This document shows positions 1 to 63,313 of a stretch of DNA of 63,313 nucleotides, piece by piece. The translations under genes were made by a program, and so were the position numbers. Every line of letters starts with the position of its first letter. Position 1 is the stretch's first letter. The stretch covers positions 1-63,313 of the forward strand of contig JAKIUC010000021.1 of the NCBI GenBank assembly GCA_021647785.1, read 5' to 3'. Origin of the DNA: Melioribacteraceae bacterium. GTDB lineage: Bacteria > Bacteroidota > Ignavibacteria > Ignavibacteriales > Melioribacteraceae. The notes under the pieces are model-generated. The model made no database searches. It was not told the origin of the DNA and saw only the letters and a program-made list of their open reading frames with translations.

Positions 1-2017
1 AGTTTAATGCAGCATTTTGAGGAGAATCTCCAGTAAAACCATACCACCAGTATTGTTCTGAAGGACGATCTGAGTTAAGTGATAATGGATCGTATGCAAA
101 GAAAACAACTTTATTACCAGCTGCAAGAGTTCTATTTCCTGCAATAGCAAGAGCATCGCCGCCGCTAATAGGCATACCAGTCATAAAAACTTGAACATCT
201 TCAACAAAATCTGCACCATCTAACCAGTTATTAGAACTAACTTCATATTCAGGATCATAAAGAATTGATGATGTCCAGCCACTATCTGCTGAAACTTGTG
301 CATGTAATTTAAACAAATTATCACCAAGTAAAGAACCTTCAACTGAATTAACCGGTGTTGCTAATAGTTGATCGCCAGAAGCAGCATAATTGATATCAGA
401 GTAATATGTACTAATACCCATTACATCTTTAGCAAAATCGCCATCAGGAATTTCCAGAGTTCCAGGCCATCCATACATACCGCCTAACCATTCGTCGCCA
501 GCAACCATATAGTTTCTATCTTTATCAGCAGCTAACCATGCAGCAATAATATCATTGTTAATATCAGCAGGTCCGCCTGTAGCAATTTCAATAATATTAT
601 TATAACCATTAACTAATTCTTCAGTTAATGCACCATATGCCCAAGAATCATGATCCCAAGCAAGTACAGCATATTTTGGGTCTCCATACGGATAGTTTCC
701 ACCACCAAAATAGTAACTTTGAGGATAACCAGATGCAGCATCAGGACCATTAAATACTAATAGTGCATTTGGGTTTTCTATAGCAAATATTTTGTAACTT
801 ACATCTCTTGCCCATTTTGTATAGTTACTACCAACATCTGTAGCTTCTAAAGAATAAATGATAGATGTACCTGCTACCTGTCCGGGAATATCTGCAGAAT
901 AAACATCACCACTTGCAGTCATTGCAACAGAAACTTCAGTACCATCATCAATAGTATAAAGTAAGTTTGCAGAAGCAACACCAGCAGAACCGCCACCAGG
1001 GTTTTCGTCAATAATAGTAGCTTCAACAGTTTGTGCCTCAGTTGAAAGTGTTGTACCAAGAATAGTTACGTCAGAAATTTTAGGAGGTGTGTCGCCTGTA
1101 ATATCAACAGCAACAGCAAAATCCCATGTGTACTTTCTTACCCACCATCCAGGTTCAGTAGTAGATGAACGACCATTTTCATAATATTTCCAAGTTGGAA
1201 TGCCAATTTGGTCAGTTGCCCAGAAACCAAATTGTTCATCAGCATCATCCAATTTTGTACCAGAGTGGATTGCAACAACAGCAAAAACTTCGCCTTTAAC
1301 GACATCAACCGTACCTAGACCAGTACCTTCTAAATCTAACCAAGTATAAACAGGAGCTTCACTAGTAGTTATACTAGGTGTTGTAGGCCAAGCAAAGCCT
1401 CCATCAGACCATAAGTCATAATCCCATGTATTAAGAGCAGGATCAGCATTATCTGTCCAAGGTGGAAGCATATGTGCAGAATCTGCAACAATCCAGTCAC
1501 CAGTAGCTTCTTCACCAAAATAATCAGCTTCGTTGAAACCATCACCAACTGATGGATAATATCCTTGATATGCAGGAGCTTCAGCAGCTACTAACTCATC
1601 ATATGTCCAATTTAGTTTAATAAGTCTTAAATCAATTGTGGCATTTGCAGCACCTTCATCTCTAGAATTAGAATAACCAATTCCTTTGATAGTCATATCA
1701 GCTTCAACTTTAAAATATGTGAACATAACATCTTGACCATAAAATACAAAGGGTGTATTAAAATTACCAAGCCCGCGGTAATTTACTGTATCTAACTTGC
1801 CAGCAGCTGTAAAGTTAATTGGTGTAATAACTGATTTTAATACATTACCTTTGAAGTTAGTAATTTTAGCGGTTTCTAAAGCTTCTTTAAGAGAAGAAGT
1901 TTTTTTTAAGTGAATTTTCTCGCCACTTGGTTTTAAAACATATCGCTCACTTTGAGCCATAGTGAAGCTTGCAAAAAAAGCAAGCACTAATGAAATTGTA
2001 AAAAATCTTTTAAACAT
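1..2017 (-). CDS. Large secreted surface protein, 5' part (runs off the left window edge)
   Basis: The minus strand is open from an ATG at 2017 to the window edge, about 672 codons without a stop, so the C-terminus is missing. Residues 1-20 form a clear signal peptide (MFKRFFTISLVLAFFASF, then TMAQ). The mature part is rich in Gly, Ala, Asp, Tyr and Trp, with beta-type stretches such as TPPKISDVTILGTTLS and SANLLYTIDDGTEVS that resemble Ig/fibronectin-like modules. I recognise no catalytic motif. Proteins like this in Ignavibacteria-type genomes usually end in a T9SS sorting domain, but that end lies outside the window, so export by T9SS is only an inference. The 670-bp leader upstream holds a large palindrome. 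Function unknown. Confidence 0.85.
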   Translation of the reverse strand, partial: MFKRFFTISLVLAFFASFTMAQSERYVLKPSGEKIHLKKTSSLKEALETAKITNFKGNVLKSVITPINFTAAGKLDTVNYRGLGNFNTPFVFYGQDVMFTYFKVEADMTIKGIGYSNSRDEGAANATIDLRLIKLNWTYDELVAAEAPAYQGYYPSVGDGFNEADYFGEEATGDWIVADSAHMLPPWTDNADPALNTWDYDLWSDGGFAWPTTPSITTSEAPVYTWLDLEGTGLGTVDVVKGEVFAVVAIHSGTKLDDADEQFGFWATDQIGIPTWKYYENGRSSTTEPGWWVRKYTWDFAVAVDITGDTPPKISDVTILGTTLSTEAQTVEATIIDENPGGGSAGVASANLLYTIDDGTEVSVAMTASGDVYSADIPGQVAGTSIIYSLEATDVGSNYTKWARDVSYKIFAIENPNALLVFNGPDAASGYPQSYYFGGGNYPYGDPKYAVLAWDHDSWAYGALTEELVNGYNNIIEIATGGPADINNDIIAAWLAADKDRNYMVAGDEWLGGMYGWPGTLEIPDGDFAKDVMGISTYYSDINYAASGDQLLATPVNSVEGSLLGDNLFKLHAQVSADSGWTSSILYDPEYEVSSNNWLDGADFVEDVQVFMTGMPISGGDALAIAGNRTLAAGNKVVFFAYDPLSLNSDRPSEQYWWYGFTGDSPQNAALN

Positions 2018-2459
2018 AGGTTTCTCCTTGTTTAATTAGTGAATAGTGAATTAATTGGTGTTAAAAAAACTTTAAAGCTATTGGAACTTTCTTGAAAGGT
2101 GTTCGTCATAAGAATTGTAAAAAAAAGTAAATTTGTTTTCAAGTCGTCTCAGCTTTATTTATATAAATACTACAATGGAACTAAAATAGTACATTTGAAA
2201 TTATTAGTCAAGCAAGTTTTAAATTGCTTTTTAAGAAATATTTCTCACCTAAACTTTTCAAAGAAAAAATAGTTAATAAGATTAAGCACTTCACAACACC
2301 AACAAGCATATCATATAGTATTCTAAAGGCTTTAAGCATCCTTTAACATTAATTGAATGTAAAAGATAATATAAGTTTTTTTTTTTGTCAAGGGATATTT
2401 TAATGCACATAAAGTAAATTACTATCTAATGCAAACCCAAATGTTTTTTACAACTGAAA

Positions 2460-2507
2460 TTATACACACGTAGGGACGTAGCGAGCTACGTCCCTACGTG
2501 TGTATAA
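2460..2507. repeat. Perfect palindrome, copy 1 (core CGTAGGGACGTAGC)
   Basis: Two 23-bp arms are exact reverse complements around a 2-nt centre (GA at 2483-2484). The inner part, CGTAGGGACGTAGC and its complement, recurs exactly at 20481-20510. The outer arm sequence here (TATACACA) differs from the other copy (TAGC) yet still pairs perfectly. It may act as a hairpin or a cruciform. No T-tract follows directly, so a simple terminator role is doubtful. Confidence 0.9.
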
Positions 2508-2644
2508 AAATATCCATTTGGAACTTGCCATTGCATATTGCGGTTTTACTTTTGCTGCACAGAAAATAATAACAAGTTTTGAAAATTGCTATTTTAATAG
2601 CTGAAAGTGAAATAGAGTAGAGTTAATATAAGGTAAAGGGGTAC

Positions 2645-2674
2645 AGGGATTTATTAAAAAACCCCTGAATAAAA
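2645..2674 (-). terminator. Hairpin downstream of trxA
   Basis: Just past the thioredoxin stop, the minus strand reads CAGGG, then a T/A-rich loop, then CCCTG. An alternative pairing of AGGGG with CCCCT is also possible. No clean T-run follows the stem, so this is at best a weak terminator for the dnaE-SDR-trxA run. Confidence 0.4.
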
Positions 2675-2687
2675 AAGAATAAACTAA

Positions 2688-3008
2688 TTACAGAACTGCA
2701 TTTAGTTTTTCAACAAAAGCCGCTTTTGGTAATGCACCAATAATTGTATCAGCAATTTCACCATTCTTAATTATTAAAATTGTAGGTATGCTACGCACAC
2801 CATATTTAATAGTTGTTTCTTGGTTTGAATCAATATCTAGTTTTCCAACCTTAGCTTTACCCTCAAATTCAGAAGCTAAATCTTCAATAATAGGTGCAAT
2901 TGCTCTACATGGTGCACACCATGCTGCCCAGAAATCTACAACTACTGGTAACTCAGATTTTAATACTTCTTCTTCAAAATTCCCATCTGTAAATTCAATA
3001 GGTTTCAT
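2688..3008 (-). CDS. trxA: Thioredoxin
   Basis: A 106-residue protein of normal thioredoxin length and fold. It has the FWAAWCAPC active site with redox cysteines Cys31 and Cys34, and the cis-Pro segment VRSIPTILI. It is a cytoplasmic disulfide reductase that would serve ribonucleotide reductase, peroxiredoxins and similar partners. The active site is WCAPC rather than the classical WCGPC, a substitution expected to change redox potential slightly. The start is supported by GGAG five bases before the ATG. It lies 21 bp after the SDR gene, so the two are probably co-transcribed. Confidence 0.95.
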   Translation of the reverse strand: MKPIEFTDGNFEEEVLKSELPVVVDFWAAWCAPCRAIAPIIEDLASEFEGKAKVGKLDIDSNQETTIKYGVRSIPTILIIKNGEIADTIIGALPKAAFVEKLNAVL

Positions 3009-3029
3009 TTTTTCTCCAAATAATTATAT

Positions 3030-3854
3030 TTATTTAATAGGCTTACAAATAGTTTCACCAGTATAATTAACTACATACTCACCACCATCAACTTGTAAAA
3101 CATTTCCTGAAATCCAATCTGCTTTTTCGTCAGTTAACATAACAATAGCTTTGGCAACATCTGTTGCAAGAGTTAATCTTCCACCAGGGTTTTTCGTTTT
3201 TGCACCTTCCATCATTTTGTCGTTTCCCGGAATTTTTCTTAATGCAGGAGTATCGGTAACACCAGCCATTATTGCATTTGCTGTTACTCCCATTGAGCCA
3301 AGCTCTACAGCGAGCTGCCTTATATGAGATTCCAAGGAAGCCTTTGCTGCTGAAACTGCACCATAAGAAGGAAATACTGCACTAGAGCCTGCACTTGTAA
3401 GAGCAAATATTCTGGCTTTTTTTGCTAACAAATCTCTATGCACTAATCCTTGAGTCCAATAAACTAAAGAGTGAGCCATAACATCTACAGTCATTTCCAT
3501 CTGAGCTTTTGTTACACCATTCACAGGGTCTTTTGAAATATATGGTTTCAATGTTCCAAAGGCTAATGAATGAATTAATACATTAATAAGAGGATGCTCT
3601 TTTGTTGCAAATCTCTCTTTAATTTCATCCAATGTATCATTTCTTTTTAATTGGTCAGCGGCATTCATATTAAAAAAGACAGCTTTTTGCCCAGTTCTTT
3701 CAATTTTTTTGATAATACTATTTACATTTGGCATTGAACTTTGACGATCTAAATGTATTCCGAGTATATTATAACCAGCTTTAGCCAACTCTACAGCAGA
3801 GGCTCCACCAAAACCACTTGAAGCACCTAATATTAATGCCCATTTTTTGACCAT
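3030..3854 (-). CDS. Short-chain dehydrogenase/reductase, enoyl-ACP-reductase-like
   Basis: A 274-residue SDR protein. It has an N-terminal NAD(P)-binding glycine motif (LGASSGFGGASA), a Tyr-x6-Lys catalytic pair (SYGAVSAAK, about Tyr164 and Lys171), and the C-terminal ISGNVLQVDGG. The x6 spacing, rather than x3, is the pattern of FabI/FabL enoyl-ACP reductases, so a role in the last step of fatty-acid elongation is likely, though not proven. The reading frame extends to an ATG at 3866. I chose the ATG at 3854 because TGAGGA lies six bases before it and the first ATG has no such site. It is directly upstream of trxA. Confidence 0.8.
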   Translation of the reverse strand: MVKKWALILGASSGFGGASAVELAKAGYNILGIHLDRQSSMPNVNSIIKKIERTGQKAVFFNMNAADQLKRNDTLDEIKERFATKEHPLINVLIHSLAFGTLKPYISKDPVNGVTKAQMEMTVDVMAHSLVYWTQGLVHRDLLAKKARIFALTSAGSSAVFPSYGAVSAAKASLESHIRQLAVELGSMGVTANAIMAGVTDTPALRKIPGNDKMMEGAKTKNPGGRLTLATDVAKAIVMLTDEKADWISGNVLQVDGGEYVVNYTGETICKPIK

Positions 3855-3919
3855 TTTATTCCTCATAGTTTAAAATTAGAATGTCAAAGTTACAAAAATA
3901 GAGACCCTAAATCAATTTA

Positions 3920-6900
3920 TTAGGATGAAAGGTATTTTAAACTCTTTTCACCAAGTAGATTAAGTAACTCTGAGATAGATGAATCTGAAATAGATATTTT
4001 TTGATTTAAATAAAAATCTCTTATAGTTCCATTTATTCGCACCCTCAAACAAACTGGAATTGAACCTGCATTATCAGAAAGAATTTTTTTAATCTTGGCA
4101 ATAGTATCTTTGTTATGATTCATAGAATTAAGGTCTAATAATATCTTTTTTGCAAACTTATTTCTTACATTCTCAAGTGGGTATGCACTTTCGGCATGTA
4201 TCTTTATTGAATCGCCAGTGCTTTCCAAGTTACCTCTTACTAAAACTGTTGCTTCAGGAATAATACATGTTCCAAATTCTTCATAAACTTTTGAAAACAT
4301 CAAACATTCGCATGAGCCTGAAAAATCATCAATTTTAAAGAAAGCCATCTCTCTACCGGAGCGATCAATTTTTGTGCGGAAATCTGTTACAACTCCAACA
4401 GCCATAACAAATTCCTTACCCTCAAAAGTTTCTGCCTCCCCAAGATGAACAGATGCAAATGAGTTATACTCCAACTCATATTTCCGTAGCGGATGATCGG
4501 AGAGATAGAAGTTTAGAACCTCCCGCTCCTTTGCCAATCTAACATTAGCTTGCCACACTTCAACATTTGGCAGCTCCGGTTCTTCAATATCTATTGCATT
4601 AGCATCATCTCCAAATAGACCGCCACTCATCGATTCTTTAGCACTCTGGTATTTTGAGCCATAACTTAGAGCCACTTCAATTGCTGCAAAATTCTGTGCT
4701 CTGCTGCCAGCGAGATTATCAAAACCTCCTGAGAGAACAAAGCCTTCAAAAGCTCTTTTACTAATAATTCGAGTATCAATGTTTGCTGCCATATCATAAA
4801 TAGAAGTGAAATCTCGTCCAAGTTTTTCACGTGCATTTTTTAATGATTCAACAGCAGGTGCCCCAACATTTTTGATTGCCTTCATTCCAAATATTATTTT
4901 ATTACCATCAACATTAAAATCGACAGATGGTTTGTTAACATCGGGCGGCAGTACCTTCACTTTCATTTTTCTGCACTCTTCCAAAAGCATCGAAACTTTA
5001 TCAGAATTTCCAAATTCGTGAGTGAGGTTAGCAGCAAGAAACTCGGGTAAATAATTAGCTTTCATATATGCTGTTTGATATGCAACATAACTATAGGCAA
5101 CTGCATGGCTCTTGTTAAAACCATAGTTTGCAAACTTATCAATATTATTAAATATTTCATTCGCAATTCTTTCAGAAATATCGTTCGTCTCTTTTGCACC
5201 TTTAATGAACCTCGTCCGCTGCTCCTTCATCGCAGTAAGGTCTTTCTTACCCATTGCCCGTCTAAGAATATCCGCATCTGCAAGAGACATACCTGCAACT
5301 TGATTTGCTAATTTAATTACCTGTTCCTGATAAACAATAATTCCATAAGTTTCACTAAGTATTGGTTCTAATATTGGATGGTCATATTTCACCTCTTCTC
5401 TACCATGCTTCCGCTTTATGAACGATTCAATAAAATCCATTGGACCCGGACGGTAAAGAGCATTCATTGCGGATAAATCTTTTATGCTTGTTGGCTTTAG
5501 ATTTTTTAAGTGCTCTCGCATTGCACCCGATTCAAACTGGAAGATTGCTGTTGTTTGTCCCTTAGCAAAAAGTTCAAATGTTTTTTTATCATCTGTTGGA
5601 ATATCATCAGCAACTAATTTAATTCCCCTATTCTGTTTAACAAGTTTTATTGAGTCACGAATAATTGAAAGAGTTCGCAAACCAAGAAAATCCATTTTCA
5701 ACAAGCCTGCACTGGCTTCAAGTTCTTTCATATTAAATTGGGTAACTAAATCTTTAGAAGTACCCGCAGTAGCAAGTGCAACATAATCGCTAACAGGACC
5801 AGGTGCAATTACAACACCGGCAGCATGTTTAGAATTATTCCTGTTCATTCCCTCTAATATTTTAGCGTACTTAATCAAGTCTTGAATTTTCTGGTCATTA
5901 GAATTTTTTACCCATTTTAACTCTGCAACTTTTGCAATTGATTCCTCAATGGAAGCGACTTTCCCAAACTTTGATGGGATATGCTTAGTAATACTGGTTA
6001 CAACAGGGATTGATATTTTCAGTACTCGTGCAACATCCTTTAACACAGCTTTTGATGAGAGTCTGTTAAAAGTTACAATCTGACAAACTGAATCCTCTCC
6101 ATACTTCTCTTTCACATAATCAATTACTTCCCCACGCTGGTCATCAGCAAAATCAATATCAATATCGGGCATTGATTGACGAGCAGGATTTAAGAATCGC
6201 TCAAAGAGCAAATCGTAATCGAGCGGATTAACATTGGTGATGCGTAGTGCATAAGCCACCAAACTACCAGCAGCACTGCCTCTTCCAGGTCCAACCGGAA
6301 TAGCCATATTCTTTGCAGCATTTATAAAATCTGCGGTAATAAGAAAATAACCAGGATACCCCATATCATTAATTACTTTTATTTCGAAGTTAAATCTATC
6401 CCATATTTCTTTTGTAATCTCTCTCCCTTCATATCGTTTCTTTAAACCCTCTTTTGCAAGTATCTCTAAATACTCTTCCAAATTTTTTGCTGGTGAGTCC
6501 TCTGGTATTGGAAATTCTGGAAAATACAAACCACCAAATGTAATATCATCATCTATCTTATCTGCAATCTCAACAGTATTAGAGATGGCTTCCGGATAAT
6601 TCGGGAAGAGTGCAATCATCTCTTCTGTTGATTTAAAATATATTTGGTCAGTTTTGTAACGAAGTTCACGATAATCTTTTTCACCAGTTTTATCTGCCAT
6701 TAGCAAAAGAATATTATGAGCAATTGCATGCTCTTTTTTGATATAGTGAATATCATTTGTTGCAACTAATTTTATATCAAGTTCTTTTGCAAGTTTAGGG
6801 ATTTCGTTTCGGAATATTTCATCACCATCCATATGGTGTTCCTGAATTTCAAGATAGAAATCATCACCAAATAATTCCTTAAACTCAAGTGCCACTTCCC

Positions 6901-7384
6901 TCGCACGCTCTGAATTTCCATCGCGAAAAGGAGCAGCAACAATTCCGCCAATACATGCTGATGTTGCTATTAAACCTTCACTATATTTTTTAAGAATTTC
7001 CATATCAATTCTTGGCTTGTAGTAAAATCCTTCCGTAAAACCAAGCGATACAAGTTTAGTGAGATTTTTATAACCAACATCGTTCTTAGCCAATAATATC
7101 AAGTGTTTATAGTGTTTCGATTTTTTCTTGCCAACTTTTTTTTCGCCCCGAGCAAAACGAGAGCCTTCTGAAACTATATATATTTCTGAACCAAGTATCG
7201 GTTTTATTCCAGCTTTTTTTGCTTTCTTATAAAACTCTGAGACACCATACATCACACCATGGTCAGTAAGTGCCAATGCCTTTTGATTATTTGCAACAGC
7301 AGCATTTATCAGTGTATCAACTGTACATGCGGCATCTTGCAAACTGTAATGTGTGTGGTTATGTAGATGAACAAATTCGCTCAT
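3920..7384 (-). CDS. dnaE: DNA polymerase III subunit alpha
   Basis: An 1154-residue protein, full length for DnaE. The N-terminus is a PHP domain (HLHNHTHYSLQDAA, ALTDHGVMYG) with metal-ligand histidines present. The polymerase palm carries PDIDIDFAD at about residues 404-412, holding the catalytic aspartates, with GPGRGSAAGSLVAY just before it. YRPGPMDFI lies in the fingers, and an OB-fold follows near 990-1060. It is the catalytic subunit of the replicative polymerase, binding the beta clamp and tau. No intein or frameshift is visible. The polymerase and PHP regions are contiguous, and there is no exonuclease insertion of the PolC kind. Confidence 0.98.
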   Translation of the reverse strand: MSEFVHLHNHTHYSLQDAACTVDTLINAAVANNQKALALTDHGVMYGVSEFYKKAKKAGIKPILGSEIYIVSEGSRFARGEKKVGKKKSKHYKHLILLAKNDVGYKNLTKLVSLGFTEGFYYKPRIDMEILKKYSEGLIATSACIGGIVAAPFRDGNSERAREVALEFKELFGDDFYLEIQEHHMDGDEIFRNEIPKLAKELDIKLVATNDIHYIKKEHAIAHNILLLMADKTGEKDYRELRYKTDQIYFKSTEEMIALFPNYPEAISNTVEIADKIDDDITFGGLYFPEFPIPEDSPAKNLEEYLEILAKEGLKKRYEGREITKEIWDRFNFEIKVINDMGYPGYFLITADFINAAKNMAIPVGPGRGSAAGSLVAYALRITNVNPLDYDLLFERFLNPARQSMPDIDIDFADDQRGEVIDYVKEKYGEDSVCQIVTFNRLSSKAVLKDVARVLKISIPVVTSITKHIPSKFGKVASIEESIAKVAELKWVKNSNDQKIQDLIKYAKILEGMNRNNSKHAAGVVIAPGPVSDYVALATAGTSKDLVTQFNMKELEASAGLLKMDFLGLRTLSIIRDSIKLVKQNRGIKLVADDIPTDDKKTFELFAKGQTTAIFQFESGAMREHLKNLKPTSIKDLSAMNALYRPGPMDFIESFIKRKHGREEVKYDHPILEPILSETYGIIVYQEQVIKLANQVAGMSLADADILRRAMGKKDLTAMKEQRTRFIKGAKETNDISERIANEIFNNIDKFANYGFNKSHAVAYSYVAYQTAYMKANYLPEFLAANLTHEFGNSDKVSMLLEECRKMKVKVLPPDVNKPSVDFNVDGNKIIFGMKAIKNVGAPAVESLKNAREKLGRDFTSIYDMAANIDTRIISKRAFEGFVLSGGFDNLAGSRAQNFAAIEVALSYGSKYQSAKESMSGGLFGDDANAIDIEEPELPNVEVWQANVRLAKEREVLNFYLSDHPLRKYELEYNSFASVHLGEAETFEGKEFVMAVGVVTDFRTKIDRSGREMAFFKIDDFSGSCECLMFSKVYEEFGTCIIPEATVLVRGNLESTGDSIKIHAESAYPLENVRNKFAKKILLDLNSMNHNKDTIAKIKKILSDNAGSIPVCLRVRINGTIRDFYLNQKISISDSSISELLNLLGEKSLKYLSS

Positions 7385-7505
7385 AATTTATTTTAATTCC
7401 TTCCAAAAATCTTTTAATTTCCAATTGCAAATTACTTGGAATATTTCTTTTAATTTTAAAATACTTTATCGCATATTACATCTGCCAAAGCGGGCTGTAC
7501 TGCGG

Positions 7506-7955
7506 TTAGTTTTTACCAGTATGACCAAAGCCACCTTCTCCGCGAATGCTTTCTGCTAACTCTGAACTCTCTTCCAACTCAGCTTTGTAAAACTTAGAGA
7601 GAACAAGTTGTGCTATTCTATCCCCTCGCTTTACAAGAAAATCTTCTTTAGAAAAATTACTCATAATAATTCCAACTTCACCTCTGTAGTCCGAGTCAAT
7701 TGTACCGGGTGAATTCAGCAAACCAATTCCGTGTTTAAGTGCCAACCCGCTACGTGGTCTTACTTGAATTTCATATCCAACTGGAATTTCAACTATTAAG
7801 TTTGTTGGCACTAATTTTACTTCTCCAGATTTAATAATTATTTCATCATCTACTGCTGCACGTATATCCATACCAGCACTACCTTCTGTAGCATAATGCG
7901 GAAGCGGGATGTCGTTAAATTTTTTTGATATTCTTTTTATTTTCATTTTAATCAT
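7506..7955 (-). CDS. dut: dUTP diphosphatase
   Basis: A 149-residue trimeric dUTPase that hydrolyses dUTP to dUMP and PPi, limiting uracil in DNA and feeding dTMP synthesis. All five family motifs are visible: SAGMDIRAA, RPRSGLALKHG, GTIDSDYRGEV with the catalytic Asp, GDRIAQLVL, and the C-terminal GEGGFGHTG arm. The frame continues upstream to 7991. The ATG at 7955 is preferred because AAAAGGA lies six bases before it, and because the extra upstream codons coincide with a short dispersed repeat (7970-8000). It lies 121 bp upstream of dnaE in the same direction. Confidence 0.96.
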   Translation of the reverse strand: MIKMKIKRISKKFNDIPLPHYATEGSAGMDIRAAVDDEIIIKSGEVKLVPTNLIVEIPVGYEIQVRPRSGLALKHGIGLLNSPGTIDSDYRGEVGIIMSNFSKEDFLVKRGDRIAQLVLSKFYKAELEESSELAESIRGEGGFGHTGKN

Positions 7956-7969
7956 ATTATTCCTTTTAA

Positions 7970-8000
7970 AAGAAATGCCACGAAGGCACAAAATATTTTT
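7970..8000 (-). repeat. Short dispersed repeat (TTTGTGCCTTCGTGGC type), inverted copy
   Basis: Read on the minus strand this is TTTTGTGCCTTCGTGGCATT. It resembles the two plus-strand copies at 8071-8112 and 8552-8595 and lies in the leader of dut. It makes the first ATG of the dut frame unlikely to be the true start. Confidence 0.55.
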
Positions 8001-8070
8001 TGATTAAGCAATCCTAATATTCAATCTTTAACTAACGATGTTCATTTTATATTTGCTCTGCATTTTGATT

Positions 8071-8112
8071 TTTTCTTCCTTTGTGTCTTTGAGACTTTGT
8101 GGCTACTCTTTC
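8071..8112 (+). repeat. Direct repeat flanking the GxxExxY gene, left copy
   Basis: The block contains TTTGTGTCTTTGAGACTTTG followed by TGGCTACTCTT. It matches the right copy at 8552-8595 closely, with a few substitutions and a short indel. The two copies are about 480 bp apart and bracket the GxxExxY gene exactly. Confidence 0.7.
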
Positions 8113-8139
8113 AACACAGCAAAAGACACTAAAAAATAT

Positions 8140-8532
8140 TTATCTAATTAACCTTTTAATTCCATCCTTAATAACTGATACATTAAAGTTAATTAAAAAA
8201 CCTAATCTACGGTTCGTCAATTTCAAATGACTTAATAATTGAGAAATCCAAACTGGATTAACATTCTCTACTGCTTTCAATTCACAAATGATAGACCTTT
8301 CAACCAGGACATCAAGTCTAAATCCTTCATTAAACCTTATCCCATCATATACAATCGGTACATCAATTTGTCTTTCACATTTTAATCCTCTTTTTCTTAG
8401 TTCATGACAGAAACAGACTTCATAAACTCTTTCCAATAATCCAGGTCCAAGATTTTTATGAACAGTATATGCAGAATCAACTATTAACTTTGCTATCTCC
8501 TCTTCTCGTTTTGAAAGCGGTGAAAACTCCAT
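8140..8532 (-). CDS. GxxExxY family protein
   Basis: A 130-residue protein of the GxxExxY family. The signature is at residues 29-37 (GPGLLERVYE), followed by VIYDGIRFNEGFRLDVLVE-type and CELKAVE-type strands. The alternating D..., E.K pattern resembles a PD-(D/E)XK nuclease core, but activity is unproven in this family and the cellular role is unknown. A strong AGGAGG precedes the ATG by seven bases. The gene sits alone between two near-identical short repeats, which suggests it travels or duplicates as a unit. Such genes often occur in several copies per genome in this phylum. Confidence 0.85.
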   Translation of the reverse strand: MEFSPLSKREEEIAKLIVDSAYTVHKNLGPGLLERVYEVCFCHELRKRGLKCERQIDVPIVYDGIRFNEGFRLDVLVERSIICELKAVENVNPVWISQLLSHLKLTNRRLGFLINFNVSVIKDGIKRLIR

Positions 8533-8551
8533 TTGAAAATCCTCCTTTATA

Positions 8552-8595
8552 ATTTTCTTCTCCTTTGTGTCTTAGTGCCTTTGTGGCTATTCTTT
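8552..8595 (+). repeat. Direct repeat flanking the GxxExxY gene, right copy
   Basis: The block contains CTTTGTGTCTTAGTGCCTTT followed by GTGGCTATTCTTTT. It is the partner of the copy at 8071-8112 in the same orientation and lies just upstream of the ribosome binding site of the GxxExxY gene. Confidence 0.7.
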
Positions 8596-8607
8596 TTCAT
8601 TCTGCTT

Positions 8608-10065
8608 CTAATCGCTGTTTCTAAAAGATTTTATTGTTCTAATTAATTCATCTCTCTCTATCACTTTTAATATAAAAAGTAATAGAATAAATCCAAGAAA
8701 CATCAAAGATTTAATTCCAATAGTAATCACATCATAATAAAAATAATAGATGAATGCAGTAAGTCCAATTAGTAAAAATATTTTTAGAATCTTAGAATAC
8801 TCATAATCAATTTTATAAAACTTCTGCGATACAATAAATAATCCGCCCGCCATTACTACATAACTTGCAAGAGTTGCCCACGCTGCTCCCATAATTCCGA
8901 GTATTGGAATTAGAGAAAAATTAACTGCTACATTTACGGCTGCCCCAGCTATAGTTACCAATGGGAAGTATTTAGTTTTTTCTTCAATGTAAATTCCAGC
9001 AGTAAAGTTCATATAGAGTCCATTAAAAAGGTACGCTAATAAAATTATAGGAACTATTGAAAGACCCTCTAAAAACTCACGTCCAAGAAGTGTTCTTCCG
9101 GCAATTTCAATTTGCACAATATCTTCAACAAAGAGAGAAAGAAAAGCCCAGCTAACCGCCGAGATAATAAGAAAGAGAGTAAATACTTTTGCAAAGAGTT
9201 CTTTTGCATTTTTATCCTTTGCATTTTCAAGAAAAAATGGTTGCCAAGCAAAGTTAAACATCTGCACAAAGAGCATCATAAAAATGCCAAGTTTGTAATT
9301 CATTCTATATATTCCAAGCGTAGCTGTATCAGTAAGTTTAAGAACTATTGGAACATCAATAACTTGCACCACTGTAGAAGTAAACGCAGCAGCAAGATAT
9401 GGAATTCCAAACTTCAACATTTTTTTTAAAACAGTAGTATCTATCCGAAGTTGGAGTCTTCTAATAATTTCCGGAAGCAAGGCTACAAAAGAAAATATTG
9501 AGGCGATAAGATTACTTATAAATATTGCTTCAATCCCAAATTCATAAACCAAAATTAAAATAATGTTAAGAGTTAAATTGATAACAATATTTGTGATTTT
9601 AATAAAAGCAAATTTCTGAGTTTTTCGTTCCAACCGTAGGCTGCTAAAGGGTATTAGAGCAAGTGTATCAAAAAGTAATATAAAAATAACATAAATTAAA
9701 AGATTGGAATATTCAATTGGAAGACCAATCCCACTGCTTATTGGTAGTAGAAAAATATAAAATAGTATAGAGAAAAATGATGTGCTTCCTGTAACAAATA
9801 AATATGGAGTTGAAAACGTGGTCTTCTTTTTCTCTTTTTCTGCCAGAGATGTATATTTCATAAACGCTGCATCCATACCATAGATGTAAACAACATTTAA
9901 AAATGCAAGGTACGCATAAACATTTGTGAAATTTCCAAGCTCTGCCGGAGTAAAAACATTTGTATAAACTGGAACAAGAAGAAAGCCTAAGAACCTTCCA
10001 ATCATAGTACTAACACCATAAACAGCAGTATCTTTTGAAAGTTCTTTTAGTTTTTCAAGTATCAA
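8608..10065 (-). CDS. Polysaccharide (O-antigen/teichoic-acid type) flippase
   Basis: A 485-residue integral membrane protein with about 12-14 hydrophobic helices along its whole length. It starts with the typical MOP/MATE-superfamily N-terminus (DTAVYGVSTMIGRFLGFLLVPVYTNVF). It is expected to flip lipid-linked glycan units across the inner membrane. It appears to begin with TTG: the only in-frame ATG just upstream is followed at once by TAA, and the next Met would cut into helix 1. It stands at the downstream end of a minus-strand run of glycan genes (10677-15812), separated from them by a thioesterase and accA. The exact glycan substrate cannot be told. Confidence 0.88.
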   Translation of the reverse strand: MILEKLKELSKDTAVYGVSTMIGRFLGFLLVPVYTNVFTPAELGNFTNVYAYLAFLNVVYIYGMDAAFMKYTSLAEKEKKKTTFSTPYLFVTGSTSFFSILFYIFLLPISSGIGLPIEYSNLLIYVIFILLFDTLALIPFSSLRLERKTQKFAFIKITNIVINLTLNIILILVYEFGIEAIFISNLIASIFSFVALLPEIIRRLQLRIDTTVLKKMLKFGIPYLAAAFTSTVVQVIDVPIVLKLTDTATLGIYRMNYKLGIFMMLFVQMFNFAWQPFFLENAKDKNAKELFAKVFTLFLIISAVSWAFLSLFVEDIVQIEIAGRTLLGREFLEGLSIVPIILLAYLFNGLYMNFTAGIYIEEKTKYFPLVTIAGAAVNVAVNFSLIPILGIMGAAWATLASYVVMAGGLFIVSQKFYKIDYEYSKILKIFLLIGLTAFIYYFYYDVITIGIKSLMFLGFILLLFILKVIERDELIRTIKSFRNSD

Positions 10066-10195
10066 TTTGATTTACATTTAGTGGAAAAAGATTGCGTCAA
10101 ATTAAGAAATTATTAGTTTATAAAAAAATTGTGAGATTAAAAATATTGTTTGCTGAATAAGAGATGCGTATTTGTTTATCCAATTTAAATGGTTT

Positions 10196-10612
10196 TCATT
10201 TTTTAGTGAAGTACTTACTCACTTTCTCTACATAAACTTTTGGCGGGCGAGTTGGTCTTTTGCTATCTGCATTAATAAAAACATGGGAAGTATATCCTTC
10301 ACATATAAGTTCCTTTGTTTCGTGATGAGTAATTCTATACTCGATATGTACTTTTGCAGAATATGGGGATGAGACCGATGCCTCTACATCAAGTAGGTCG
10401 TCATAAACGGCTGGTTTTTTATATTTTAGATTTGCTTCAATTAGCGGTAGTTGGTGTCCACCTTTTTCAATTTCACTGTATGGTAATCCCATGCTACGAA
10501 GAAGTTCGGTTCTCCCAACTTCAAAATACTCCAGATACTTTCCGTTATAAACAAATTGCATTTTGTCAGTATCTGCATAGCGAACACGAATTGTTGTTGT
10601 ATGTTTTAGCAT
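10196..10612 (-). CDS. Acyl-CoA thioesterase, YbgC/4HBT hotdog family
   Basis: A 138-residue single hotdog-fold protein. The N-terminal YADTDKMQFVYNGKYLEYFEVGR matches the YbgC/FadM pattern (in two pieces: YADTDKMQFVYN and YLEYFEVGRTELL), including the catalytic Asp of the YxDTD block. It would hydrolyse acyl-CoA thioesters in the cytoplasm. The usual His-Ala-Asn after the Tyr is replaced by Asn-Gly-Lys, so substrate preference may differ from classic YbgC. It lies 64 bp downstream of accA in the same direction, which hints at a lipid-related link. In many genomes ybgC sits with tol-pal, but not here. Confidence 0.85.
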   Translation of the reverse strand: MLKHTTTIRVRYADTDKMQFVYNGKYLEYFEVGRTELLRSMGLPYSEIEKGGHQLPLIEANLKYKKPAVYDDLLDVEASVSSPYSAKVHIEYRITHHETKELICEGYTSHVFINADSKRPTRPPKVYVEKVSKYFTKK

Positions 10613-10676
10613 ATTTATGTCAAAAGTGAAAATAGAATCTGATGTATTACCAGTATCAGATATCTACAATCCAGTT

Positions 10677-11627
10677 CTACTCTACATATACTCCCATTTT
10701 ACCAAATTTTTCGAGACGGTTATTAATCAATTTATCTGATTTAATTTTTAGTAAAATTTCGAGTTCTTCTTTTACTGCCTCTTTTAAAGTAACCGATATA
10801 AGTTTATGATCTTTATGTGCCCCACCAAGCGGTTCCGGAATAATCCTATCAATTATTTTTAGTTCTAATAAATCATCCGCAGTAAGTTTAAGTGCTTCGG
10901 CAGCTTGCTCTTTGTATTCCCAAGTTCTCCAAAGGATTGATGAACAAGACTCCGGACTAATTACTGAGTACCAAGTATTTTCAAGCATAAGAATTCTATC
11001 ACCAATACCAATGCCAAGTGCACCGCCACTTGCACCTTCTCCAATAATAACAACAACAATGGGTACTTTAAGTCGGCTCATCTCAAGTAAGTTTTTTGCA
11101 ATAGCTTCTGCTTGTCCATGCTGCTCTGCTTCTAATCCTGGGAAGGCTCCTGGAGTATCAATTAAAGTAAGTACTGGTGTGTTAAATTTTTCTGCCAACT
11201 TCATTAAGCGGAGGGCTTTGCGATACCCTTCGGGGTTTGCCATTCCAAAGTTTCTGTAAACATTCGATTTTGTATCACGCCCTTTTTGGTGACCAATTAT
11301 CATAACTTTCTGACCATCAATTTTTGCGAACCCGCCAATGATAGCCTTGTCATCCCCAAACAATCTATCGCCATGCAGCTCTACAAAATCATCGGTCATT
11401 AAATAGATATAATCCAAAGTATATGGTCTCTCTGGGTGACGTGCCAGTTGTACTTTTTGCCAGCGTGTTAAATTCTTATAAACACTTTTTTTAAGAACAA
11501 TAACTTTCTCTTCAAGTTTTGCAATTTCATCTTTTATATCTAAATTGTCTTCATACTCTTTCATCTCTTGAATTTTCTTCTCCAATTCAAGAATTGGTTT
11601 TTCAAATTCTAATGCACTTATAGCCAT
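10677..11627 (-). CDS. accA: Acetyl-CoA carboxylase carboxyltransferase subunit alpha
   Basis: A 316-residue protein, close to the usual AccA length. Conserved blocks include [47 protein letters not shown] and [13 protein letters not shown]. With AccD it transfers the carboxyl group from biotin to acetyl-CoA, giving malonyl-CoA for fatty-acid synthesis. The frame extends to 11687, overlapping the glycosyltransferase gene. The ATG at 11627 is better because GGAG lies six bases before it and the protein then starts with the family-typical helix. This leaves a 16-bp gap to the upstream gene. It is the only acc gene in the window. Confidence 0.96.
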
Positions 11628-11643
11628 TTCTTCTCCAATTTTT

Positions 11644-13626
11644 CTATTTCTCATTTCCGAAAAACATTTTACTAAAACTTTTTCCAATAATTTCCAAATC
11701 TAACCAAATATTTTGATTCTTGGCATAGTAAATATTTAATTTTTCAAAATCACTACTATCAGATGATTTATGTTCTTCAATATACCAAAGACCAGTTAAG
11801 CCAGGCTTACCAAGGTATAAACTCGTTTTACTTAAATCATTTGGTCCTACAAAACTTTTCTTCCGTACTAATACTGTTGGTGCAGCTAGTACAAATTTTG
11901 CAAAATCTTTTCTCTTTTTTATTAATGATACCAGAAATACAAAGGGATAGATTATTAACAATAAAAGTGCAAAACTAAAATCGAATAATGCTTTAATAAC
12001 TTTATGAACTCTCTCCGAAATATTATAATTAACTTTAAGTAAAGGAATATTATCTAACATTGTAACTGATGATTTTCCAACAAGGTAATCAAGTTCAGTA
12101 CCAGCAACAAGAAACTCTACATTTATATCATCACTCTGTGAAACTATCCCGAACATTTTTTCAAAAGAAATTTCGTGCGATGCAAAAATAACTTTATTAA
12201 TTTTCTCCTCTTTAATTACCTTTACTATATTTTCAAGACTTCCAAGAACTGAATATTTACCAATAACTGTTCCAATTCCATCAGCTGTTTCACTTATAAA
12301 ACCAACCACCGAATATATATCAGTAATACTTTTATCAAGTTTTTTTGAAAGCTCTACACAATAAGATTCACTTCCAACAATAAGTGTTTTTGTGTTGCTA
12401 ACTCTATCACTTACTCCTAATTTGAAAATTACCTTTGCCAGAAATCGCCAAAGAATGAATAACACACCAGCCAAAATATAAGTGATAAGCAATACTGCCC
12501 TACTAAACGCATACTGCTTAAGGAAAAAAGTTAACGCAGCAGCAAAAACAAACCCAATAACCAAAGTAATAACAGCACGCAATACAGAAATTGAATTCCT
12601 TTTGTAACTACCGCCAAATGTTGAGAATAGGAGCTGCAAAATTGCCGGGAAGAAATATATCCAAGGTTTTACATCTTCAGGAAAACCACTCCACTGTCCT
12701 GGTCTATAAATTTTTTCAGCAAGAATAAATGAACTAGTAAAGAGGAAGAAATCGGCAACCCCTGAAACCAACGGCAGTTTATAGGAATTAACAAATGCAA
12801 TAAATCTTCTTGCAGCAATTGCAAATCTGAGAATTATTTCTACAAGGAATGATGATGATAAATGCTTTTTAACAAAAAGGTGCATTGCATTATAAAATAT
12901 TTTTGTTTCGTCAATGCTACTCCGTTTTGTACTTTCACCTTTGTAATGGATTATCTCGGTTACTGGTGTGTAAAAAACTTTGTACCCTGCTGATTGAACA
13001 CGATAGCACAAATCTAAATCTTCCCCATACATAAAAAATTGAGGGTCAAATCCTCCAACTTTCTCGTAAACCTCACGAGTAAACATCATAAACGAACCAG
13101 AAATTGCATCAACTTCATTCGCTTTGTTTTCATCGAGATAAGTTAAATTATATTTTGAAAAGAATTTACTTTTTGGGAAAAGATTGCTAAGCCCAGTAAT
13201 TTTTGTGAACGATGTCCAAGGACCTGGGAAACTTCTTCGGCAAGCTAATTGTAAAGTGCCATCAGGATTAAGGACTTTGCACGTTGTCATTCCAACTTCT
13301 TTATCAGCCTCAATAAATTCAATCAGTTTTGAAAAAGTATCTTCACGAACAATGGTATCTGGGTTAATGAGTACAATAAACTTTCCTTTCGATATTTCCA
13401 AACCTTGATTATTTGCTTTGCCGAAGCCAACATTTTCTTTGTTTGCAATTACTTTTACATAAGGAAATTTTTCTTGAATATCTTCTACACTTCCATCGGA
13501 AGAAGCATTATCAATTAGAATTATTTCGGAAGAATAATTTTCTAACGCCTTATGAAGTGAGAAGAGTAAGTTTTTAACAAACTCTTTTACATTATAGTTA
13601 ACAATTATTATTGATATATCAATCAT
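11644..13626 (-). CDS. GT2 glycosyltransferase fused to a degenerate sugar-1-phosphate transferase
   Basis: A 660-residue fusion. Residues 1-250 are a rhamnosyltransferase-like GT2 domain ([36 protein letters not shown]). Residues 260-400 hold several membrane helices. Residues 400-530 form a Rossmann-like CoA-binding region, as in WcaJ-type enzymes. The C-terminus (about 535-660) keeps the entry helix of a bacterial sugar transferase ([20 protein letters not shown]) and the final KPGLTGLW...[10 protein letters not shown] part. It lacks the catalytic middle (KFRSM, DELPQ, SLVGPRP); only FVGPN remains. So the GT2 half is probably active and the transferase half is probably scaffold only. An intact transferase is two genes upstream at 14409-15812. 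Confidence 0.85.
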
Positions 13627-13666
13627 TTTAAAATATTCTGTTTGCAGAATTAAAATTGTAAAACGG

Positions 13667-14386
13667 TTATACTAACTTACCAATTATTGCACGGAACCTA
13701 AGTTTCCAAACCATTGTAACAGCTTCACGTACAATCTTTTTCGACATTTTGGAAACTCCCTCAATTCTATCCATAAACACTATTGGAATCTCTTTAATTC
13801 TATAATTCATTTTATAAGTTTTAAAATTCATCTCAATCTGAAAAGAATATCCGTTCGCTTTAATCTTATCTAAGTCAATGCTTTCAAGCACTTCACGTCT
13901 AAAACATTTAAAGCCGCCGGTTGCATCCATTACTGGCATTCCTGTAATTACCCGCGTATAAATAGATGCAAAATAGCTTAACAGTAATCGGGACATAGGC
14001 CAATTTATAACATTAACCCCTTGAATATAGCGGCTTCCAATCACTAGATCATTCTCCTCAATTGCAATCAATAAGTTTGCAATCTCTTTAGGGTCATGAG
14101 AAAAATCTGCATCCATCTGTATCGCATAATCGTAATCTCTTTCTAAGAGATATCTAAACCCTGCAACATACGCTGTTCCCAGCCCCATTTTTCCAGCACG
14201 CTGTATAACATGAATGCGTTCATCTTCTTCCGACTTTGCTTTAACAAAATCTCCAGTTCCATCGGGTGAGTTATCATCCACAACCAAAATATGAATGTTA
14301 GGATATAGTTCAATTACGGTATGAAGCATTTTTTCAATGTTCAGCCTTTCGTTATACGTTGGTATTATTACTATTACTTTTTTCAT
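13667..14386 (-). CDS. Polyprenol monophosphomannose synthase-like GT2
   Basis: A 239-residue GT2 enzyme of the DPM1/Ppm1 type. It has IIPTYNERLNIEKML, VVDDNSPDGTGD, a QMDADFSHDP metal/nucleotide motif, and the DPM-typical TGGFKCFRREVLE and GYSFQIEM blocks. It has no membrane anchor of the long kind. It would transfer mannose or glucose from the sugar nucleotide to undecaprenyl/polyprenyl phosphate, giving a lipid donor for ArnT/PMT-like GT-C enzymes. One such enzyme is encoded at 37738-39237. The gene lies between two sugar-transferase genes in one minus-strand run. Confidence 0.9.
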   Translation of the reverse strand: MKKVIVIIPTYNERLNIEKMLHTVIELYPNIHILVVDDNSPDGTGDFVKAKSEEDERIHVIQRAGKMGLGTAYVAGFRYLLERDYDYAIQMDADFSHDPKEIANLLIAIEENDLVIGSRYIQGVNVINWPMSRLLLSYFASIYTRVITGMPVMDATGGFKCFRREVLESIDLDKIKANGYSFQIEMNFKTYKMNYRIKEIPIVFMDRIEGVSKMSKKIVREAVTMVWKLRFRAIIGKLV

Positions 14387-14408
14387 AATCTATTACCCCC
14401 CCCACGGG

Positions 14409-15812
14409 TTAATTAAAATGTCCTTGTCCAAAAAGAACAACAAAAACTGTTCTTAATAATATTTTAAAATCGTTACTCAAACTCATGTTTTCAATGTAGA
14501 ATAAATCGTACCTTAATTTTTCTTTAACGTCTTCTACATTTTCATCATACTTATGTTTCACCTGTGCCCAACCAGTTACACCTGGTCGTACTTTCAATCT
14601 TCGTTTATAAAAAGGAATTTCCAGAGAGAGTTGTTCAACAAAAAATGGTCTCTCCGGACGTGGACCAACAAGGCTCATCTCCCCTTTCAGAACATTTACC
14701 ATTTGCGGCAATTCATCTATTCTAACTTTCCTAATAAACTTACCTACCTTAGTAATTCTTGGGTCATCTTTTGTTGACCACACTGGGCCTGATGCCTTTT
14801 CTGCATCTGCTAACATTGAACGAAATTTAATTATTTTAAAAACTTTACCATTTAAACCAGAACGATCTTGCTTGTAGAAGATTGAGCCTTTACTCTCGAA
14901 CTTAATTGCAAAAGATGTAACAAGAACAACAGGGAAAGATAAAATAAGTATTACAATTGAAATAAAAATATCCATTAAACGCTTTATTTTCTTCTCCCAC
15001 TCAGGCATTAGTTGCGGCATAATGTCGATTAAAGGGAAACCATAAAGTTGCGAAGTTCGAGCCTGACCACTTATAATTTCATAAAGATCCGGAATTATTT
15101 TTATTGAAATATTATTCGAATCGCAAGTTGCCACAACTTCCAGCATTATATCTCCTTCATGCTTATCAAGGGCAAGAATTATTTCTGTAACATCCAAATC
15201 TTTAAGAACCTCTTTAATGTTGTGTACCGTATCAACTACTTTTATGTTATTATGCTTCTTTCCAATATTTTCATCTTTAACAGCAAGGTATGCAATTATG
15301 TCTAATCCAAGTCCTTTATAAGTTTCAATTGTATTGTGCATCTCAAATGCTTTTCTATTGAAGCCCACTATAACTGCATTCTTTCTTCCAATTCCCTTTA
15401 TTAATAAACGGCGCTGGATGCTTCGCAAGATAATCCTTCCACTTCCAACAAAGCTAAGTAGAAATATCCAATAAATTAGAATTAAGAACCTACTTGTAGA
15501 GACAACATTATGAGCCGCATCATCGTAAAGTATTAGAAAAAAGAGTATAAATATTCCAACAAAAGTTGCTTTAAAAAGGGCTGCCATTTCATCAAAACGA
15601 GAGGATGCAAATAATGTTCTGTACATTCCTACAAATGTAAAAATTAGTAGCCAATAAATATAAACTGCCACCATCGATAGCAGTAGAAGGGGTTCTGTTA
15701 AAAGAGTGAACAATCCTGATTCTACCCTAAAGTAAAAAAAGAGTAACCATGCCAGATTAATTGTTAATAAATCTGCCAGTAAAATTAAAATTTTCTCGAG
15801 TCTTTTGCTCAA
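14409..15812 (-). CDS. Undecaprenyl-phosphate sugar-1-phosphate transferase (WcaJ-like)
   Basis: A 467-residue polyisoprenyl-phosphate hexose-1-phosphate transferase that starts glycan assembly on the lipid carrier. About four N-terminal helices (to residue 130) precede a Rossmann CoA-binding region (VIVGFNRKAFEM...). The catalytic domain begins near residue 268 (KRLMDIFISIVILILSFPVV). The active core is complete: FYKQDRSGLNGKVFKIIKFR, RIDELPQMVNVLKGEMSLVG, PRPERPFF, VRPGVTGWAQV. It seems to start at TTG, since no in-frame ATG is near. It is the first gene of the glycan run and probably defines which sugar is attached first. Confidence 0.93.
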   Translation of the reverse strand: MSKRLEKILILLADLLTINLAWLLFFYFRVESGLFTLLTEPLLLLSMVAVYIYWLLIFTFVGMYRTLFASSRFDEMAALFKATFVGIFILFFLILYDDAAHNVVSTSRFLILIYWIFLLSFVGSGRIILRSIQRRLLIKGIGRKNAVIVGFNRKAFEMHNTIETYKGLGLDIIAYLAVKDENIGKKHNNIKVVDTVHNIKEVLKDLDVTEIILALDKHEGDIMLEVVATCDSNNISIKIIPDLYEIISGQARTSQLYGFPLIDIMPQLMPEWEKKIKRLMDIFISIVILILSFPVVLVTSFAIKFESKGSIFYKQDRSGLNGKVFKIIKFRSMLADAEKASGPVWSTKDDPRITKVGKFIRKVRIDELPQMVNVLKGEMSLVGPRPERPFFVEQLSLEIPFYKRRLKVRPGVTGWAQVKHKYDENVEDVKEKLRYDLFYIENMSLSNDFKILLRTVFVVLFGQGHFN

Positions 15813-15920
15813 AATTAAATGCCTGAATAACTTTATAATAGCTTGTAAAGATACAATTAAATTATCATAGGATAAATTGTATTTTCAAGATTCGTATGTT
15901 TTTTACTAATTATTGTATAG

Positions 15921-16043
15921 TGTTGTATCAAGTATATAATGACGTACAAAAATCCCTCACCCCTCTATAGAATCCTTCGGACAACCCTCTCCCAGTGAGA
16001 GGGAGTAAATGCCCCTCTCTTTTCAAGAGAGGGGTTGTCCGAA
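15921..16043. repeat. MITE-like element, truncated copy
   Basis: This copy shares its left end (TGTTGTATCAAGTATATAAT) and its core with the fuller copy at 46199-46364. Inside lie hairpins CCCTCTC/GAGAGGG (15985-16003) and CCCCTCTCTT/AAGAGAGGGG (16012-16034), enclosed by CTTCGGACAACC/GGTTGTCCGAAG. The right terminal repeat seen in the other copy is missing. Its place beside the IS110 remnant suggests that the right end was lost in a rearrangement. Confidence 0.8.
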
Positions 16044-16113
16044 GAAGTTATGTTTAAAAGAGCAAACAAATTATTTTACGTAAAATAAAGAAAAGGAAAT
16101 AGTAGATAAAAAG

Positions 16114-16170
16114 AGCATCCCTTATTAAATTGTAGTTGCAAAACTATTTATCAATAAAAAAAAGGATGCT
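16114..16170 (+). promoter_or_regulatory. Hairpin before the transposase start (possible IS110 left-end structure)
   Basis: AGCATCCCTT at 16114-16123 pairs with AAAGGATGCT at 16161-16170 at nine of ten positions. The right arm contains the AGGA of the transposase ribosome binding site, so folding would hide it from read-through transcripts, as in many insertion sequences. IS110 elements also encode a bridge RNA in a non-coding end. This could be part of one, but that is speculation. Confidence 0.45.
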
Positions 16171-16239
16171 GTTATGAAACAACAATGTAAAACACTATAT
16201 TTTAGTAATCAAGACTTTTATTTAGGAATAGACGTTCAT

Positions 16240-16277
16240 AGGAATAGACGTTCACTCCCATAGGGATGGTTACACCA
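16240..16277 (+). repeat. 38-bp insertion with hairpin TCCCATAGGGA in the transposase
   Basis: This insert lies between the VH and KRSWSV codons of the IS110 DEDD motif. Its first part repeats TAGGAATAGACGTTCA (copies 16223-16238 and 16239-16254). It ends with the hairpin TCCCATAGGGA (16256-16266) followed by TGGTTACACC. It breaks the reading frame. Confidence 0.65.
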
Positions 16278-16409
16278 AAAAGAAGTTGGAGCGTTACAAT
16301 TAGAAGTAATAATATGTTTCTGAAAACATTTTCAATGAACCCGATACCAAAGGACCTAAGTAATTATATGCAAAAGCAATATCCAAAGGGGCAATATTAC
16401 AGTGTTTAC

Positions 16410-16430
16410 TTCCGTAGGAATGGATTCCCA
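16410..16430 (+). repeat. 21-bp in-frame insertion with hairpin TTCCGTAGGAA
   Basis: These 21 bp encode FRRNGFP within an otherwise typical IS110 motif. The hairpin TTCCGTAGGAA is followed by TGGATTCCCA. Aligned with 16256-16276, it matches at most positions. One stem pair changes from C-G to T-A on both sides, so the hairpin is kept. Confidence 0.65.
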
Positions 16431-17301
16431 GAAGCTGGTTTCAGTGGTTACGGTATTCACAGAGAACTAGAAATGTTAGGATTTCAGAATATCATAGTAA
16501 GTCCAACCAATATACCAACTAGTAGTAGAGAGCGTCTAAGGAAGACCGATGAAGTTGATTCAAGAAAATTAGCACGAGAATTAGAAAATGATTCGTTGAG
16601 TGGAATCTATATCGAAGAACTTTTAGAATTAAGAGCAAGACTATTAAAAACAGTAAAAAGTTTACGAAAATATTCTTTTGAATATAATATGGATGAAGAT
16701 ATTAAACTACTTATTGGTATCCCCGGAATATGGTTCATCACAGCTATAACGCTTTATACAGAAATAATGAATATTGAAAGGTTTACAAGTTTAGACAAAA
16801 TAGCAAGCTATATTGGCTTAGTTCCAACAACAAAATCATCTGGGGAAAAGGAAAAAGTATTAGGTTTAACGGTTCAATACAATAGATATCTACGCTCGTT
16901 ATTAATAGAATCATCTTGGGTGGCAATAAGAAAAGACCCAGCGTTGACGCTTGCCTATAATGACTATACGAAAAGAATGAGCAAACAAGAATCTATTATT
17001 AGAATAGCTAAAAAACTCTTAAACAGAATTTATTATGTCTTGAAAAATAAGAAGGAGTATGTTTATTCTATAGTATAATATAAATAAATTTGCCCCGCAA
17101 CAAAGGAAGAGATGAATTACTATTCTAGTTTTCCAATTTATCTCTTTCGATTATCTTTAGAAAGTTGAGGGGATGTAGCAAACATTTCTTGTTGAGTACT
17201 TGACTTTTAACATAACAGGACTCTGTGAGAATTTGGAGCTTATTTGAAATTTCTTTTTTGTTGTTTGAATTTTTCTAAAAAATAAAAAAATCGGAATATA
17301 C

Positions 17302-20300
17302 ATGAAAAAATTAATAACAATATTTGTCAAATATCCATTCTACGCAAATATAATAATTGCAATTGTGGTAATAGCTGGCGGATTGAGTTTAATGAATATG
17401 AAGCGTTCGTTCTTTCCCGAAACACAATCTAGAATTCTTCAAATATCTATGTCATATCAAGGGGCTTCTCCTAAGGAGATGGAGGAAGGAATTACAACAA
17501 GAATTGAAGAAGCACTTAGAGGAATTGTTGGAATTAAGGAAATTACTTCTACATCTTCTGAAAACTTCTCTAGTGTTAGGGTTGAAACAACTGGAGAGTA
17601 TGATTTAGATGAAACTTTAATGGAAGTTAAAAATGCAATTGATGGAATTAGCTCATTTCCCTCTGCGGCTGAAAGACCAATTATATTTAAACGACGCAGC
17701 AGAACACAAGCAGCATTCGTAGGGCTTTCAGGAGATGTCGATTTATTAACTTTGAAAAAATATGCTCAAAAAATTGAAGATGATTTTTTAGCCTCTGGTA
17801 TTATCTCTAAAATTACAATAAACGGATACCCGGCACTTGAGATTTCTGTTGAAGTTAAGGAGGAAGATTTACTCCGTTACAATTTAACATTCGATTTAAT
17901 TGCCGGTGCAATTGCTGCAAACAATAGTGATGTTGCTGCAGGGCAAATTAAATCTGATGATGAAGAGATTCTTATCCGTTCTCGAAACAGAAGTGTTGAC
18001 CCAAATGTAATTGGTGATATAATCCTAAGAGCAAATAGCGACGGTAGTTTCCTACGTATAAGAGATATTGCAAAAGTAAAAACAAAGTTTGCCGATGTTT
18101 CCAGTTCTACATTAATAAATGGTAAGACTGGCGTTTTCTTTTCAATAGAGAAACTTGGCAATGAGGACTTAGGAGAAATTTCAAAATTTATAAATAACTA
18201 CGTTGAAAAATTTAATAACGAACATAATAATGTTCAATTAAATATTACGTTCGATTTCAACTCAATGCTCGATAGTCGTCTGGAGCTTTTATATAACAAT
18301 GGCGGTATCGGGCTTTTACTCGTAATAATTGCATTAGCATTCTTTCTAAGTTTCAGGCTTTCGCTTTGGGTTGCTTGGGGAATTCCAGCATCATTTCTCG
18401 CAATGTTTGTGGTTGCAAGTATGTCGGGCATAACAATTAATATGATTTCACTTTTTGGAATGATTTTAGTTGTTGGAATTTTGGTGGATGATGGAATAGT
18501 AATAGCCGAAAATATTTTTGCACATTTCGAAATGGGTAAATCGCCAAAGCGTGCTGCTATTGATGGAGCATACGAAGTACTACCCGCAGTAGCTACATCA
18601 GTAACCACAACTATCGTAGCGTTTACACCTCTTCTTTTACTTGAAGGAAGAATGGAAATGCTTTATGAAATGGCTTTTATAGTGGTCTTTAGTTTGGCGT
18701 TTTCACTTGTTGAAGCATTCTTTGTTTTGCCCGCTCACCTATCCAGCAGCCATATTTTACGCCGAAAGGATGAAAAGAAATCAGGAAAAATTAGAGACAA
18801 ACTAGATAAAGTAATTTATGTTTTGCGTGATGTAATGTATAAAAATGTTCTTGAATCTATTATTAAATGGAGATGGATTGTTGCTACTGTACCCATTGCA
18901 CTTATACTTATTACATTTGGTATGATTAGCGGAACAATTATTAAAACAACATTTTTTCCTTCCATTGCCTTTGATAGGTTTAGTGTGAACATTGCTTTTA
19001 CACCTGGCTCTGGGGAAAAACAAACAGTAAAATTTCTTGAACATTTTGATAACATAATTTGGGATGTTAATGCTGAATTAATGGAAGAATTTTCCGACAC
19101 AAATGATTTTATAACTTTCACTTTTCGCTCAATCGGAAATGCCTTTAATGGTCAAGAGGTTGGGTCGCATGCCGGTAATGTTTCAGTACTTATGCGGGAT
19201 ATGGAGGGAGCACCACTTTCCACTTATGAAATTGCAGCAAGAGTAAGAGATAAAATTGGTGAGGTGCCAGAAGCATCTAAGTTAACTGTTGGAGGTAGAA
19301 ACAGATGGGGCAGCCCTATTGCTATTAGTTTACTTAGTCAAAACTTAGAGGAACTTGAATCGGCTAAAGAGATGCTTCTTTCAGAACTGAAGGGAATGCC
19401 AGAGCTTGATAATGTGAGAGATAACAACTCACAAGGGAAGCAGGAAATACAAATTAAACTAAAACCTAAAGCATACTTTCTTGGATTATCTCAATCTGAA
19501 ATTGCTAAACAAATACGACAAGGATTTTATGGCGGACAGGTGCAAAGACTTCAGCAAGGAAAGGATGAACTCCGTGTATGGGTAAGATACCCAACAGATG
19601 ATAGATTTACCATTGGACAATTTGAGGATATGAAAATTAAAACTCAGCAAGGTGAATATCCCCTTACAGAATTGATAACCTACACAATTGAACGAGGTCC
19701 AATAAGCATTAACCGATTTAATGGCTCGCGCGAAGCAAGAATAGATTCCGATTTGCTGGACCCTTTTGCACCCGTGCCTCCAATTTTGGATTTTGTTAAA
19801 ACCGAGATAGTGCCAGAAGTTAAAGCCCACTTTCCTGGAGTTCGTTTTGTATATCAGGGGCAAGCTAAGGATAGTGCTGAATCAGTAAATCAAATAATGA
19901 CTCTGTTTTCAGTTGCATTTATGGTTATAGTTTTAATTCTGCTGATTCACTTTAAATCATTTAGCCACATGGCAATAATAATTATGATGATTCCATTAGC
20001 ATTCCTTGGTGCTGCTTGGGGGCACGGAATACACGGGCAACCAGTCTCTATATTATCAGTTTGGGGAATGGTTGCTCTCTCTGGTGTTATTATAAATGAT
20101 GCTGTTGTTTTCTTAGCTAAGTATAATCAGTTTGTGCTTTCAGGGCTTAAGGTTGAGGATGCTGCGTTCAAAGCAGGCATCGCAAGGTTTAGAGCAATTA
20201 TGTTAACAACTATAACAACTACGTTAGGGTTGTTCCCAATTATTATGGAGACCAGTTTCCAAGCACAATTTTTAGTGCCAATGGCAATTTCTTTAGCCTA

Positions 20301-20463
20301 CGGAGTTTTTATCGGAACTGGATTTATACTTCTATTCTTTCCTGTTCTACTACTAACTATGAACGATATTAAAGTTTGGCTTTATAAATTCTGGAATGGA
20401 AAACCAATTTCACCGGAAAATGTTGAGCCAGTAATTATACATAGCAAAGTTAAAGTTGATTAA
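17302..20463 (+). CDS. RND efflux transporter permease (orphan)
   Basis: A 1053-residue inner-membrane RND permease of AcrB/MdtB type, with 12 expected helices and two large periplasmic loops. The proton-relay pair Asp396-Asp397 is in GILVDDGIVIAENIF, flanked by FFLSFRLSLWVAWGIPASF and ATSVTTTIVAFTPL. The second half repeats the pattern (WGMVALSGVIINDAVVFLAK). It should pump hydrophobic compounds by proton exchange as part of a tripartite complex. The membrane-fusion protein and TolC-like channel usually encoded upstream are absent; a decayed IS110 lies there instead. The start is ATG 17302. A large palindrome follows the stop. Confidence 0.93.
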   Translation: MKKLITIFVKYPFYANIIIAIVVIAGGLSLMNMKRSFFPETQSRILQISMSYQGASPKEMEEGITTRIEEALRGIVGIKEITSTSSENFSSVRVETTGEYDLDETLMEVKNAIDGISSFPSAAERPIIFKRRSRTQAAFVGLSGDVDLLTLKKYAQKIEDDFLASGIISKITINGYPALEISVEVKEEDLLRYNLTFDLIAGAIAANNSDVAAGQIKSDDEEILIRSRNRSVDPNVIGDIILRANSDGSFLRIRDIAKVKTKFADVSSSTLINGKTGVFFSIEKLGNEDLGEISKFINNYVEKFNNEHNNVQLNITFDFNSMLDSRLELLYNNGGIGLLLVIIALAFFLSFRLSLWVAWGIPASFLAMFVVASMSGITINMISLFGMILVVGILVDDGIVIAENIFAHFEMGKSPKRAAIDGAYEVLPAVATSVTTTIVAFTPLLLLEGRMEMLYEMAFIVVFSLAFSLVEAFFVLPAHLSSSHILRRKDEKKSGKIRDKLDKVIYVLRDVMYKNVLESIIKWRWIVATVPIALILITFGMISGTIIKTTFFPSIAFDRFSVNIAFTPGSGEKQTVKFLEHFDNIIWDVNAELMEEFSDTNDFITFTFRSIGNAFNGQEVGSHAGNVSVLMRDMEGAPLSTYEIAARVRDKIGEVPEASKLTVGGRNRWGSPIAISLLSQNLEELESAKEMLLSELKGMPELDNVRDNNSQGKQEIQIKLKPKAYFLGLSQSEIAKQIRQGFYGGQVQRLQQGKDELRVWVRYPTDDRFTIGQFEDMKIKTQQGEYPLTELITYTIERGPISINRFNGSREARIDSDLLDPFAPVPPILDFVKTEIVPEVKAHFPGVRFVYQGQAKDSAESVNQIMTLFSVAFMVIVLILLIHFKSFSHMAIIIMMIPLAFLGAAWGHGIHGQPVSILSVWGMVALSGVIINDAVVFLAKYNQFVLSGLKVEDAAFKAGIARFRAIMLTTITTTLGLFPIIMETSFQAQFLVPMAISLAYGVFIGTGFILLFFPVLLLTMNDIKVWLYKFWNGKPISPENVEPVIIHSKVKVD

Positions 20464-20476
20464 AAAAATATACCTG

Positions 20477-20514
20477 TAGCCGTAGGGACGTAGCTCGCTA
20501 CGTCCCTACGGCTA
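20477..20514. repeat. Perfect palindrome, copy 2 (core CGTAGGGACGTAGC)
   Basis: Two exact 18-bp arms around TC. The core of 14 bp per arm equals that of the copy at 2460-2507. The outer four bases differ but still pair (TAGC/GCTA). It lies between the convergent ends of the RND gene and sppA. Read towards the RND gene it is followed by a T-run (20462-20468), so it could end sppA transcription. Confidence 0.9.
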
Positions 20515-20517
20515 AAA

Positions 20518-20548
20518 GCTCCATAGGAGCGATATTATGGTAATATTA
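20518..20548. repeat. Hairpin plus TATGGTAA repeat, copy 1
   Basis: GCTCCATAGGAGC (hairpin) followed by GATATTATGGTAATATT. It is the same unit as the halves of the element at 24612-24667 and the unit at 24699-24727. It follows the palindrome at 20477-20514 directly. Confidence 0.75.
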
Positions 20549-20563
20549 TCATCCCCAACAGAA

Positions 20564-22327
20564 TTAATTTATCTCAATCTCAAAAGGCAACCGTGCTTGA
20601 ACCTCTCTTGATTTAACCATTTTCAATGCTTTAGAATAATGTTCAAAAATATTATCAATTTCTGGTGAGAATATTTTTGAAGAAATATCTTCCAGCAATG
20701 TCTCAAGTATCTCTTCAAAAGGTTCTTTTATTTCCGGATATTCTACAATTTTATAATCTTCAATTTCTGCTAATTCTTTTACTGATTCTACAGCATATTC
20801 CAGACCGCCAATTTCATCAACCAATCCAATTTCAAGTGCTTGTAATCCAGACCAGATGCGACCTTGCCCAATTTTGTGAACTTCATCAAACGTCATACCC
20901 CTACCAGCAACAACATAGTTAACAAACGTTTTATAAACTCTATCAACTTGTTTTTGCAGTATTGCTCTTTCATTAGAAGTTAGAGGACGAGAAGCAGTAA
21001 TAAAATCAGAATATTTTCCAGTCTTTACACCATCAAATGTAATTCCCAATTTGTTGTCAAAAAACTTCTGCATATTCGGAATAATTGCGAAAACACCAAT
21101 TGAACCAGTAAGCGTAATGGGTTCAGAAATAATTTTATCGGCTCCGCACGAAATATAGTAACCGCCAGAAGCGGCGTACCTACCATACGAAACAACAAAT
21201 GGTTTCTCAGCTTTAGCAAGTTCAACCTCCTTCCAAATAATATCAGAAATCAATGCACTACCTCCGGGAGAGTTAACACGCATTACAATTCCCTTAACAT
21301 TCTCGTTCTTGCGGGCTTTACGAATTGCATCAACAATATTATCTTTTCCAATTTCAGATGTACCCCCTTTGCCGCCGGCAATTTCGCCCACTGCATAAAT
21401 TATTGCAATACGGTTAGATGTAGCTGCCTGACTAGCACCAGCTACTTTATTATATTTTTTTAATGAAATAGTTTTAAGTTTTTCCCTTCCTGTTAAAGTT
21501 TTGAGTTGTTCAATTACCTCAACTTCGTAATTTAACTTATCAACCAATCTATATTTTATAGCATCTGTAGGTGATTGAACAAGCATGTTGTTTGAAATGT
21601 TTATTAGTTCATCCTCATCAATATTCCTTGCTTCAGAAATTTCTTGTAGCAAATGATTATTTATTGAATTCATAAATGCAGAGACTTGCTCCCTATTCTC
21701 TTTACTCATTTCCTCAACAATAAAAGGTTCAACTGCACTTTTAAATTTCCCAACTTTTATTATTTGTGCTTCTATTTCTAATTTGTCAAGTGTCTTTTTG
21801 AAAAACATTAATTCCGCACTTAACCCTTGAAAGTCTATACCACCAGTCGGTGTAAGGTAAATTGTATCAGCTACAGAAGCCAAATAATATGCAGGTTGCG
21901 AGATGTAATTTCCGTGAGCAATTATCGGTTTTCCCGATTCCTTAAAGTCAACAAGTGCATTTCTGATTGGTTCAAGAGTAGCATAACCTCCAACATTTAA
22001 ATCATCCAATTTTAAATAGAGAGTAGTAATGTTACTATCATCCTTTGCTTTTTTTATATTCGAGATAATATCATTCAAACCCAACTTTTTCCCAATCTTT
22101 CCAGAAAGAAAGCTTGAAAAATTAATGTCATCAAAATGAGAACGTTCAGGTATAGCACTCTTAAATTCCAATTCCAAAATTGTATTGGATGAAATTGTAA
22201 CAACATCGTCAGAGTCTAATAGGGCTACCATTCCCATCAGTATTATAAATGAAAGGAAGAAAAACATAAATAAAGCAGCAACAGAGCCAAGTAGCGAAGC
22301 AAAGAAAAACTTAAAGAATTGTTTCAT
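20564..22327 (-). CDS. sppA: Signal peptide peptidase SppA, long (67K) type
   Basis: A 587-residue membrane-anchored serine protease that cleaves leftover signal peptides in the inner membrane. Residues 10-35 form one transmembrane helix. The protein has two tandem ClpP-like halves, as in E. coli SppA. The catalytic Lys is at about 196 in VGKFKSAVEPF in the first half, and the Ser at about 387 in YAASGGYYISCGAD in the second, matching the Lys/Ser dyad split across domains. GSIGVFAIIPNMQKF follows. The start ATG 22327 is directly before the membrane helix. It is divergent from the S9 peptidase gene, with about 100 bp shared upstream. Confidence 0.95.
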   Translation of the reverse strand: MKQFFKFFFASLLGSVAALFMFFFLSFIILMGMVALLDSDDVVTISSNTILELEFKSAIPERSHFDDINFSSFLSGKIGKKLGLNDIISNIKKAKDDSNITTLYLKLDDLNVGGYATLEPIRNALVDFKESGKPIIAHGNYISQPAYYLASVADTIYLTPTGGIDFQGLSAELMFFKKTLDKLEIEAQIIKVGKFKSAVEPFIVEEMSKENREQVSAFMNSINNHLLQEISEARNIDEDELINISNNMLVQSPTDAIKYRLVDKLNYEVEVIEQLKTLTGREKLKTISLKKYNKVAGASQAATSNRIAIIYAVGEIAGGKGGTSEIGKDNIVDAIRKARKNENVKGIVMRVNSPGGSALISDIIWKEVELAKAEKPFVVSYGRYAASGGYYISCGADKIISEPITLTGSIGVFAIIPNMQKFFDNKLGITFDGVKTGKYSDFITASRPLTSNERAILQKQVDRVYKTFVNYVVAGRGMTFDEVHKIGQGRIWSGLQALEIGLVDEIGGLEYAVESVKELAEIEDYKIVEYPEIKEPFEEILETLLEDISSKIFSPEIDNIFEHYSKALKMVKSREVQARLPFEIEIN

Positions 22328-22433
22328 AATTGTGCCTATAAATTAATACATGAAATAATACTTTAAAGATAGGAAATCATTTCCACTATTTTATATTTTG
22401 GAGTCCAATTTTTTTAATCTTAGGAAAAATATA

Positions 22434-24590
22434 ATGGTAAATTTTTGTAAGCTTTTTTTCTCAATCAGTCTCCTGTTATCCTCCATAATATTTACGCAGA
22501 AGAAAGATTTAACATTTGAACAGGCTTATCTTTCTGGCACTCCAGCACTATTAAAACCATTACCCACTGTGGCTACTTGGGCAGATGAAAATTCATACCT
22601 AATTAAGGAAGGAAAAACAATCAACATTGTTGATCTTCATTCAAAAGAGAAAACACTTTTATTAGACTATGATTTGCTGAATGAAATTCTTCCGGAGGGT
22701 TTCGATTTATCGAAAGCTAAGACTCACACAGATGATTATAAAATATTTATTCTAAAAAACAATAACGACTTATATCTTTTCAGTAGAGATAATAATAAAT
22801 TAATTAAAATAACTGATGACGAAAGCGAAGAGAAAAACCCAACTCTATCACCAGATGGAAATTCAATTGCATATACAAAAAACCACAATCTTTTCATTTA
22901 TAATTTTAATAAAAAAGAAGAGACCCAATTAACATACGATGGTTCAGATGTAGTTTATAATGGCTATGCTTCGTGGGTTTATTATGAGGAAATTCTTGGA
23001 AGAACTTCACACTACCGTGCATTTTATTGGTCGCCAGATAGCAGGCAAATTGCATTTATGCAGTTTGATGATTCCAACGTTCCTATTTTTACTCTTGTTA
23101 ATACTGATGGAATATATGGAGAAGTAGAGAAAAGACACTATCCAAAAGCTGGCAAGCCAAACCCGAATGTAAAATTGGGTGTTGTAAATATTGAAACTCA
23201 AAACACTCTATGGATTGATAGTACTCTGAATAAAGACAATTACATAGCTTGGCCCATATTCACCAGTGATAGCAAGGGGTTACTCTATCAGAGGATTAAC
23301 CGCGGGCAAGATAGACTTGAAGTTATGCTTACACAACTTAACAAGTCTGCCACAAAAGAGATATACACCGAGAGACAAAAAACATGGGTGGAGTTTCTAA
23401 AAGATATTTACATACTTCAAAATATGGATGGATTTTTAATCCGCTCCGAAGTTGAAGGGTGGCATCACATTTACCATTACAACTTGGAGGGCAAATTAAT
23501 AAAAAAAATAACAGATGGAAATTGGAGTGTAAAGGATATAACACTTGTTGATGAAGATACTAAATCAATTTATTTCCACGCCAACAAAGAGAACTCAACA
23601 GAAAAATATCTCTACAAAACTAACTTTGATGGTGCTGAAATAATAAAGTTGACCGAAGGAGAAGGGACACACACTTGTACGGTTATGCAAAATGGAAATT
23701 ATTTTATTGATAGACACAGCTCTATTTCACAACCAGCAAAGTTAGTGTTATATAATCTTTCGGATAACACAAAAAATGTAATTGCTGATTCAAAACTTCC
23801 TGAAATGGATGAGTACAACTTAGCAACAGTGGAGCTATTTACTATACCAATAGAGGATGGATACAACTTACCGGCAAAATGGTTTCTCCCTTCCAATTTT
23901 GATACGACAAAAAAATATCCAATAATATTTTCTATTTATGGCGGACCCGGTAGGGCAAGTGTAAAAAACTCATTTCCACATCGCGGATTTGGAAGTTACT
24001 ATCTTGCTCAAAATGGAATAATTGTAATTACAGTTGATAACAGAGCCTCTGGGCATTTTGGAAAAAAGGGGAAAGATGAACTTCACCGAAATCTTGGAAC
24101 ATGGGAAATTGATGATTTAGTTTCAGCAGTAAAATGGTTGAGAAAAAAACCATTTATTGATGCAGATAAAATTGCAATTACCGGAGGAAGTTACGGTGGT
24201 TACATTGCAAGTATGGCTTTGGCGAGAGCTGGAGAGTACTTCAAGTATGGCATTGCAAAATATGCAGTAACAGACTGGAAATTATACGATAATATTTACA
24301 CAGAACGTTTCATGGATACTCCAAAAGAAAACCTGGAAGGATACAAGTATGCCTCTGTAATGACACATGCAGAAGATTACAAAGGTGGAATGCTGATTAC
24401 ACACGGTACAATGGATGATAATGTTCACATGCAAAATACAATTCAGCTAATTGACAAATTGCAAAATTTAGATAAAGACTTTGAACTAATGATTTATCCA
24501 AATCAGCGACATGGAATAAGGCATCCCAAATATCGGCACTCAATGAAATTAGATGTAAATTTTTGGTTTAAGAATTTATTGGGGAGATAA
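22434..24590 (+). CDS. Secreted S9 family peptidase, dipeptidyl-peptidase IV type
   Basis: A 718-residue exported serine peptidase. The N-terminal half is a DPP IV beta-propeller (SPDGNSIAYTKNHNLFIYN, YASWVYYEEILGRTSHYRAF with its substrate-amine glutamates, WSPDSRQIAFMQFDD). The C-terminal alpha/beta hydrolase has the nucleophile Ser586 in GGSYGGYIA, Asp in GTMDDNVHM (about 661-662) and His about 693 in QRHGI. It would cut Xaa-Pro dipeptides from peptides in the periplasm or outside. The frame starts at 22398, but ATG 22434 is chosen because it begins a good signal peptide (MVNFCKLFFSISLLLSSIIF) and has AGGA upstream. Confidence 0.93.
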   Translation: MVNFCKLFFSISLLLSSIIFTQKKDLTFEQAYLSGTPALLKPLPTVATWADENSYLIKEGKTINIVDLHSKEKTLLLDYDLLNEILPEGFDLSKAKTHTDDYKIFILKNNNDLYLFSRDNNKLIKITDDESEEKNPTLSPDGNSIAYTKNHNLFIYNFNKKEETQLTYDGSDVVYNGYASWVYYEEILGRTSHYRAFYWSPDSRQIAFMQFDDSNVPIFTLVNTDGIYGEVEKRHYPKAGKPNPNVKLGVVNIETQNTLWIDSTLNKDNYIAWPIFTSDSKGLLYQRINRGQDRLEVMLTQLNKSATKEIYTERQKTWVEFLKDIYILQNMDGFLIRSEVEGWHHIYHYNLEGKLIKKITDGNWSVKDITLVDEDTKSIYFHANKENSTEKYLYKTNFDGAEIIKLTEGEGTHTCTVMQNGNYFIDRHSSISQPAKLVLYNLSDNTKNVIADSKLPEMDEYNLATVELFTIPIEDGYNLPAKWFLPSNFDTTKKYPIIFSIYGGPGRASVKNSFPHRGFGSYYLAQNGIIVITVDNRASGHFGKKGKDELHRNLGTWEIDDLVSAVKWLRKKPFIDADKIAITGGSYGGYIASMALARAGEYFKYGIAKYAVTDWKLYDNIYTERFMDTPKENLEGYKYASVMTHAEDYKGGMLITHGTMDDNVHMQNTIQLIDKLQNLDKDFELMIYPNQRHGIRHPKYRHSMKLDVNFWFKNLLGR

Positions 24591-24611
24591 TCACAATTAT
24601 TCTCTTTTAAG

Positions 24612-24667
24612 TTACCATAATATCGCTCCTCTGGAGCTTAGTGCCTAGAGGCACGGCATTATGGTAA
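24612..24667. repeat. Cruciform-type repeat: TTACCATAAT arms with two inner hairpins
   Basis: The outer arms TTACCATAAT (24612-24621) and ATTATGGTAA (24658-24667) pair perfectly. They enclose two hairpins, GCTCCTCTGGAGC (24625-24637) and GTGCCTAGAGGCAC (24641-24654). It is thus two inverted copies of the hairpin-plus-TATGGTAA unit. It lies between the convergent S9 peptidase and kinase genes. Confidence 0.85.
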
Positions 24668-24698
24668 TTTCTATACTAATCAAAAAAAACTCAATAAA

Positions 24699-24727
24699 GT
24701 CCCAGATGGACGACACTATGGTATTAA
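24699..24727. repeat. Hairpin plus TATGGTATT repeat
   Basis: GTCCCAGATGGAC followed by GACACTATGGTATTAA, a single half-unit of the same family 32 bp from the full element. The stem sequence is new but still pairs. Confidence 0.75.
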
Positions 24728-24758
24728 TTTTTGCACAAAGATAGTTTTGTTTAAGAGC

Positions 24759-27700
24759 TTATTTAAAAACTACACTAAAAGTAGAACCTTTTCCTTTTTC
24801 ACTTTCAACATTAACTACTGCATTATTTAACTCACAATATGTTTTTACCAAAGTTAGCCCTATTCCATTTCCTTCATATTTTCTTGTGTAGCCCATCTCT
24901 ACTTGTGTAAATGCTTCAAATATTTTAGTTTTATATTCTTCCTCAATTCCAATCCCTGTATCTTCTATTTCAACAACAAGCTGTTCTGCTTTATTTCGTA
25001 AAATTCTTATACTTATTTTACCTTCGTTTGTGTACTTTATTGCATTATCAATTAGTTGTGTAAATATCTGAGCTACAGTGTAATGATCTGCAACTAAATC
25101 TGAGTTTTCTACCAAACAAACTAAATTTAAATCAATATTTTTACTTTTTGCTAATATCTTATTCTCTGTAACTATCTGAGAAATTACCTCTGTGAAAACA
25201 TCAAACTTAGTTAAATGTGGTTCATAAGTTCCTGCTTGTATTTCCGATAAATTAAGGAGAAGATCAACCGTTCTTATAATTCGCACACCAGCTCTTTCTA
25301 TTACTTCAAAACTCATCAACTGATCTTCATTAGCATTCTCCTCAAAATCATATCTTAGAAGAGATGACATACTTACTAAAGCGTTTATTGGTGTACGTAT
25401 CTCGTGCGACATTTGTGCAAGGAATGTAGATTTCAATTTATCTGCCTTCTCTGCTCTCTCTTTTGCTTCAATCAATTCACTTATCATCTCTTTCTTTTCG
25501 GTAATATCCTCTTTTATTGCAACAAAGTGTGTTACTTTTCCTTCTTTATCTTTAATTGGGGAAATTATTGCTGATTCCCAAAATAAATCTCCATTTTTCT
25601 TTTTATTATGGAACTCACCGCTCCAGATACTTCCCGAATTAATGGTTTCCCACAATTCATGATAAAACTCTCTCGGTTGCTCACCAGATTTTAATACTCT
25701 TGGATTTTGACCAAGTGCTTCTTCATAACTAATATCGGTCATTTCAGTAAATTTTGGATTTACATATTCGATATTTCCATCAAGGTCTGTAATTACAATG
25801 CTAACAGGAGTTTGTTCTACTGCACGGGATAATTGCAATATTTTCTTTTCAGCTTTTTTTCTTTCTGTTATATTTCTTATTATTCCTTGAGTTGCTTTTT
25901 TATCCTTGTATTGAATTATAGAGGTACTCACTTCACATTCTATCTCTTTCCCTTCTTTTGTAACGGCTGCAAATTCATAAATAGGTTTTAATTCTTCACC
26001 CTTTTTATATTTTTCAATTCTCTCTTGTATGAAGTTAAGGCTTTGAGGTGCTATTAGTTGAATAAAATCAAATTCAGGTTTACTCACTTCACCCAAAGTG
26101 TATCCGAACATCTCTGTAAATCGGGGATTGATAATTTCAAATCTTTTATCTATCAGCAAATAAACCGCATCGTTTGATTGCTCGACAAGCTGCCTATATT
26201 TTTCTTCACTTTCTGCTAAGGCTTCTGCTGAACGCTGCTGTTCATTTAAGAAGATAACTTTCATAATGGCAATTTCTACTTGGTGTGCCAGAGACTTTGT
26301 AAAAGCTAATTCTGTATCTTCCCACTTATAAAGTGATTTAACCTGATTAAACACAAGTAAATAGTAACTGTTAGATCTGAATGCAAATGGGTGCCATAGC
26401 AGACTTTTTATATCCATTTGTTCATGTAGTATTTTATCTGAACCTTCGGAAACAAAAAGCGGATTAATGTCATTGAAATGGCTTTCCAAATGAGTTCGAT
26501 TTTCAGAAATGTACTTTTCACTCTCTCGGAAAAGCTCGAGCGAGTAATTTGCTTTTGTTGAAGTTACTCCTTCTCTATTAGGATTAAGCCATTCGCACAA
26601 AGCGATACTTTCCCTTTTTTCCAGATCCACCTCATAAATTGAACAACGGTCTAAATTAAGTACTTCACCAGCAATCCGAACCGTACTATCAAGTATCTGC
26701 TGCCGGTCTTCTACCAAAATAACTTCTTGCGAAATACGGTTTAATGCCTTTGCAAATGTTAACTGCTTCAGTAAAGCAGTTTCGTGCCTTATTAGTTCTT
26801 CTTTAGCTAAGCGACTTTTAGTAATATCATCAACTACAATAATAATTCCGGTAATATCTCCATCTATTGTTTTCTGCGGAACTCCTTTCAAGTTTAGAAT
26901 AAGTTCTTTACCCCACGGAGATGTATATTGTTGATTTTTTATTTCAAAGGATTCACCGGTAGTAAGTGTTTTTTCAATAGCATCAGTAATACCCACCTTT
27001 TTTAGTGATGGAATATATATATTAAGTTTTAAGGTTTCTTCTAAGCCAGGACTCCCAATCATATTTATAAAAGCCTCATTGGTGCTAGTTACTTCTCCTT
27101 CTTTATTCAATGTTAGTATTCCAATCGGTACAGAAGAAACTATATTTTCATTAAAATTAGCAAGTTTAGAAAATCTTTCTTCAGCTTGTTTACGCTCGGT
27201 GATATCCTCAATGAGTGCAACCATATATTCATGATTATTATCATCATCCTTGATAATTGAACAAATTTGGTTTGCATGGAAAAAAGAACCATCCTTACGT
27301 TTTACATTCATACTCCCTTTCCACCGCCCTTTGGAAAGTAATGTAGGAAGAATTTCTTCTTGCAGCAATTTAATCCCTTCTTTATCAGAAAACTCGAATA
27401 TCATCTTTCCAATAATTTCTTCAGAGGTATTATAGTTTAAAGTTTTAATAAGACTATCATTCACATAAGTTACCTTTCCTTCAATGTCTGTCATTACTAT
27501 AGATTCACCTGTTGTTTCAACAAATTTGGATAGTTTTCTTAATTCTGCTTCACTTTCTCTCAAAGCCTCCTCTGCCTGCTTCCGTTCTAAAATTTCCTTC
27601 TCTAAATCAGCAGAATGTTTAAGTAAATTTTTTGTGCGAATTCTATGTAGCAGCAAGAATAGAAACCCAATAAGAAAAACTACAATAATCTGGAACCAGA

Positions 27701-28079
27701 TTGTTTTCCAAAATGGGGGAACAACTATTATTTGAAGCGATGTACCTTCTTCATTCCAAATACCATCGTTGTTTAATGTTTTAGCCGTAAAAATATATTC
27801 GCTTTTATCTAAAGGAGCTTGCTGTTTATTCCCAAAGTTAATCAAACCATCATTAAATCCAGCAAACTTATAAGCAAATTGATTTTTTATGAGGCTGGTA
27901 ATCTCTAATGTAGCAAATTCAATTGTAAAAATATTCTCTTTGCTTGAAAGCCCTCTCTCCATTGTTAAATGTTTGAACGTAAAATCACCTTTGCTACCAT
28001 TTATTTTGGTAAAAGGATAAAATACAACAATGAAAAAGATTAAAATCCTTTGTAAATATTTTTTTATCAAATGTTTCAT
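24759..28079 (-). CDS. Multi-PAS sensor histidine kinase with a deleted beta-propeller
   Basis: An 1106-residue membrane kinase. A signal/membrane segment (8-24) is followed by FKHLTMERGLSS, the usual start of a two-component Reg_prop beta-propeller sensor. It then jumps straight to KENIFTIEFATLEI, the start of the Y_Y_Y domain (NQFAYKFAGF, GIWNEEGTSLQIIVVPPFWK). A membrane helix lies at 123-147. Then come PAS (about 170-290), PAS (305-425), GAF (440-600), PAS (628-745), PAS (752-870), HisKA with His about 891 in MSHEIRTPI, and HATPase (990-1105). The kinase half is complete. The propeller of several hundred residues is missing, so signal input must differ from the family. No partner regulator adjoins it. 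Confidence 0.9.
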   Translation of the reverse strand: MKHLIKKYLQRILIFFIVVFYPFTKINGSKGDFTFKHLTMERGLSSKENIFTIEFATLEITSLIKNQFAYKFAGFNDGLINFGNKQQAPLDKSEYIFTAKTLNNDGIWNEEGTSLQIIVVPPFWKTIWFQIIVVFLIGFLFLLLHRIRTKNLLKHSADLEKEILERKQAEEALRESEAELRKLSKFVETTGESIVMTDIEGKVTYVNDSLIKTLNYNTSEEIIGKMIFEFSDKEGIKLLQEEILPTLLSKGRWKGSMNVKRKDGSFFHANQICSIIKDDDNNHEYMVALIEDITERKQAEERFSKLANFNENIVSSVPIGILTLNKEGEVTSTNEAFINMIGSPGLEETLKLNIYIPSLKKVGITDAIEKTLTTGESFEIKNQQYTSPWGKELILNLKGVPQKTIDGDITGIIIVVDDITKSRLAKEELIRHETALLKQLTFAKALNRISQEVILVEDRQQILDSTVRIAGEVLNLDRCSIYEVDLEKRESIALCEWLNPNREGVTSTKANYSLELFRESEKYISENRTHLESHFNDINPLFVSEGSDKILHEQMDIKSLLWHPFAFRSNSYYLLVFNQVKSLYKWEDTELAFTKSLAHQVEIAIMKVIFLNEQQRSAEALAESEEKYRQLVEQSNDAVYLLIDKRFEIINPRFTEMFGYTLGEVSKPEFDFIQLIAPQSLNFIQERIEKYKKGEELKPIYEFAAVTKEGKEIECEVSTSIIQYKDKKATQGIIRNITERKKAEKKILQLSRAVEQTPVSIVITDLDGNIEYVNPKFTEMTDISYEEALGQNPRVLKSGEQPREFYHELWETINSGSIWSGEFHNKKKNGDLFWESAIISPIKDKEGKVTHFVAIKEDITEKKEMISELIEAKERAEKADKLKSTFLAQMSHEIRTPINALVSMSSLLRYDFEENANEDQLMSFEVIERAGVRIIRTVDLLLNLSEIQAGTYEPHLTKFDVFTEVISQIVTENKILAKSKNIDLNLVCLVENSDLVADHYTVAQIFTQLIDNAIKYTNEGKISIRILRNKAEQLVVEIEDTGIGIEEEYKTKIFEAFTQVEMGYTRKYEGNGIGLTLVKTYCELNNAVVNVESEKGKGSTFSVVFK

Positions 28080-28260
28080 TTTATATTCTGATTTATAATT
28101 TTAAACATTTAAATTTATTAAAAATATAGCTCTAATTTGTAACACTATTTATTATTGCTTTTAACAATTACAGATGTACGATATTTAATCAGACTCATTG
28201 TATCTTAAAACTATTATAATCAATCTTTTTAAATTACACAACTTAATAATACATTACATC

Positions 28261-29415
28261 TTATTTGTTTTTTGAAATTTCTATAGGCAATGAAAAAGTA
28301 AACTTACTCCCTTTTCCCAATTCACTCTCTACCCATATTTTACCATTGTTTTTTTTAACTAACTCTTTACAGAGAATTAGACCTAAACCAGTTCCTATTT
28401 CTTTATTAGTTCCATAGGTTGTATGATGAACATCAATACGAAAGAGTTTTTTTCTGTCATTTTCTGAAATTCCAATTCCGTTATCAGAAATAGTTGTTAA
28501 AAATTTTCCGCCTTTTCGTTTAGCAAAAATAGTAATACTACCTCCAATTGGAGTAAATTTTATAGCATTGATTATTAGGTTTCTAAAGATTGTACTAAGC
28601 ATATTAGCATCTGCAAAAACCTTTGAATTCTCTTTAATATTATTTACTAATTTGATATTTTTATTATTAGATGTTTCTTGTAACAGAACTTTTACATTCA
28701 TACTAATTTCATATAAATCAATTTCTTTTGGTTCATAATCCATTCTTCCAGTATTTGCACGAGACCAGTCTAAAAGACCATCAAGTAACTCATAAACACT
28801 ATTTGTGCTTTTTCTTAAGGTGCTAATTAACTCCTTAATTTCCTCTCTATCGAGTTCATCAAATTCTTCATCTAACATTTGGCATATTCCCATTAATGAA
28901 TTAAAAGGAGAGCGGAGATCATGAGAAATAATTGTAAAGAATGTGTCTTTATCAATATTGGTTTTTTTTAATTCTTTTTTAGAATGTTTAAGTCTATCTT
29001 CAGTCCGTTTACGTACTGTAATTTCACTTTCCAAACGGTTTATATAATCGTTAATACTCAATGCCGAATGTATTCTCGCATAGAGTACAATTTCGCTAAC
29101 AGGTTTATAAATAAAATCCATTGCACCTGCATTAAAACATGCTTTTTGCAATTGCATTTCTTTATCCCCAGTTAACATAATAACAGGTATAGAATTATAA
29201 TCTGGATGTGATTTTAATTCTTTCAATAAAGTTACTCCATCTAATTTAGGCATGTTTATATCAAGTAGAATTAAATCAATATGTTCTATTCCAAGGTATT
29301 CTATAACAGATGTAGGGTAGAGTGTGGATAAGGGATTATTACCCGAAGTTTTTATATAAATAGTGAGTTGCTGAAGAATTAAATTATCATCATCAACAAT
29401 TAATATATTAGCCAT
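28261..29415 (-). CDS. Receiver-histidine kinase (REC-HisKA-HATPase)
   Basis: A 384-residue soluble protein. The REC domain is residues 1-120 (ILIVDDDN, phospho-Asp about 53 in LILLDINMP, Lys in FIYKPVS). A coiled linker leads to HisKA with ISHDLRSPFNS (His about 165) and HATPase (270-380). It is a kinase whose activity is probably set by phosphorylation of its own receiver. ATG 29415 is preferred over the frame start at 29484: it overlaps the stop of the upstream hybrid kinase by eight bases and has GAGG seven bases before it, which indicates translational coupling. Its C-terminal end and the sequence just past its stop resemble those of the kinase at 32373. Confidence 0.9.
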   Translation of the reverse strand: MANILIVDDDNLILQQLTIYIKTSGNNPLSTLYPTSVIEYLGIEHIDLILLDINMPKLDGVTLLKELKSHPDYNSIPVIMLTGDKEMQLQKACFNAGAMDFIYKPVSEIVLYARIHSALSINDYINRLESEITVRKRTEDRLKHSKKELKKTNIDKDTFFTIISHDLRSPFNSLMGICQMLDEEFDELDREEIKELISTLRKSTNSVYELLDGLLDWSRANTGRMDYEPKEIDLYEISMNVKVLLQETSNNKNIKLVNNIKENSKVFADANMLSTIFRNLIINAIKFTPIGGSITIFAKRKGGKFLTTISDNGIGISENDRKKLFRIDVHHTTYGTNKEIGTGLGLILCKELVKKNNGKIWVESELGKGSKFTFSLPIEISKNK

Positions 29416-32188
29416 TAATAACCTCGTGAATAATAGTTTTAATTTTTTCCGTATCACGGATAGATATTGCTTTCTGAATTTCACTCAGTTTACCTGGTAG
29501 TGGCATTTTATTTCCTGTGTAAAGCTGTTTAATTTTTTTTATCTGTTCATTAATTTTTCCTGTCATAAAAAAAGGAATCTCTGCCATAATTTTAAACTCT
29601 TCAATGAGTTTATCTTTAAAAGCGGCTGGTAGTGGGGGTAGTTTATCTAAACTATTAGAGTCTCCGGTCGTTTCATCATAACGCAAGTATTTTTTTAAAA
29701 CTGGTAACAATCTGTTAACATTAAGAGGTTTCGTTAAATAGTCCGAAATTCCAGTTTCAGAAATAAAATTCTGCTGTTGTTTAAATGCATCTGCTGTTAA
29801 GGCAACTATAGGTATATCCTTTCCTTCCGGATGTTGATGAATCTTTCGAGTTGCTTCTATACCCCCCATTCCAGGCATATGAATATCCATTAAAATCAAA
29901 TCAGGTTTTAATTTTAGAGCTTTTTCAACACCAGCTTTACCATTATTTGCCGTATAAACTTTCAACTCTAACTCTTTAAACATTGCATGAATCATTTCCT
30001 GATTCATTTCATTATCTTCAACAACTAAGATTTTGTTATCATTAAAAAAACAAACATTGCCCCAGTTTTGCTCTACTTCTACAGCTACTGTTTTTCCCTT
30101 AGCTAAGGGAATTCTCACTATAAAAATTGAGCCATTACCTTTATCACTTTCTAACTCAATACTCCCCATCAATAGATTAACCATCGCTTTTACAATAGAG
30201 AGTCCAAGCCCCGTTCCACTATACTCTTTTGTTATTGAAGAATCAGCTTGTTCAAAAGGTTCGAAAATCATTTTTTGCTGTTCCTTAGAAATTCCATATC
30301 CTTCATCTTTTACGTGAAACAGAATGAAGTCGTTATCCCTAAGAACTTTAAGCCATACTGATTTCCCTTTTGGAGTAAACTTAATGGCATTACTTACCAA
30401 GTTCATTAATATCTGATTCAACTTGCTTCTGTCACTATTAATAATATCTGGAATGGAAGAAGATATTTCATAATTAAAATTGATTTCATTTTTAATTGCC
30501 TGAGCTTTATTGATATGGTAAATGCCTTGTATCAATAACCGAATATTCAAATCCTCAAAAGATACATCAAACTTTCCTGCTTCTATCTTTGAGAGGTCTA
30601 AAATATTATTGATTAATTCTGATAGGTTTTCCCCACTTATTTCTATGTTCTTGATATACTCTATAAACTCGTGGGATATATTCATATTCTCTGTTTGCTT
30701 TAGTAGTATCTGACTAAAACCAACTATTGAGTTCAACGGAGTTCTAATTTCATGGCTCATATTAGCTAAAAACTGAGATTTATATAAACTAGTTGTGGCA
30801 AGTTCTTCTGTTTTCTTTTCCAGTTCTACATTTGCATTTTTAAGGGTTTCCTGCTGAACTTGAAGTGAATCTGCCAATTGTTGAGTCTCCTCTAAAAGAA
30901 CTCCAGTCTCAATTTGCACTTGTGCTGTATTAAAGCTAATAGCAATATTTTTCATAATTCCATTTAATAACTCTATTTGTGTTTCTGAAAACTTTTTAAC
31001 TGACCCAATTTCAATTACTCCTTTTAATTCTCCTTCATATAGAAAGGGAATAATAATTATGTGATTTGGAGTAACATCAACTATTGATGATTGAATACGG
31101 AGTTCGTCCTGCAAATTGCTAACAGATATCATTTCTTTTTGAATTGCAGCCTGACCCACTAATCCTTCTCCCAATTTAATTCTCTTTTTCAAATTAGTTT
31201 GTGCCGATAAAGCATACATCCCGCTGAGGAACAAATCACCAACTTTATCATTAAAAGTATAGATAGCACCTACCTGAGATCCGAGATATTGCACTAAAAA
31301 AGTAATTATGTTATTTGAAAGAGATTTTAGATTTTGCCCACCAGACATTTTTTCATTTAATTTATTTTGTCCTGTTTTAATCCAATCTTTATTTTTATTC
31401 TCTATGGTAGCTTGTTGGAGTTTATCAGCAAGATTTTTCATAGAAACCAGCAATTGGCTCACTTCATCCTTTCCTTTAATAGGAATTTCAGTTGTTAGAT
31501 TTCCTTTTGCAAGCTCATTTGATGTTTGCACTGCCACCGATAAAGGGAATGTAATACTGCGTGTAAAAAAGAAGGCAAATAAGAGAACAATAATTGTTGT
31601 TACAATTAAAGATGTATAAGTTAGATACAATGCTTGGTCTCTCGATTGTTCGGCTTCTTTTAAAAATGAATCAGCCTTTCTTTGTGCAAACTTAATAAAT
31701 TCATCAATATCTCTACTAAGTTGTTCAATATAAAAAGCCCCTTTTCCTTTAGTAATATTAGCTGCTTCATTATGTTTACCACCATACATTAGAGAAATTA
31801 CTTCATCCCTAATAGGTTTCCATGCACTAAATGAATTTCTGGCACTTGCAACTTTTTCTTTGCTACCAAGAAAACGTTCATGAACAATGCGAAAATCATC
31901 GAACACCTTTTCTTCTAAGGCATTTACTTTCTCTACAGCAACTTCAATATCTTTTTCTTCGAGAGCTAAAGCCACATCCTTCATGGAACGGTGCATACGG
32001 ATAATATTACCATCAATTCTAAGAATAGCCTGACTTACTGCAAAAGGGTGTTCATAAAGTTTTGTAGTTAAATCGGATAAAGTCTTCATATAATTGATAG
32101 TAATTGCACTTAGACCTACAACAAGCATAATGATTAAGCTAAACCCAATACCCAGCCGAACTCCAATTTTGGCATCCCTAAAAAACAT
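29408..32188 (-). CDS. Hybrid histidine kinase (4HB-HAMP-GAF-HisKA-HATPase-REC)
   Basis: A 926-residue membrane hybrid kinase. A helix at 10-30 and another at 190-212 bracket a chemoreceptor-like four-helix-bundle sensor (about 35-185). Then follow HAMP (about 212-262), GAF (285-430), HisKA with His about 478 in MSHEIRTPLNS, HATPase (590-700, with GTGLGLSIVKAMV) and REC (727-845, phospho-Asp about 766 in LILMDIHMPGMGG). The helical tail (850-926) does not show a clear Hpt histidine. It senses a periplasmic signal through the bundle. Its stop overlaps the start of the REC-kinase at 28261-29415, so phosphotransfer between the two products is plausible. Confidence 0.92.
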   Translation of the reverse strand: MFFRDAKIGVRLGIGFSLIIMLVVGLSAITINYMKTLSDLTTKLYEHPFAVSQAILRIDGNIIRMHRSMKDVALALEEKDIEVAVEKVNALEEKVFDDFRIVHERFLGSKEKVASARNSFSAWKPIRDEVISLMYGGKHNEAANITKGKGAFYIEQLSRDIDEFIKFAQRKADSFLKEAEQSRDQALYLTYTSLIVTTIIVLLFAFFFTRSITFPLSVAVQTSNELAKGNLTTEIPIKGKDEVSQLLVSMKNLADKLQQATIENKNKDWIKTGQNKLNEKMSGGQNLKSLSNNIITFLVQYLGSQVGAIYTFNDKVGDLFLSGMYALSAQTNLKKRIKLGEGLVGQAAIQKEMISVSNLQDELRIQSSIVDVTPNHIIIIPFLYEGELKGVIEIGSVKKFSETQIELLNGIMKNIAISFNTAQVQIETGVLLEETQQLADSLQVQQETLKNANVELEKKTEELATTSLYKSQFLANMSHEIRTPLNSIVGFSQILLKQTENMNISHEFIEYIKNIEISGENLSELINNILDLSKIEAGKFDVSFEDLNIRLLIQGIYHINKAQAIKNEINFNYEISSSIPDIINSDRSKLNQILMNLVSNAIKFTPKGKSVWLKVLRDNDFILFHVKDEGYGISKEQQKMIFEPFEQADSSITKEYSGTGLGLSIVKAMVNLLMGSIELESDKGNGSIFIVRIPLAKGKTVAVEVEQNWGNVCFFNDNKILVVEDNEMNQEMIHAMFKELELKVYTANNGKAGVEKALKLKPDLILMDIHMPGMGGIEATRKIHQHPEGKDIPIVALTADAFKQQQNFISETGISDYLTKPLNVNRLLPVLKKYLRYDETTGDSNSLDKLPPLPAAFKDKLIEEFKIMAEIPFFMTGKINEQIKKIKQLYTGNKMPLPGKLSEIQKAISIRDTEKIKTIIHEVING

Positions 32189-32372
32189 TGTTTTCTCCTT
32201 TTATTTATTAGTTCTTTTAGCTCAAATTACTCATTACAAAAAATCGAAAAGCAAAATCACTGTTTAGCAATTCATATTGCAATTGCTTAATCAGTCTTAG
32301 TAATCTTAAATATAACATTATTTATAACTAATCTTTTTTAATAACACAAGATAATAACACATTATATCACAT

Positions 32373-35300
32373 TTAAATTGAATTTTCTATAGGCAATGAA
32401 AAAGTAAACTTACTCCCTTTACTTAGTTCACTTTTTACCCAAATTTCACCACCGTTTTTCTCAACTAATTCTTTACAAAGTATTAAACCTAAACCTGTTC
32501 CTATTTCTTTCTCTGTTCCAACTTCAGAAACTTTTTCGGTAATGCTAAATAATCTTTCAAGTATGTTTTTATTTATTCCAACACCATTATCTTCTACGGT
32601 TATTTCAATAAAATTATTTCTCGGTTTTGACGATAACTTTATTTTGCCACCTCGTTCTGTAAATTTAATTGCATTGTTAACTAAGTTACGTAAAATGGTT
32701 TTTACACAATCTTCATCGGCATACACAAATGTTTCATCAGTATCATTTTCAATTTGTATTTTCTTCTTTTCAGCAGATAACTGCAAAAGCAAGCGAACAT
32801 TGGAAGCAGCCTCTTTAATGTTAAAATTCTTTGGATTTATTTGATAAGTACCCATTTGTAAACGTGACCAGTTAAGAAGATTTTCAATCATTTTAAAAAG
32901 ATTCTGAGTTGATCTGTGAATACTACCCGTCATCTCTTTAACTTCCTTAACTGACATACTATCTATATCTTCAGTAATCATTTGAGAAATACCCAACAAT
33001 GCCATAAACGGACTTCGTAAATCGTGAGCAATTATTGAAAAGAATCTATCTTTATTTTTATTTATTACTTCTAATTCCTCTTTTGCTTCCGATAATTCTT
33101 TCAGAGATTTTTGAAGTCTTGTTTCTGCAAATATTTTATCAATAGCCTTTACAATCTGCTGCGAAACAAATTGAAGTACCTTTACATCTTCATCACCATA
33201 GGCATTTTCATTTTCATAATCTTGAAGAACCAAAACACCTTTATAGTCTCCTTCAAATTCGAGATAAATCCCAATCCATATTTTTGTATATTCTCCATTT
33301 AATCCCACTTCCCCCCTTTTTTGAAGTTCCCTATCTAACTCCTCAGTTATTATCTGGCTCTTCCTTGTTTTAAGTACATATTCGGTTAAACCATTTCCGA
33401 AAGGTTGAGCTGGTGGTGGAGAATCATATTCATCTATATGGTATGGGAAAACTATTTTATCTTCATTGTAAATTGCAACATAAAAGTTTTTTGCCGGCAT
33501 AAGGGTTGCAATTATTTGATGTAATGATTTATAAAACCTTTCTATTGAGTCCGCCTTGCTTGCTTCTTCAGAGATATCATATAATGCCCTTTGAAGTTTC
33601 TCTCTTTTTATACGCTCACTTATATCACGCCAAACAGTATGTATAAGCTGCGAGCCATCTTCATTTGTGATAGATGTTAATAAAACTTCAACAGGAAATA
33701 TCTCTCCATCAGCTCTAACATGGTTCCATTCAAAACGATTACTCCCTTTTTCAATAGCAATTTTCATCATCTCATCAGCTTTTTCATTTGAGTCCCTTCC
33801 ATCTAATTGCTTTTCCGGTGATAATTGGGAAGGATGTGTTTGCAGCAAATCACTTTTGTTGTTGTATTTAAGCATCTCAACAGTAGCATCGTTACAATCA
33901 ACAAATTTCCCATCTTGAATAATTAGAATAGGGTCCTTCGATTTTTCAAAGAGATTTTGGTATTTGTTTCTACTTTTTCTCAGTGCTTCTTCCGCTTGCT
34001 TACGTTCGGTTATATCTTTTACAATTCCTAAAACCATATCTTTATCACCAATTTTAATTGGCTTTCCAGTTATTTCTGATGGGAAACTTGATTTGTCTTT
34101 TCGCTGTAACTCAACTTCAATTATAGCTCCACTTTTTTTCGATTTTGATTTTTTAAATCCTTCTTTCGCTTTTTCACTTTTATCTTTCTTTACATCAAAA
34201 ACAGTCATCTGCAAAAGTTCATCTTTGCTGTAGCCCATCATTTTGCAGAAAGCTTGATTTACAAATACATAATCACCTTCAGGAGTTGAAAGAGCTATGC
34301 CTTCAGAAGATTGTTCAGTAATGGCACTAAATTTTTCTTCACTCTCTTTTAATGCTTCTTCTGCTTGTTTCCTCTTAGAGATGTCACTCTGGATTGCTAC
34401 AAAACCATCTACTTTACCGTTCTGATCAAATACAGGTGCAATTGTAAGCTCAGCTTTATATAATGCTTTATCCTTCCGTATGTTCGTTAATTCATTGTGC
34501 CATACTTTACCTCCGAGTATTGTACTCCACATTTCTTTATAAAATTCTTTAGTGTGAAAACCACTTTTTATTATTCTCGGATTCTTACCAACTGCCTCCG
34601 ATGCAGTGTATCCGGTTATTTTAGTAAAAGCAGGATTAACATACTCTATTGTACCCTCCACATCTGTCATAACAATTGCCTCTCCTGCAGCTTCAATGCC
34701 ATAATTTAAGTAACGCATTTTTTCTTCTGATAGCTTTTGTTCCGTGATATCCCTTACTGCTGTTACTTTTACTTCTTCCCCATCTATTTCAAACATTCTA
34801 CCATGAAACTCAGCAGGGAATGTTGTACCATCTTTTCGTATTGCAACAGCTTCGTACAATTTTTCATAACCGCTCAACATATTTTGTTTTACTAATTCTT
34901 TACTTTCTGGCGCAATAACATCTGTTCCAAATATTCCAATAAGTTCGTTATAAGTGAACCCAAACATTTCTGAAGCAGATTTGTTTGCATCAATACAAAT
35001 ACCTTTTTTTGAAATAAATATTGCTTCGAAAGTAGCATCAGATAATGCTTTATAATGTTCTTCACTTTCATATAAGGCTTTTGCTGCTGCTCTGTTTTGA
35101 AGTTTTGTTAACCCCTGTTCGGCAAGTATAATAGCCATCTCAGATAAAAAACCTAATACGGATTTAAATTTCTTTTCTGTTACAATTGGAACCTTATTTA
35201 ATGCTTTAATGTAAGCCTCTACATCGTAACCAAATGTATCTCCCTGTTTTTTGAATTGTTCAACATCTGGTTTCTCGAAAAGAACTTGCCCTGTAAAAAG

Positions 35301-35645
35301 ATTTGCTACATGCACATCCCTTATAATTATGGGAATTACACCATCTACTAAACCTGTAATGCAATGGTGAATTTTCAATTTTTCCCCCTCGCTTGGCTGT
35401 GATGTAAGTTCAAGATTACTCACCTTACAATGTCCACTAGAACTTGGAAATACGCGGTGGAACTTTGTGCATATATCTTGCTCCTTTGTGCTAACAAGAA
35501 TCTCCAGATTGGGATAGGAGATTAGACCAGTTGCTAAGCCATTGGATTCTGAAAATTTTTCGAATAATATCTGCAATTTCTCAATATCAACTAAATCTTT
35601 AAATAAGTATTTACCTTCTACTAAATGTTCATGTTTGGAATTCAT
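32373..35645 (-). CDS. PocR-PAS-GAF sensor histidine kinase
   Basis: A 1090-residue soluble kinase. Residues 10-180 form a PocR-type ligand-binding domain (LFKDLVDIEKLQILFEKF) with its cysteine cluster (DICTKFHR, SGHCKVSNLE, IHHCITGLVD); in known members this domain senses hydrocarbon derivatives. Four PAS domains follow (about 195-690), each ending in DITERK or a similar linker, then GAF (700-850), HisKA with His about 872 in IAHDLRSPF and HATPase (970-1087). The Cys pattern might bind a metal or haem, but this is an inference. No receiver or output gene adjoins, although the downstream neighbours are two receiver-bearing kinases. A 184-bp gap separates it from the next gene. Confidence 0.92.
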   Translation of the reverse strand: MNSKHEHLVEGKYLFKDLVDIEKLQILFEKFSESNGLATGLISYPNLEILVSTKEQDICTKFHRVFPSSSGHCKVSNLELTSQPSEGEKLKIHHCITGLVDGVIPIIIRDVHVANLFTGQVLFEKPDVEQFKKQGDTFGYDVEAYIKALNKVPIVTEKKFKSVLGFLSEMAIILAEQGLTKLQNRAAAKALYESEEHYKALSDATFEAIFISKKGICIDANKSASEMFGFTYNELIGIFGTDVIAPESKELVKQNMLSGYEKLYEAVAIRKDGTTFPAEFHGRMFEIDGEEVKVTAVRDITEQKLSEEKMRYLNYGIEAAGEAIVMTDVEGTIEYVNPAFTKITGYTASEAVGKNPRIIKSGFHTKEFYKEMWSTILGGKVWHNELTNIRKDKALYKAELTIAPVFDQNGKVDGFVAIQSDISKRKQAEEALKESEEKFSAITEQSSEGIALSTPEGDYVFVNQAFCKMMGYSKDELLQMTVFDVKKDKSEKAKEGFKKSKSKKSGAIIEVELQRKDKSSFPSEITGKPIKIGDKDMVLGIVKDITERKQAEEALRKSRNKYQNLFEKSKDPILIIQDGKFVDCNDATVEMLKYNNKSDLLQTHPSQLSPEKQLDGRDSNEKADEMMKIAIEKGSNRFEWNHVRADGEIFPVEVLLTSITNEDGSQLIHTVWRDISERIKREKLQRALYDISEEASKADSIERFYKSLHQIIATLMPAKNFYVAIYNEDKIVFPYHIDEYDSPPPAQPFGNGLTEYVLKTRKSQIITEELDRELQKRGEVGLNGEYTKIWIGIYLEFEGDYKGVLVLQDYENENAYGDEDVKVLQFVSQQIVKAIDKIFAETRLQKSLKELSEAKEELEVINKNKDRFFSIIAHDLRSPFMALLGISQMITEDIDSMSVKEVKEMTGSIHRSTQNLFKMIENLLNWSRLQMGTYQINPKNFNIKEAASNVRLLLQLSAEKKKIQIENDTDETFVYADEDCVKTILRNLVNNAIKFTERGGKIKLSSKPRNNFIEITVEDNGVGINKNILERLFSITEKVSEVGTEKEIGTGLGLILCKELVEKNGGEIWVKSELSKGSKFTFSLPIENSI

Positions 35646-36215
35646 ACGTTAAAACCTTTGTATTATAAGAAAATACTCATTAATACTTTTTTATCCATCA
35701 TTCTATATCATTAAACTTGGCTTTCTACAAACAACTCAAACGGCAGTCTGTCTAAAAACAGAGTTTCTCACTAACCCCATTCCGCTTAGCAGGATGGGGA
35801 ATATATACTAAAAACAAACTTTCCCGAACGGACTTTTTCTGTAAGTCTGTGAGGCTCTTATGCCAAGGGTATCCTTACAGAACAGAGAATGCCTGGCAAG
35901 TCCGTAAGGGTACTTTTTAGAGAGACTGACGGTATATTCTCGAAAATATTTCTAACAATTTTAACCTCATTTATAACATTTGTTTTTATAAAGTACTTGG
36001 GGGCAAAGATGTGTGGATAATTTAAATTGTTGGAAAGCTTTTAAGGAAACTATCATTTTATCTATCCATTTAAGTCTTGGATAGAACATAAATAATTTTT
36101 GCTTTATTATAAAGGAAAAATTATTCATTATTTAAAAAAACCTTGAAGGTCATTAGTAATCTGTATTATTCACATCCTTCATTGTACAATTAACATAACT
36201 GTAGTTTAAAAATTA
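35646..36215. other. Intergenic region with a nested inverted-repeat element
   Basis: This 570-bp stretch between two minus-strand genes holds no convincing coding sequence. It contains the element at 35739-35933 and AT-rich flanks. The promoter of the PocR kinase should lie near 35650-35740. Confidence 0.6.
35739..35933. repeat. MITE-like element with 20-bp terminal inverted repeats and nested stems
   Basis: The left end AACGGCAGTCTGTCTAAAAA (35739-35758) matches the complement of the right end (35914-35933, read ACCGTCAGTCTCTCTAAAAA) at 17 of 20 positions. Inside are a CCCCAT/ATGGGG hairpin (35775-35799) and a nested double stem: CGGACTT (35829-35835) with AAGTCCG (35898-35904), and TTCTGTAAG (35837-35845) with CTTACAGAA (35874-35882). 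The element encodes no protein. It could be a non-autonomous transposon or a structured RNA. I saw no clear target-site duplication and no second copy in this window. Confidence 0.75.
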
Positions 36216-37064
36216 TCATTCAAAAACAATAGTCTTTCCTTTATGAACTAAAACTCGGTGGTCTAAAAATGAGTGAAGTGCTTTTGCAAGAACTAACCTT
36301 TCCAAATCTCTACCTTTGCGAACAAGATCTTTTACTGAATCTTTATGACTAATTCTCACAATATCTTGGGCAATAATTGGACCTTCATCTAAATCGTTTG
36401 TTACAAAATGGCTTGTAGCTCCAATCATTTTAACGCCTCTTTCGTAGGCTTGCTTGTAGGGGTTTCCGCCAATAAATGCTGGAAGAAATGAGTGGTGTAT
36501 GTTAATTATTTTATTAGGAAATTTTGAAACAAAATTTTCCGAAAGTATTTGCATATAACGAGCAAGCACAATTAAATCTACATCCAGTTTTTTCAGAAGT
36601 TCAATCTCTTTACCTTCTTGCTCAATCTTATTTTCTTTACTTATTTGAAAATGATAAAATGGAATATTATAATTATCAGCAAGAGTCGCCAAATCAGTAT
36701 GATTAGAAATTATGGATAGAATTTCAACATCAAACTCATCAAGTTTATACCTCCATAAAATCTCTTGCAGGGCATGGTCATATTTAGATACAAAAATTGC
36801 GAGCTTTGGCTTTTTCTCTGCAAATTCAATCTTCCATTTAGCATCAAATTTTTCGGCTAATGGCTTAAACCGCGAGTGAAGTTCATCCTTCCCAAAGAGT
36901 ATTCCGCCAATCTCCCACTCAACACGGATAAAAAACATCTTTGCATAAGAATCAACATGTTCATCCATATTTACAATGTTGCCACCATTATCTGAAATAA
37001 AATTTGCGATTGAAGCGACCAATCCTTTTTGGTCTGCACACGAAAGTAAAAGTATTGCTGTCAT
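36216..37064 (-). CDS. purU: Formyltetrahydrofolate deformylase
   Basis: A 282-residue enzyme that hydrolyses 10-formyl-THF to THF and formate, balancing the one-carbon pool and supplying formate to PurT. The N-terminal ACT domain (residues 1-85, AILLLSCADQKGLVASIANF) is regulatory. The formyltransferase domain (87-282) has the catalytic Asn-His-Asp set in INIHHSFLPAF and DLDEGPIIAQD. The frame extends to 37133, but ATG 37064 gives the normal PurU N-terminus and length and has AAAGG upstream. The extra codons would add an unlikely hydrophobic leader. It stands alone. Confidence 0.93.
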   Translation of the reverse strand: MTAILLLSCADQKGLVASIANFISDNGGNIVNMDEHVDSYAKMFFIRVEWEIGGILFGKDELHSRFKPLAEKFDAKWKIEFAEKKPKLAIFVSKYDHALQEILWRYKLDEFDVEILSIISNHTDLATLADNYNIPFYHFQISKENKIEQEGKEIELLKKLDVDLIVLARYMQILSENFVSKFPNKIINIHHSFLPAFIGGNPYKQAYERGVKMIGATSHFVTNDLDEGPIIAQDIVRISHKDSVKDLVRKGRDLERLVLAKALHSFLDHRVLVHKGKTIVFE

Positions 37065-37079
37065 AAAACCTTTAAGTGT

Positions 37080-37265
37080 TATAATAATTTCAAATGGGTT
37101 CAAAGATAGAAAACCACAAATGCTAAACAACAAAATACAAATAAATTACAAGAAGCAAATATCAAATTCAAAACATTGTATGAATATATGGGCAGGCTAC
37201 TTTAGTTTGGAATTTCGTCACTGGAATTTGATTTTTATTTGTTCCTTGTAAATTATTGTTTGATA
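37080..37265. repeat. Imperfect long inverted repeat, AT-rich filler
   Basis: The purU leader holds opposed AT-rich arms, for example ACAAATAAATTACAAG near 37139 against CTTGTAAATTATTG near 37245, and a GGAATTT...GGAATTT direct element. It resembles the decayed intergenic repeats common in this phylum. The boundaries are uncertain. Confidence 0.4.
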
Positions 37266-37334
37266 TTTATGGCTAAGCTATAATTATGACAGCAATAATA
37301 AAAAAATACTATGTTAATTAGAACTAAGCCATAT

Positions 37335-37766
37335 TTATTCCTCTTCCGATTTAAAAACCCAAAATTCACCAAGCATAAAATTAGAGACCATACCGAGAAA
37401 TATACCAGCTAAGTTTGCTATTAAATAATGAATATCTAAATAATTTGTAAGAGTTAAAAGTACTACATAATTTATTAAGGCTCCAAGTGAGGCTGATAAA
37501 TAATAACGCCACAAACGATGGAAGAAACTATGTTTTCTGCTTTTTTTATTTTCGTTCCAAGTCCAATAATTGTTTAAAATAAAATTTGATAAAACTGCTG
37601 TGCCTATAGCAAATATTGGAGCCACTGCAAGGGGAACTCCGAGCAATCCTTTCAGAACCCAGAGTACACCAGTGTTTACGGCAATACCACTTGTTCCAAC
37701 AACTCCAAATTTTATAAACCGAATTATAAATTTTTTATCAATTCGGTCCTTTATAGTTTTTAGCAT
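37335..37766 (-). CDS. GtrA-family membrane protein
   Basis: A 143-residue protein with four predicted helices (FIKFGVVGTSGIAVNTGVLW, VAPIFAIGTAVLSNFILNNY, and two more) and the family motif NFILNNYWTW. GtrA proteins are thought to move lipid-linked sugars across the membrane or to assist GT-C glycosyltransferases. The gene begins 29 bp inside the end of the GT39 gene, so both are probably translated together and act on the same polyprenyl-sugar donor. No strong ribosome binding site precedes it, which fits coupling. Confidence 0.88.
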   Translation of the reverse strand: MLKTIKDRIDKKFIIRFIKFGVVGTSGIAVNTGVLWVLKGLLGVPLAVAPIFAIGTAVLSNFILNNYWTWNENKKSRKHSFFHRLWRYYLSASLGALINYVVLLTLTNYLDIHYLIANLAGIFLGMVSNFMLGEFWVFKSEEE

Positions 37767-39237
37767 AATAACAAATTATCTTTCTTACAGATTTTCCATT
37801 TACAAATTTATAATCAAAAGTTTCTAATTCCACTACTTCATCAAAATATTTTTTTATTTCATTTAAGTCGGCATCATATTCTGTTCTGTTGCTGCGTACA
37901 TAAATTGCATCTTTCCCCTTTAATCTATTAGGTATTCCCCAATAGTCGAACTGTAAAGCACGTTTGCCATATATGTTTTCCGCATAAGTATTTTGCTGGT
38001 CGGGCAAATAAAACTTCATTAACGATGCAGCTTTATACCCATTACTGAAAATAAACACATTCTCATTACCACCACGTTCTTGCTGTATTTCATAAATTTT
38101 TTCGGCAGCATCTTCCCAGCCGCTCCAAGTATTGCCATTACCTAGTGGAATGTTTGGGACAACCATAACTATATGACCAGCGAACACCAAAACTATTGAT
38201 GTCCAAATTCCAATTTTAATTAATTTACTTCTATTCAAAAACGATTCCGAAAAGAGAATAGTAACGATAGCAATTAAAGGTAAAAAACCAGGCAGCAGCC
38301 AATTCATTTTAACGAGAGATGTTAAGCTCACAAGTGTAAACCCGCCAATAATAATTATTGCACTCCAAAAATAGAGATGCATATTTTCATTCTCCTTCCA
38401 TCTCTTAATTATTGATGAAAAGCTTTTAAATAGATAAATAAAAAGAAGCGGTGTAAGCATAAATAACTGACTTCCGAGAAGCTGAAGAATATATGTAATG
38501 CGTAATTGCCGTACTGTATCTGCTCTCTCTGCCGATTGAAAAAGAAATGAAGCCCAACCACGCTCGTAATTCCAATAAATAACTGGAGCAAAAATTATGA
38601 ATCCAATTATAATTGCAAGATATGGATATGGAGAAAGCAGCTCTTTTCTATATTTTTTTGAAAAGAGGAAAAAGAAAAATATTGCACCAATTATTACAAC
38701 CGCAGTATATTTACTTACCAATCCAAGCCCAAGCCCAACAGCAGCAAGTAACCACCAATTTTTATTTTCAGTAATTATTCTTTCCTGAATTGCATAAATG
38801 GTAAGGAGCCAAAAGAAAATGAGAGGAGTATCAGGCACAATGGTTATAGCATAAATATGTGCAAACAAAGTTAAGTTGTAAAGCAGAACGGATAGAAACG
38901 CCAACATGTTTTTGTTTTTATTTGGCATGTAACTTTCTGTAAAACGAGAAACTGTTTTGTAAAGCAGAAGTGAAGTAAGTAAATACCAAACCACTGCCAT
39001 AAACTTTACACCAAAAATATTATCGCCAAAAATATTTGTTCCAAGCCATATTGAGTAGGCTGCCATTGGTGGATGGTCGAAATATGACCAATCTAAATTC
39101 TGCGAGTAAAACCAATAGTATGCTTCTTGCGGTGTTATAGGAATGAAAAAGAGATAGACTAATTTGACAATAAATAATATTCCAACAAATTTATAAAAAT
39201 TGTTTTTTGATGAAAGAAATGTTTTGTTGAAAATCAA
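37738..39237 (-). CDS. GT39 (ArnT/PMT-like) membrane glycosyltransferase
   Basis: A 499-residue GT-C enzyme with about 11-12 helices. The first periplasmic loop carries EAYYWFYSQNLDWSYFDHPP, the typical acidic/DHPP motif of GT39 enzymes that use polyprenyl-phosphate sugars. The C-terminal 100 residues form a small soluble domain. It would transfer a sugar to lipid A, a glycan or a protein outside the inner membrane. It appears to start at TTG 39237: AAGGA lies six bases before this codon and there is no nearby ATG. The donor could come from the DPM-like enzyme at 13667. Confidence 0.9.
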   Translation of the reverse strand: MIFNKTFLSSKNNFYKFVGILFIVKLVYLFFIPITPQEAYYWFYSQNLDWSYFDHPPMAAYSIWLGTNIFGDNIFGVKFMAVVWYLLTSLLLYKTVSRFTESYMPNKNKNMLAFLSVLLYNLTLFAHIYAITIVPDTPLIFFWLLTIYAIQERIITENKNWWLLAAVGLGLGLVSKYTAVVIIGAIFFFFLFSKKYRKELLSPYPYLAIIIGFIIFAPVIYWNYERGWASFLFQSAERADTVRQLRITYILQLLGSQLFMLTPLLFIYLFKSFSSIIKRWKENENMHLYFWSAIIIIGGFTLVSLTSLVKMNWLLPGFLPLIAIVTILFSESFLNRSKLIKIGIWTSIVLVFAGHIVMVVPNIPLGNGNTWSGWEDAAEKIYEIQQERGGNENVFIFSNGYKAASLMKFYLPDQQNTYAENIYGKRALQFDYWGIPNRLKGKDAIYVRSNRTEYDADLNEIKKYFDEVVELETFDYKFVNGKSVRKIICYYAKNYKGPN

Positions 39238-39290
39238 AGTTAATCCTTATGATGTTAGTCTCTAATTACTATACACAACACAAATTGTTC

Positions 39291-39338
39291 CGCTCTGCGG
39301 GATACCGACCAACTGGCAAACACTACATTATCGGTATC
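39291..39338. repeat. Paired hairpins downstream of the MNT gene
   Basis: TCCGC/GCGGGA forms one short hairpin (39289-39302). GATACCGA (39301-39308) pairs perfectly with TCGGTATC (39331-39338). It lies directly past the nucleotidyltransferase stop on the minus strand and could slow or end its transcription. No T-run is seen. Confidence 0.5.
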
Positions 39339-39341
39339 GTA

Positions 39342-39656
39342 TTATTCGCTAAGTTTTAACTCAATACCAGAATTTATAATTTCAAATGCAAACGGATTAC
39401 TATTTGTAAAATCGGCTTCACCAATTGGATGTGGTTCAATCCTCAAATCTATATTGCGCCTTAATCTCATTAGCTCCATTTGAGTAGAAAAAAAGTTTGT
39501 CATATTTCCAACAACAATTGCAATATCAATATCACTATCCTCTTTTTCTAATCCTTTAGCAGATGAGCCAAATAGAAATGCTTTTTTTACTTCTATTTCA
39601 ATTGGTATTTGTTTGAGATACCTATGAGCTATATTTATAATTGCTTTATTAACCAT
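39342..39656 (-). CDS. MNT-type nucleotidyltransferase (partner of a HEPN protein)
   Basis: A 104-residue minimal nucleotidyltransferase with the motif FLFGSSAKGLEKEDSDIDIA: the Gly-Ser pair and two metal-binding Asps, with the third acidic residue in IDLRIEP. In HEPN/MNT pairs the MNT protein is usually the antitoxin, often acting by adenylylating the HEPN partner. Its ATG lies 22 bp inside the HEPN gene, a normal arrangement for such pairs. All catalytic residues seem present, so enzymatic antitoxicity is possible. Confidence 0.88.
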   Translation of the reverse strand: MVNKAIINIAHRYLKQIPIEIEVKKAFLFGSSAKGLEKEDSDIDIAIVVGNMTNFFSTQMELMRLRRNIDLRIEPHPIGEADFTNSNPFAFEIINSGIELKLSE

Positions 39657-40036
39657 TGCCTTAATTTTTCAATTTTATCTATCCATTTATCTGTGAACTC
39701 TTTTGTACACAATTTATAAAAGTCTTGTTTATAGTTATCATATCTAGCATTTAGATTAAAAGTTGTTATTTTATCAAACCACTCCTCATGTTCCATACTC
39801 AATTTAAGTTTGCTTTTATTAGCAAGTCTTAGCAAATCATGTGTAAACATTGCATGCTTATGAAACTTATCAACATATATAGCTTTTAGCAACTTTTCAA
39901 TAACTAAGTGTCCCATAAATAATGCCCAACTAAAATCATTAGAAGCAACTAGGTTTTTCATTGTCATATAATTCTGTTCTGCTGATTTTAACCAATGCTG
40001 AACTACCTCATCACTATTTTTAATTTTCTCATCCAT
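39635..40036 (-). CDS. HEPN domain protein (paired with MNT)
   Basis: A 133-residue all-helical HEPN protein of the larger non-HepT family. Features are LVIEKLLKAIYVDKF, HAMFTHDLLRLANK and the C-terminal FNLNARYDNYK motif. The canonical RNase motif R-x(4-6)-H is not evident; the nearest match has Lys/His in place of Arg. It may be non-toxic or use another residue set. It is the first gene of the pair and overlaps the MNT gene by 22 bp. The pair lies between enolase and the GT39 gene with no sign of mobile elements. Confidence 0.85.
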   Translation of the reverse strand: MDEKIKNSDEVVQHWLKSAEQNYMTMKNLVASNDFSWALFMGHLVIEKLLKAIYVDKFHKHAMFTHDLLRLANKSKLKLSMEHEEWFDKITTFNLNARYDNYKQDFYKLCTKEFTDKWIDKIEKLRQWLIKQL

Positions 40037-40087
40037 TAGTATTTGATTACGTGGTAATAATTCTTATCTAAATCTACAATTTTTTAT

Positions 40088-40139
40088 ATAAAAAAAAAGG
40101 CTGCATCCTGTGTAAAAACTTCACACAGAAAAACAGCCC
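40088..40139 (-). terminator. Rho-independent terminator of enolase
   Basis: On the minus strand GGCTG and CAGCC close a stem with inner CTGTGT/ACACAG pairing, followed at once by a run of about eight T residues (40091-40098). It lies 20 bp past the enolase stop and is the clearest intrinsic terminator in the window. Confidence 0.85.
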
Positions 40140-40159
40140 CGTTCGAACAAGTTATTATT

Positions 40160-41464
<1,305 letters not shown>

Positions 41465-41633
41465 TTAAATTATTAATTGAATATTTAAAGATACTTAAAA
41501 GAGAGAGTAATCTCAATTTGGGGTTGTTAAGCTAAAGTTATGAATTGGTAAATGGCTGGATTTTTAATTGAGTGCATACTGACCACAAATTGTTTTTTAA
41601 TACATCATTCTAATACTATGTGTAATATAAACC

Positions 41634-42071
41634 CTACTTTCTTACCGCTTCAAATTCATAACCGAAACCATTAATCGTTTCGCCCGTTAAAGCAAAGGTA
41701 CCTTTCATTACTCCACCATTAAAATCTAACCAAAAAAATTTAATTTCAACAACTATTCCCAACTCTCCTTCTACATCAACTCTGAAATAGTTTTCCTCAC
41801 TAAGTGGAAAGTTGCGAAATTCTTTAATCCCTAATTTATAAAGCAAAACTTTACCCTTAAAAGGTGGAGTTCTGCTTTCAAAGAAAAACATAATTGGGAA
41901 ATCAAGGTACTCATATTTATTTGCATAATCCTTATACTCTACAATTGGTTTACCCATTATAGAAATAACTTTATATGTAATGTTTTTTGTTGACTCTGTT
42001 GCTGAATCACAACCAGAAATATTTAACAAAGCCATAATGAGTATAATAAATATCTTGATATATTTTTTCAT
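41634..42071 (-). CDS. Small lipoprotein of unknown function
   Basis: A 145-residue protein with a lipoprotein signal (MKKYIKIFIILIMALLNISG followed by Cys21). The mature part is beta-rich (KVISIMGKPIVEYKDY, VKEIKFF-like strands) and ends in ALTGETINGFGYEFEAVRK. I recognise no family. It is followed in the same direction by no close gene. The upstream neighbour is an outer-membrane beta-barrel protein, 118 bp away, so both may act at the envelope. Confidence 0.7.
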   Translation of the reverse strand: MKKYIKIFIILIMALLNISGCDSATESTKNITYKVISIMGKPIVEYKDYANKYEYLDFPIMFFFESRTPPFKGKVLLYKLGIKEFRNFPLSEENYFRVDVEGELGIVVEIKFFWLDFNGGVMKGTFALTGETINGFGYEFEAVRK

Positions 42072-42189
42072 CTTAGCTCCATTCTAAATTTTCAAATCTT
42101 ATATTTTTTCTTTCTGTGGGAGGATTACTGTTTTCCATTATTCTTAAATGTTTTTTATATGTTCAAACTTAAAAAAGTAGTAGCTGCTT

Positions 42190-42831
42190 TTAATACATCA
42201 TTCCAATGCTAAGTGTAATATAAAATGCTCCAATTTCATTTTTTACGCTACCCGTCATATGCTCTACACCTTCGCTAATAAATCTTGAATAATAGTATCG
42301 CATATTTAAACCTAAAAGATTGCTTTTGCTTAATCCAAAATCGGCACCAAAGCTAACATAACCCCCAACAGCAAAATGGAATTTTGCAGAATTAAATGAC
42401 TTGAAAAATTCCTCTTTAAAAGGTGTTGAGATACCAAGCGTTGGACCAACCCCAGCCGAAAAATATGGGCGAAGATTATCCGACAATTCCTTTTCAAAAA
42501 TTCTATACCGAATTCCAACATTCAAAGGAATTAAAAAGACTCTATTCTCTTTACCAACTACAATTGACCTTCCGTAATAATCAAAGTATTCAAACTCACG
42601 TGCATTTTTCGATTCTGCAAATGAGACATCAATAAACCCCGATACTTTTGGTGAAAATGATTTTCTTAAAAATGTACCAATTCCAAAACCACCATCGCCA
42701 AACATTAAATTGGCACCCCACGCATTATTCGGAAATTCCATAGGTGGCTTTTCAGGTGCTAACTTTCCAATCCTTTGTCCGTAAAGGAAAAAAGCTGGAA
42801 GAATAAGTAATATAAATAATAGGCGTTTCAT
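42190..42831 (-). CDS. Outer-membrane beta-barrel protein
   Basis: A 213-residue protein with a signal peptide (MKRLLFILLILPAFFLYGQ). It has a barrel-like repeat of alternating residues with Gly-rich turns (NLMFGDGGFGIGTFLRK, FHFAVGGYVSFGADFGLS, GLNMRYYYSRF) and ends in an aromatic strand (AFYITLSIGMMY), typical of eight-strand OmpW/OmpX-like barrels. Its ligand or role is unknown. It is divergent from the AddB-like gene. Confidence 0.75.
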   Translation of the reverse strand: MKRLLFILLILPAFFLYGQRIGKLAPEKPPMEFPNNAWGANLMFGDGGFGIGTFLRKSFSPKVSGFIDVSFAESKNAREFEYFDYYGRSIVVGKENRVFLIPLNVGIRYRIFEKELSDNLRPYFSAGVGPTLGISTPFKEEFFKSFNSAKFHFAVGGYVSFGADFGLSKSNLLGLNMRYYYSRFISEGVEHMTGSVKNEIGAFYITLSIGMMY

Positions 42832-42929
42832 TTCTGTTTGCTTGTTCCGCTTATTATTGCAGAATAATTTTAATTTGTTTGCAAATATTGAACTCCAAAT
42901 AGAGAATAATGTGTGTTAAAATCCCTAAT

Positions 42930-42975
42930 TCTATATTCCTTGTTCAGTATTCAACATTCGATGTTCAATAAATAT
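42930..42975. repeat. Filler repeat (TTCAGTATTCAACATTCGAT)
   Basis: The block TTCAGTATTCAACATTCGAT and the following GTTCAATAAAT is a kind of low-complexity intergenic repeat often seen in this phylum. TTGAACATCGAA forms a weak palindrome. No second copy was seen in the window. Confidence 0.35.
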
Positions 42976-43053
42976 CTTTCTTAATATTGATGCTTAAATA
43001 TATTAAATTTCGGTGTTATAAATAAGTACACTTTTTCATCACTTTAAAATTAA

Positions 43054-46000
43054 ATGATTTTAACAAAAGAGAAAATCGAATCGATAAGTATTGATGAAAT
43101 TCTAAATGAGAGAATCAAGAATAATCAATTCACTAAATTTTTATTAATTGTTCCCACAAACAGAAAGTTGAGAGCATTAAAGAAAGAGATAATCTCATTT
43201 GCATCCAACCAAGTAGTTACTGGGCTTAACTTAGAGACACTTACTACAGTTTCAAACAAATTACTTGGGGTATCAAATCAATATCATGAATTGAGTGATG
43301 AGGCAGCAACAATATTTATTGAACAAAGTGTAAAGTCTGTTGACTTACAATACTTCAATAATTATAACGGGAATATACCTTCCGGCACTCTTGATAGAAT
43401 TAAGAATATAATTTCCAAATATAAGGAAGAAGGCATAACTCCAGAATTACTTTTTGAGGAATCGGAGAAGTTAGAACGCTCGGAGAAGAAAAAAGCAATT
43501 GATATTGCCAAGATTTACAAAGTCTATTTAGAAAAATGCAAAGAACTAAACGCACTTGAGTTGGGGGATATCTATGCAACCCTTATAAACATTGGTGCTG
43601 CAGAACTTGATAATAGTTTTAGTGAACTATTTAGGAGTGTAGAACTAATTGTGCTAACAGGGTTTGATGCTTTCACGGCTTTAGAAATTTCAATTATTAA
43701 TAAACTTGCATCCTTAGATAACAAAAAACTTTTTTTGAGTTTCGATTACTACTCCTACAATTCAATGATATTTTCACATTTAGACGAAACATACTCCCGA
43801 TTCCAAAAATATGGATTTGTAAAAGTTGAGGAGAAGAGTCCTGTTAATCCGAACTCTTTTATAGAACTGGTTAGAAGGAGACTCTTTCTGAAGACAGAAG
43901 AAACTATTTGTGATAAATTTAAAAATAATATAATTAAAATTAGTGCACCGAGTAGAGAGAAGGAAGTTGAGTTAATTGCAAAAGAGATTAAGACCTTACT
44001 TCTCTCAAAAAAAGTGCTTCCGCATGAAATATCTGTAACCTTTAATTTGATTAATAATTACTCCCCTGTTGTGCGTGATACTTTTACTCGATATGGAATT
44101 CCGTTTAACTTGACCGATAGATTAAAGCTCGATAGTTCTCTATCGGTAATTGCAATTATTAGTTTTTTGGAAATTTTAGAATCAGATTATTATTACAAAT
44201 ATATTATACGAGCCTTTAGCAATTCATTGTTGGATGTTACTGATGTAAACATTAATTCAATTATTTTTACTGCGTCAAGGTTAAATATTGTAGTGGGCAA
44301 GCGGGGATGGAGAGATTCGATAAACAATGGAGTTACATTTAAAGAACGTAGAGAAGGGTTAGGGAAAAGCACAAAGACAATTACTCATTATAAGAACACT
44401 CTAAAAAGCCTTGATATCATTGACGATTTGCTTGCTCCGTTTATAAATGAACTGAGACCATTGGAGTTTTTCAAAGAGTTAAATAATCTAATTCACAAAT
44501 TAAATATTCCTAATAATATTCTATCCTCTGGTATTACTAATAAAGAGAATGAAATAAAATCATTAACTACTTTTCTTGTATCATCAAAAGAAATTTTTGG
44601 ATTGATAGAGAATGAGAAGAAAGCAAAATCAACATTTACTCTTTCTTTCTATCTGGAGAAACTTTTTACACTAAGTAGTTCAACCCGCTTTAACATTAAG
44701 GAACGTTCAAATTATGGTGTGCTTGTTACCAACATTGATGAATTGCGTGGTTTAATATTTAAGTATTCTTTTCTTGGTGGTTTAATCGATGGCGATTTCC
44801 CAACAAGATACAGACCTGAAATATTTTTCTCAGGTTCATTTGCAAAGAGAGATAAAGAACACCTTAATAGTGAACGATTCCGATTCTATCAATCACTCTC
44901 CTCGTGGAGTAAGGGTCTCTACTTAACACTACCAAATAGTGAGGGAGAAAAGGATTCAGCAGAATCGACATTCCTAAAAGATTTTGAAAAAATATTTACA
45001 GTTACAAAAAGAGGTGTTGAGGATTACCAACATCTTATCTATTCTAACGAAGAAGCACAGAGAAATGTTCCTATTGATTCACTTATGTTTATTAGTGATG
45101 AAACAAAAGTTGAGTGGAAGTCTCTATCTCAAGAGGATGATTTCCGCAACAATAACCCGCATGAACACTCATCATACAGCGGTTTCATTTTAAACGATGA
45201 TGAGTCTCTATTCAACGATTCGGATTCTTTAGAACGCCCTTATTCAATTTCACAACTTGAGACATATAAAAAATGTCCGTTTCGGTATTTCTTAGAGCGA
45301 GTTTTGAAAATTGAAGTTGCCGATGAACCCGATGAGGAGATAGAGGCTGTTGAAATTGGAAGTTTGCTACATTCAATTATGTACGATTTTTATTCTGAAA
45401 TTATGAAGAGGAATATTAAACTTCATAATTGTAGTGATGCTGTTTTCAAAGTTGCGGAAGATATTATTTTTGATATTGCTGAAAAACATTCTGATTTGAT
45501 TTTGAAAGATTCACCTTTTGCATTTTATGAAAAAGAAAAACTATTTGGACTAAATGGAAAGAGAGAACATTCAATCTTATATCAATTTATTTTAACTGAA
45601 AGAAATGATACTTCAGGAAGAATTCCAAAATATTTTGAAGCTAATTTTGGAGTTGAAGATGTTGAGCAAGATTCATCTATTTCTGTATCAACCCCGTTAA
45701 TGCTGGATGATATTGAACTACGTGGCAAAATTGATAGAATAGATGTTAATAATAATGATAACACATTTGAAGTAATTGATTATAAATCCGGAAGTAAAAC
45801 AATTACCAAAGCTGAAATTATTGAAGGCTTATCACTTCAGTTGCCAATTTATATTTGGGCTGCAAAAGAGCTTTTGTTAAATAACACTGAGGTGAAGTTC
45901 AAACCTCAGGCAATGACAATCTACTCGTTAAAATTTCAGAAAAATATATTTGGCAAAAACCCAGTCTATCTTGGGCGAGGAAGCAATGTAGATTATTCTG

Positions 46001-46170
46001 AAATAATAGATGAATATGTGGAGATTGCACTTGAGCATGTTAAAGCTGCAGTTTACTCTATCCGAAAGGGTGAGTTTCCTATTACGCCCTTTTTGGATAA
46101 CAGAGATAAAGTGTGTCGTTTTTGTAACTATAATATGATTTGTAGAGTTGATGGTATTGGGAATAAATAG
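43054..46170 (+). CDS. AddB-like PD-(D/E)XK nuclease/inactivated helicase
   Basis: A 1038-residue protein of AddB/RexB type. The N-terminal half is helicase-like (FLLIVPTNRKLRALKKEI), but no Walker A GKT is seen. The C-terminal nuclease has ISQLETYKKCPFRYFLERVL with Cys about 741, His about 773 in LLHSIMYDFY, the nuclease core EVIDYKSGS (about 905-913), and VCRFCNYNMIC near the end. The four cysteines fit the AddB 4Fe-4S staple. It would process double-strand breaks with an AddA helicase to load RecA. AddA normally adjoins this gene but is absent here, so it must be elsewhere or the protein acts alone. Confidence 0.88.
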   Translation: MILTKEKIESISIDEILNERIKNNQFTKFLLIVPTNRKLRALKKEIISFASNQVVTGLNLETLTTVSNKLLGVSNQYHELSDEAATIFIEQSVKSVDLQYFNNYNGNIPSGTLDRIKNIISKYKEEGITPELLFEESEKLERSEKKKAIDIAKIYKVYLEKCKELNALELGDIYATLINIGAAELDNSFSELFRSVELIVLTGFDAFTALEISIINKLASLDNKKLFLSFDYYSYNSMIFSHLDETYSRFQKYGFVKVEEKSPVNPNSFIELVRRRLFLKTEETICDKFKNNIIKISAPSREKEVELIAKEIKTLLLSKKVLPHEISVTFNLINNYSPVVRDTFTRYGIPFNLTDRLKLDSSLSVIAIISFLEILESDYYYKYIIRAFSNSLLDVTDVNINSIIFTASRLNIVVGKRGWRDSINNGVTFKERREGLGKSTKTITHYKNTLKSLDIIDDLLAPFINELRPLEFFKELNNLIHKLNIPNNILSSGITNKENEIKSLTTFLVSSKEIFGLIENEKKAKSTFTLSFYLEKLFTLSSSTRFNIKERSNYGVLVTNIDELRGLIFKYSFLGGLIDGDFPTRYRPEIFFSGSFAKRDKEHLNSERFRFYQSLSSWSKGLYLTLPNSEGEKDSAESTFLKDFEKIFTVTKRGVEDYQHLIYSNEEAQRNVPIDSLMFISDETKVEWKSLSQEDDFRNNNPHEHSSYSGFILNDDESLFNDSDSLERPYSISQLETYKKCPFRYFLERVLKIEVADEPDEEIEAVEIGSLLHSIMYDFYSEIMKRNIKLHNCSDAVFKVAEDIIFDIAEKHSDLILKDSPFAFYEKEKLFGLNGKREHSILYQFILTERNDTSGRIPKYFEANFGVEDVEQDSSISVSTPLMLDDIELRGKIDRIDVNNNDNTFEVIDYKSGSKTITKAEIIEGLSLQLPIYIWAAKELLLNNTEVKFKPQAMTIYSLKFQKNIFGKNPVYLGRGSNVDYSEIIDEYVEIALEHVKAAVYSIRKGEFPITPFLDNRDKVCRFCNYNMICRVDGIGNK

Positions 46171-46198
46171 AGTTTTAGAATTTTATTTTTGTCGCTGG

Positions 46199-46364
46199 TG
46201 TCGTGTCAAGTATATATAATGACGTGCAATAACCCCTCACCCCAACCCTCTCCCAAAGGGAGAGGGAGTAAAAGCCCCTCTCTTTTCAAGAGAGGGGTTG
46301 TCCGAAGGACTCACTTAGAGGGGTGAGTTCAGAGAATATACGACATTACAAATATGACACGACA
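46199..46364. repeat. MITE-like element, complete copy with TGTCGTGTCA ends
   Basis: A 166-bp element with perfect 10-bp terminal inverted repeats (TGTCGTGTCA at 46199-46208, TGACACGACA at 46355-46364), which extend imperfectly inward. Nested inside are CTCACCCC/GGGGTGAG and the hairpins CCCTCTCCC/GGGAGAGGG and CCCCTCTCTT/AAGAGAGGGG. The core matches the truncated copy at 15921-16043 over more than 40 bp. It carries no gene. It sits between the convergent AddB-like gene and the lamin-tail gene. Confidence 0.88.
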
Positions 46365-46400
46365 TTAGGCTTGGTCATCATCTATTTAATTTAATAATAT

Positions 46401-49400
46401 CTACAATTTTCTTGCAACAACAATTACATCTTTATAGGCAATACTCTTGCCGCTATTAATATCCACTGCTTCAAGAAAAACGATGTACATTCCAATACGC
46501 AAAGGATTACCAGCATCGTTCAGACCATCAAAAACTATTGCACCTTCGCTTGATGATGCTTCGTTATTGACTAATGTTCTAACGAGTCGTCCTTTATCAT
46601 CAAATATTTTAATTCTAACTTGTGCAGTTATAAAAGGTAGGGAATAATTTACAATTGAAAAATCCTCGAACCCATCATTATCTGGTGAAAACGGATTTGG
46701 CTCAAAAGTTAGTCCGGTTTTGCTCTTTCGGTTTTCAGCAAATATTGAATTCCGACTTCCTGGAGTGGCTCCATATTTGTTAACCGATGTACTCCAATTT
46801 GATGATTCATTACCTCCGAGCAAAGGGGATATTCTTTCGAGTGTTTTGTTTTTAGTTGTTGCAATATTTTTATTGTGCCATTTCGGATTATAGTAAACCG
46901 AATCAACCATATTTCCCCAATGGTCAATAACAACAAGCCTTTCCCCGATGTTTGAAAATGATAATGAGCCAGATTCAAGAATCTTTATCTCTGATATGTT
47001 TAACAGCTCCCCATAATTTTTAAATATTGATGAATCTGAAACAAAGAGATAATATTGGTTTGGTTCTATTAATAAAAAGGTAGAAGAGATTTCATAAAAG
47101 TTATCACTTCCATCTATTAACTGCCAGCCTCCAATATCTATAGGTACTTCGGCACTATTATATAATTCTATAAACTCGGAGTTACCTAAAGCGGGGTCAA
47201 ACATTATTTCATTTATTATTATTGAACTCTCTGCCGCTGGTTCTGTTTCCAATATTGAATTGCTAACCCCAGGTGATGAACCACTCACTGATAAAGAAAG
47301 CAGCCAATTAGAATAATCTGATGCTTTCAATTCAGCGGATAGACGTTCAAGAGAGCGTCCCTTTTTTATCTCCCAATCTTTATCATATTTTAAACTATCC
47401 ACTAAACTCATATTAAAATCATAGAACAATATTCCATCTTCAATATTTCCCAGAGCACCAAATTTTACTTCAATTACTCTTTCATTACCATTATGTAAAT
47501 ACTTTGATGTGTCATTCGTAATTATCAAATACTCATCTTCGCCAATAATAATAGGGCTATCAGCAAGTTGCTTCTCCTTTGGAGTGGGGAACAAATCGCT
47601 AATAAACCAAGTGGAAACATCAAAACTCCGATTACTATTATTCAATAATTCAATCCATTCTGCTTCATTACTATTTGGATTTGCTATAAATTCATTAATA
47701 ATTATTGAGTTCCTTTTGGCTCCTGGATGAATAAACATTTCATAATAGTTGTTGTTAATGTTTTCATCCAAATCATAAATCAGTTCTGCCTTAACGAGAA
47801 CAGAATCTGTGAGATTAATACTATTAACCGACTTAAGAATCAGCGAATCCCCCGCCAATGCTTGCACTCCTGTTATATTCTCTACCATTGAGTTATCATC
47901 TTTTATTAAAGTACTTATTTGAACATTAAAATTCTCTACATCCTTTAATCCAATATTTTTGATTAAGATTTCAAATGTGATTTCATCATCAAACATTGGT
48001 GGATTTGGGAATGTACTTATTTTTGCAATCGTCAAATCGTATTCAAAAGGAGTAATGCTGTTTTTTCTTCCTGGAGTGCTGAGTTCAATATCTGTTGAAC
48101 TTCCCCAATTTAGTGAGTCAAGCGAGGAATTACTTGAAAGCCTTCTCTCTATTGAATATCCACTGCCGCCGCCCCAATTAACTTTATATTCCATTGAGTC
48201 TATTACCACTCCAAATCTATCTTTCAAAACAATTCCATCAATATCATTATTCAAGTTTGCGAATTGCCTTACTATTATTGGCGTTGGAATCTCTTTGTGA
48301 TAATCAAGTAGTAGCGAATCCTTTGCAATAATTAAAAAGCCCTTTGGTTCAAAGGTTATACTTGAGTCTGTAATAATTGTTGTTTTGGGAGTTGTGTAAA
48401 TATCGGATATCGTGAAGTGTTTGATATCAATTGAATCTGTTGAGTTATTGTATAGTTCAATCCATTCTGCCTCGCCATTTATTGGGGAATACATTATTTC
48501 GTTAATTACAACAGAAGCATTCTCAAAGCTTGGTGCAATTGATTTTTTGATAATATTATTTGTTGTATCCCCATCATAAAAGTTAGAAGTGTTAACTATA
48601 AATTCACGTTCTTCTGTAATACTATTAATAAAATAGTTGAACTGATGGACTACCGAATCAGCAAAATCCAAATAGATGTTTTCACTTACCTCTCGTAGTA
48701 CAATATTTGTTGAATCAAGCAATACATCTTCAGCAAGTAACAATCTAAACTCAATATTTTCTTTACCTACATTTTTGGCTTTCGCAGAAACTCTAACGCT
48801 CTCACCAAACTTTGGTATTGCCGGATTGAAATAGATTTCCATCAGTTCGATGTCATAATTCTTTTGACTTATGGAATTAATTTTTCCAGGAGTCCCACCA
48901 ATCAAAGTATTTGCTGAACCCCAATTCACCGAGTCAATAGATGAATGTTCCACTTTTATCCTCTCCAATGATTTCCCATTTGTGCCACCCCACGCAGATG
49001 AATATTGAAGTGAATCGATAACTCTATCTAATGAATCGAGCAAAATAACTTTATCTCCCGAGTTGTTAAGATTTGGAATTGATGCAATAATATAATTATC
49101 AACATCGGGATAAGTTTCAATAAAGCTGCTATCATCTGCAATAATTAAATACTGATTTTGGTTAAGTATTATTTCACTTTCACTAATCGTAGTAGTGTCA
49201 ACCATATCGGCAATTTGGTAATTTATTAAATTTATAGTTTTGGAACTTCTATTAAATACCTCAATCCATTCTGGCTCTGGTGATTTTGGTGAGTGCATAA
49301 TTTCATTGATAACAATATCACTTCTTACTTCGTTAAATTTTACTCCAACAAAGGAGATGCTTTTAACATTGTTTTCCATATTGCCGTCATTATTAACGCT

Positions 49401-51884
49401 CACTTTTGCGATGTATCTGTTTTCGCCCTCTGTAAAACCGATTATATTATATTCAACAAGTGTGCTATCACCACTGTTTATAGTACTTCCAGCAATATCA
49501 TCAGTCAACTCATCTTCTTCAGGAATTCCATTAAAATTGATATCATTAAAGAATAATAGTGAGAATGTAGTAACTGCATTTAGACCTATATTATTTATTT
49601 TAATTTTAACATTAAAACTTCCTCCCATAATCGCATAATCATTGAGTGCAAAGATATTTGCAATTGATAGATCAACATCCCTTTGTGTAATTGAATTTAT
49701 TTTACCTGGTGTTGCAAATTGCTGACTGTTACTCGTGTTCCAGTTGGTGCTATCATTTCCATCTAAATCTGCACTAATTCTTTCAAGTGAAAACCCACCA
49801 ACACCTCCCCACGATGTTTTATATTGGAGTGAATCAATAACTCTGTTTAGAGAATCTAACAGAATCACTTTATCGCCAGAGTTGTTAAGATTTGGAATTG
49901 ATGCAATAATATAATTATCAACATCGGGATACGTTTCAATAAAGCTGCTATCATCTGCAATAATTAAATACTGATTTGGATTTAGTAATGTTTCGCCCTT
50001 AACAACTGTAGCGGTATCAGACACATCCGCAATTTGGTAATTCATCAAGTTTATAGTTTTTGAACTCCTATTAAATACCTCAATCCACTCTGGCTCTGGT
50101 GATTTCGGTGAGTGCATAATTTCATTGATAACAATATCGTTTCTAACATCATTAATTTTTACTCCAACAAAGGAGATACTCGTTTCATTGTTTTCATAAT
50201 TACCGTCATTCTCAATAATTATTTTTGCAATATATCTGTTTTCTCCCTCTGCAAAGTCTGTTATATTATATTCAATAATTGTACTATCACCACTGTTCAT
50301 AGGACTTCCGGGAATATCAGCAGTTAACTCATTTTCTTCTGGAATTCCATTACTATTTAAATCTTGAAAAAGAGCGAGAGAAAAAGTAGTAACCGAACTT
50401 AGTCCAATATTTTTGATTATTATTCTAACATTAAAACTCTCACCTATTACACCATAATTGTTAAGCATAATAAAATCGGACATTGCTAAATCAATATTCT
50501 TTGGTGTTGCAGAGTTTAACCTGCCTGGTGTTCCATAATACTTGCTGTTACTGGAGTTCCAATTGGTGCTGTCATTCCCATCCATATCAACATCAATTCT
50601 TTCCAACGAATACCCAACATCACTACCCCAATCGGATTTATAATTTACACTATCAATAACTTGATCCAATGAGTCGATAAGTTTTAAATCATCCCCTACA
50701 TTGTTGAGCGAGGGAAGATTAAGTACAATTATATCTGAAGTAATATCATAGTAGTCTGTGATTGTTTCATCTTCTGATAATACGAGATATTCATTTGCAC
50801 CAATAAAATAGAGGCTATCAATGATTTTGGGTTTTGAAGTTCTATCAGCAAACCGCCAGTCCTTTAAGTTGATAGGCAAACTATTTCTGTTGAATAACTC
50901 AATCCACTCTGGTTTATCATTATTTGGTTTAAACATAATTTCATTTATTACAATATCCGCATATTCATTGGGCTTTGGGCGTATTAGAATATTAATTGAA
51001 ATTGAATCGTTCTCTTTTTTTTCATCTTCTATAAAATTAACTACTCCAAATATGTTGTAGGTGCCACTTTCTGAAATTGATTTTAACATGCTATAATTCA
51101 ATGAATCTCCACTCTGTAAAACTGATTCATTTTGTAATAAAATTATCTCGCTACTTTGCGCTAAAGAATCGTGATTTAAATCAATAAATAATTTAACCTC
51201 AAAATTAGCTGCTTCTTTTCTGCCTCTATTTTTAATTAGAAATATAAACTCTATTTCATCATCAGCAAATATATCTTCCGGATAAAACTCAAGTACGGAT
51301 ATTTCCAAATCGTAATCTCGTGGTGATATTGAATTCCTAAAACCCGGCGTTCCATGCGGTACTATTGAGTTTCCCCAATTTTCTTCACTATTAGCACCTT
51401 CAATATCAATCTTTTCATCAGAGATACCAGCACTATTATTTGCTGAATATGTGTATGTAGAAATTGTATCTCCAACTTCATCTAACAAATGGATTGTGCG
51501 GTTACTTGAATTTGCCATTCCGCTACTTCCAAATTTTCCATTGTCTATTTGTAAAACTAAAGCTGCATTTGGAACTAAATTTTGATAGAGACCATCGGCA
51601 AAATCATAATCATTTTCAAAAATTATTGCATATGAACTTGGAGGCAAAACTATACCCTCTTCATCATTAAATTCTATAATTGAATCGGCTGCGGAAGTAG
51701 AATAAATAATATGAAATTTTCTTAGGTCGATTGAAGAATCAGAGGATACATTGTACAATTCAATAAATTCTCCATTTGTTTCCAAAGGGGAAAACATCAC
51801 TTCAGAAAAAATAATGCTTGAACCTATCTGAGCAAATATAGATAACTGCCATAAAAAGAGGAATAGAACTATGCCTTTCTTCAT
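46401..51884 (-). CDS. Giant surface protein with seven lamin-tail domains
   Basis: An exported protein of 1827 residues. A signal peptide (MKKGIVLFLFLWQLSIFAQ) follows ATG 51884; the frame itself starts at 51920 but the extra codons lack a signal. Seven lamin-tail domains share the pattern INEIM..P....EWIEL.N.S...I.L, for example DIVINEIMHSPKSPEPEWIE. CARDB-like beta domains (LDLSIANIFALN type) alternate with them. The end (FEPNPFSPDNDGFEDFSI, RIKIFDDKGRLVRTL) is a FlgD-type Ig module. Such proteins sit on the cell surface and may bind DNA, nuclease partners or matrix. Two adjacent repeat units are nearly identical at DNA level. Confidence 0.88.
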   Translation of the reverse strand: MKKGIVLFLFLWQLSIFAQIGSSIIFSEVMFSPLETNGEFIELYNVSSDSSIDLRKFHIIYSTSAADSIIEFNDEEGIVLPPSSYAIIFENDYDFADGLYQNLVPNAALVLQIDNGKFGSSGMANSSNRTIHLLDEVGDTISTYTYSANNSAGISDEKIDIEGANSEENWGNSIVPHGTPGFRNSISPRDYDLEISVLEFYPEDIFADDEIEFIFLIKNRGRKEAANFEVKLFIDLNHDSLAQSSEIILLQNESVLQSGDSLNYSMLKSISESGTYNIFGVVNFIEDEKKENDSISINILIRPKPNEYADIVINEIMFKPNNDKPEWIELFNRNSLPINLKDWRFADRTSKPKIIDSLYFIGANEYLVLSEDETITDYYDITSDIIVLNLPSLNNVGDDLKLIDSLDQVIDSVNYKSDWGSDVGYSLERIDVDMDGNDSTNWNSSNSKYYGTPGRLNSATPKNIDLAMSDFIMLNNYGVIGESFNVRIIIKNIGLSSVTTFSLALFQDLNSNGIPEENELTADIPGSPMNSGDSTIIEYNITDFAEGENRYIAKIIIENDGNYENNETSISFVGVKINDVRNDIVINEIMHSPKSPEPEWIEVFNRSSKTINLMNYQIADVSDTATVVKGETLLNPNQYLIIADDSSFIETYPDVDNYIIASIPNLNNSGDKVILLDSLNRVIDSLQYKTSWGGVGGFSLERISADLDGNDSTNWNTSNSQQFATPGKINSITQRDVDLSIANIFALNDYAIMGGSFNVKIKINNIGLNAVTTFSLLFFNDINFNGIPEEDELTDDIAGSTINSGDSTLVEYNIIGFTEGENRYIAKVSVNNDGNMENNVKSISFVGVKFNEVRSDIVINEIMHSPKSPEPEWIEVFNRSSKTINLINYQIADMVDTTTISESEIILNQNQYLIIADDSSFIETYPDVDNYIIASIPNLNNSGDKVILLDSLDRVIDSLQYSSAWGGTNGKSLERIKVEHSSIDSVNWGSANTLIGGTPGKINSISQKNYDIELMEIYFNPAIPKFGESVRVSAKAKNVGKENIEFRLLLAEDVLLDSTNIVLREVSENIYLDFADSVVHQFNYFINSITEEREFIVNTSNFYDGDTTNNIIKKSIAPSFENASVVINEIMYSPINGEAEWIELYNNSTDSIDIKHFTISDIYTTPKTTIITDSSITFEPKGFLIIAKDSLLLDYHKEIPTPIIVRQFANLNNDIDGIVLKDRFGVVIDSMEYKVNWGGGSGYSIERRLSSNSSLDSLNWGSSTDIELSTPGRKNSITPFEYDLTIAKISTFPNPPMFDDEITFEILIKNIGLKDVENFNVQISTLIKDDNSMVENITGVQALAGDSLILKSVNSINLTDSVLVKAELIYDLDENINNNYYEMFIHPGAKRNSIIINEFIANPNSNEAEWIELLNNSNRSFDVSTWFISDLFPTPKEKQLADSPIIIGEDEYLIITNDTSKYLHNGNERVIEVKFGALGNIEDGILFYDFNMSLVDSLKYDKDWEIKKGRSLERLSAELKASDYSNWLLSLSVSGSSPGVSNSILETEPAAESSIIINEIMFDPALGNSEFIELYNSAEVPIDIGGWQLIDGSDNFYEISSTFLLIEPNQYYLFVSDSSIFKNYGELLNISEIKILESGSLSFSNIGERLVVIDHWGNMVDSVYYNPKWHNKNIATTKNKTLERISPLLGGNESSNWSTSVNKYGATPGSRNSIFAENRKSKTGLTFEPNPFSPDNDGFEDFSIVNYSLPFITAQVRIKIFDDKGRLVRTLVNNEASSSEGAIVFDGLNDAGNPLRIGMYIVFLEAVDINSGKSIAYKDVIVVARKL
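49060..49330 (-). repeat. Internal repeat unit of the lamin-tail gene, copy A
   Basis: This stretch matches 49879-50149 at an offset of 819 bp (273 codons). About 97 bases from GAGTTGTTAAGATTTGGAAT onward differ at only one or two positions. It encodes the SSFIETYPDVDNYIIASIPN-type segment of a lamin-tail domain. Confidence 0.8.
49879..50149 (-). repeat. Internal repeat unit of the lamin-tail gene, copy B
   Basis: Partner of 49060-49330. Identity drops in the linker that follows the near-identical block but rises again around CTCTGGCTCTGGTGATTT. This points to recent duplication or gene conversion between the third and fourth lamin-tail units. Confidence 0.8.
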
Positions 51885-52023
51885 TTGAGCTTCGCATTGT
51901 GAATAATTTGTGCCTTCCAAAAGATAGAGAGAAATTCTTTGTTATGAAAGAATTTTACCACGAATTCTTTCATCAAAATATTTTATATTTGCTGATTCAT
52001 TTTAAATTAAACTAGGAGATATA

Positions 52024-52713
52024 ATGAAGTATTTAGCAGTTGTATTATTATTGTTTTTATCTATTGCGTGTACGCAAAACACTGCTCAGAATGTTGAGCT
52101 TAAAACTTTTGAAGATAGTGTTAGCTATTCTATTGGTGCAGATATTGCTCGTAACTTTGCAACACAAAAAATGGACATTAACAATGATGCTTTCATAAAT
52201 GGATTTTTGGATGTTGCATCTGAAGATGATGTGAAAATTACTGAAGAAGAGGCGATAAAAGTTCTTACAAAATTTCAACAAGTAATGAGAGAAACACGCG
52301 AGGCTGAAGCCAGTGTTGCAATTTTAGAAAACTTAAAAAAAGGTGACGAGTTTTTGGCAGCAAACAAAGTTAAGGAAGGCGTTGAAGTAACTGGAACAGG
52401 ATTGCAATATAAAGTTATTACACTTGGCACTGGTAAAAAACCAACCGTAGATGATAAAGTAAAAGTTCATTACAAAGGTACTTTAATTGATGGTACAAAA
52501 TTCGATTCCTCGTATGACCGTGGAACACCAGCAGAATTTCCTCTTAAAAATGTTATTAAAGGATGGACTGAAGGATTACAACTTATGCCTGTCGGTTCAA
52601 AATATGAGTTCTACATACCAGCAGTATTGGCGTACGGTCAAAATGGTCCTCCATCTATTGGACCTAACCAAACCTTAATTTTTGAAGTTGAATTATTAGA
52701 AATTGTAAAGTAA
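52024..52713 (+). CDS. FKBP-type peptidyl-prolyl isomerase lipoprotein
   Basis: A 229-residue FkpA/Mip-like isomerase. A lipoprotein signal (MKYLAVVLLLFLSIAC, Cys16 or so) precedes the FKBP_N helical dimerisation domain (about 25-115, DSVSYSIGADIARNFATQ). The catalytic FKBP domain follows (about 120-228: DKVKVHYKGTLIDGTKFDSS, FPLKNVIKGWTEGLQLMPVG, YGQNGPPSIGPNQTLIFEVE). It helps periplasmic or surface proteins fold by turning Xaa-Pro bonds, which is useful for the many secreted proteins here. TAGGAG lies before the ATG. A long hairpin follows the gene. Confidence 0.95.
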   Translation: MKYLAVVLLLFLSIACTQNTAQNVELKTFEDSVSYSIGADIARNFATQKMDINNDAFINGFLDVASEDDVKITEEEAIKVLTKFQQVMRETREAEASVAILENLKKGDEFLAANKVKEGVEVTGTGLQYKVITLGTGKKPTVDDKVKVHYKGTLIDGTKFDSSYDRGTPAEFPLKNVIKGWTEGLQLMPVGSKYEFYIPAVLAYGQNGPPSIGPNQTLIFEVELLEIVK

Positions 52714-52719
52714 AAGTAT

Positions 52720-52824
52720 TTAGACTCAAGATGTGAGACACAAGATAAAAGATTAATAAATAGACAAACATGTTTTCTCTTTTATCTAATGTCTTGTCTC
52801 TTTAATCTCATATCTCAAGTCTAA
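52720..52824. repeat. Long imperfect hairpin between convergent genes
   Basis: The left arm (52720-52757, starting TTAGACTCAAGATGTGAGA) pairs with the right arm (52779-52824, ending ATCTCATATCTCAAGTCTAA) over most of its length with one larger bulge. It lies seven bases past the FKBP stop and overlaps the end of the YitT gene, so it may stop transcription from both sides. Similar AGACTTGAGA-type palindromes are common in this phylum. Confidence 0.7.
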
Positions 52825-53753
52825 GTTCTTCTTCTAAATCCTTCACCTAAAACTTCGTGAACATTATGGATTACTACAAAAGCATCCGGGTCAATTTCTT
52901 TAATTATATCGGTCAGTTTTCCAAGTTCTTTTAAAGTTACAATTGTTGTAATCATCTCTCTATCAATATCTTTATAGAGTCCGCGAGTTTTTATTGCTGT
53001 TGCACCTCTACTTAAGTCACTCATAATTTTTTTAGCAATCTCATCATTTTTATCCGATACAATATAGGCTTGCCGGGCGTAGTCGAAACCATCTATAATT
53101 AAATCAATAATTCTTACAGATACAATTCCCAAAAAGAGTGCGTATAAAACCAAAAGCATGGTTGGTTTATCCATTGGCATCGATTTATATTCAATTGCAA
53201 TTCCAGCAATAGCAATAACTATTACATCCAAAATTAAAATTGCCATACCTTGTTTTATTTGATATTTTTTATGCAGTATAGCAACTATAATATCGATGCC
53301 ACCAGTGGTACCTTTGTATTTAAAAACAATTCCCAATCCAACACCTAAAAGTGCTGCTCCTATTAGTATCAAAAAAAGGAAATCGTGTTCCAAAAGATTT
53401 TGCACGGTCTGTGAATCTTGTAACCTAATAAATCCAAACCCTGGAATATCGCCTCTAAAGAAATCGATAAAAAATGCGTTTACTGAAAAACCATAAAAAG
53501 TTCTGATGCCAAATCTCTTTCCAAGTACTTTTACTCCCCAAATATAGAGGGGAACATTAAAGAGCCAGACTGTTAAACCAATTGGAATTGTTTCATCTGT
53601 TAAGTAATAAATTGCCATTCCAATTCCGCTAATACCACCGGGAACAACTTTGGCATCAACAAGAAAAACACCAATGCCTAAAGCCATAATTATTGCCCCA
53701 ATGGCTATTGCTAAGTACTCTTTAAATTCTGTTTTGTTAAATAATTTTTTCAT
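52821..53753 (-). CDS. YitT-family membrane protein with DUF2179 domain
   Basis: A 310-residue protein. About five to six helices occupy residues 10-210 (LAIAIGAIIMALGIGVFLVD, GTTGGIDIIVAILHKK with the family GGxDI motif, and MAILILDVIVIAIAGIAIEY). A C-terminal soluble DUF2179 domain spans about 215-305 (QAYIVSDKNDEIAKKIMSDL, GATAIKTRGLY). The family is widespread but its transport function is not settled. The stop lies inside the hairpin shared with the FKBP gene. Its neighbours do not suggest a substrate. Confidence 0.92.
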   Translation of the reverse strand: MKKLFNKTEFKEYLAIAIGAIIMALGIGVFLVDAKVVPGGISGIGMAIYYLTDETIPIGLTVWLFNVPLYIWGVKVLGKRFGIRTFYGFSVNAFFIDFFRGDIPGFGFIRLQDSQTVQNLLEHDFLFLILIGAALLGVGLGIVFKYKGTTGGIDIIVAILHKKYQIKQGMAILILDVIVIAIAGIAIEYKSMPMDKPTMLLVLYALFLGIVSVRIIDLIIDGFDYARQAYIVSDKNDEIAKKIMSDLSRGATAIKTRGLYKDIDREMITTIVTLKELGKLTDIIKEIDPDAFVVIHNVHEVLGEGFRRRT

Positions 53754-53949
53754 TTCTTAATAATTTTAAACTCTATTTTTTTTGAATACAAACATAGATA
53801 ATAGCTTTCAGTTTTGGAAAGGAATTTAAATTAATTTGTTTAATTTAGATTGGTTTTTGAAATGTATGTTTTCAGAGAAGCAGCAAAGAGAACTCGCACA
53901 TTGTAAAAAATGCACGAGTTCTCTCAACAATTTATTGTTTTAATAAAAT

Positions 53950-56778
53950 TTATTTGAGGAGAATCATTTTCATTGATTTTGTAAAACCAGCACTACTAAT
54001 TCTGTAAAAATATACGCCGCTTGTCAAATTAGAGGCATTAAACTCAATTTTATAATTTCCTATTGACTGTTCTTTATTAACTAAACTTGCAACCTCTCTA
54101 CCAAGCATATCATATACTTTTAACTCTACAAAACCACTTTTTGGTAACGAATAATTTATGAATGTACTTGGGTTAAAAGGATTAGGATAATTTTGAGATA
54201 AGCTAAATTTATTTGGATTTTCTCCTGCATCTTTATACGATAATATGTAGTTGTCATCAGCAGTAAATTGGTAAACATCATTACTATCAATTGGATTATA
54301 AGTAATTATATAAAGTGTATCGCCATTGCCAGGGATTATACCCGAACTAAAATCAAAATTAAGGGCATAACTTACAGTAGCATCTGTTACTCCTTGTGGT
54401 CTTAGTATTATTAGTTCTTCTTCATTCCAACTATTATTTTCTAGGTAAGGATTTCTTGTTTCATCAATTAAGTAATTTGCTTTTTCATTATTATCTAAAT
54501 CAATAATTTTAAAAGGGCATTCACCCTGCTTCATGCTTGGAACAAAAAGAGTTGAATCACCAATATTTTTCCAAGAGCCGTCACTATTTGTATCTAAATC
54601 ATTGAAAACTACTATCCAATCTAAAGCACTTTTAACATGCGGTAAGCCAATATAATCTACGTTTGAAGGGGAAAAATAGACATTATAGCTGGGATCCAAT
54701 TCTGAACGGTTAAAATGAGTTTGGTTATAATCAATATCCATTTCTACATCTTTAATATTTAATCGTAACCCCTCAAATGTTGGTGATGACATCCCATCTA
54801 TTAATTCTAGATTATCAATTACTTTTTGATTAGTGTTCAGGTTTGTTACACTATATTTTTTCGTTTCACCATCAACATTAAATGTAATTTCATAAATATC
54901 ATTTGTAACACTCATAGTATCAGCAACTATTAACTCTATTGCTGCAGAGGCATCACCAGAAATATGGCTTAATTGCGACGAGGAATAGACTCCACTCTTT
55001 ACATTGATGGCAAATGGTTCGGAAATATATACTGTTTTGTTTGCATTATCTTTACAAGTAAATCTTAAATAATTTGTTTCATAATTAGGAATTGAGGATA
55101 AATCCCAAAAGAATGAATTATCACCATTACTAAAAACAGCTTCAAAAATTTCCACAAAAGAATCTTCGTAATTTGTTGAATGTTCAACTGTTATTAGTAG
55201 TTCAGAATTATCAGCATCTTCCGATATCCATTCAACTTTTGCTTTTTCTTTTCTTAGAGTATCGGAAAACTCTACAAATGTAAATTCTGGTATTGCATTT
55301 TTTTCGGGGTTATTTATTGTAAAGCGTTCATTTGAATTATCAAAATAAAACTCTCTTGGGTTATCTAAATTATAAGCCAAAACTCTTAGCATATAATTTA
55401 CACCATCATCAACTGATTTTGTATCCCAAATATAATTCTCATTTATATTCTGATCTGTTATTATAGGCATCCAATCTTTTCCGCCGTTCGGAGAATAATC
55501 TATAAATACTTTTGCATCGGGATTATTTCCCGTGTAAGTCCAACTTATTTCTACATTACTTTCATTTATATTTTGTAATGCGGTTAACTCAATTGTATAA
55601 TTCTCATTCCCTCCGGAGGTGCCGTATTCGCTGCTAATAGTAGGCCAATTAATATAATGTTGAATGTAAATTGCATCTTGCAGCATATCATTAAAATCAT
55701 TTGAAAAGAAAATTGCTAATTCAATATCTTTCGATTCACCAGAATTTAATTCAAAGGGACCTGTTCCAAAATTAATAATATTATCACCAGGGTAAAGCAA
55801 TAACTCTTGATTCTCATCAATACTATCTGCCGACAACCATTGCCACATTAAGGTATCGTTCCTTGGAACATTAGGATCTGAATTTGTATATGAAGCAACA
55901 TGAAGCGATGTAAGTCCTAAATTATTTGGAGTATTAAGTAGCTTAAAACTCATATATCCTGTTTCTAATCCGCCATCGCCTGAACCATCAACATCATAAT
56001 TATAAATTGTATTTGCTGCCGCTTTTACTTCATAATCATTTGGTAAAAAACCCACATTATCGTCACTATAATCACTTGGCCCACCAATATGAGGGTCTCC
56101 ATGAAAACCAAAATAGACTTTTGATAAATCTTTTGGACTTTCGTTAGTTAGCTTATATTTTATTATTAATGCATCTTTTAGAAATCCGCCAAACTGGTAA
56201 GTACGAACTTTTATACTTACTCCAAGCCCTCTTTTTGTTGAATCATCTGGAAAAGGGAAATATGGAAACTCGCTATTTGTAAAATCATCTATAACATAAA
56301 GCACTTCATTTTCAGCAATAATTACATCATCACCATATTCTCCTGGCCAATAATTCCAATCACTAGGCCAAGTTTTAGGATTAAGACTGTTTGCTATTTC
56401 CCAATTGTTTGGATTCGCAAATCCTGCTCTTGGTAGCCAACCCCACTTAACAGTGCCATCATAATTATAATCACCCTGAAAAGGTCGTAGAAAAGAATCA
56501 CTAGTAATATGAAGTGTTTCACCATTTTTTCCAATAACCTCTGCTGCAACTAATGGACCAAACTCAAACATATTGCCCAACCCTTTCCAAGTCATATCTG
56601 CAATATTACCTAATCTATTTGGTGCAGAGATAGAACCATAGTTAAAAAGAAGTGTGGTAATTTCATTTGAAGATATTACTATTTCCTTAATTTCTCTCTG
56701 CTCACCAGCAATTTTTTGAGCAATTATGTTTGTTGTTATTACTAAGCAAATTATCAAAATATCTCTTATTTGTTTCAT
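53950..56778 (-). CDS. T9SS-exported surface protein (type A sorting domain)
   Basis: A 942-residue secreted protein. A signal peptide covers residues 1-20 (MKQIRDILIICLVITTNIIA). The middle is beta-rich with no known catalytic motif, including fibronectin-like segments (ALQNINESNVEISWTYTGNN, AKVFIDYSPNGGKDWMP). The last 80 residues are a type A T9SS sorting domain: NYPNPFNPSTFINYSLPKSG, LKVYDMLGREVASLVN, then SGVYFYRI and a basic end. After outer-membrane passage this domain is normally removed and the protein attached to the surface or released. It is the best taxonomic marker in the window. A 687-bp gene-free leader precedes it. Confidence 0.92.
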   Translation of the reverse strand: MKQIRDILIICLVITTNIIAQKIAGEQREIKEIVISSNEITTLLFNYGSISAPNRLGNIADMTWKGLGNMFEFGPLVAAEVIGKNGETLHITSDSFLRPFQGDYNYDGTVKWGWLPRAGFANPNNWEIANSLNPKTWPSDWNYWPGEYGDDVIIAENEVLYVIDDFTNSEFPYFPFPDDSTKRGLGVSIKVRTYQFGGFLKDALIIKYKLTNESPKDLSKVYFGFHGDPHIGGPSDYSDDNVGFLPNDYEVKAAANTIYNYDVDGSGDGGLETGYMSFKLLNTPNNLGLTSLHVASYTNSDPNVPRNDTLMWQWLSADSIDENQELLLYPGDNIINFGTGPFELNSGESKDIELAIFFSNDFNDMLQDAIYIQHYINWPTISSEYGTSGGNENYTIELTALQNINESNVEISWTYTGNNPDAKVFIDYSPNGGKDWMPIITDQNINENYIWDTKSVDDGVNYMLRVLAYNLDNPREFYFDNSNERFTINNPEKNAIPEFTFVEFSDTLRKEKAKVEWISEDADNSELLITVEHSTNYEDSFVEIFEAVFSNGDNSFFWDLSSIPNYETNYLRFTCKDNANKTVYISEPFAINVKSGVYSSSQLSHISGDASAAIELIVADTMSVTNDIYEITFNVDGETKKYSVTNLNTNQKVIDNLELIDGMSSPTFEGLRLNIKDVEMDIDYNQTHFNRSELDPSYNVYFSPSNVDYIGLPHVKSALDWIVVFNDLDTNSDGSWKNIGDSTLFVPSMKQGECPFKIIDLDNNEKANYLIDETRNPYLENNSWNEEELIILRPQGVTDATVSYALNFDFSSGIIPGNGDTLYIITYNPIDSNDVYQFTADDNYILSYKDAGENPNKFSLSQNYPNPFNPSTFINYSLPKSGFVELKVYDMLGREVASLVNKEQSIGNYKIEFNASNLTSGVYFYRISSAGFTKSMKMILLK

Positions 56779-57465
56779 AGCCTATCCTTAATAATTTATC
56801 TACTTGGTTTTACATATTTATAATTTTAGTTTTTTACCATCGGTAATAATTGAATAATTATTATTTCTCTATTCAAACCTATTTGCACAATTTCAATATT
56901 ACACCTAATATTATGTATGTATGTTTTTCCACTCAAGTTGCAGTAGGTTCTGTTGTGTAACTTGAGCAACCTGCCATAGATATTAAATTAGGACTATATT
57001 CAACTTAGGTATAATTCTTTTTAACATAGTTTTCTCATGTGTAAAACTTGATAATAAACCAATAAAACTCTTTTCTGTTTTGTGATAAATTGTTTAATAA
57101 ACATATTATTTTTAGTTGGTTTCGGGTCTTTTTAATATTTGGGGTGCTGCTTTTCAAATTACCTCTATTTTATCATCTCTTTTTGTTGAGAGAAATGTAT
57201 CTGTTTTTTCGTTTAATATCAAGGAATATTTATTATAATAATATTAGTTTATTTTATATTAGTTAATACTTAAAAAGTTCTTGGCAAATAAATTCTTGTA
57301 AAGTATATACCAACAACATTCAATTCTAAACTTCTTACTCCTTAGGAGGGACAGACATTTCATTGTCCGTATAAATATATTTTCCCCTATTAAGTTATCA
57401 TTCTCTTTTATTAGTCTTGGAAGTTTACTACATTTATACCTTAAAATTAATATAAAGTTTTTACG
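56779..57465. other. Divergent intergenic region before the sigma-factor gene
   Basis: This 687-bp region lies between the minus-strand T9SS protein and the plus-strand sigma factor and should hold both promoters. It contains a perfect CTCAAGTT/AACTTGAG inverted repeat (56932-56966) and a GGACA/TGTCC hairpin (57349-57368). No open frame is convincing. The sigma factor probably regulates its own promoter here, but I could not identify the site. Confidence 0.6.
56932..56966. promoter_or_regulatory. Inverted repeat CTCAAGTT/AACTTGAG
   Basis: Two perfect 8-bp arms 19 bp apart, about 155 bp before the T9SS gene start and 500 bp before the sigma gene. It could be an operator or a transcript hairpin. 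Its role is not known. Confidence 0.45.
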
Positions 57466-58011
57466 TTGAGCAACTACAAAGAACTAACAGACATAGAGAT
57501 TTTTGAAAAAATTGTAAAGTACGATTCAAAAGCTTTGGAAGAACTTTATTTAAGATACTCGCCTATTCTTTATTCCCTAATTAAAAAAATTGTTACCGAT
57601 ATTAAAACCTCCGAAGAAATCTTGCTGAATGTTTTTACAACAGTGTGGGAAAAAATTGATTTATTTAGTTTTAAAACCGGCAATGTTTACACATGGTTAA
57701 TTACTCTTACACGTAATATGGCTGTTGATTATAAGCAAAACAATGGTAAAGCAAAAGACTTTTACATAGTTCCATTTTTAGATAGTAATATTGATTCTCT
57801 CTCTCTCGATTCTGCAATGAAGGTTAAACCGGAAATCTCTGAGGCTTTAGATAATTTAACAGAAGCTCAAAAATATGTTTTGCTCCTCTCCTTTTACGAG
57901 GGATTAACATTAGACCAAATTGCAGAGAAATTAAATATACCCGTATCTACAGTGCGTGCAAAGGTAACAGCAGCACTTAATAAATTAAAAGAAAATCTAC
58001 TCGGTGGTTAG
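57466..58011 (+). CDS. ECF-type RNA polymerase sigma factor (TTG start)
   Basis: A 181-residue sigma-70 family factor with region 2 (about 15-85, RYSPILYSLIKKIVTDIKTS, ILLNVFTTVWEKIDLFSF) and region 4 (about 120-175, LTEAQKYVLLLSFYEGLTLD, QIAEKLNIPVSTVRAKV). It lacks regions 1 and 3, as ECF factors do, and resembles the SigK type. The frame opens after TAA at 57448 and the only plausible start is TTG 57466, which should keep translation low. The anti-sigma gene starts 3 bp after its stop, so both are one operon and the factor is likely held inactive until a signal releases it. Confidence 0.92.
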   Translation: MSNYKELTDIEIFEKIVKYDSKALEELYLRYSPILYSLIKKIVTDIKTSEEILLNVFTTVWEKIDLFSFKTGNVYTWLITLTRNMAVDYKQNNGKAKDFYIVPFLDSNIDSLSLDSAMKVKPEISEALDNLTEAQKYVLLLSFYEGLTLDQIAEKLNIPVSTVRAKVTAALNKLKENLLGG

Positions 58012-58013
58012 TA

Positions 58014-59048
58014 ATGGCAAATGATGCAATAAAAGAAATGATTAGTGCCTTTGCTCTTGGCTGCATGGATAGAAAGAATTACAAACAATTCAAAAATTAT
58101 GTACAGGGCGGCGGCGAACTTCCTGATGGAGAACTTGGTGATTCGCAAAATATTATCTCTCTTATTCCTACTATTTTAGATATTGATAACCCAAGAGAAG
58201 AACTGAAAAATGAACTTGGAAATAGACTAATTGAAATTCAAAAAAATATAAAAAATAGAGTTGTTGAAGACAGACGAGAAACCAGAATTGAATTTGAAGA
58301 TGAGTTTTTAGAGCGTAGTTCCTCTACTAAAAATTTTGATGTTGGTGAAAAAAGAGGAGATTTTTCGCAACAATCGCAAAGAGTTAATAAAACCCCAATA
58401 CCGCCAACTCGGATAAAAGAGAAGGGAACAAGCAGCACCACTTCTATTCAAACAAGTGAAATATCCAAACCGAGTTCACTAAATATAATATTACTTTGGA
58501 TTTTTTCTTCACTTCTTTTAATTGCCATTGTGGTTTTATCTTATTTATCTTTTAATAAAACAAGTGCCTTAGAAGAAGTAAATAATAAATTGCAAAGACA
58601 AATTGTAAAACTAAGAACAGACCTTTCACGAACAAATAATTTTATAAATGAAAACAAAGAGTTTGTAGAATTTTTTAATAACCCTAATATTAATATAATT
58701 CAATTGAAGGGACTTGAAAAAACATCTAAAGAGAGTGGCAGATTGTTAATTTCATTTGATGCTGGCGAAGGACTTCTGCAACTACAAAATATGCCTCGCA
58801 TAAGTTCCGAAAAAGTTTATCAACTTTGGTTAGTAAGTAAAACTGGTACTTTTTCGTTAGGAGCATTTGAAATAACACCAGATAAAAAGTATATAAAATT
58901 TTCTGAAATACCTTTTGTAATGAAAGAGGATATCCAGCTTTTTAGAATTTCACAAGAGATGAGGGGTGAATCAGAAATGCCAAATGGAAGAACTATACTA
59001 TTTGGTTCTCTTAGCGAAGATAAACCGAACACAAAAAGAAGAAGATAG
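58014..59048 (+). CDS. RskA-type transmembrane anti-sigma factor
   Basis: A 344-residue protein. The cytoplasmic N-terminal part (1-80, MISAFALGCMDRKNYKQFKN) resembles the anti-sigma domain of RskA-like proteins without a zinc motif. Residues 153-177 form one helix (IILLWIFSSLLLIAIVVLSY). A short coiled coil (about 182-220) precedes the periplasmic RskA domain (240-340, SEKVYQLWLVSKTGTFSLG, PNGRTILFGSL). It binds the sigma factor from the preceding gene at the membrane. Its stop is six bases from the stop of the convergent hemerythrin gene. Confidence 0.9.
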   Translation: MANDAIKEMISAFALGCMDRKNYKQFKNYVQGGGELPDGELGDSQNIISLIPTILDIDNPREELKNELGNRLIEIQKNIKNRVVEDRRETRIEFEDEFLERSSSTKNFDVGEKRGDFSQQSQRVNKTPIPPTRIKEKGTSSTTSIQTSEISKPSSLNIILLWIFSSLLLIAIVVLSYLSFNKTSALEEVNNKLQRQIVKLRTDLSRTNNFINENKEFVEFFNNPNINIIQLKGLEKTSKESGRLLISFDAGEGLLQLQNMPRISSEKVYQLWLVSKTGTFSLGAFEITPDKKYIKFSEIPFVMKEDIQLFRISQEMRGESEMPNGRTILFGSLSEDKPNTKRRR

Positions 59049-59054
59049 CACTTG

Positions 59055-59462
59055 TTATCTTAACCCACCTTGGTTAAAACATTCAATGTATTTATGGTCT
59101 GTTCCTTTAATATGGGCATCTAGCCAAATTTTCAAAAAGTTACTCACTTCATCTTCTTCAACGCTAACTCCCACTCTACTTTTAGAGCTTAAGTCCAATA
59201 TTTTTGCGGTGAGAATTTTGTGTTCACGTTTGTGTTCCTCTGTTTCTTTATAATTGAATTGAATAAAGTATCTCTCCTCAGTGCTAAAATGTACCGCAGC
59301 ATATTCAACAAGCCCATCAAGTAATTTTCTGAGTGCACTTTCAGATTTCCCATTTTGAACAGCCTTTTGATATTCGTTAGCATATTCAAAAATTCTTTGG
59401 TGTTGACGATCAATTAAATACACATTCACACTATAACTATCATCCCATTCAATTAAGTCCAT
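59055..59462 (-). CDS. Bacteriohemerythrin
   Basis: A 135-residue four-helix-bundle protein with a di-iron O2-binding site. All seven ligands are present: His21, His58, Glu62, His77, His81, His117 and Asp122 (for example DRQHQRIFE, HFSTEE, EEHKREH, DAHIKGTD). It binds oxygen reversibly and may store, carry or sense it. The frame starts at a GTG (59474), but ATG 59462 has GGAAGGA just upstream. It is 23 bp downstream of a PAS kinase in the same direction, so it could supply or report oxygen in that pathway. It is the last gene of the minus-strand block. Confidence 0.95.
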   Translation of the reverse strand: MDLIEWDDSYSVNVYLIDRQHQRIFEYANEYQKAVQNGKSESALRKLLDGLVEYAAVHFSTEERYFIQFNYKETEEHKREHKILTAKILDLSSKSRVGVSVEEDEVSNFLKIWLDAHIKGTDHKYIECFNQGGLR

Positions 59463-59485
59463 TTTTCCTTCCACAATAATCTCAT

Positions 59486-61306
59486 TTATTTTATTTCAAT
59501 TGGAAAAGTTAAATTTATTTCTGTTCCAATCTTTTTCTCACTTTTAATACTCATTTCACCATTCATTAGCTTTGTATATTCGCAGGCAATTGTTAGCCCA
59601 AGTCCAGCACCTTCATAATTTCTTGAATGCCCATCTAATTCTTCTTGCACAAATGGTTCTAATAACTGGAAAATAATTTTTTCATTTATTCCAAGACCAG
59701 TATCTGCAATTTTAATAATAATATGGTCTTCCATTTTTTTCGATGAAATTTTAATATTTCCTTTATCGGTATATTTAATTGCATTTTCAACAAGATTTAA
59801 AATAATTTTTTCAAATTTTACCCAGTCAACTAAGCATAAATATTCTTCTTCGTCCAAATCGAGTTCAAACTCCAAACCTCTTTTCTTTGCATCCTCAAGT
59901 TTTTTGTTGTACACAGCATTTAAAATTTGATTGCAATTAATCGAAACCGTTTCAAGATTCACTTCTCCAGCCTCAATTTCTGATACTTCAATAATATTTT
60001 CAAATAAATTTACAACCCTATTTAATACATGTTTTAAAGAATCTGTTATTTCAATTACGGTTTCATAATCTTCTTCCTCTATACTTTCAACCATAATATC
60101 GGAGTAACCCATAATTTCAGTAAATGGTGTTCTTATTTCATGCGACATATTTTGCAAAAAAGTAGTTTTAAGTCTATTTAGTTGCATCTCTTTTTTATAA
60201 AGTTCTTTTAACTGCTTTTTCTTTTTCTTTTCGTTTGTAATATCTTTAAGACTTACAATGTAAAGCAACTCGCTTCCATTTGTTTTTTCTATTGAAGTAA
60301 TTTTACCAGAATAATGACTATCGCTTGCTTTAAATTCAAATTCATACACTCCCCCTAACTCAACTTTCAATTTAGAAATTGCTTCCTCTATTTCACTAGT
60401 AAGTGATTTGGGTAGAAAATCTTCATAGTTTTTATGATAACAGTAATCTTTATCAATGTTAAATATTTTTAAAAAATTATCATTTGCATTTTCAAAACAG
60501 ATAAAATTGTTGGACTGTTTTAGAATAATAAGTAAATCAGAAATATTATTAATTATTGATTTTAATCTTTTTTCAGATTTCTTAATTGTCTCATTTTTTA
60601 ATATATAGGATGAAATATCATGAACGGTAAGTACAAAATTTAAAGTTTTTCCTTCGTCATTATGGATTGGATTCAGTTTTAGTTCAAAATAAAGTGGTTG
60701 CTCTTTATTGAATGAGAGGGAAATAGTTTCGTTCCACTGCTCTCCAGATTCAATTGAAGAAATTAGGTTTTCCAATTGATTAGGTTTTAAATAAGGTAAA
60801 AAGAGAGATGATATATGACTATTATAGATTTTATCTAGCTCACAACTAAATATTTTTTCAAACGAATTTGTAACAAATGAGATTATTCCTCTATTATCAA
60901 ATATAATAACTGGAATTTTTCCATATTCCAAAGCAAAATGTAGATTGCTAATTTTGTCTTCTATATATTTTTCTTCTTCTTGTGCATTAAAAACAATTAC
61001 AAAATAGGGGGAATTAAATAGGATAACTTTTTCAATTTCAATTTGAAAGTTAAATATTTGCTCCTCTGTTTCATAAATAAATGAATTGGAGAATTCCGTT
61101 ATTTCACTTTCGGATAGTTTAACTGTTATACTATGAAAATCTGGTAATATTTTTAGTTTGTTAAGGTTATCGTCTTTATTAAGGTGAAATATTTCAGTAA
61201 ACGTTTGATTACTATATTTAATGTTTCCTACAATATCAACAATAAGCCATGCTTTTTTATTGGTAAATTCAATTTTATCAGAAAACTGATTTCTAGATTC
61301 TATCAT
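59486..61306 (-). CDS. Soluble PAS-domain histidine kinase
   Basis: A 606-residue kinase without membrane helices. Three PAS-like regions occupy about 10-120, 125-240 and 250-370. The linker KKKKQLKELYKKEMQLNRLK leads to HisKA with MSHEIRTPFTE (His about 387), then HATPase (490-605, LVENAIKYTDKGNIKISSK, GAGLGLTIACEYTKLM). All boxes of an active kinase are present. PAS cofactors cannot be told from the sequence alone. It lies between an unknown protein (13 bp upstream) and bacteriohemerythrin, and two receiver proteins are further upstream in the same direction, so it is the likely phosphate source for them. Confidence 0.92.
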   Translation of the reverse strand: MIESRNQFSDKIEFTNKKAWLIVDIVGNIKYSNQTFTEIFHLNKDDNLNKLKILPDFHSITVKLSESEITEFSNSFIYETEEQIFNFQIEIEKVILFNSPYFVIVFNAQEEEKYIEDKISNLHFALEYGKIPVIIFDNRGIISFVTNSFEKIFSCELDKIYNSHISSLFLPYLKPNQLENLISSIESGEQWNETISLSFNKEQPLYFELKLNPIHNDEGKTLNFVLTVHDISSYILKNETIKKSEKRLKSIINNISDLLIILKQSNNFICFENANDNFLKIFNIDKDYCYHKNYEDFLPKSLTSEIEEAISKLKVELGGVYEFEFKASDSHYSGKITSIEKTNGSELLYIVSLKDITNEKKKKKQLKELYKKEMQLNRLKTTFLQNMSHEIRTPFTEIMGYSDIMVESIEEEDYETVIEITDSLKHVLNRVVNLFENIIEVSEIEAGEVNLETVSINCNQILNAVYNKKLEDAKKRGLEFELDLDEEEYLCLVDWVKFEKIILNLVENAIKYTDKGNIKISSKKMEDHIIIKIADTGLGINEKIIFQLLEPFVQEELDGHSRNYEGAGLGLTIACEYTKLMNGEMSIKSEKKIGTEINLTFPIEIK

Positions 61307-61318
61307 TAACTTATATTC

Positions 61319-61975
61319 CTAGGTCAAACTAAATGGTTTAATTTTTTGTAATGAAATTTCAGTTGAAACATTGTGAAACTTAGCAACCAAAGAACCTACT
61401 CTCATATTGGTTTGTTTCTCAATAAATTGTAATAACGTACTATTAAGGTATTCAAAATCATTTTGTAACAACGAGTACATCCCTTCTAGCAAGGTCTCTA
61501 TTAATTCATAATTATATATGTTAAGCTCATTATTTAAATTAAGGGTGGCAAACCTAGCAAACAATTGCTCTAATCCCCTTAGCTCTTTTTGAAGTGGGAG
61601 TTTCTGTGAACTCTTTCCAATAGAGATTTTAAATGTAGCTGAAACATTTTTTTCTTGTAAATTTTGAACTACATCTTTAGAGATTTTATAAACTAAGGAA
61701 TTTATTGTTCCTAATGTTTCTAAATCGAAGCTAACTTCAAAGCTAAATCCATGGTAGTTAAACTCTAGATTTATTTTACCTTCATTTGATTGATGGTACT
61801 CTTTTAACAGCCAATTTGCACGAGACAAATATTTTGATGCAGGCGAAAAAGAGATAGAATCGTTTATATCAAAAGAAGACCCTGCATATAGGTTTCCTTT
61901 ATAGCTACCGTATTTACGACGCTTCGATTTACTAAAATCATTTTCAAACGATATGTTTCCTATGCGTTCTAACAT
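61319..61975 (-). CDS. Protein of unknown function in the signalling block
   Basis: A 218-residue cytoplasmic protein with no signal peptide or membrane segment. I recognise no family. The first 40 residues are Ser/Lys-rich (NDFSKSKRRKYGSYKGNLYA). The middle is beta-type (GKINLEFNYHGFSFEVSFDL, NVSATFKISIG). The C-terminal half is helical (LRGLEQLFARFATLNLNNEL, LIETLLEGMYSLLQNDFEYL). The frame opens at a GTG (62005), which lies within a hairpin; ATG 61975 is preferred. It ends 13 bp before the PAS kinase, so it is almost certainly co-transcribed with it and may be an effector or a kinase regulator. Confidence 0.65.
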   Translation of the reverse strand: MLERIGNISFENDFSKSKRRKYGSYKGNLYAGSSFDINDSISFSPASKYLSRANWLLKEYHQSNEGKINLEFNYHGFSFEVSFDLETLGTINSLVYKISKDVVQNLQEKNVSATFKISIGKSSQKLPLQKELRGLEQLFARFATLNLNNELNIYNYELIETLLEGMYSLLQNDFEYLNSTLLQFIEKQTNMRVGSLVAKFHNVSTEISLQKIKPFSLT

Positions 61976-61984
61976 AATATATAC

Positions 61985-62083
61985 ACAACCAAAATTGGTT
62001 TTCACATTGGGAAACCGATTTGGTTGTTATATGCCGACAAAGTTTAATTTTATTTTTCTAAAAGCATTTAATTGTCGGTATAA
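61985..62083. promoter_or_regulatory. Two consecutive hairpins before the unknown gene
   Basis: The arms ACAACCAAAATTGGTTTTC (61985-62003) and GGAAACCGATTTGGTTGT (62009-62026) pair with one bulge. Directly adjacent, TTATATGCCGACAA (62027-62040) pairs with TTGTCGGTATAA (62072-62083). On the minus strand they form the leader of the unknown gene and the kinase. They could be an attenuator, an operator pair or a small repeat. Confidence 0.6.
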
Positions 62084-62157
62084 CTCCACGCTATACTATC
62101 GCAAATTTTTATAAATATTTTAGTTTGTAAATGGGATTTAAATAAAACAACTATGGT

Positions 62158-62820
62158 TTAATTTAACTTAATCATTTTTGTATCAGAGGCATAATCTTCT
62201 GTGGTAGGATCTTTTAATTTTGATAAATCACCTGCTAAATCACTAATCCTTTTAATGGATTCTTCAATCAAATCAAAATCTTCTTCGTAGTTGTTATCAC
62301 TTTTTTCTAAAATTTCTGCTCTTAGTTCTGCAACAAATAATTTAAGACTTCCTAAGGGATTGTTTAAATTGTGTCCAATAGTTGCAGCCATATGCAAAAG
62401 TGCTTTTTCGCGTTCAGAATGTTTTAACTCGGCTTGTAAATTATAAATTCTAACTCCAGATCTGATTCTAGCTAGTAATTCTTGGTTCTCGGTTGGCTTC
62501 AATAAAAAGTCATCTGCACCTACATCCAAGCCCTTAACTCTATCTTTAACAGCGGAGCGTGCTGTAAGCATAATGTAATATATAGATTTATATTTCTCAT
62601 TCTTTTTAATTATATTGCAAAGTTCAAGACCATCCATTTGGGGCATCGTCCAATCAGCAATAATTACTTTGGGGTTATACTCTCTTAATTTTTCTAGAGC
62701 TTCTACACCATTACTTACTGCGGCTACTTCGTAATTATCTTTTGATAATAATTTTCCAAGAATAAATCTTGTATCTGGTTCGTCCTCTACAATTAAAATT
62801 TTCTCTTTTATCTCTTCCAT
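62158..62820 (-). CDS. Receiver-DHp protein without an ATPase domain
   Basis: A 220-residue protein. The REC domain (1-125) is complete: Glu12-Asp13, phospho-Asp56 in IIADWTMPQMDG, Thr86 and Lys108. A coiled linker leads to a DHp-like helical hairpin (about 135-205) with HMAATIGHNLNNPLGSLKLF, where His150 stands at the phospho-accepting position. No HATPase follows; the protein simply ends. It could pass phosphate between its Asp and its His, like a phosphorelay hub, or pair with the DHp of the neighbouring kinase. The frame opens at 62865, but ATG 62820 matches the normal REC start. Confidence 0.85.
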   Translation of the reverse strand: MEEIKEKILIVEDEPDTRFILGKLLSKDNYEVAAVSNGVEALEKLREYNPKVIIADWTMPQMDGLELCNIIKKNEKYKSIYYIMLTARSAVKDRVKGLDVGADDFLLKPTENQELLARIRSGVRIYNLQAELKHSEREKALLHMAATIGHNLNNPLGSLKLFVAELRAEILEKSDNNYEEDFDLIEESIKRISDLAGDLSKLKDPTTEDYASDTKMIKLN

Positions 62821-62904
62821 AATATACTTTCTAGAATGATAAGAATACAATTTGAACCTATCCAAAACAAATTACAAAACATTAATAGTGGTTTTGCAGA
62901 GATT

Positions 62905-63294
62905 CTATTCCATCATTGATTCAATTTTACTAATAAATATCTTTATATCACTAATCGGTTTAATAATATAAGCATCTGCAAGACTCTCATCAAATAAATG
63001 TTTTGATTGTGAATCTACTGCATGTGCTGTAACCAATACTATTGGAATTTTTTTTAATCTTTCATTTTTTTTAACTAACTGCGATAGATTTATTCCATTT
63101 ACTTTTTTTCCATCATAGTAAGTGTTTTTCAAACTCAAATCCATAATAATTAAATCATAGTTTTGAGAATTTAACTTTTGAAAAAAAACATCTCCATCTT
63201 CTAATAAGTCGGCAGCATAACCAACTTTCTTAAAAACAAATGAGTAGAACTCTTTTAAGAAGAGGTCGTCTTCCATTATAATAATATTTTTCAT
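62905..63294 (-). CDS. Single-domain response regulator
   Basis: A 129-residue CheY-like receiver with Asp9-Asp10, phospho-Asp52 in LIIMDLSLKNT, Thr in VLVTAHAV and Lys in YIIKPISD. It has no output domain, so it acts through protein contact or as a phosphate shuttle. A short insert, YYDGKKVNG, follows the phosphorylation site. It is 84 bp upstream of the REC-DHp gene and is the first complete gene of the block in this window. Further members may lie beyond the right edge. Confidence 0.93.
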   Translation of the reverse strand: MKNIIIMEDDLFLKEFYSFVFKKVGYAADLLEDGDVFFQKLNSQNYDLIIMDLSLKNTYYDGKKVNGINLSQLVKKNERLKKIPIVLVTAHAVDSQSKHLFDESLADAYIIKPISDIKIFISKIESMME

Positions 63295-63313
63295 GTGCTT
63301 ATTATTTCCTAAA

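Follow-up and report, generated by a model that had tools for sequence, protein, structure and literature searches.

The window analysed in this work, a stretch of 63,313 nucleotides, is one contig (C49) of a 4.25-Mb genome assembled into 99 contigs. From position 16174 to 17078 it carries a gene of the IS110 transposase family, whose frame in the window gave a Pfam match to PF02371 (Transposase_20) with 68.4 bits and an E-value of 7.4e-19. This copy is a decayed gene, approximately 75 residues short of its paralogues L003 and L004 if the difference is counted by eye. All features of the locus are summarized in Table 1.

Table 1. Features of the IS110 locus, given in window positions.
Feature	Position	Strand	Remarks
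5' remnant of the IS110-family transposase	16174..16263	+	Translation MKQQCKTLYFSNQDFYLGIDVHRNRRSLP followed by a stop; ends at the TAG within element 1
16-bp tandem duplication (AGGAATAGACGTTCAT/C), outside the element proper	16224..16255	+	Halves at 16224-16239 and 16240-16255; absent from L002
Element 1, 22-bp double hairpin TCCC-ATA-GGGA TGGT-TAC-ACCA, frame-shifting	16256..16277	+	A seed of model R1, scoring 35.2 bits with it
Rest of the IS110 frame, decayed, still open	16266..17078	+	ATG supplied by element 1; PF02371
Element 2, 21-bp double hairpin TTCC-GTA-GGAA TGG-ATTC-CCA, in frame	16410..16430	+	FRRNGFP added between YYSVY and EAGFSGY

The two inserts and their empty sites

The preliminary description of this DNA had pointed to two extra pieces within the transposase, and both are present here and absent from the open paralogues of the same genome. 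The smaller piece, said to add seven residues in frame, was recovered exactly as described. The larger one, of 38 bp, does shift the frame as claimed, but it is a composite of two events, a 16-bp tandem duplication and a 22-bp element. Each piece had been read as a hairpin followed by a TGG-containing tail; the hairpins are real, but the supposed tail forms the leading arm of another hairpin (TGGTTACACCA; TGGATTCCCA). The exchange of a C-G for a T-A stem pair between the inserts is likewise real (TCCC/GGGA versus TTCC/GGAA). Two occurrences of the word CCRTAGGNNTGG were counted in the window, where shuffles predict 0.02, and element 1 was independently recovered by a sequence-agnostic scan for double hairpins of 4-3-4 build. 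The TAG in its own loop closes the original IS110 frame, and with its 22 bp element 1 broke the gene, as 22-bp copies in genes do. Element 2 belongs to a 21-bp subtype, as do the copies at L034/L035; since the window gene is decayed, its position in frame is uninformative about function.

Alignment with the IS110 copies of the same genome marked the inserts as non-ancestral. The paralogues L003 (contig C68) and L004 (contig C82), both 68–69% identical to the window copy at the DNA level, have neither the seven residues nor the 38-bp piece. They are stop-free across both insert sites up to their contig ends, reading GIDVHKKSWTV and YYSVYEAGFSGF / YFSVYEAGFSGF, i.e. Y(Y/F)SVYEAGFSGF, and L003 matched DEDD_Tnp_IS110 (PF01548) over the insert region with 53.4 bits. 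A closer IS110 fragment of the same genome, L002 on contig C64 (92% identical), carries element 1 without the duplication. As both of these copies hold the 22-bp insert and only the window copy holds the duplication, element 1 predates their split, and from the sequences the 16-bp duplication is most likely the later event. It is hardly credible that IS110 originally had these residues and that the paralogues lost them, since the conserved segments run uninterrupted through L003 and L004 and the same double hairpin is found as a clean insert in unrelated genes. The comparison does rest on two open paralogues of 68–69% identity from this genome, and among 57 other genomes searched for close IS110 copies, none was near enough to act as an empty site.

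The link to hairpins elsewhere in the window, drawn in the preliminary description, was not supported: six matches with at most three mismatches were found, four of them beyond the two inserts, against 2.73 expected for all. Two near-perfect 30-bp palindromes (CGTAGGGACGTAGC..GCTACGTCCCTACG) at 2469–2498 and 20481–20510 are separate from the insert family; as kin of the inserts they were rejected, having CCRTAGG alone in common with them. Just upstream of the IS110 gene, at 15919–16045, lies a different, larger dispersed repeat with the hairpins CCCTCTCCC...GAGAGGG and CCCCTCTC...GAGAGGGG within longer inverted arms, in which the arm changes look compensatory (TCCGAAG/CTTCGGA and TCTGTAAG/CTTACAGA). 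It recurs in at least 25 other places of the genome, counted from the 40 of 151 candidates that were scored, and one of these lies at window positions 46198–46307. Between 47156 and 51814, a 66-nt unit is present seven times at spacings of 483 to 861 bases, possibly as a repeated protein domain.

Consensus, distribution and stem pairing of the double hairpin

Searching the genome for the same units revealed a dispersed family. Its consensus of 22 bp consists of a hairpin YYCC-NNN-GGRA directly followed by a hairpin TGSY-TNN-RSCA, each of 11 nt, while the 21-bp subtype ends in TGG-ATTC-CCA (element 2 of the IS110 copy and L034/L035, with L017 being similar). Copies were located with patterns of our own choosing and with a covariance model, R1, the E-values of which are rough: 55 matches in this genome had an E-value of up to 10, and 13 fell below 0.02, nine of them being seeds. 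The exact 22-bp pattern gave 17 matches in this genome and 130 over 58 genomes (this one included), 26 of which were positive; the reversed pattern gave none in either set. With a looser pattern allowing one mismatch, 13 matches were found in this genome against one for the reversed pattern. A phylum sample of 296 genomes contained 59 positive ones and 262 matches, with copy numbers from none to about twenty per genome; as the reversed pattern was matched 8 times here, a lone match in a genome may be due to chance.

For a collection of 257 Gb, a stricter pattern was used, for which about 0.5 chance matches were reckoned. At least 118 stretches matched, several of them from one genome. Among the 80 matches listed by name, 73 belong by title to Ignavibacteria, Bacteroidota, Calditrichota, Balneola, Chlorobiota or Neomarinimicrobiota, which we take together as the FCB group; the other seven come from Planctomycetota/Phycisphaerales (3), Proteobacteria (2), Patescibacteria (1) and an unspecified bacterium (1), and none of the 80 is from cyanobacteria. 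The element is spread over many genera. IMG/VR held one exact match to the strict pattern, which leaves viruses as a vector without support, and seven loci compared with the Rfam covariance models gave no match at the gathering threshold. In 400 kb of unselected DNA from relatives, the sequence-agnostic scan found no excess of adjacent 4-3-4 hairpins. Such a result agrees with roughly 14 copies in 4 Mb but gives no independent support; since there is no general excess of double hairpins, the family must be recognised by its sequence. Literature searches, mostly at title level, for element fragments, small dispersed repeats, Rickettsia palindromic elements (RPEs), double hairpins and palindromes of Ignavibacteria found no published description of the double hairpin.

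The stems covary, as counted over 174 distinct copies, among them 45 that do not conform to the strict scan pattern. All 174 have complementary bases at pair 14-20, although mismatches were allowed by the pattern; the 45 non-strict copies have G-C in 21 and C-G in 24 cases and are never mismatched, with G-G and C-C being equally allowed. In the same 45 copies, pair 15-19 is C-G (34), T-A (9) or C-A (2), and pair 2-10 is C-G (31), T-A (8), T-G (4) or C-A (2). Among the listed matches of the phylum sample, pair 14-20 is broken in G236:C35, G287 and G322, all from genomes with one to three matches. These look like chance matches, some of which are to be expected given the 8 reversed ones. As pair 14-20 is kept in all 174 copies and broken only in matches of sparse genomes, the stems are maintained where the element is common.

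Insertion sites in and outside protein genes

The clearest case within a gene is mutS of Ignavibacteriales CROMO_A_84 (L087), which contains two elements in opposite orientations. Each adds exactly seven residues to MutS, and both are absent from 30/30 aligned orthologues, the alignment covering 30 of the 56 genomes with a match and not the MutS of the genome of the window. Against the solved structure 7ou2, which we take to be E. coli MutS, the first site is without the seven residues and the second shows 10 gap positions. The reading frame stays open, with the full set of five MutS Pfam domains recognised.

In the genome of the window, four loci (L011, L012, L013 and L016) read NYPNPF/NNPNPF-G(E/K)AIP(S/M)G-NP within an apparent T9SS sorting domain; at the cut-off of 27 bits for Por_Secre_tail, L013 passes (29.8), whereas L011 (24.6), L012 (19.9) and L016 (21.3) stay below. 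A comparison of L016 with its genus (five genomes) yielded 72 other pieces. Of these, 17 begin exactly at base 937 and 19 stop exactly at base 915, which skips the element's 21 bases. Contig G004:C31 has a pair of such pieces (2875-2926 and 2927-3084) that directly abut at 2926/2927; nine pieces run through the element, several of them being known filled copies. The sorting domains of L016 and L011 also show further odd in-frame stretches (RGERVEVR; ETRHPATAGSVQTPLLGGVGGG) that resemble translated repeats.

Open frames with the element were further found for an ISL3 transposase (L034/L035, with identical flanks), a DDE transposase (L017), an HsdM-like protein (L059) and an M56 peptidase (L129); for L059, the alignment to solved HsdM relatives stops short of the insert. 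The frame is lost at element 1 in both IS110 copies (window and C64), and at L020 exactly 22 bp split a frame of the phage integrase family. From these cases, insertion would usually add 22 bp, whereas the copies that survive in proteins seem to be those of 21 bp.

Insertion sites in general were analysed for 170 distinct copies with flanks of 40 nt. Across the joint of the flanks, 17 copies showed an identity of at least 0.85 at period 7, compared to none or one at other periods, except for period 3 (6) and the multiple 14 (8). From 12 copies in heptamer arrays, 9 could be scored: eight of them (6 loci) come back into phase on deletion of exactly 22 bp and one on deletion of 21 bp, copies inside one array (L165, L185) not being independent. 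The remaining 3 had no clear phase, with best lengths of 23, 22 and 19. At L165 and L185, several elements are scattered through one (CAAACTC)n-like heptamer array.

Palindromes were the other recurrent site. The flanks pair over at least seven bases in 8 of the 170 copies, compared to 0.3 expected from shuffled flank pairs and at most 2 in 200 shuffles. At L230, the palindrome GTCCACTTCAGTGGAC (GTCCACTT-C-AGTGGAC) is present twice in its empty form, and a third copy with one changed arm is filled in the loop by an additional 22 bp; the same palindrome site is filled at L057. The L230 palindromes are REP-like repeats of a relative, where the Y1 transposase gene of G026 has copies of GTCCACTTCAGTGGAC and TTGGCTTCAGCCAA and words resembling GGGCTTTAGCCC on its flanks. 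The flank consensus over all 170 copies is TTN^NAA (with T at -2 in 74%, A at +2 in 62% and A at +3 in 53%, against a background of 0.30–0.31), and the flank composition contains neither a GTAG nor a CGTC end tag. Insertion is clean, as the filled and empty sites of genes, arrays and loops demonstrate.

Larger arrangements were observed as well. In L031, L032, L039 and L040, GTCTG-element-TGAGAC forms an outer stem around the double hairpin, a cloverleaf-like composite repeat. Tandem arrays that hold the element lie at G048:C1:3410382-3410968, with six copies 113 bp apart, and at G026:C60:82-747, with four copies about 215 bp apart.

Probable mobility and relation to known small repeats

The inserts of the window very probably represent copies of a dispersed, non-autonomous element of very small size, with two adjacent stem-loops within 21–22 bp and nothing encoded of its own, that inserts cleanly at TTN^NAA-like sites. 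We infer that it is mobile in trans; mobility in the present day can be deduced only indirectly, as no strain pair differing by one insertion alone was found. The element enters such a site as a clean unit, with the target neither duplicated nor lost, and its entry points lie between tandem heptamer units, within palindrome loops of other repeats and inside genes. The folded single strand could be mobilised by a Y1 transposase of the IS200/REP type encoded elsewhere in the genome. IS200/IS605 Y1 enzymes perform single-strand DNA transposition, which the clean entry, the hairpin loops and the short target recall, and our preferred, if tentative, guess is that such transposition in trans moves the element. 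Y1_Tnp was found in 26/26 element-bearing and in 27/32 other genomes (Fisher p 0.058), and it correlated with the element copy number (Spearman 0.36, p 0.006; 0.35 after genome size), a weak link, since Y1 is nearly ubiquitous and the relatives are not independent. The neighbourhoods of 20 of the 206 Y1 matches were considered, with element-rich genomes being chosen, and L230 for its nearby element. A pattern-level copy was near Y1 in one of them (L230), sitting in a repeat loop, and a loose, uncontrolled rule gave 27 hairpin pairs in 10 of the 20, of which 26 are not pattern copies.

We consider a different route, movement by reverse transcription of an RNA copy, to be unlikely. The absence of target duplication and the compact folded unit would agree with it, and RNA-copy movement has also been suggested for cyanobacterial small dispersed repeats (SDRs). 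For the double-hairpin elements of Allomyces, RNA intermediates are suggested in a passage of PMC2800124. However, RVT_1 was found in 10/26 element-bearing and 13/32 other genomes (p = 1), so an association with reverse transcriptase was rejected, and the one-contig genome G048 holds 14 copies and no RVT_1 match. We hold the nature of the element to be strongly supported and the Y1 route to be a guess.

Copies could also have arisen as replication errors, by template switching or slippage at hairpins instead of transposition, with their likeness resulting from the favouring of G+C-rich stem-loops alone. While the enrichment in slippage-prone sites, i.e. the paired flanks (8/170 versus 0.3 expected) and period 7 (17/170), speaks for such an origin, one 22-nt consensus across unrelated genes and many genera is unexpected of hairpins formed de novo and makes it quite improbable. 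The composite units described above, the shared flanks of L022-L026, the GTCTG-element-TGAGAC repeats at four loci and the six G048 copies, would suit a reading in which recombination spreads larger composite repeats, with the double hairpin as a tag or piece of them and its isolated copies as what is left over. Yet filled and empty sites differ by 21–22 bp only in MutS, the T9SS genes, the heptamers and the repeat loops, and we give this reading very little credence.

The nearest known kinds are cyanobacterial SDRs, REP/REPINs, RPEs and mitochondrial double-hairpin elements. As far as is known, SDRs are confined to a subgroup of cyanobacteria; those of Nostoc punctiforme and relatives, the subject of Elhai et al. 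2008, reportedly measure 21–27 nt, show compensatory stem changes and are nested in heptamers and other repeats. By description, the double hairpin resembles them in unit size (21/22 bp by empty sites), in compensatory stems (pairs 2-10, 14-20 and 15-19) and in its nesting (17/170 copies at period 7, plus repeat loops), and this nesting in tandem heptamers and palindromes is closer to the reported habits of SDRs than to those of RPEs. Compared in the same way, it differs by its occurrence in the FCB group (73/80 listed), its fixed tandem double hairpin and its in-frame protein inserts, MutS included. According to a passage of PMC4390886, SDR5 inserts precisely into the short palindromic target HIP1, and PMC4679880 describes TAACTGA heptamer repeats common to Cyanobacteria and some Bacteroidetes. 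The latter may bear on the heptamer habit common to SDRs and the double hairpin.

RPEs occur in frame in many unrelated proteins, with RPE-1 having a length of about 100–150 bp. The comparison with them, made in the preliminary description, holds as a likeness in in-frame insertion (here into MutS, T9SS domains and, as element 2, IS110) but not as membership, given 21–22 bp or seven residues instead of the longer RPE-1, two tandem hairpins, and another bacterial group, Bacteroidota and relatives. RPEs and intragenic REPs, as well as GTAG- and CGTC-REPs, are treated in a section of PMC3733652; there and in PMC3116915, REPs and REPINs appear as small, palindromic, non-autonomous repeats, some of them in genes including DNA repair genes, with Y1 transposases being suspected. 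The double hairpin is likewise small, palindromic, non-autonomous and partly intragenic, with Y1 suspected. It differs in its two unlike hairpins in direct succession, apparently in lacking a tie to a neighbouring Y1 gene (one of 20 neighbourhoods has a pattern-level copy) and, from GTAG/CGTC REPs, in its TTN^NAA flanks in place of a GTAG or CGTC end tag, and it inserts into the loops of REP-like palindromes. The double-hairpin elements of Allomyces measure 26–79 bp and, to our knowledge, are not known as in-frame inserts; the absence of target duplication and the two adjacent hairpins are common to both, whereas fungal mitochondria are replaced here by bacterial genomes and 26–79 bp by 21–22 bp. 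For the Allomyces elements, PMC2800124 cites Paquin et al. 2000. As no compared kind fits every tested feature, the double hairpin is placed as a variant among very small mobile repeats.

It is conceivable, although we advance this with caution, that the 22-nt double hairpin is the self-contained substrate of a dedicated, FCB-wide mobilisation system, independent of SDRs but SDR-like in build, that repeatedly adds seven residues to proteins including MutS and, recurrently, the T9SS domain. If true, few known mobile DNA units would be as small. The mobility of DNA of about 20 nt is an old question for SDRs and REPs, and it becomes testable here, given that the unit is defined at 22 nt, its target is short, its sites are cleanly empty or filled, copy numbers range from none to about twenty per genome, and candidate enzymes exist. 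The element is also a source of insertions of exactly seven residues, both in mutS and other intact genes and in T9SS sorting domains, and where FCB proteins show short in-frame 'insertions', these may be mobile elements.
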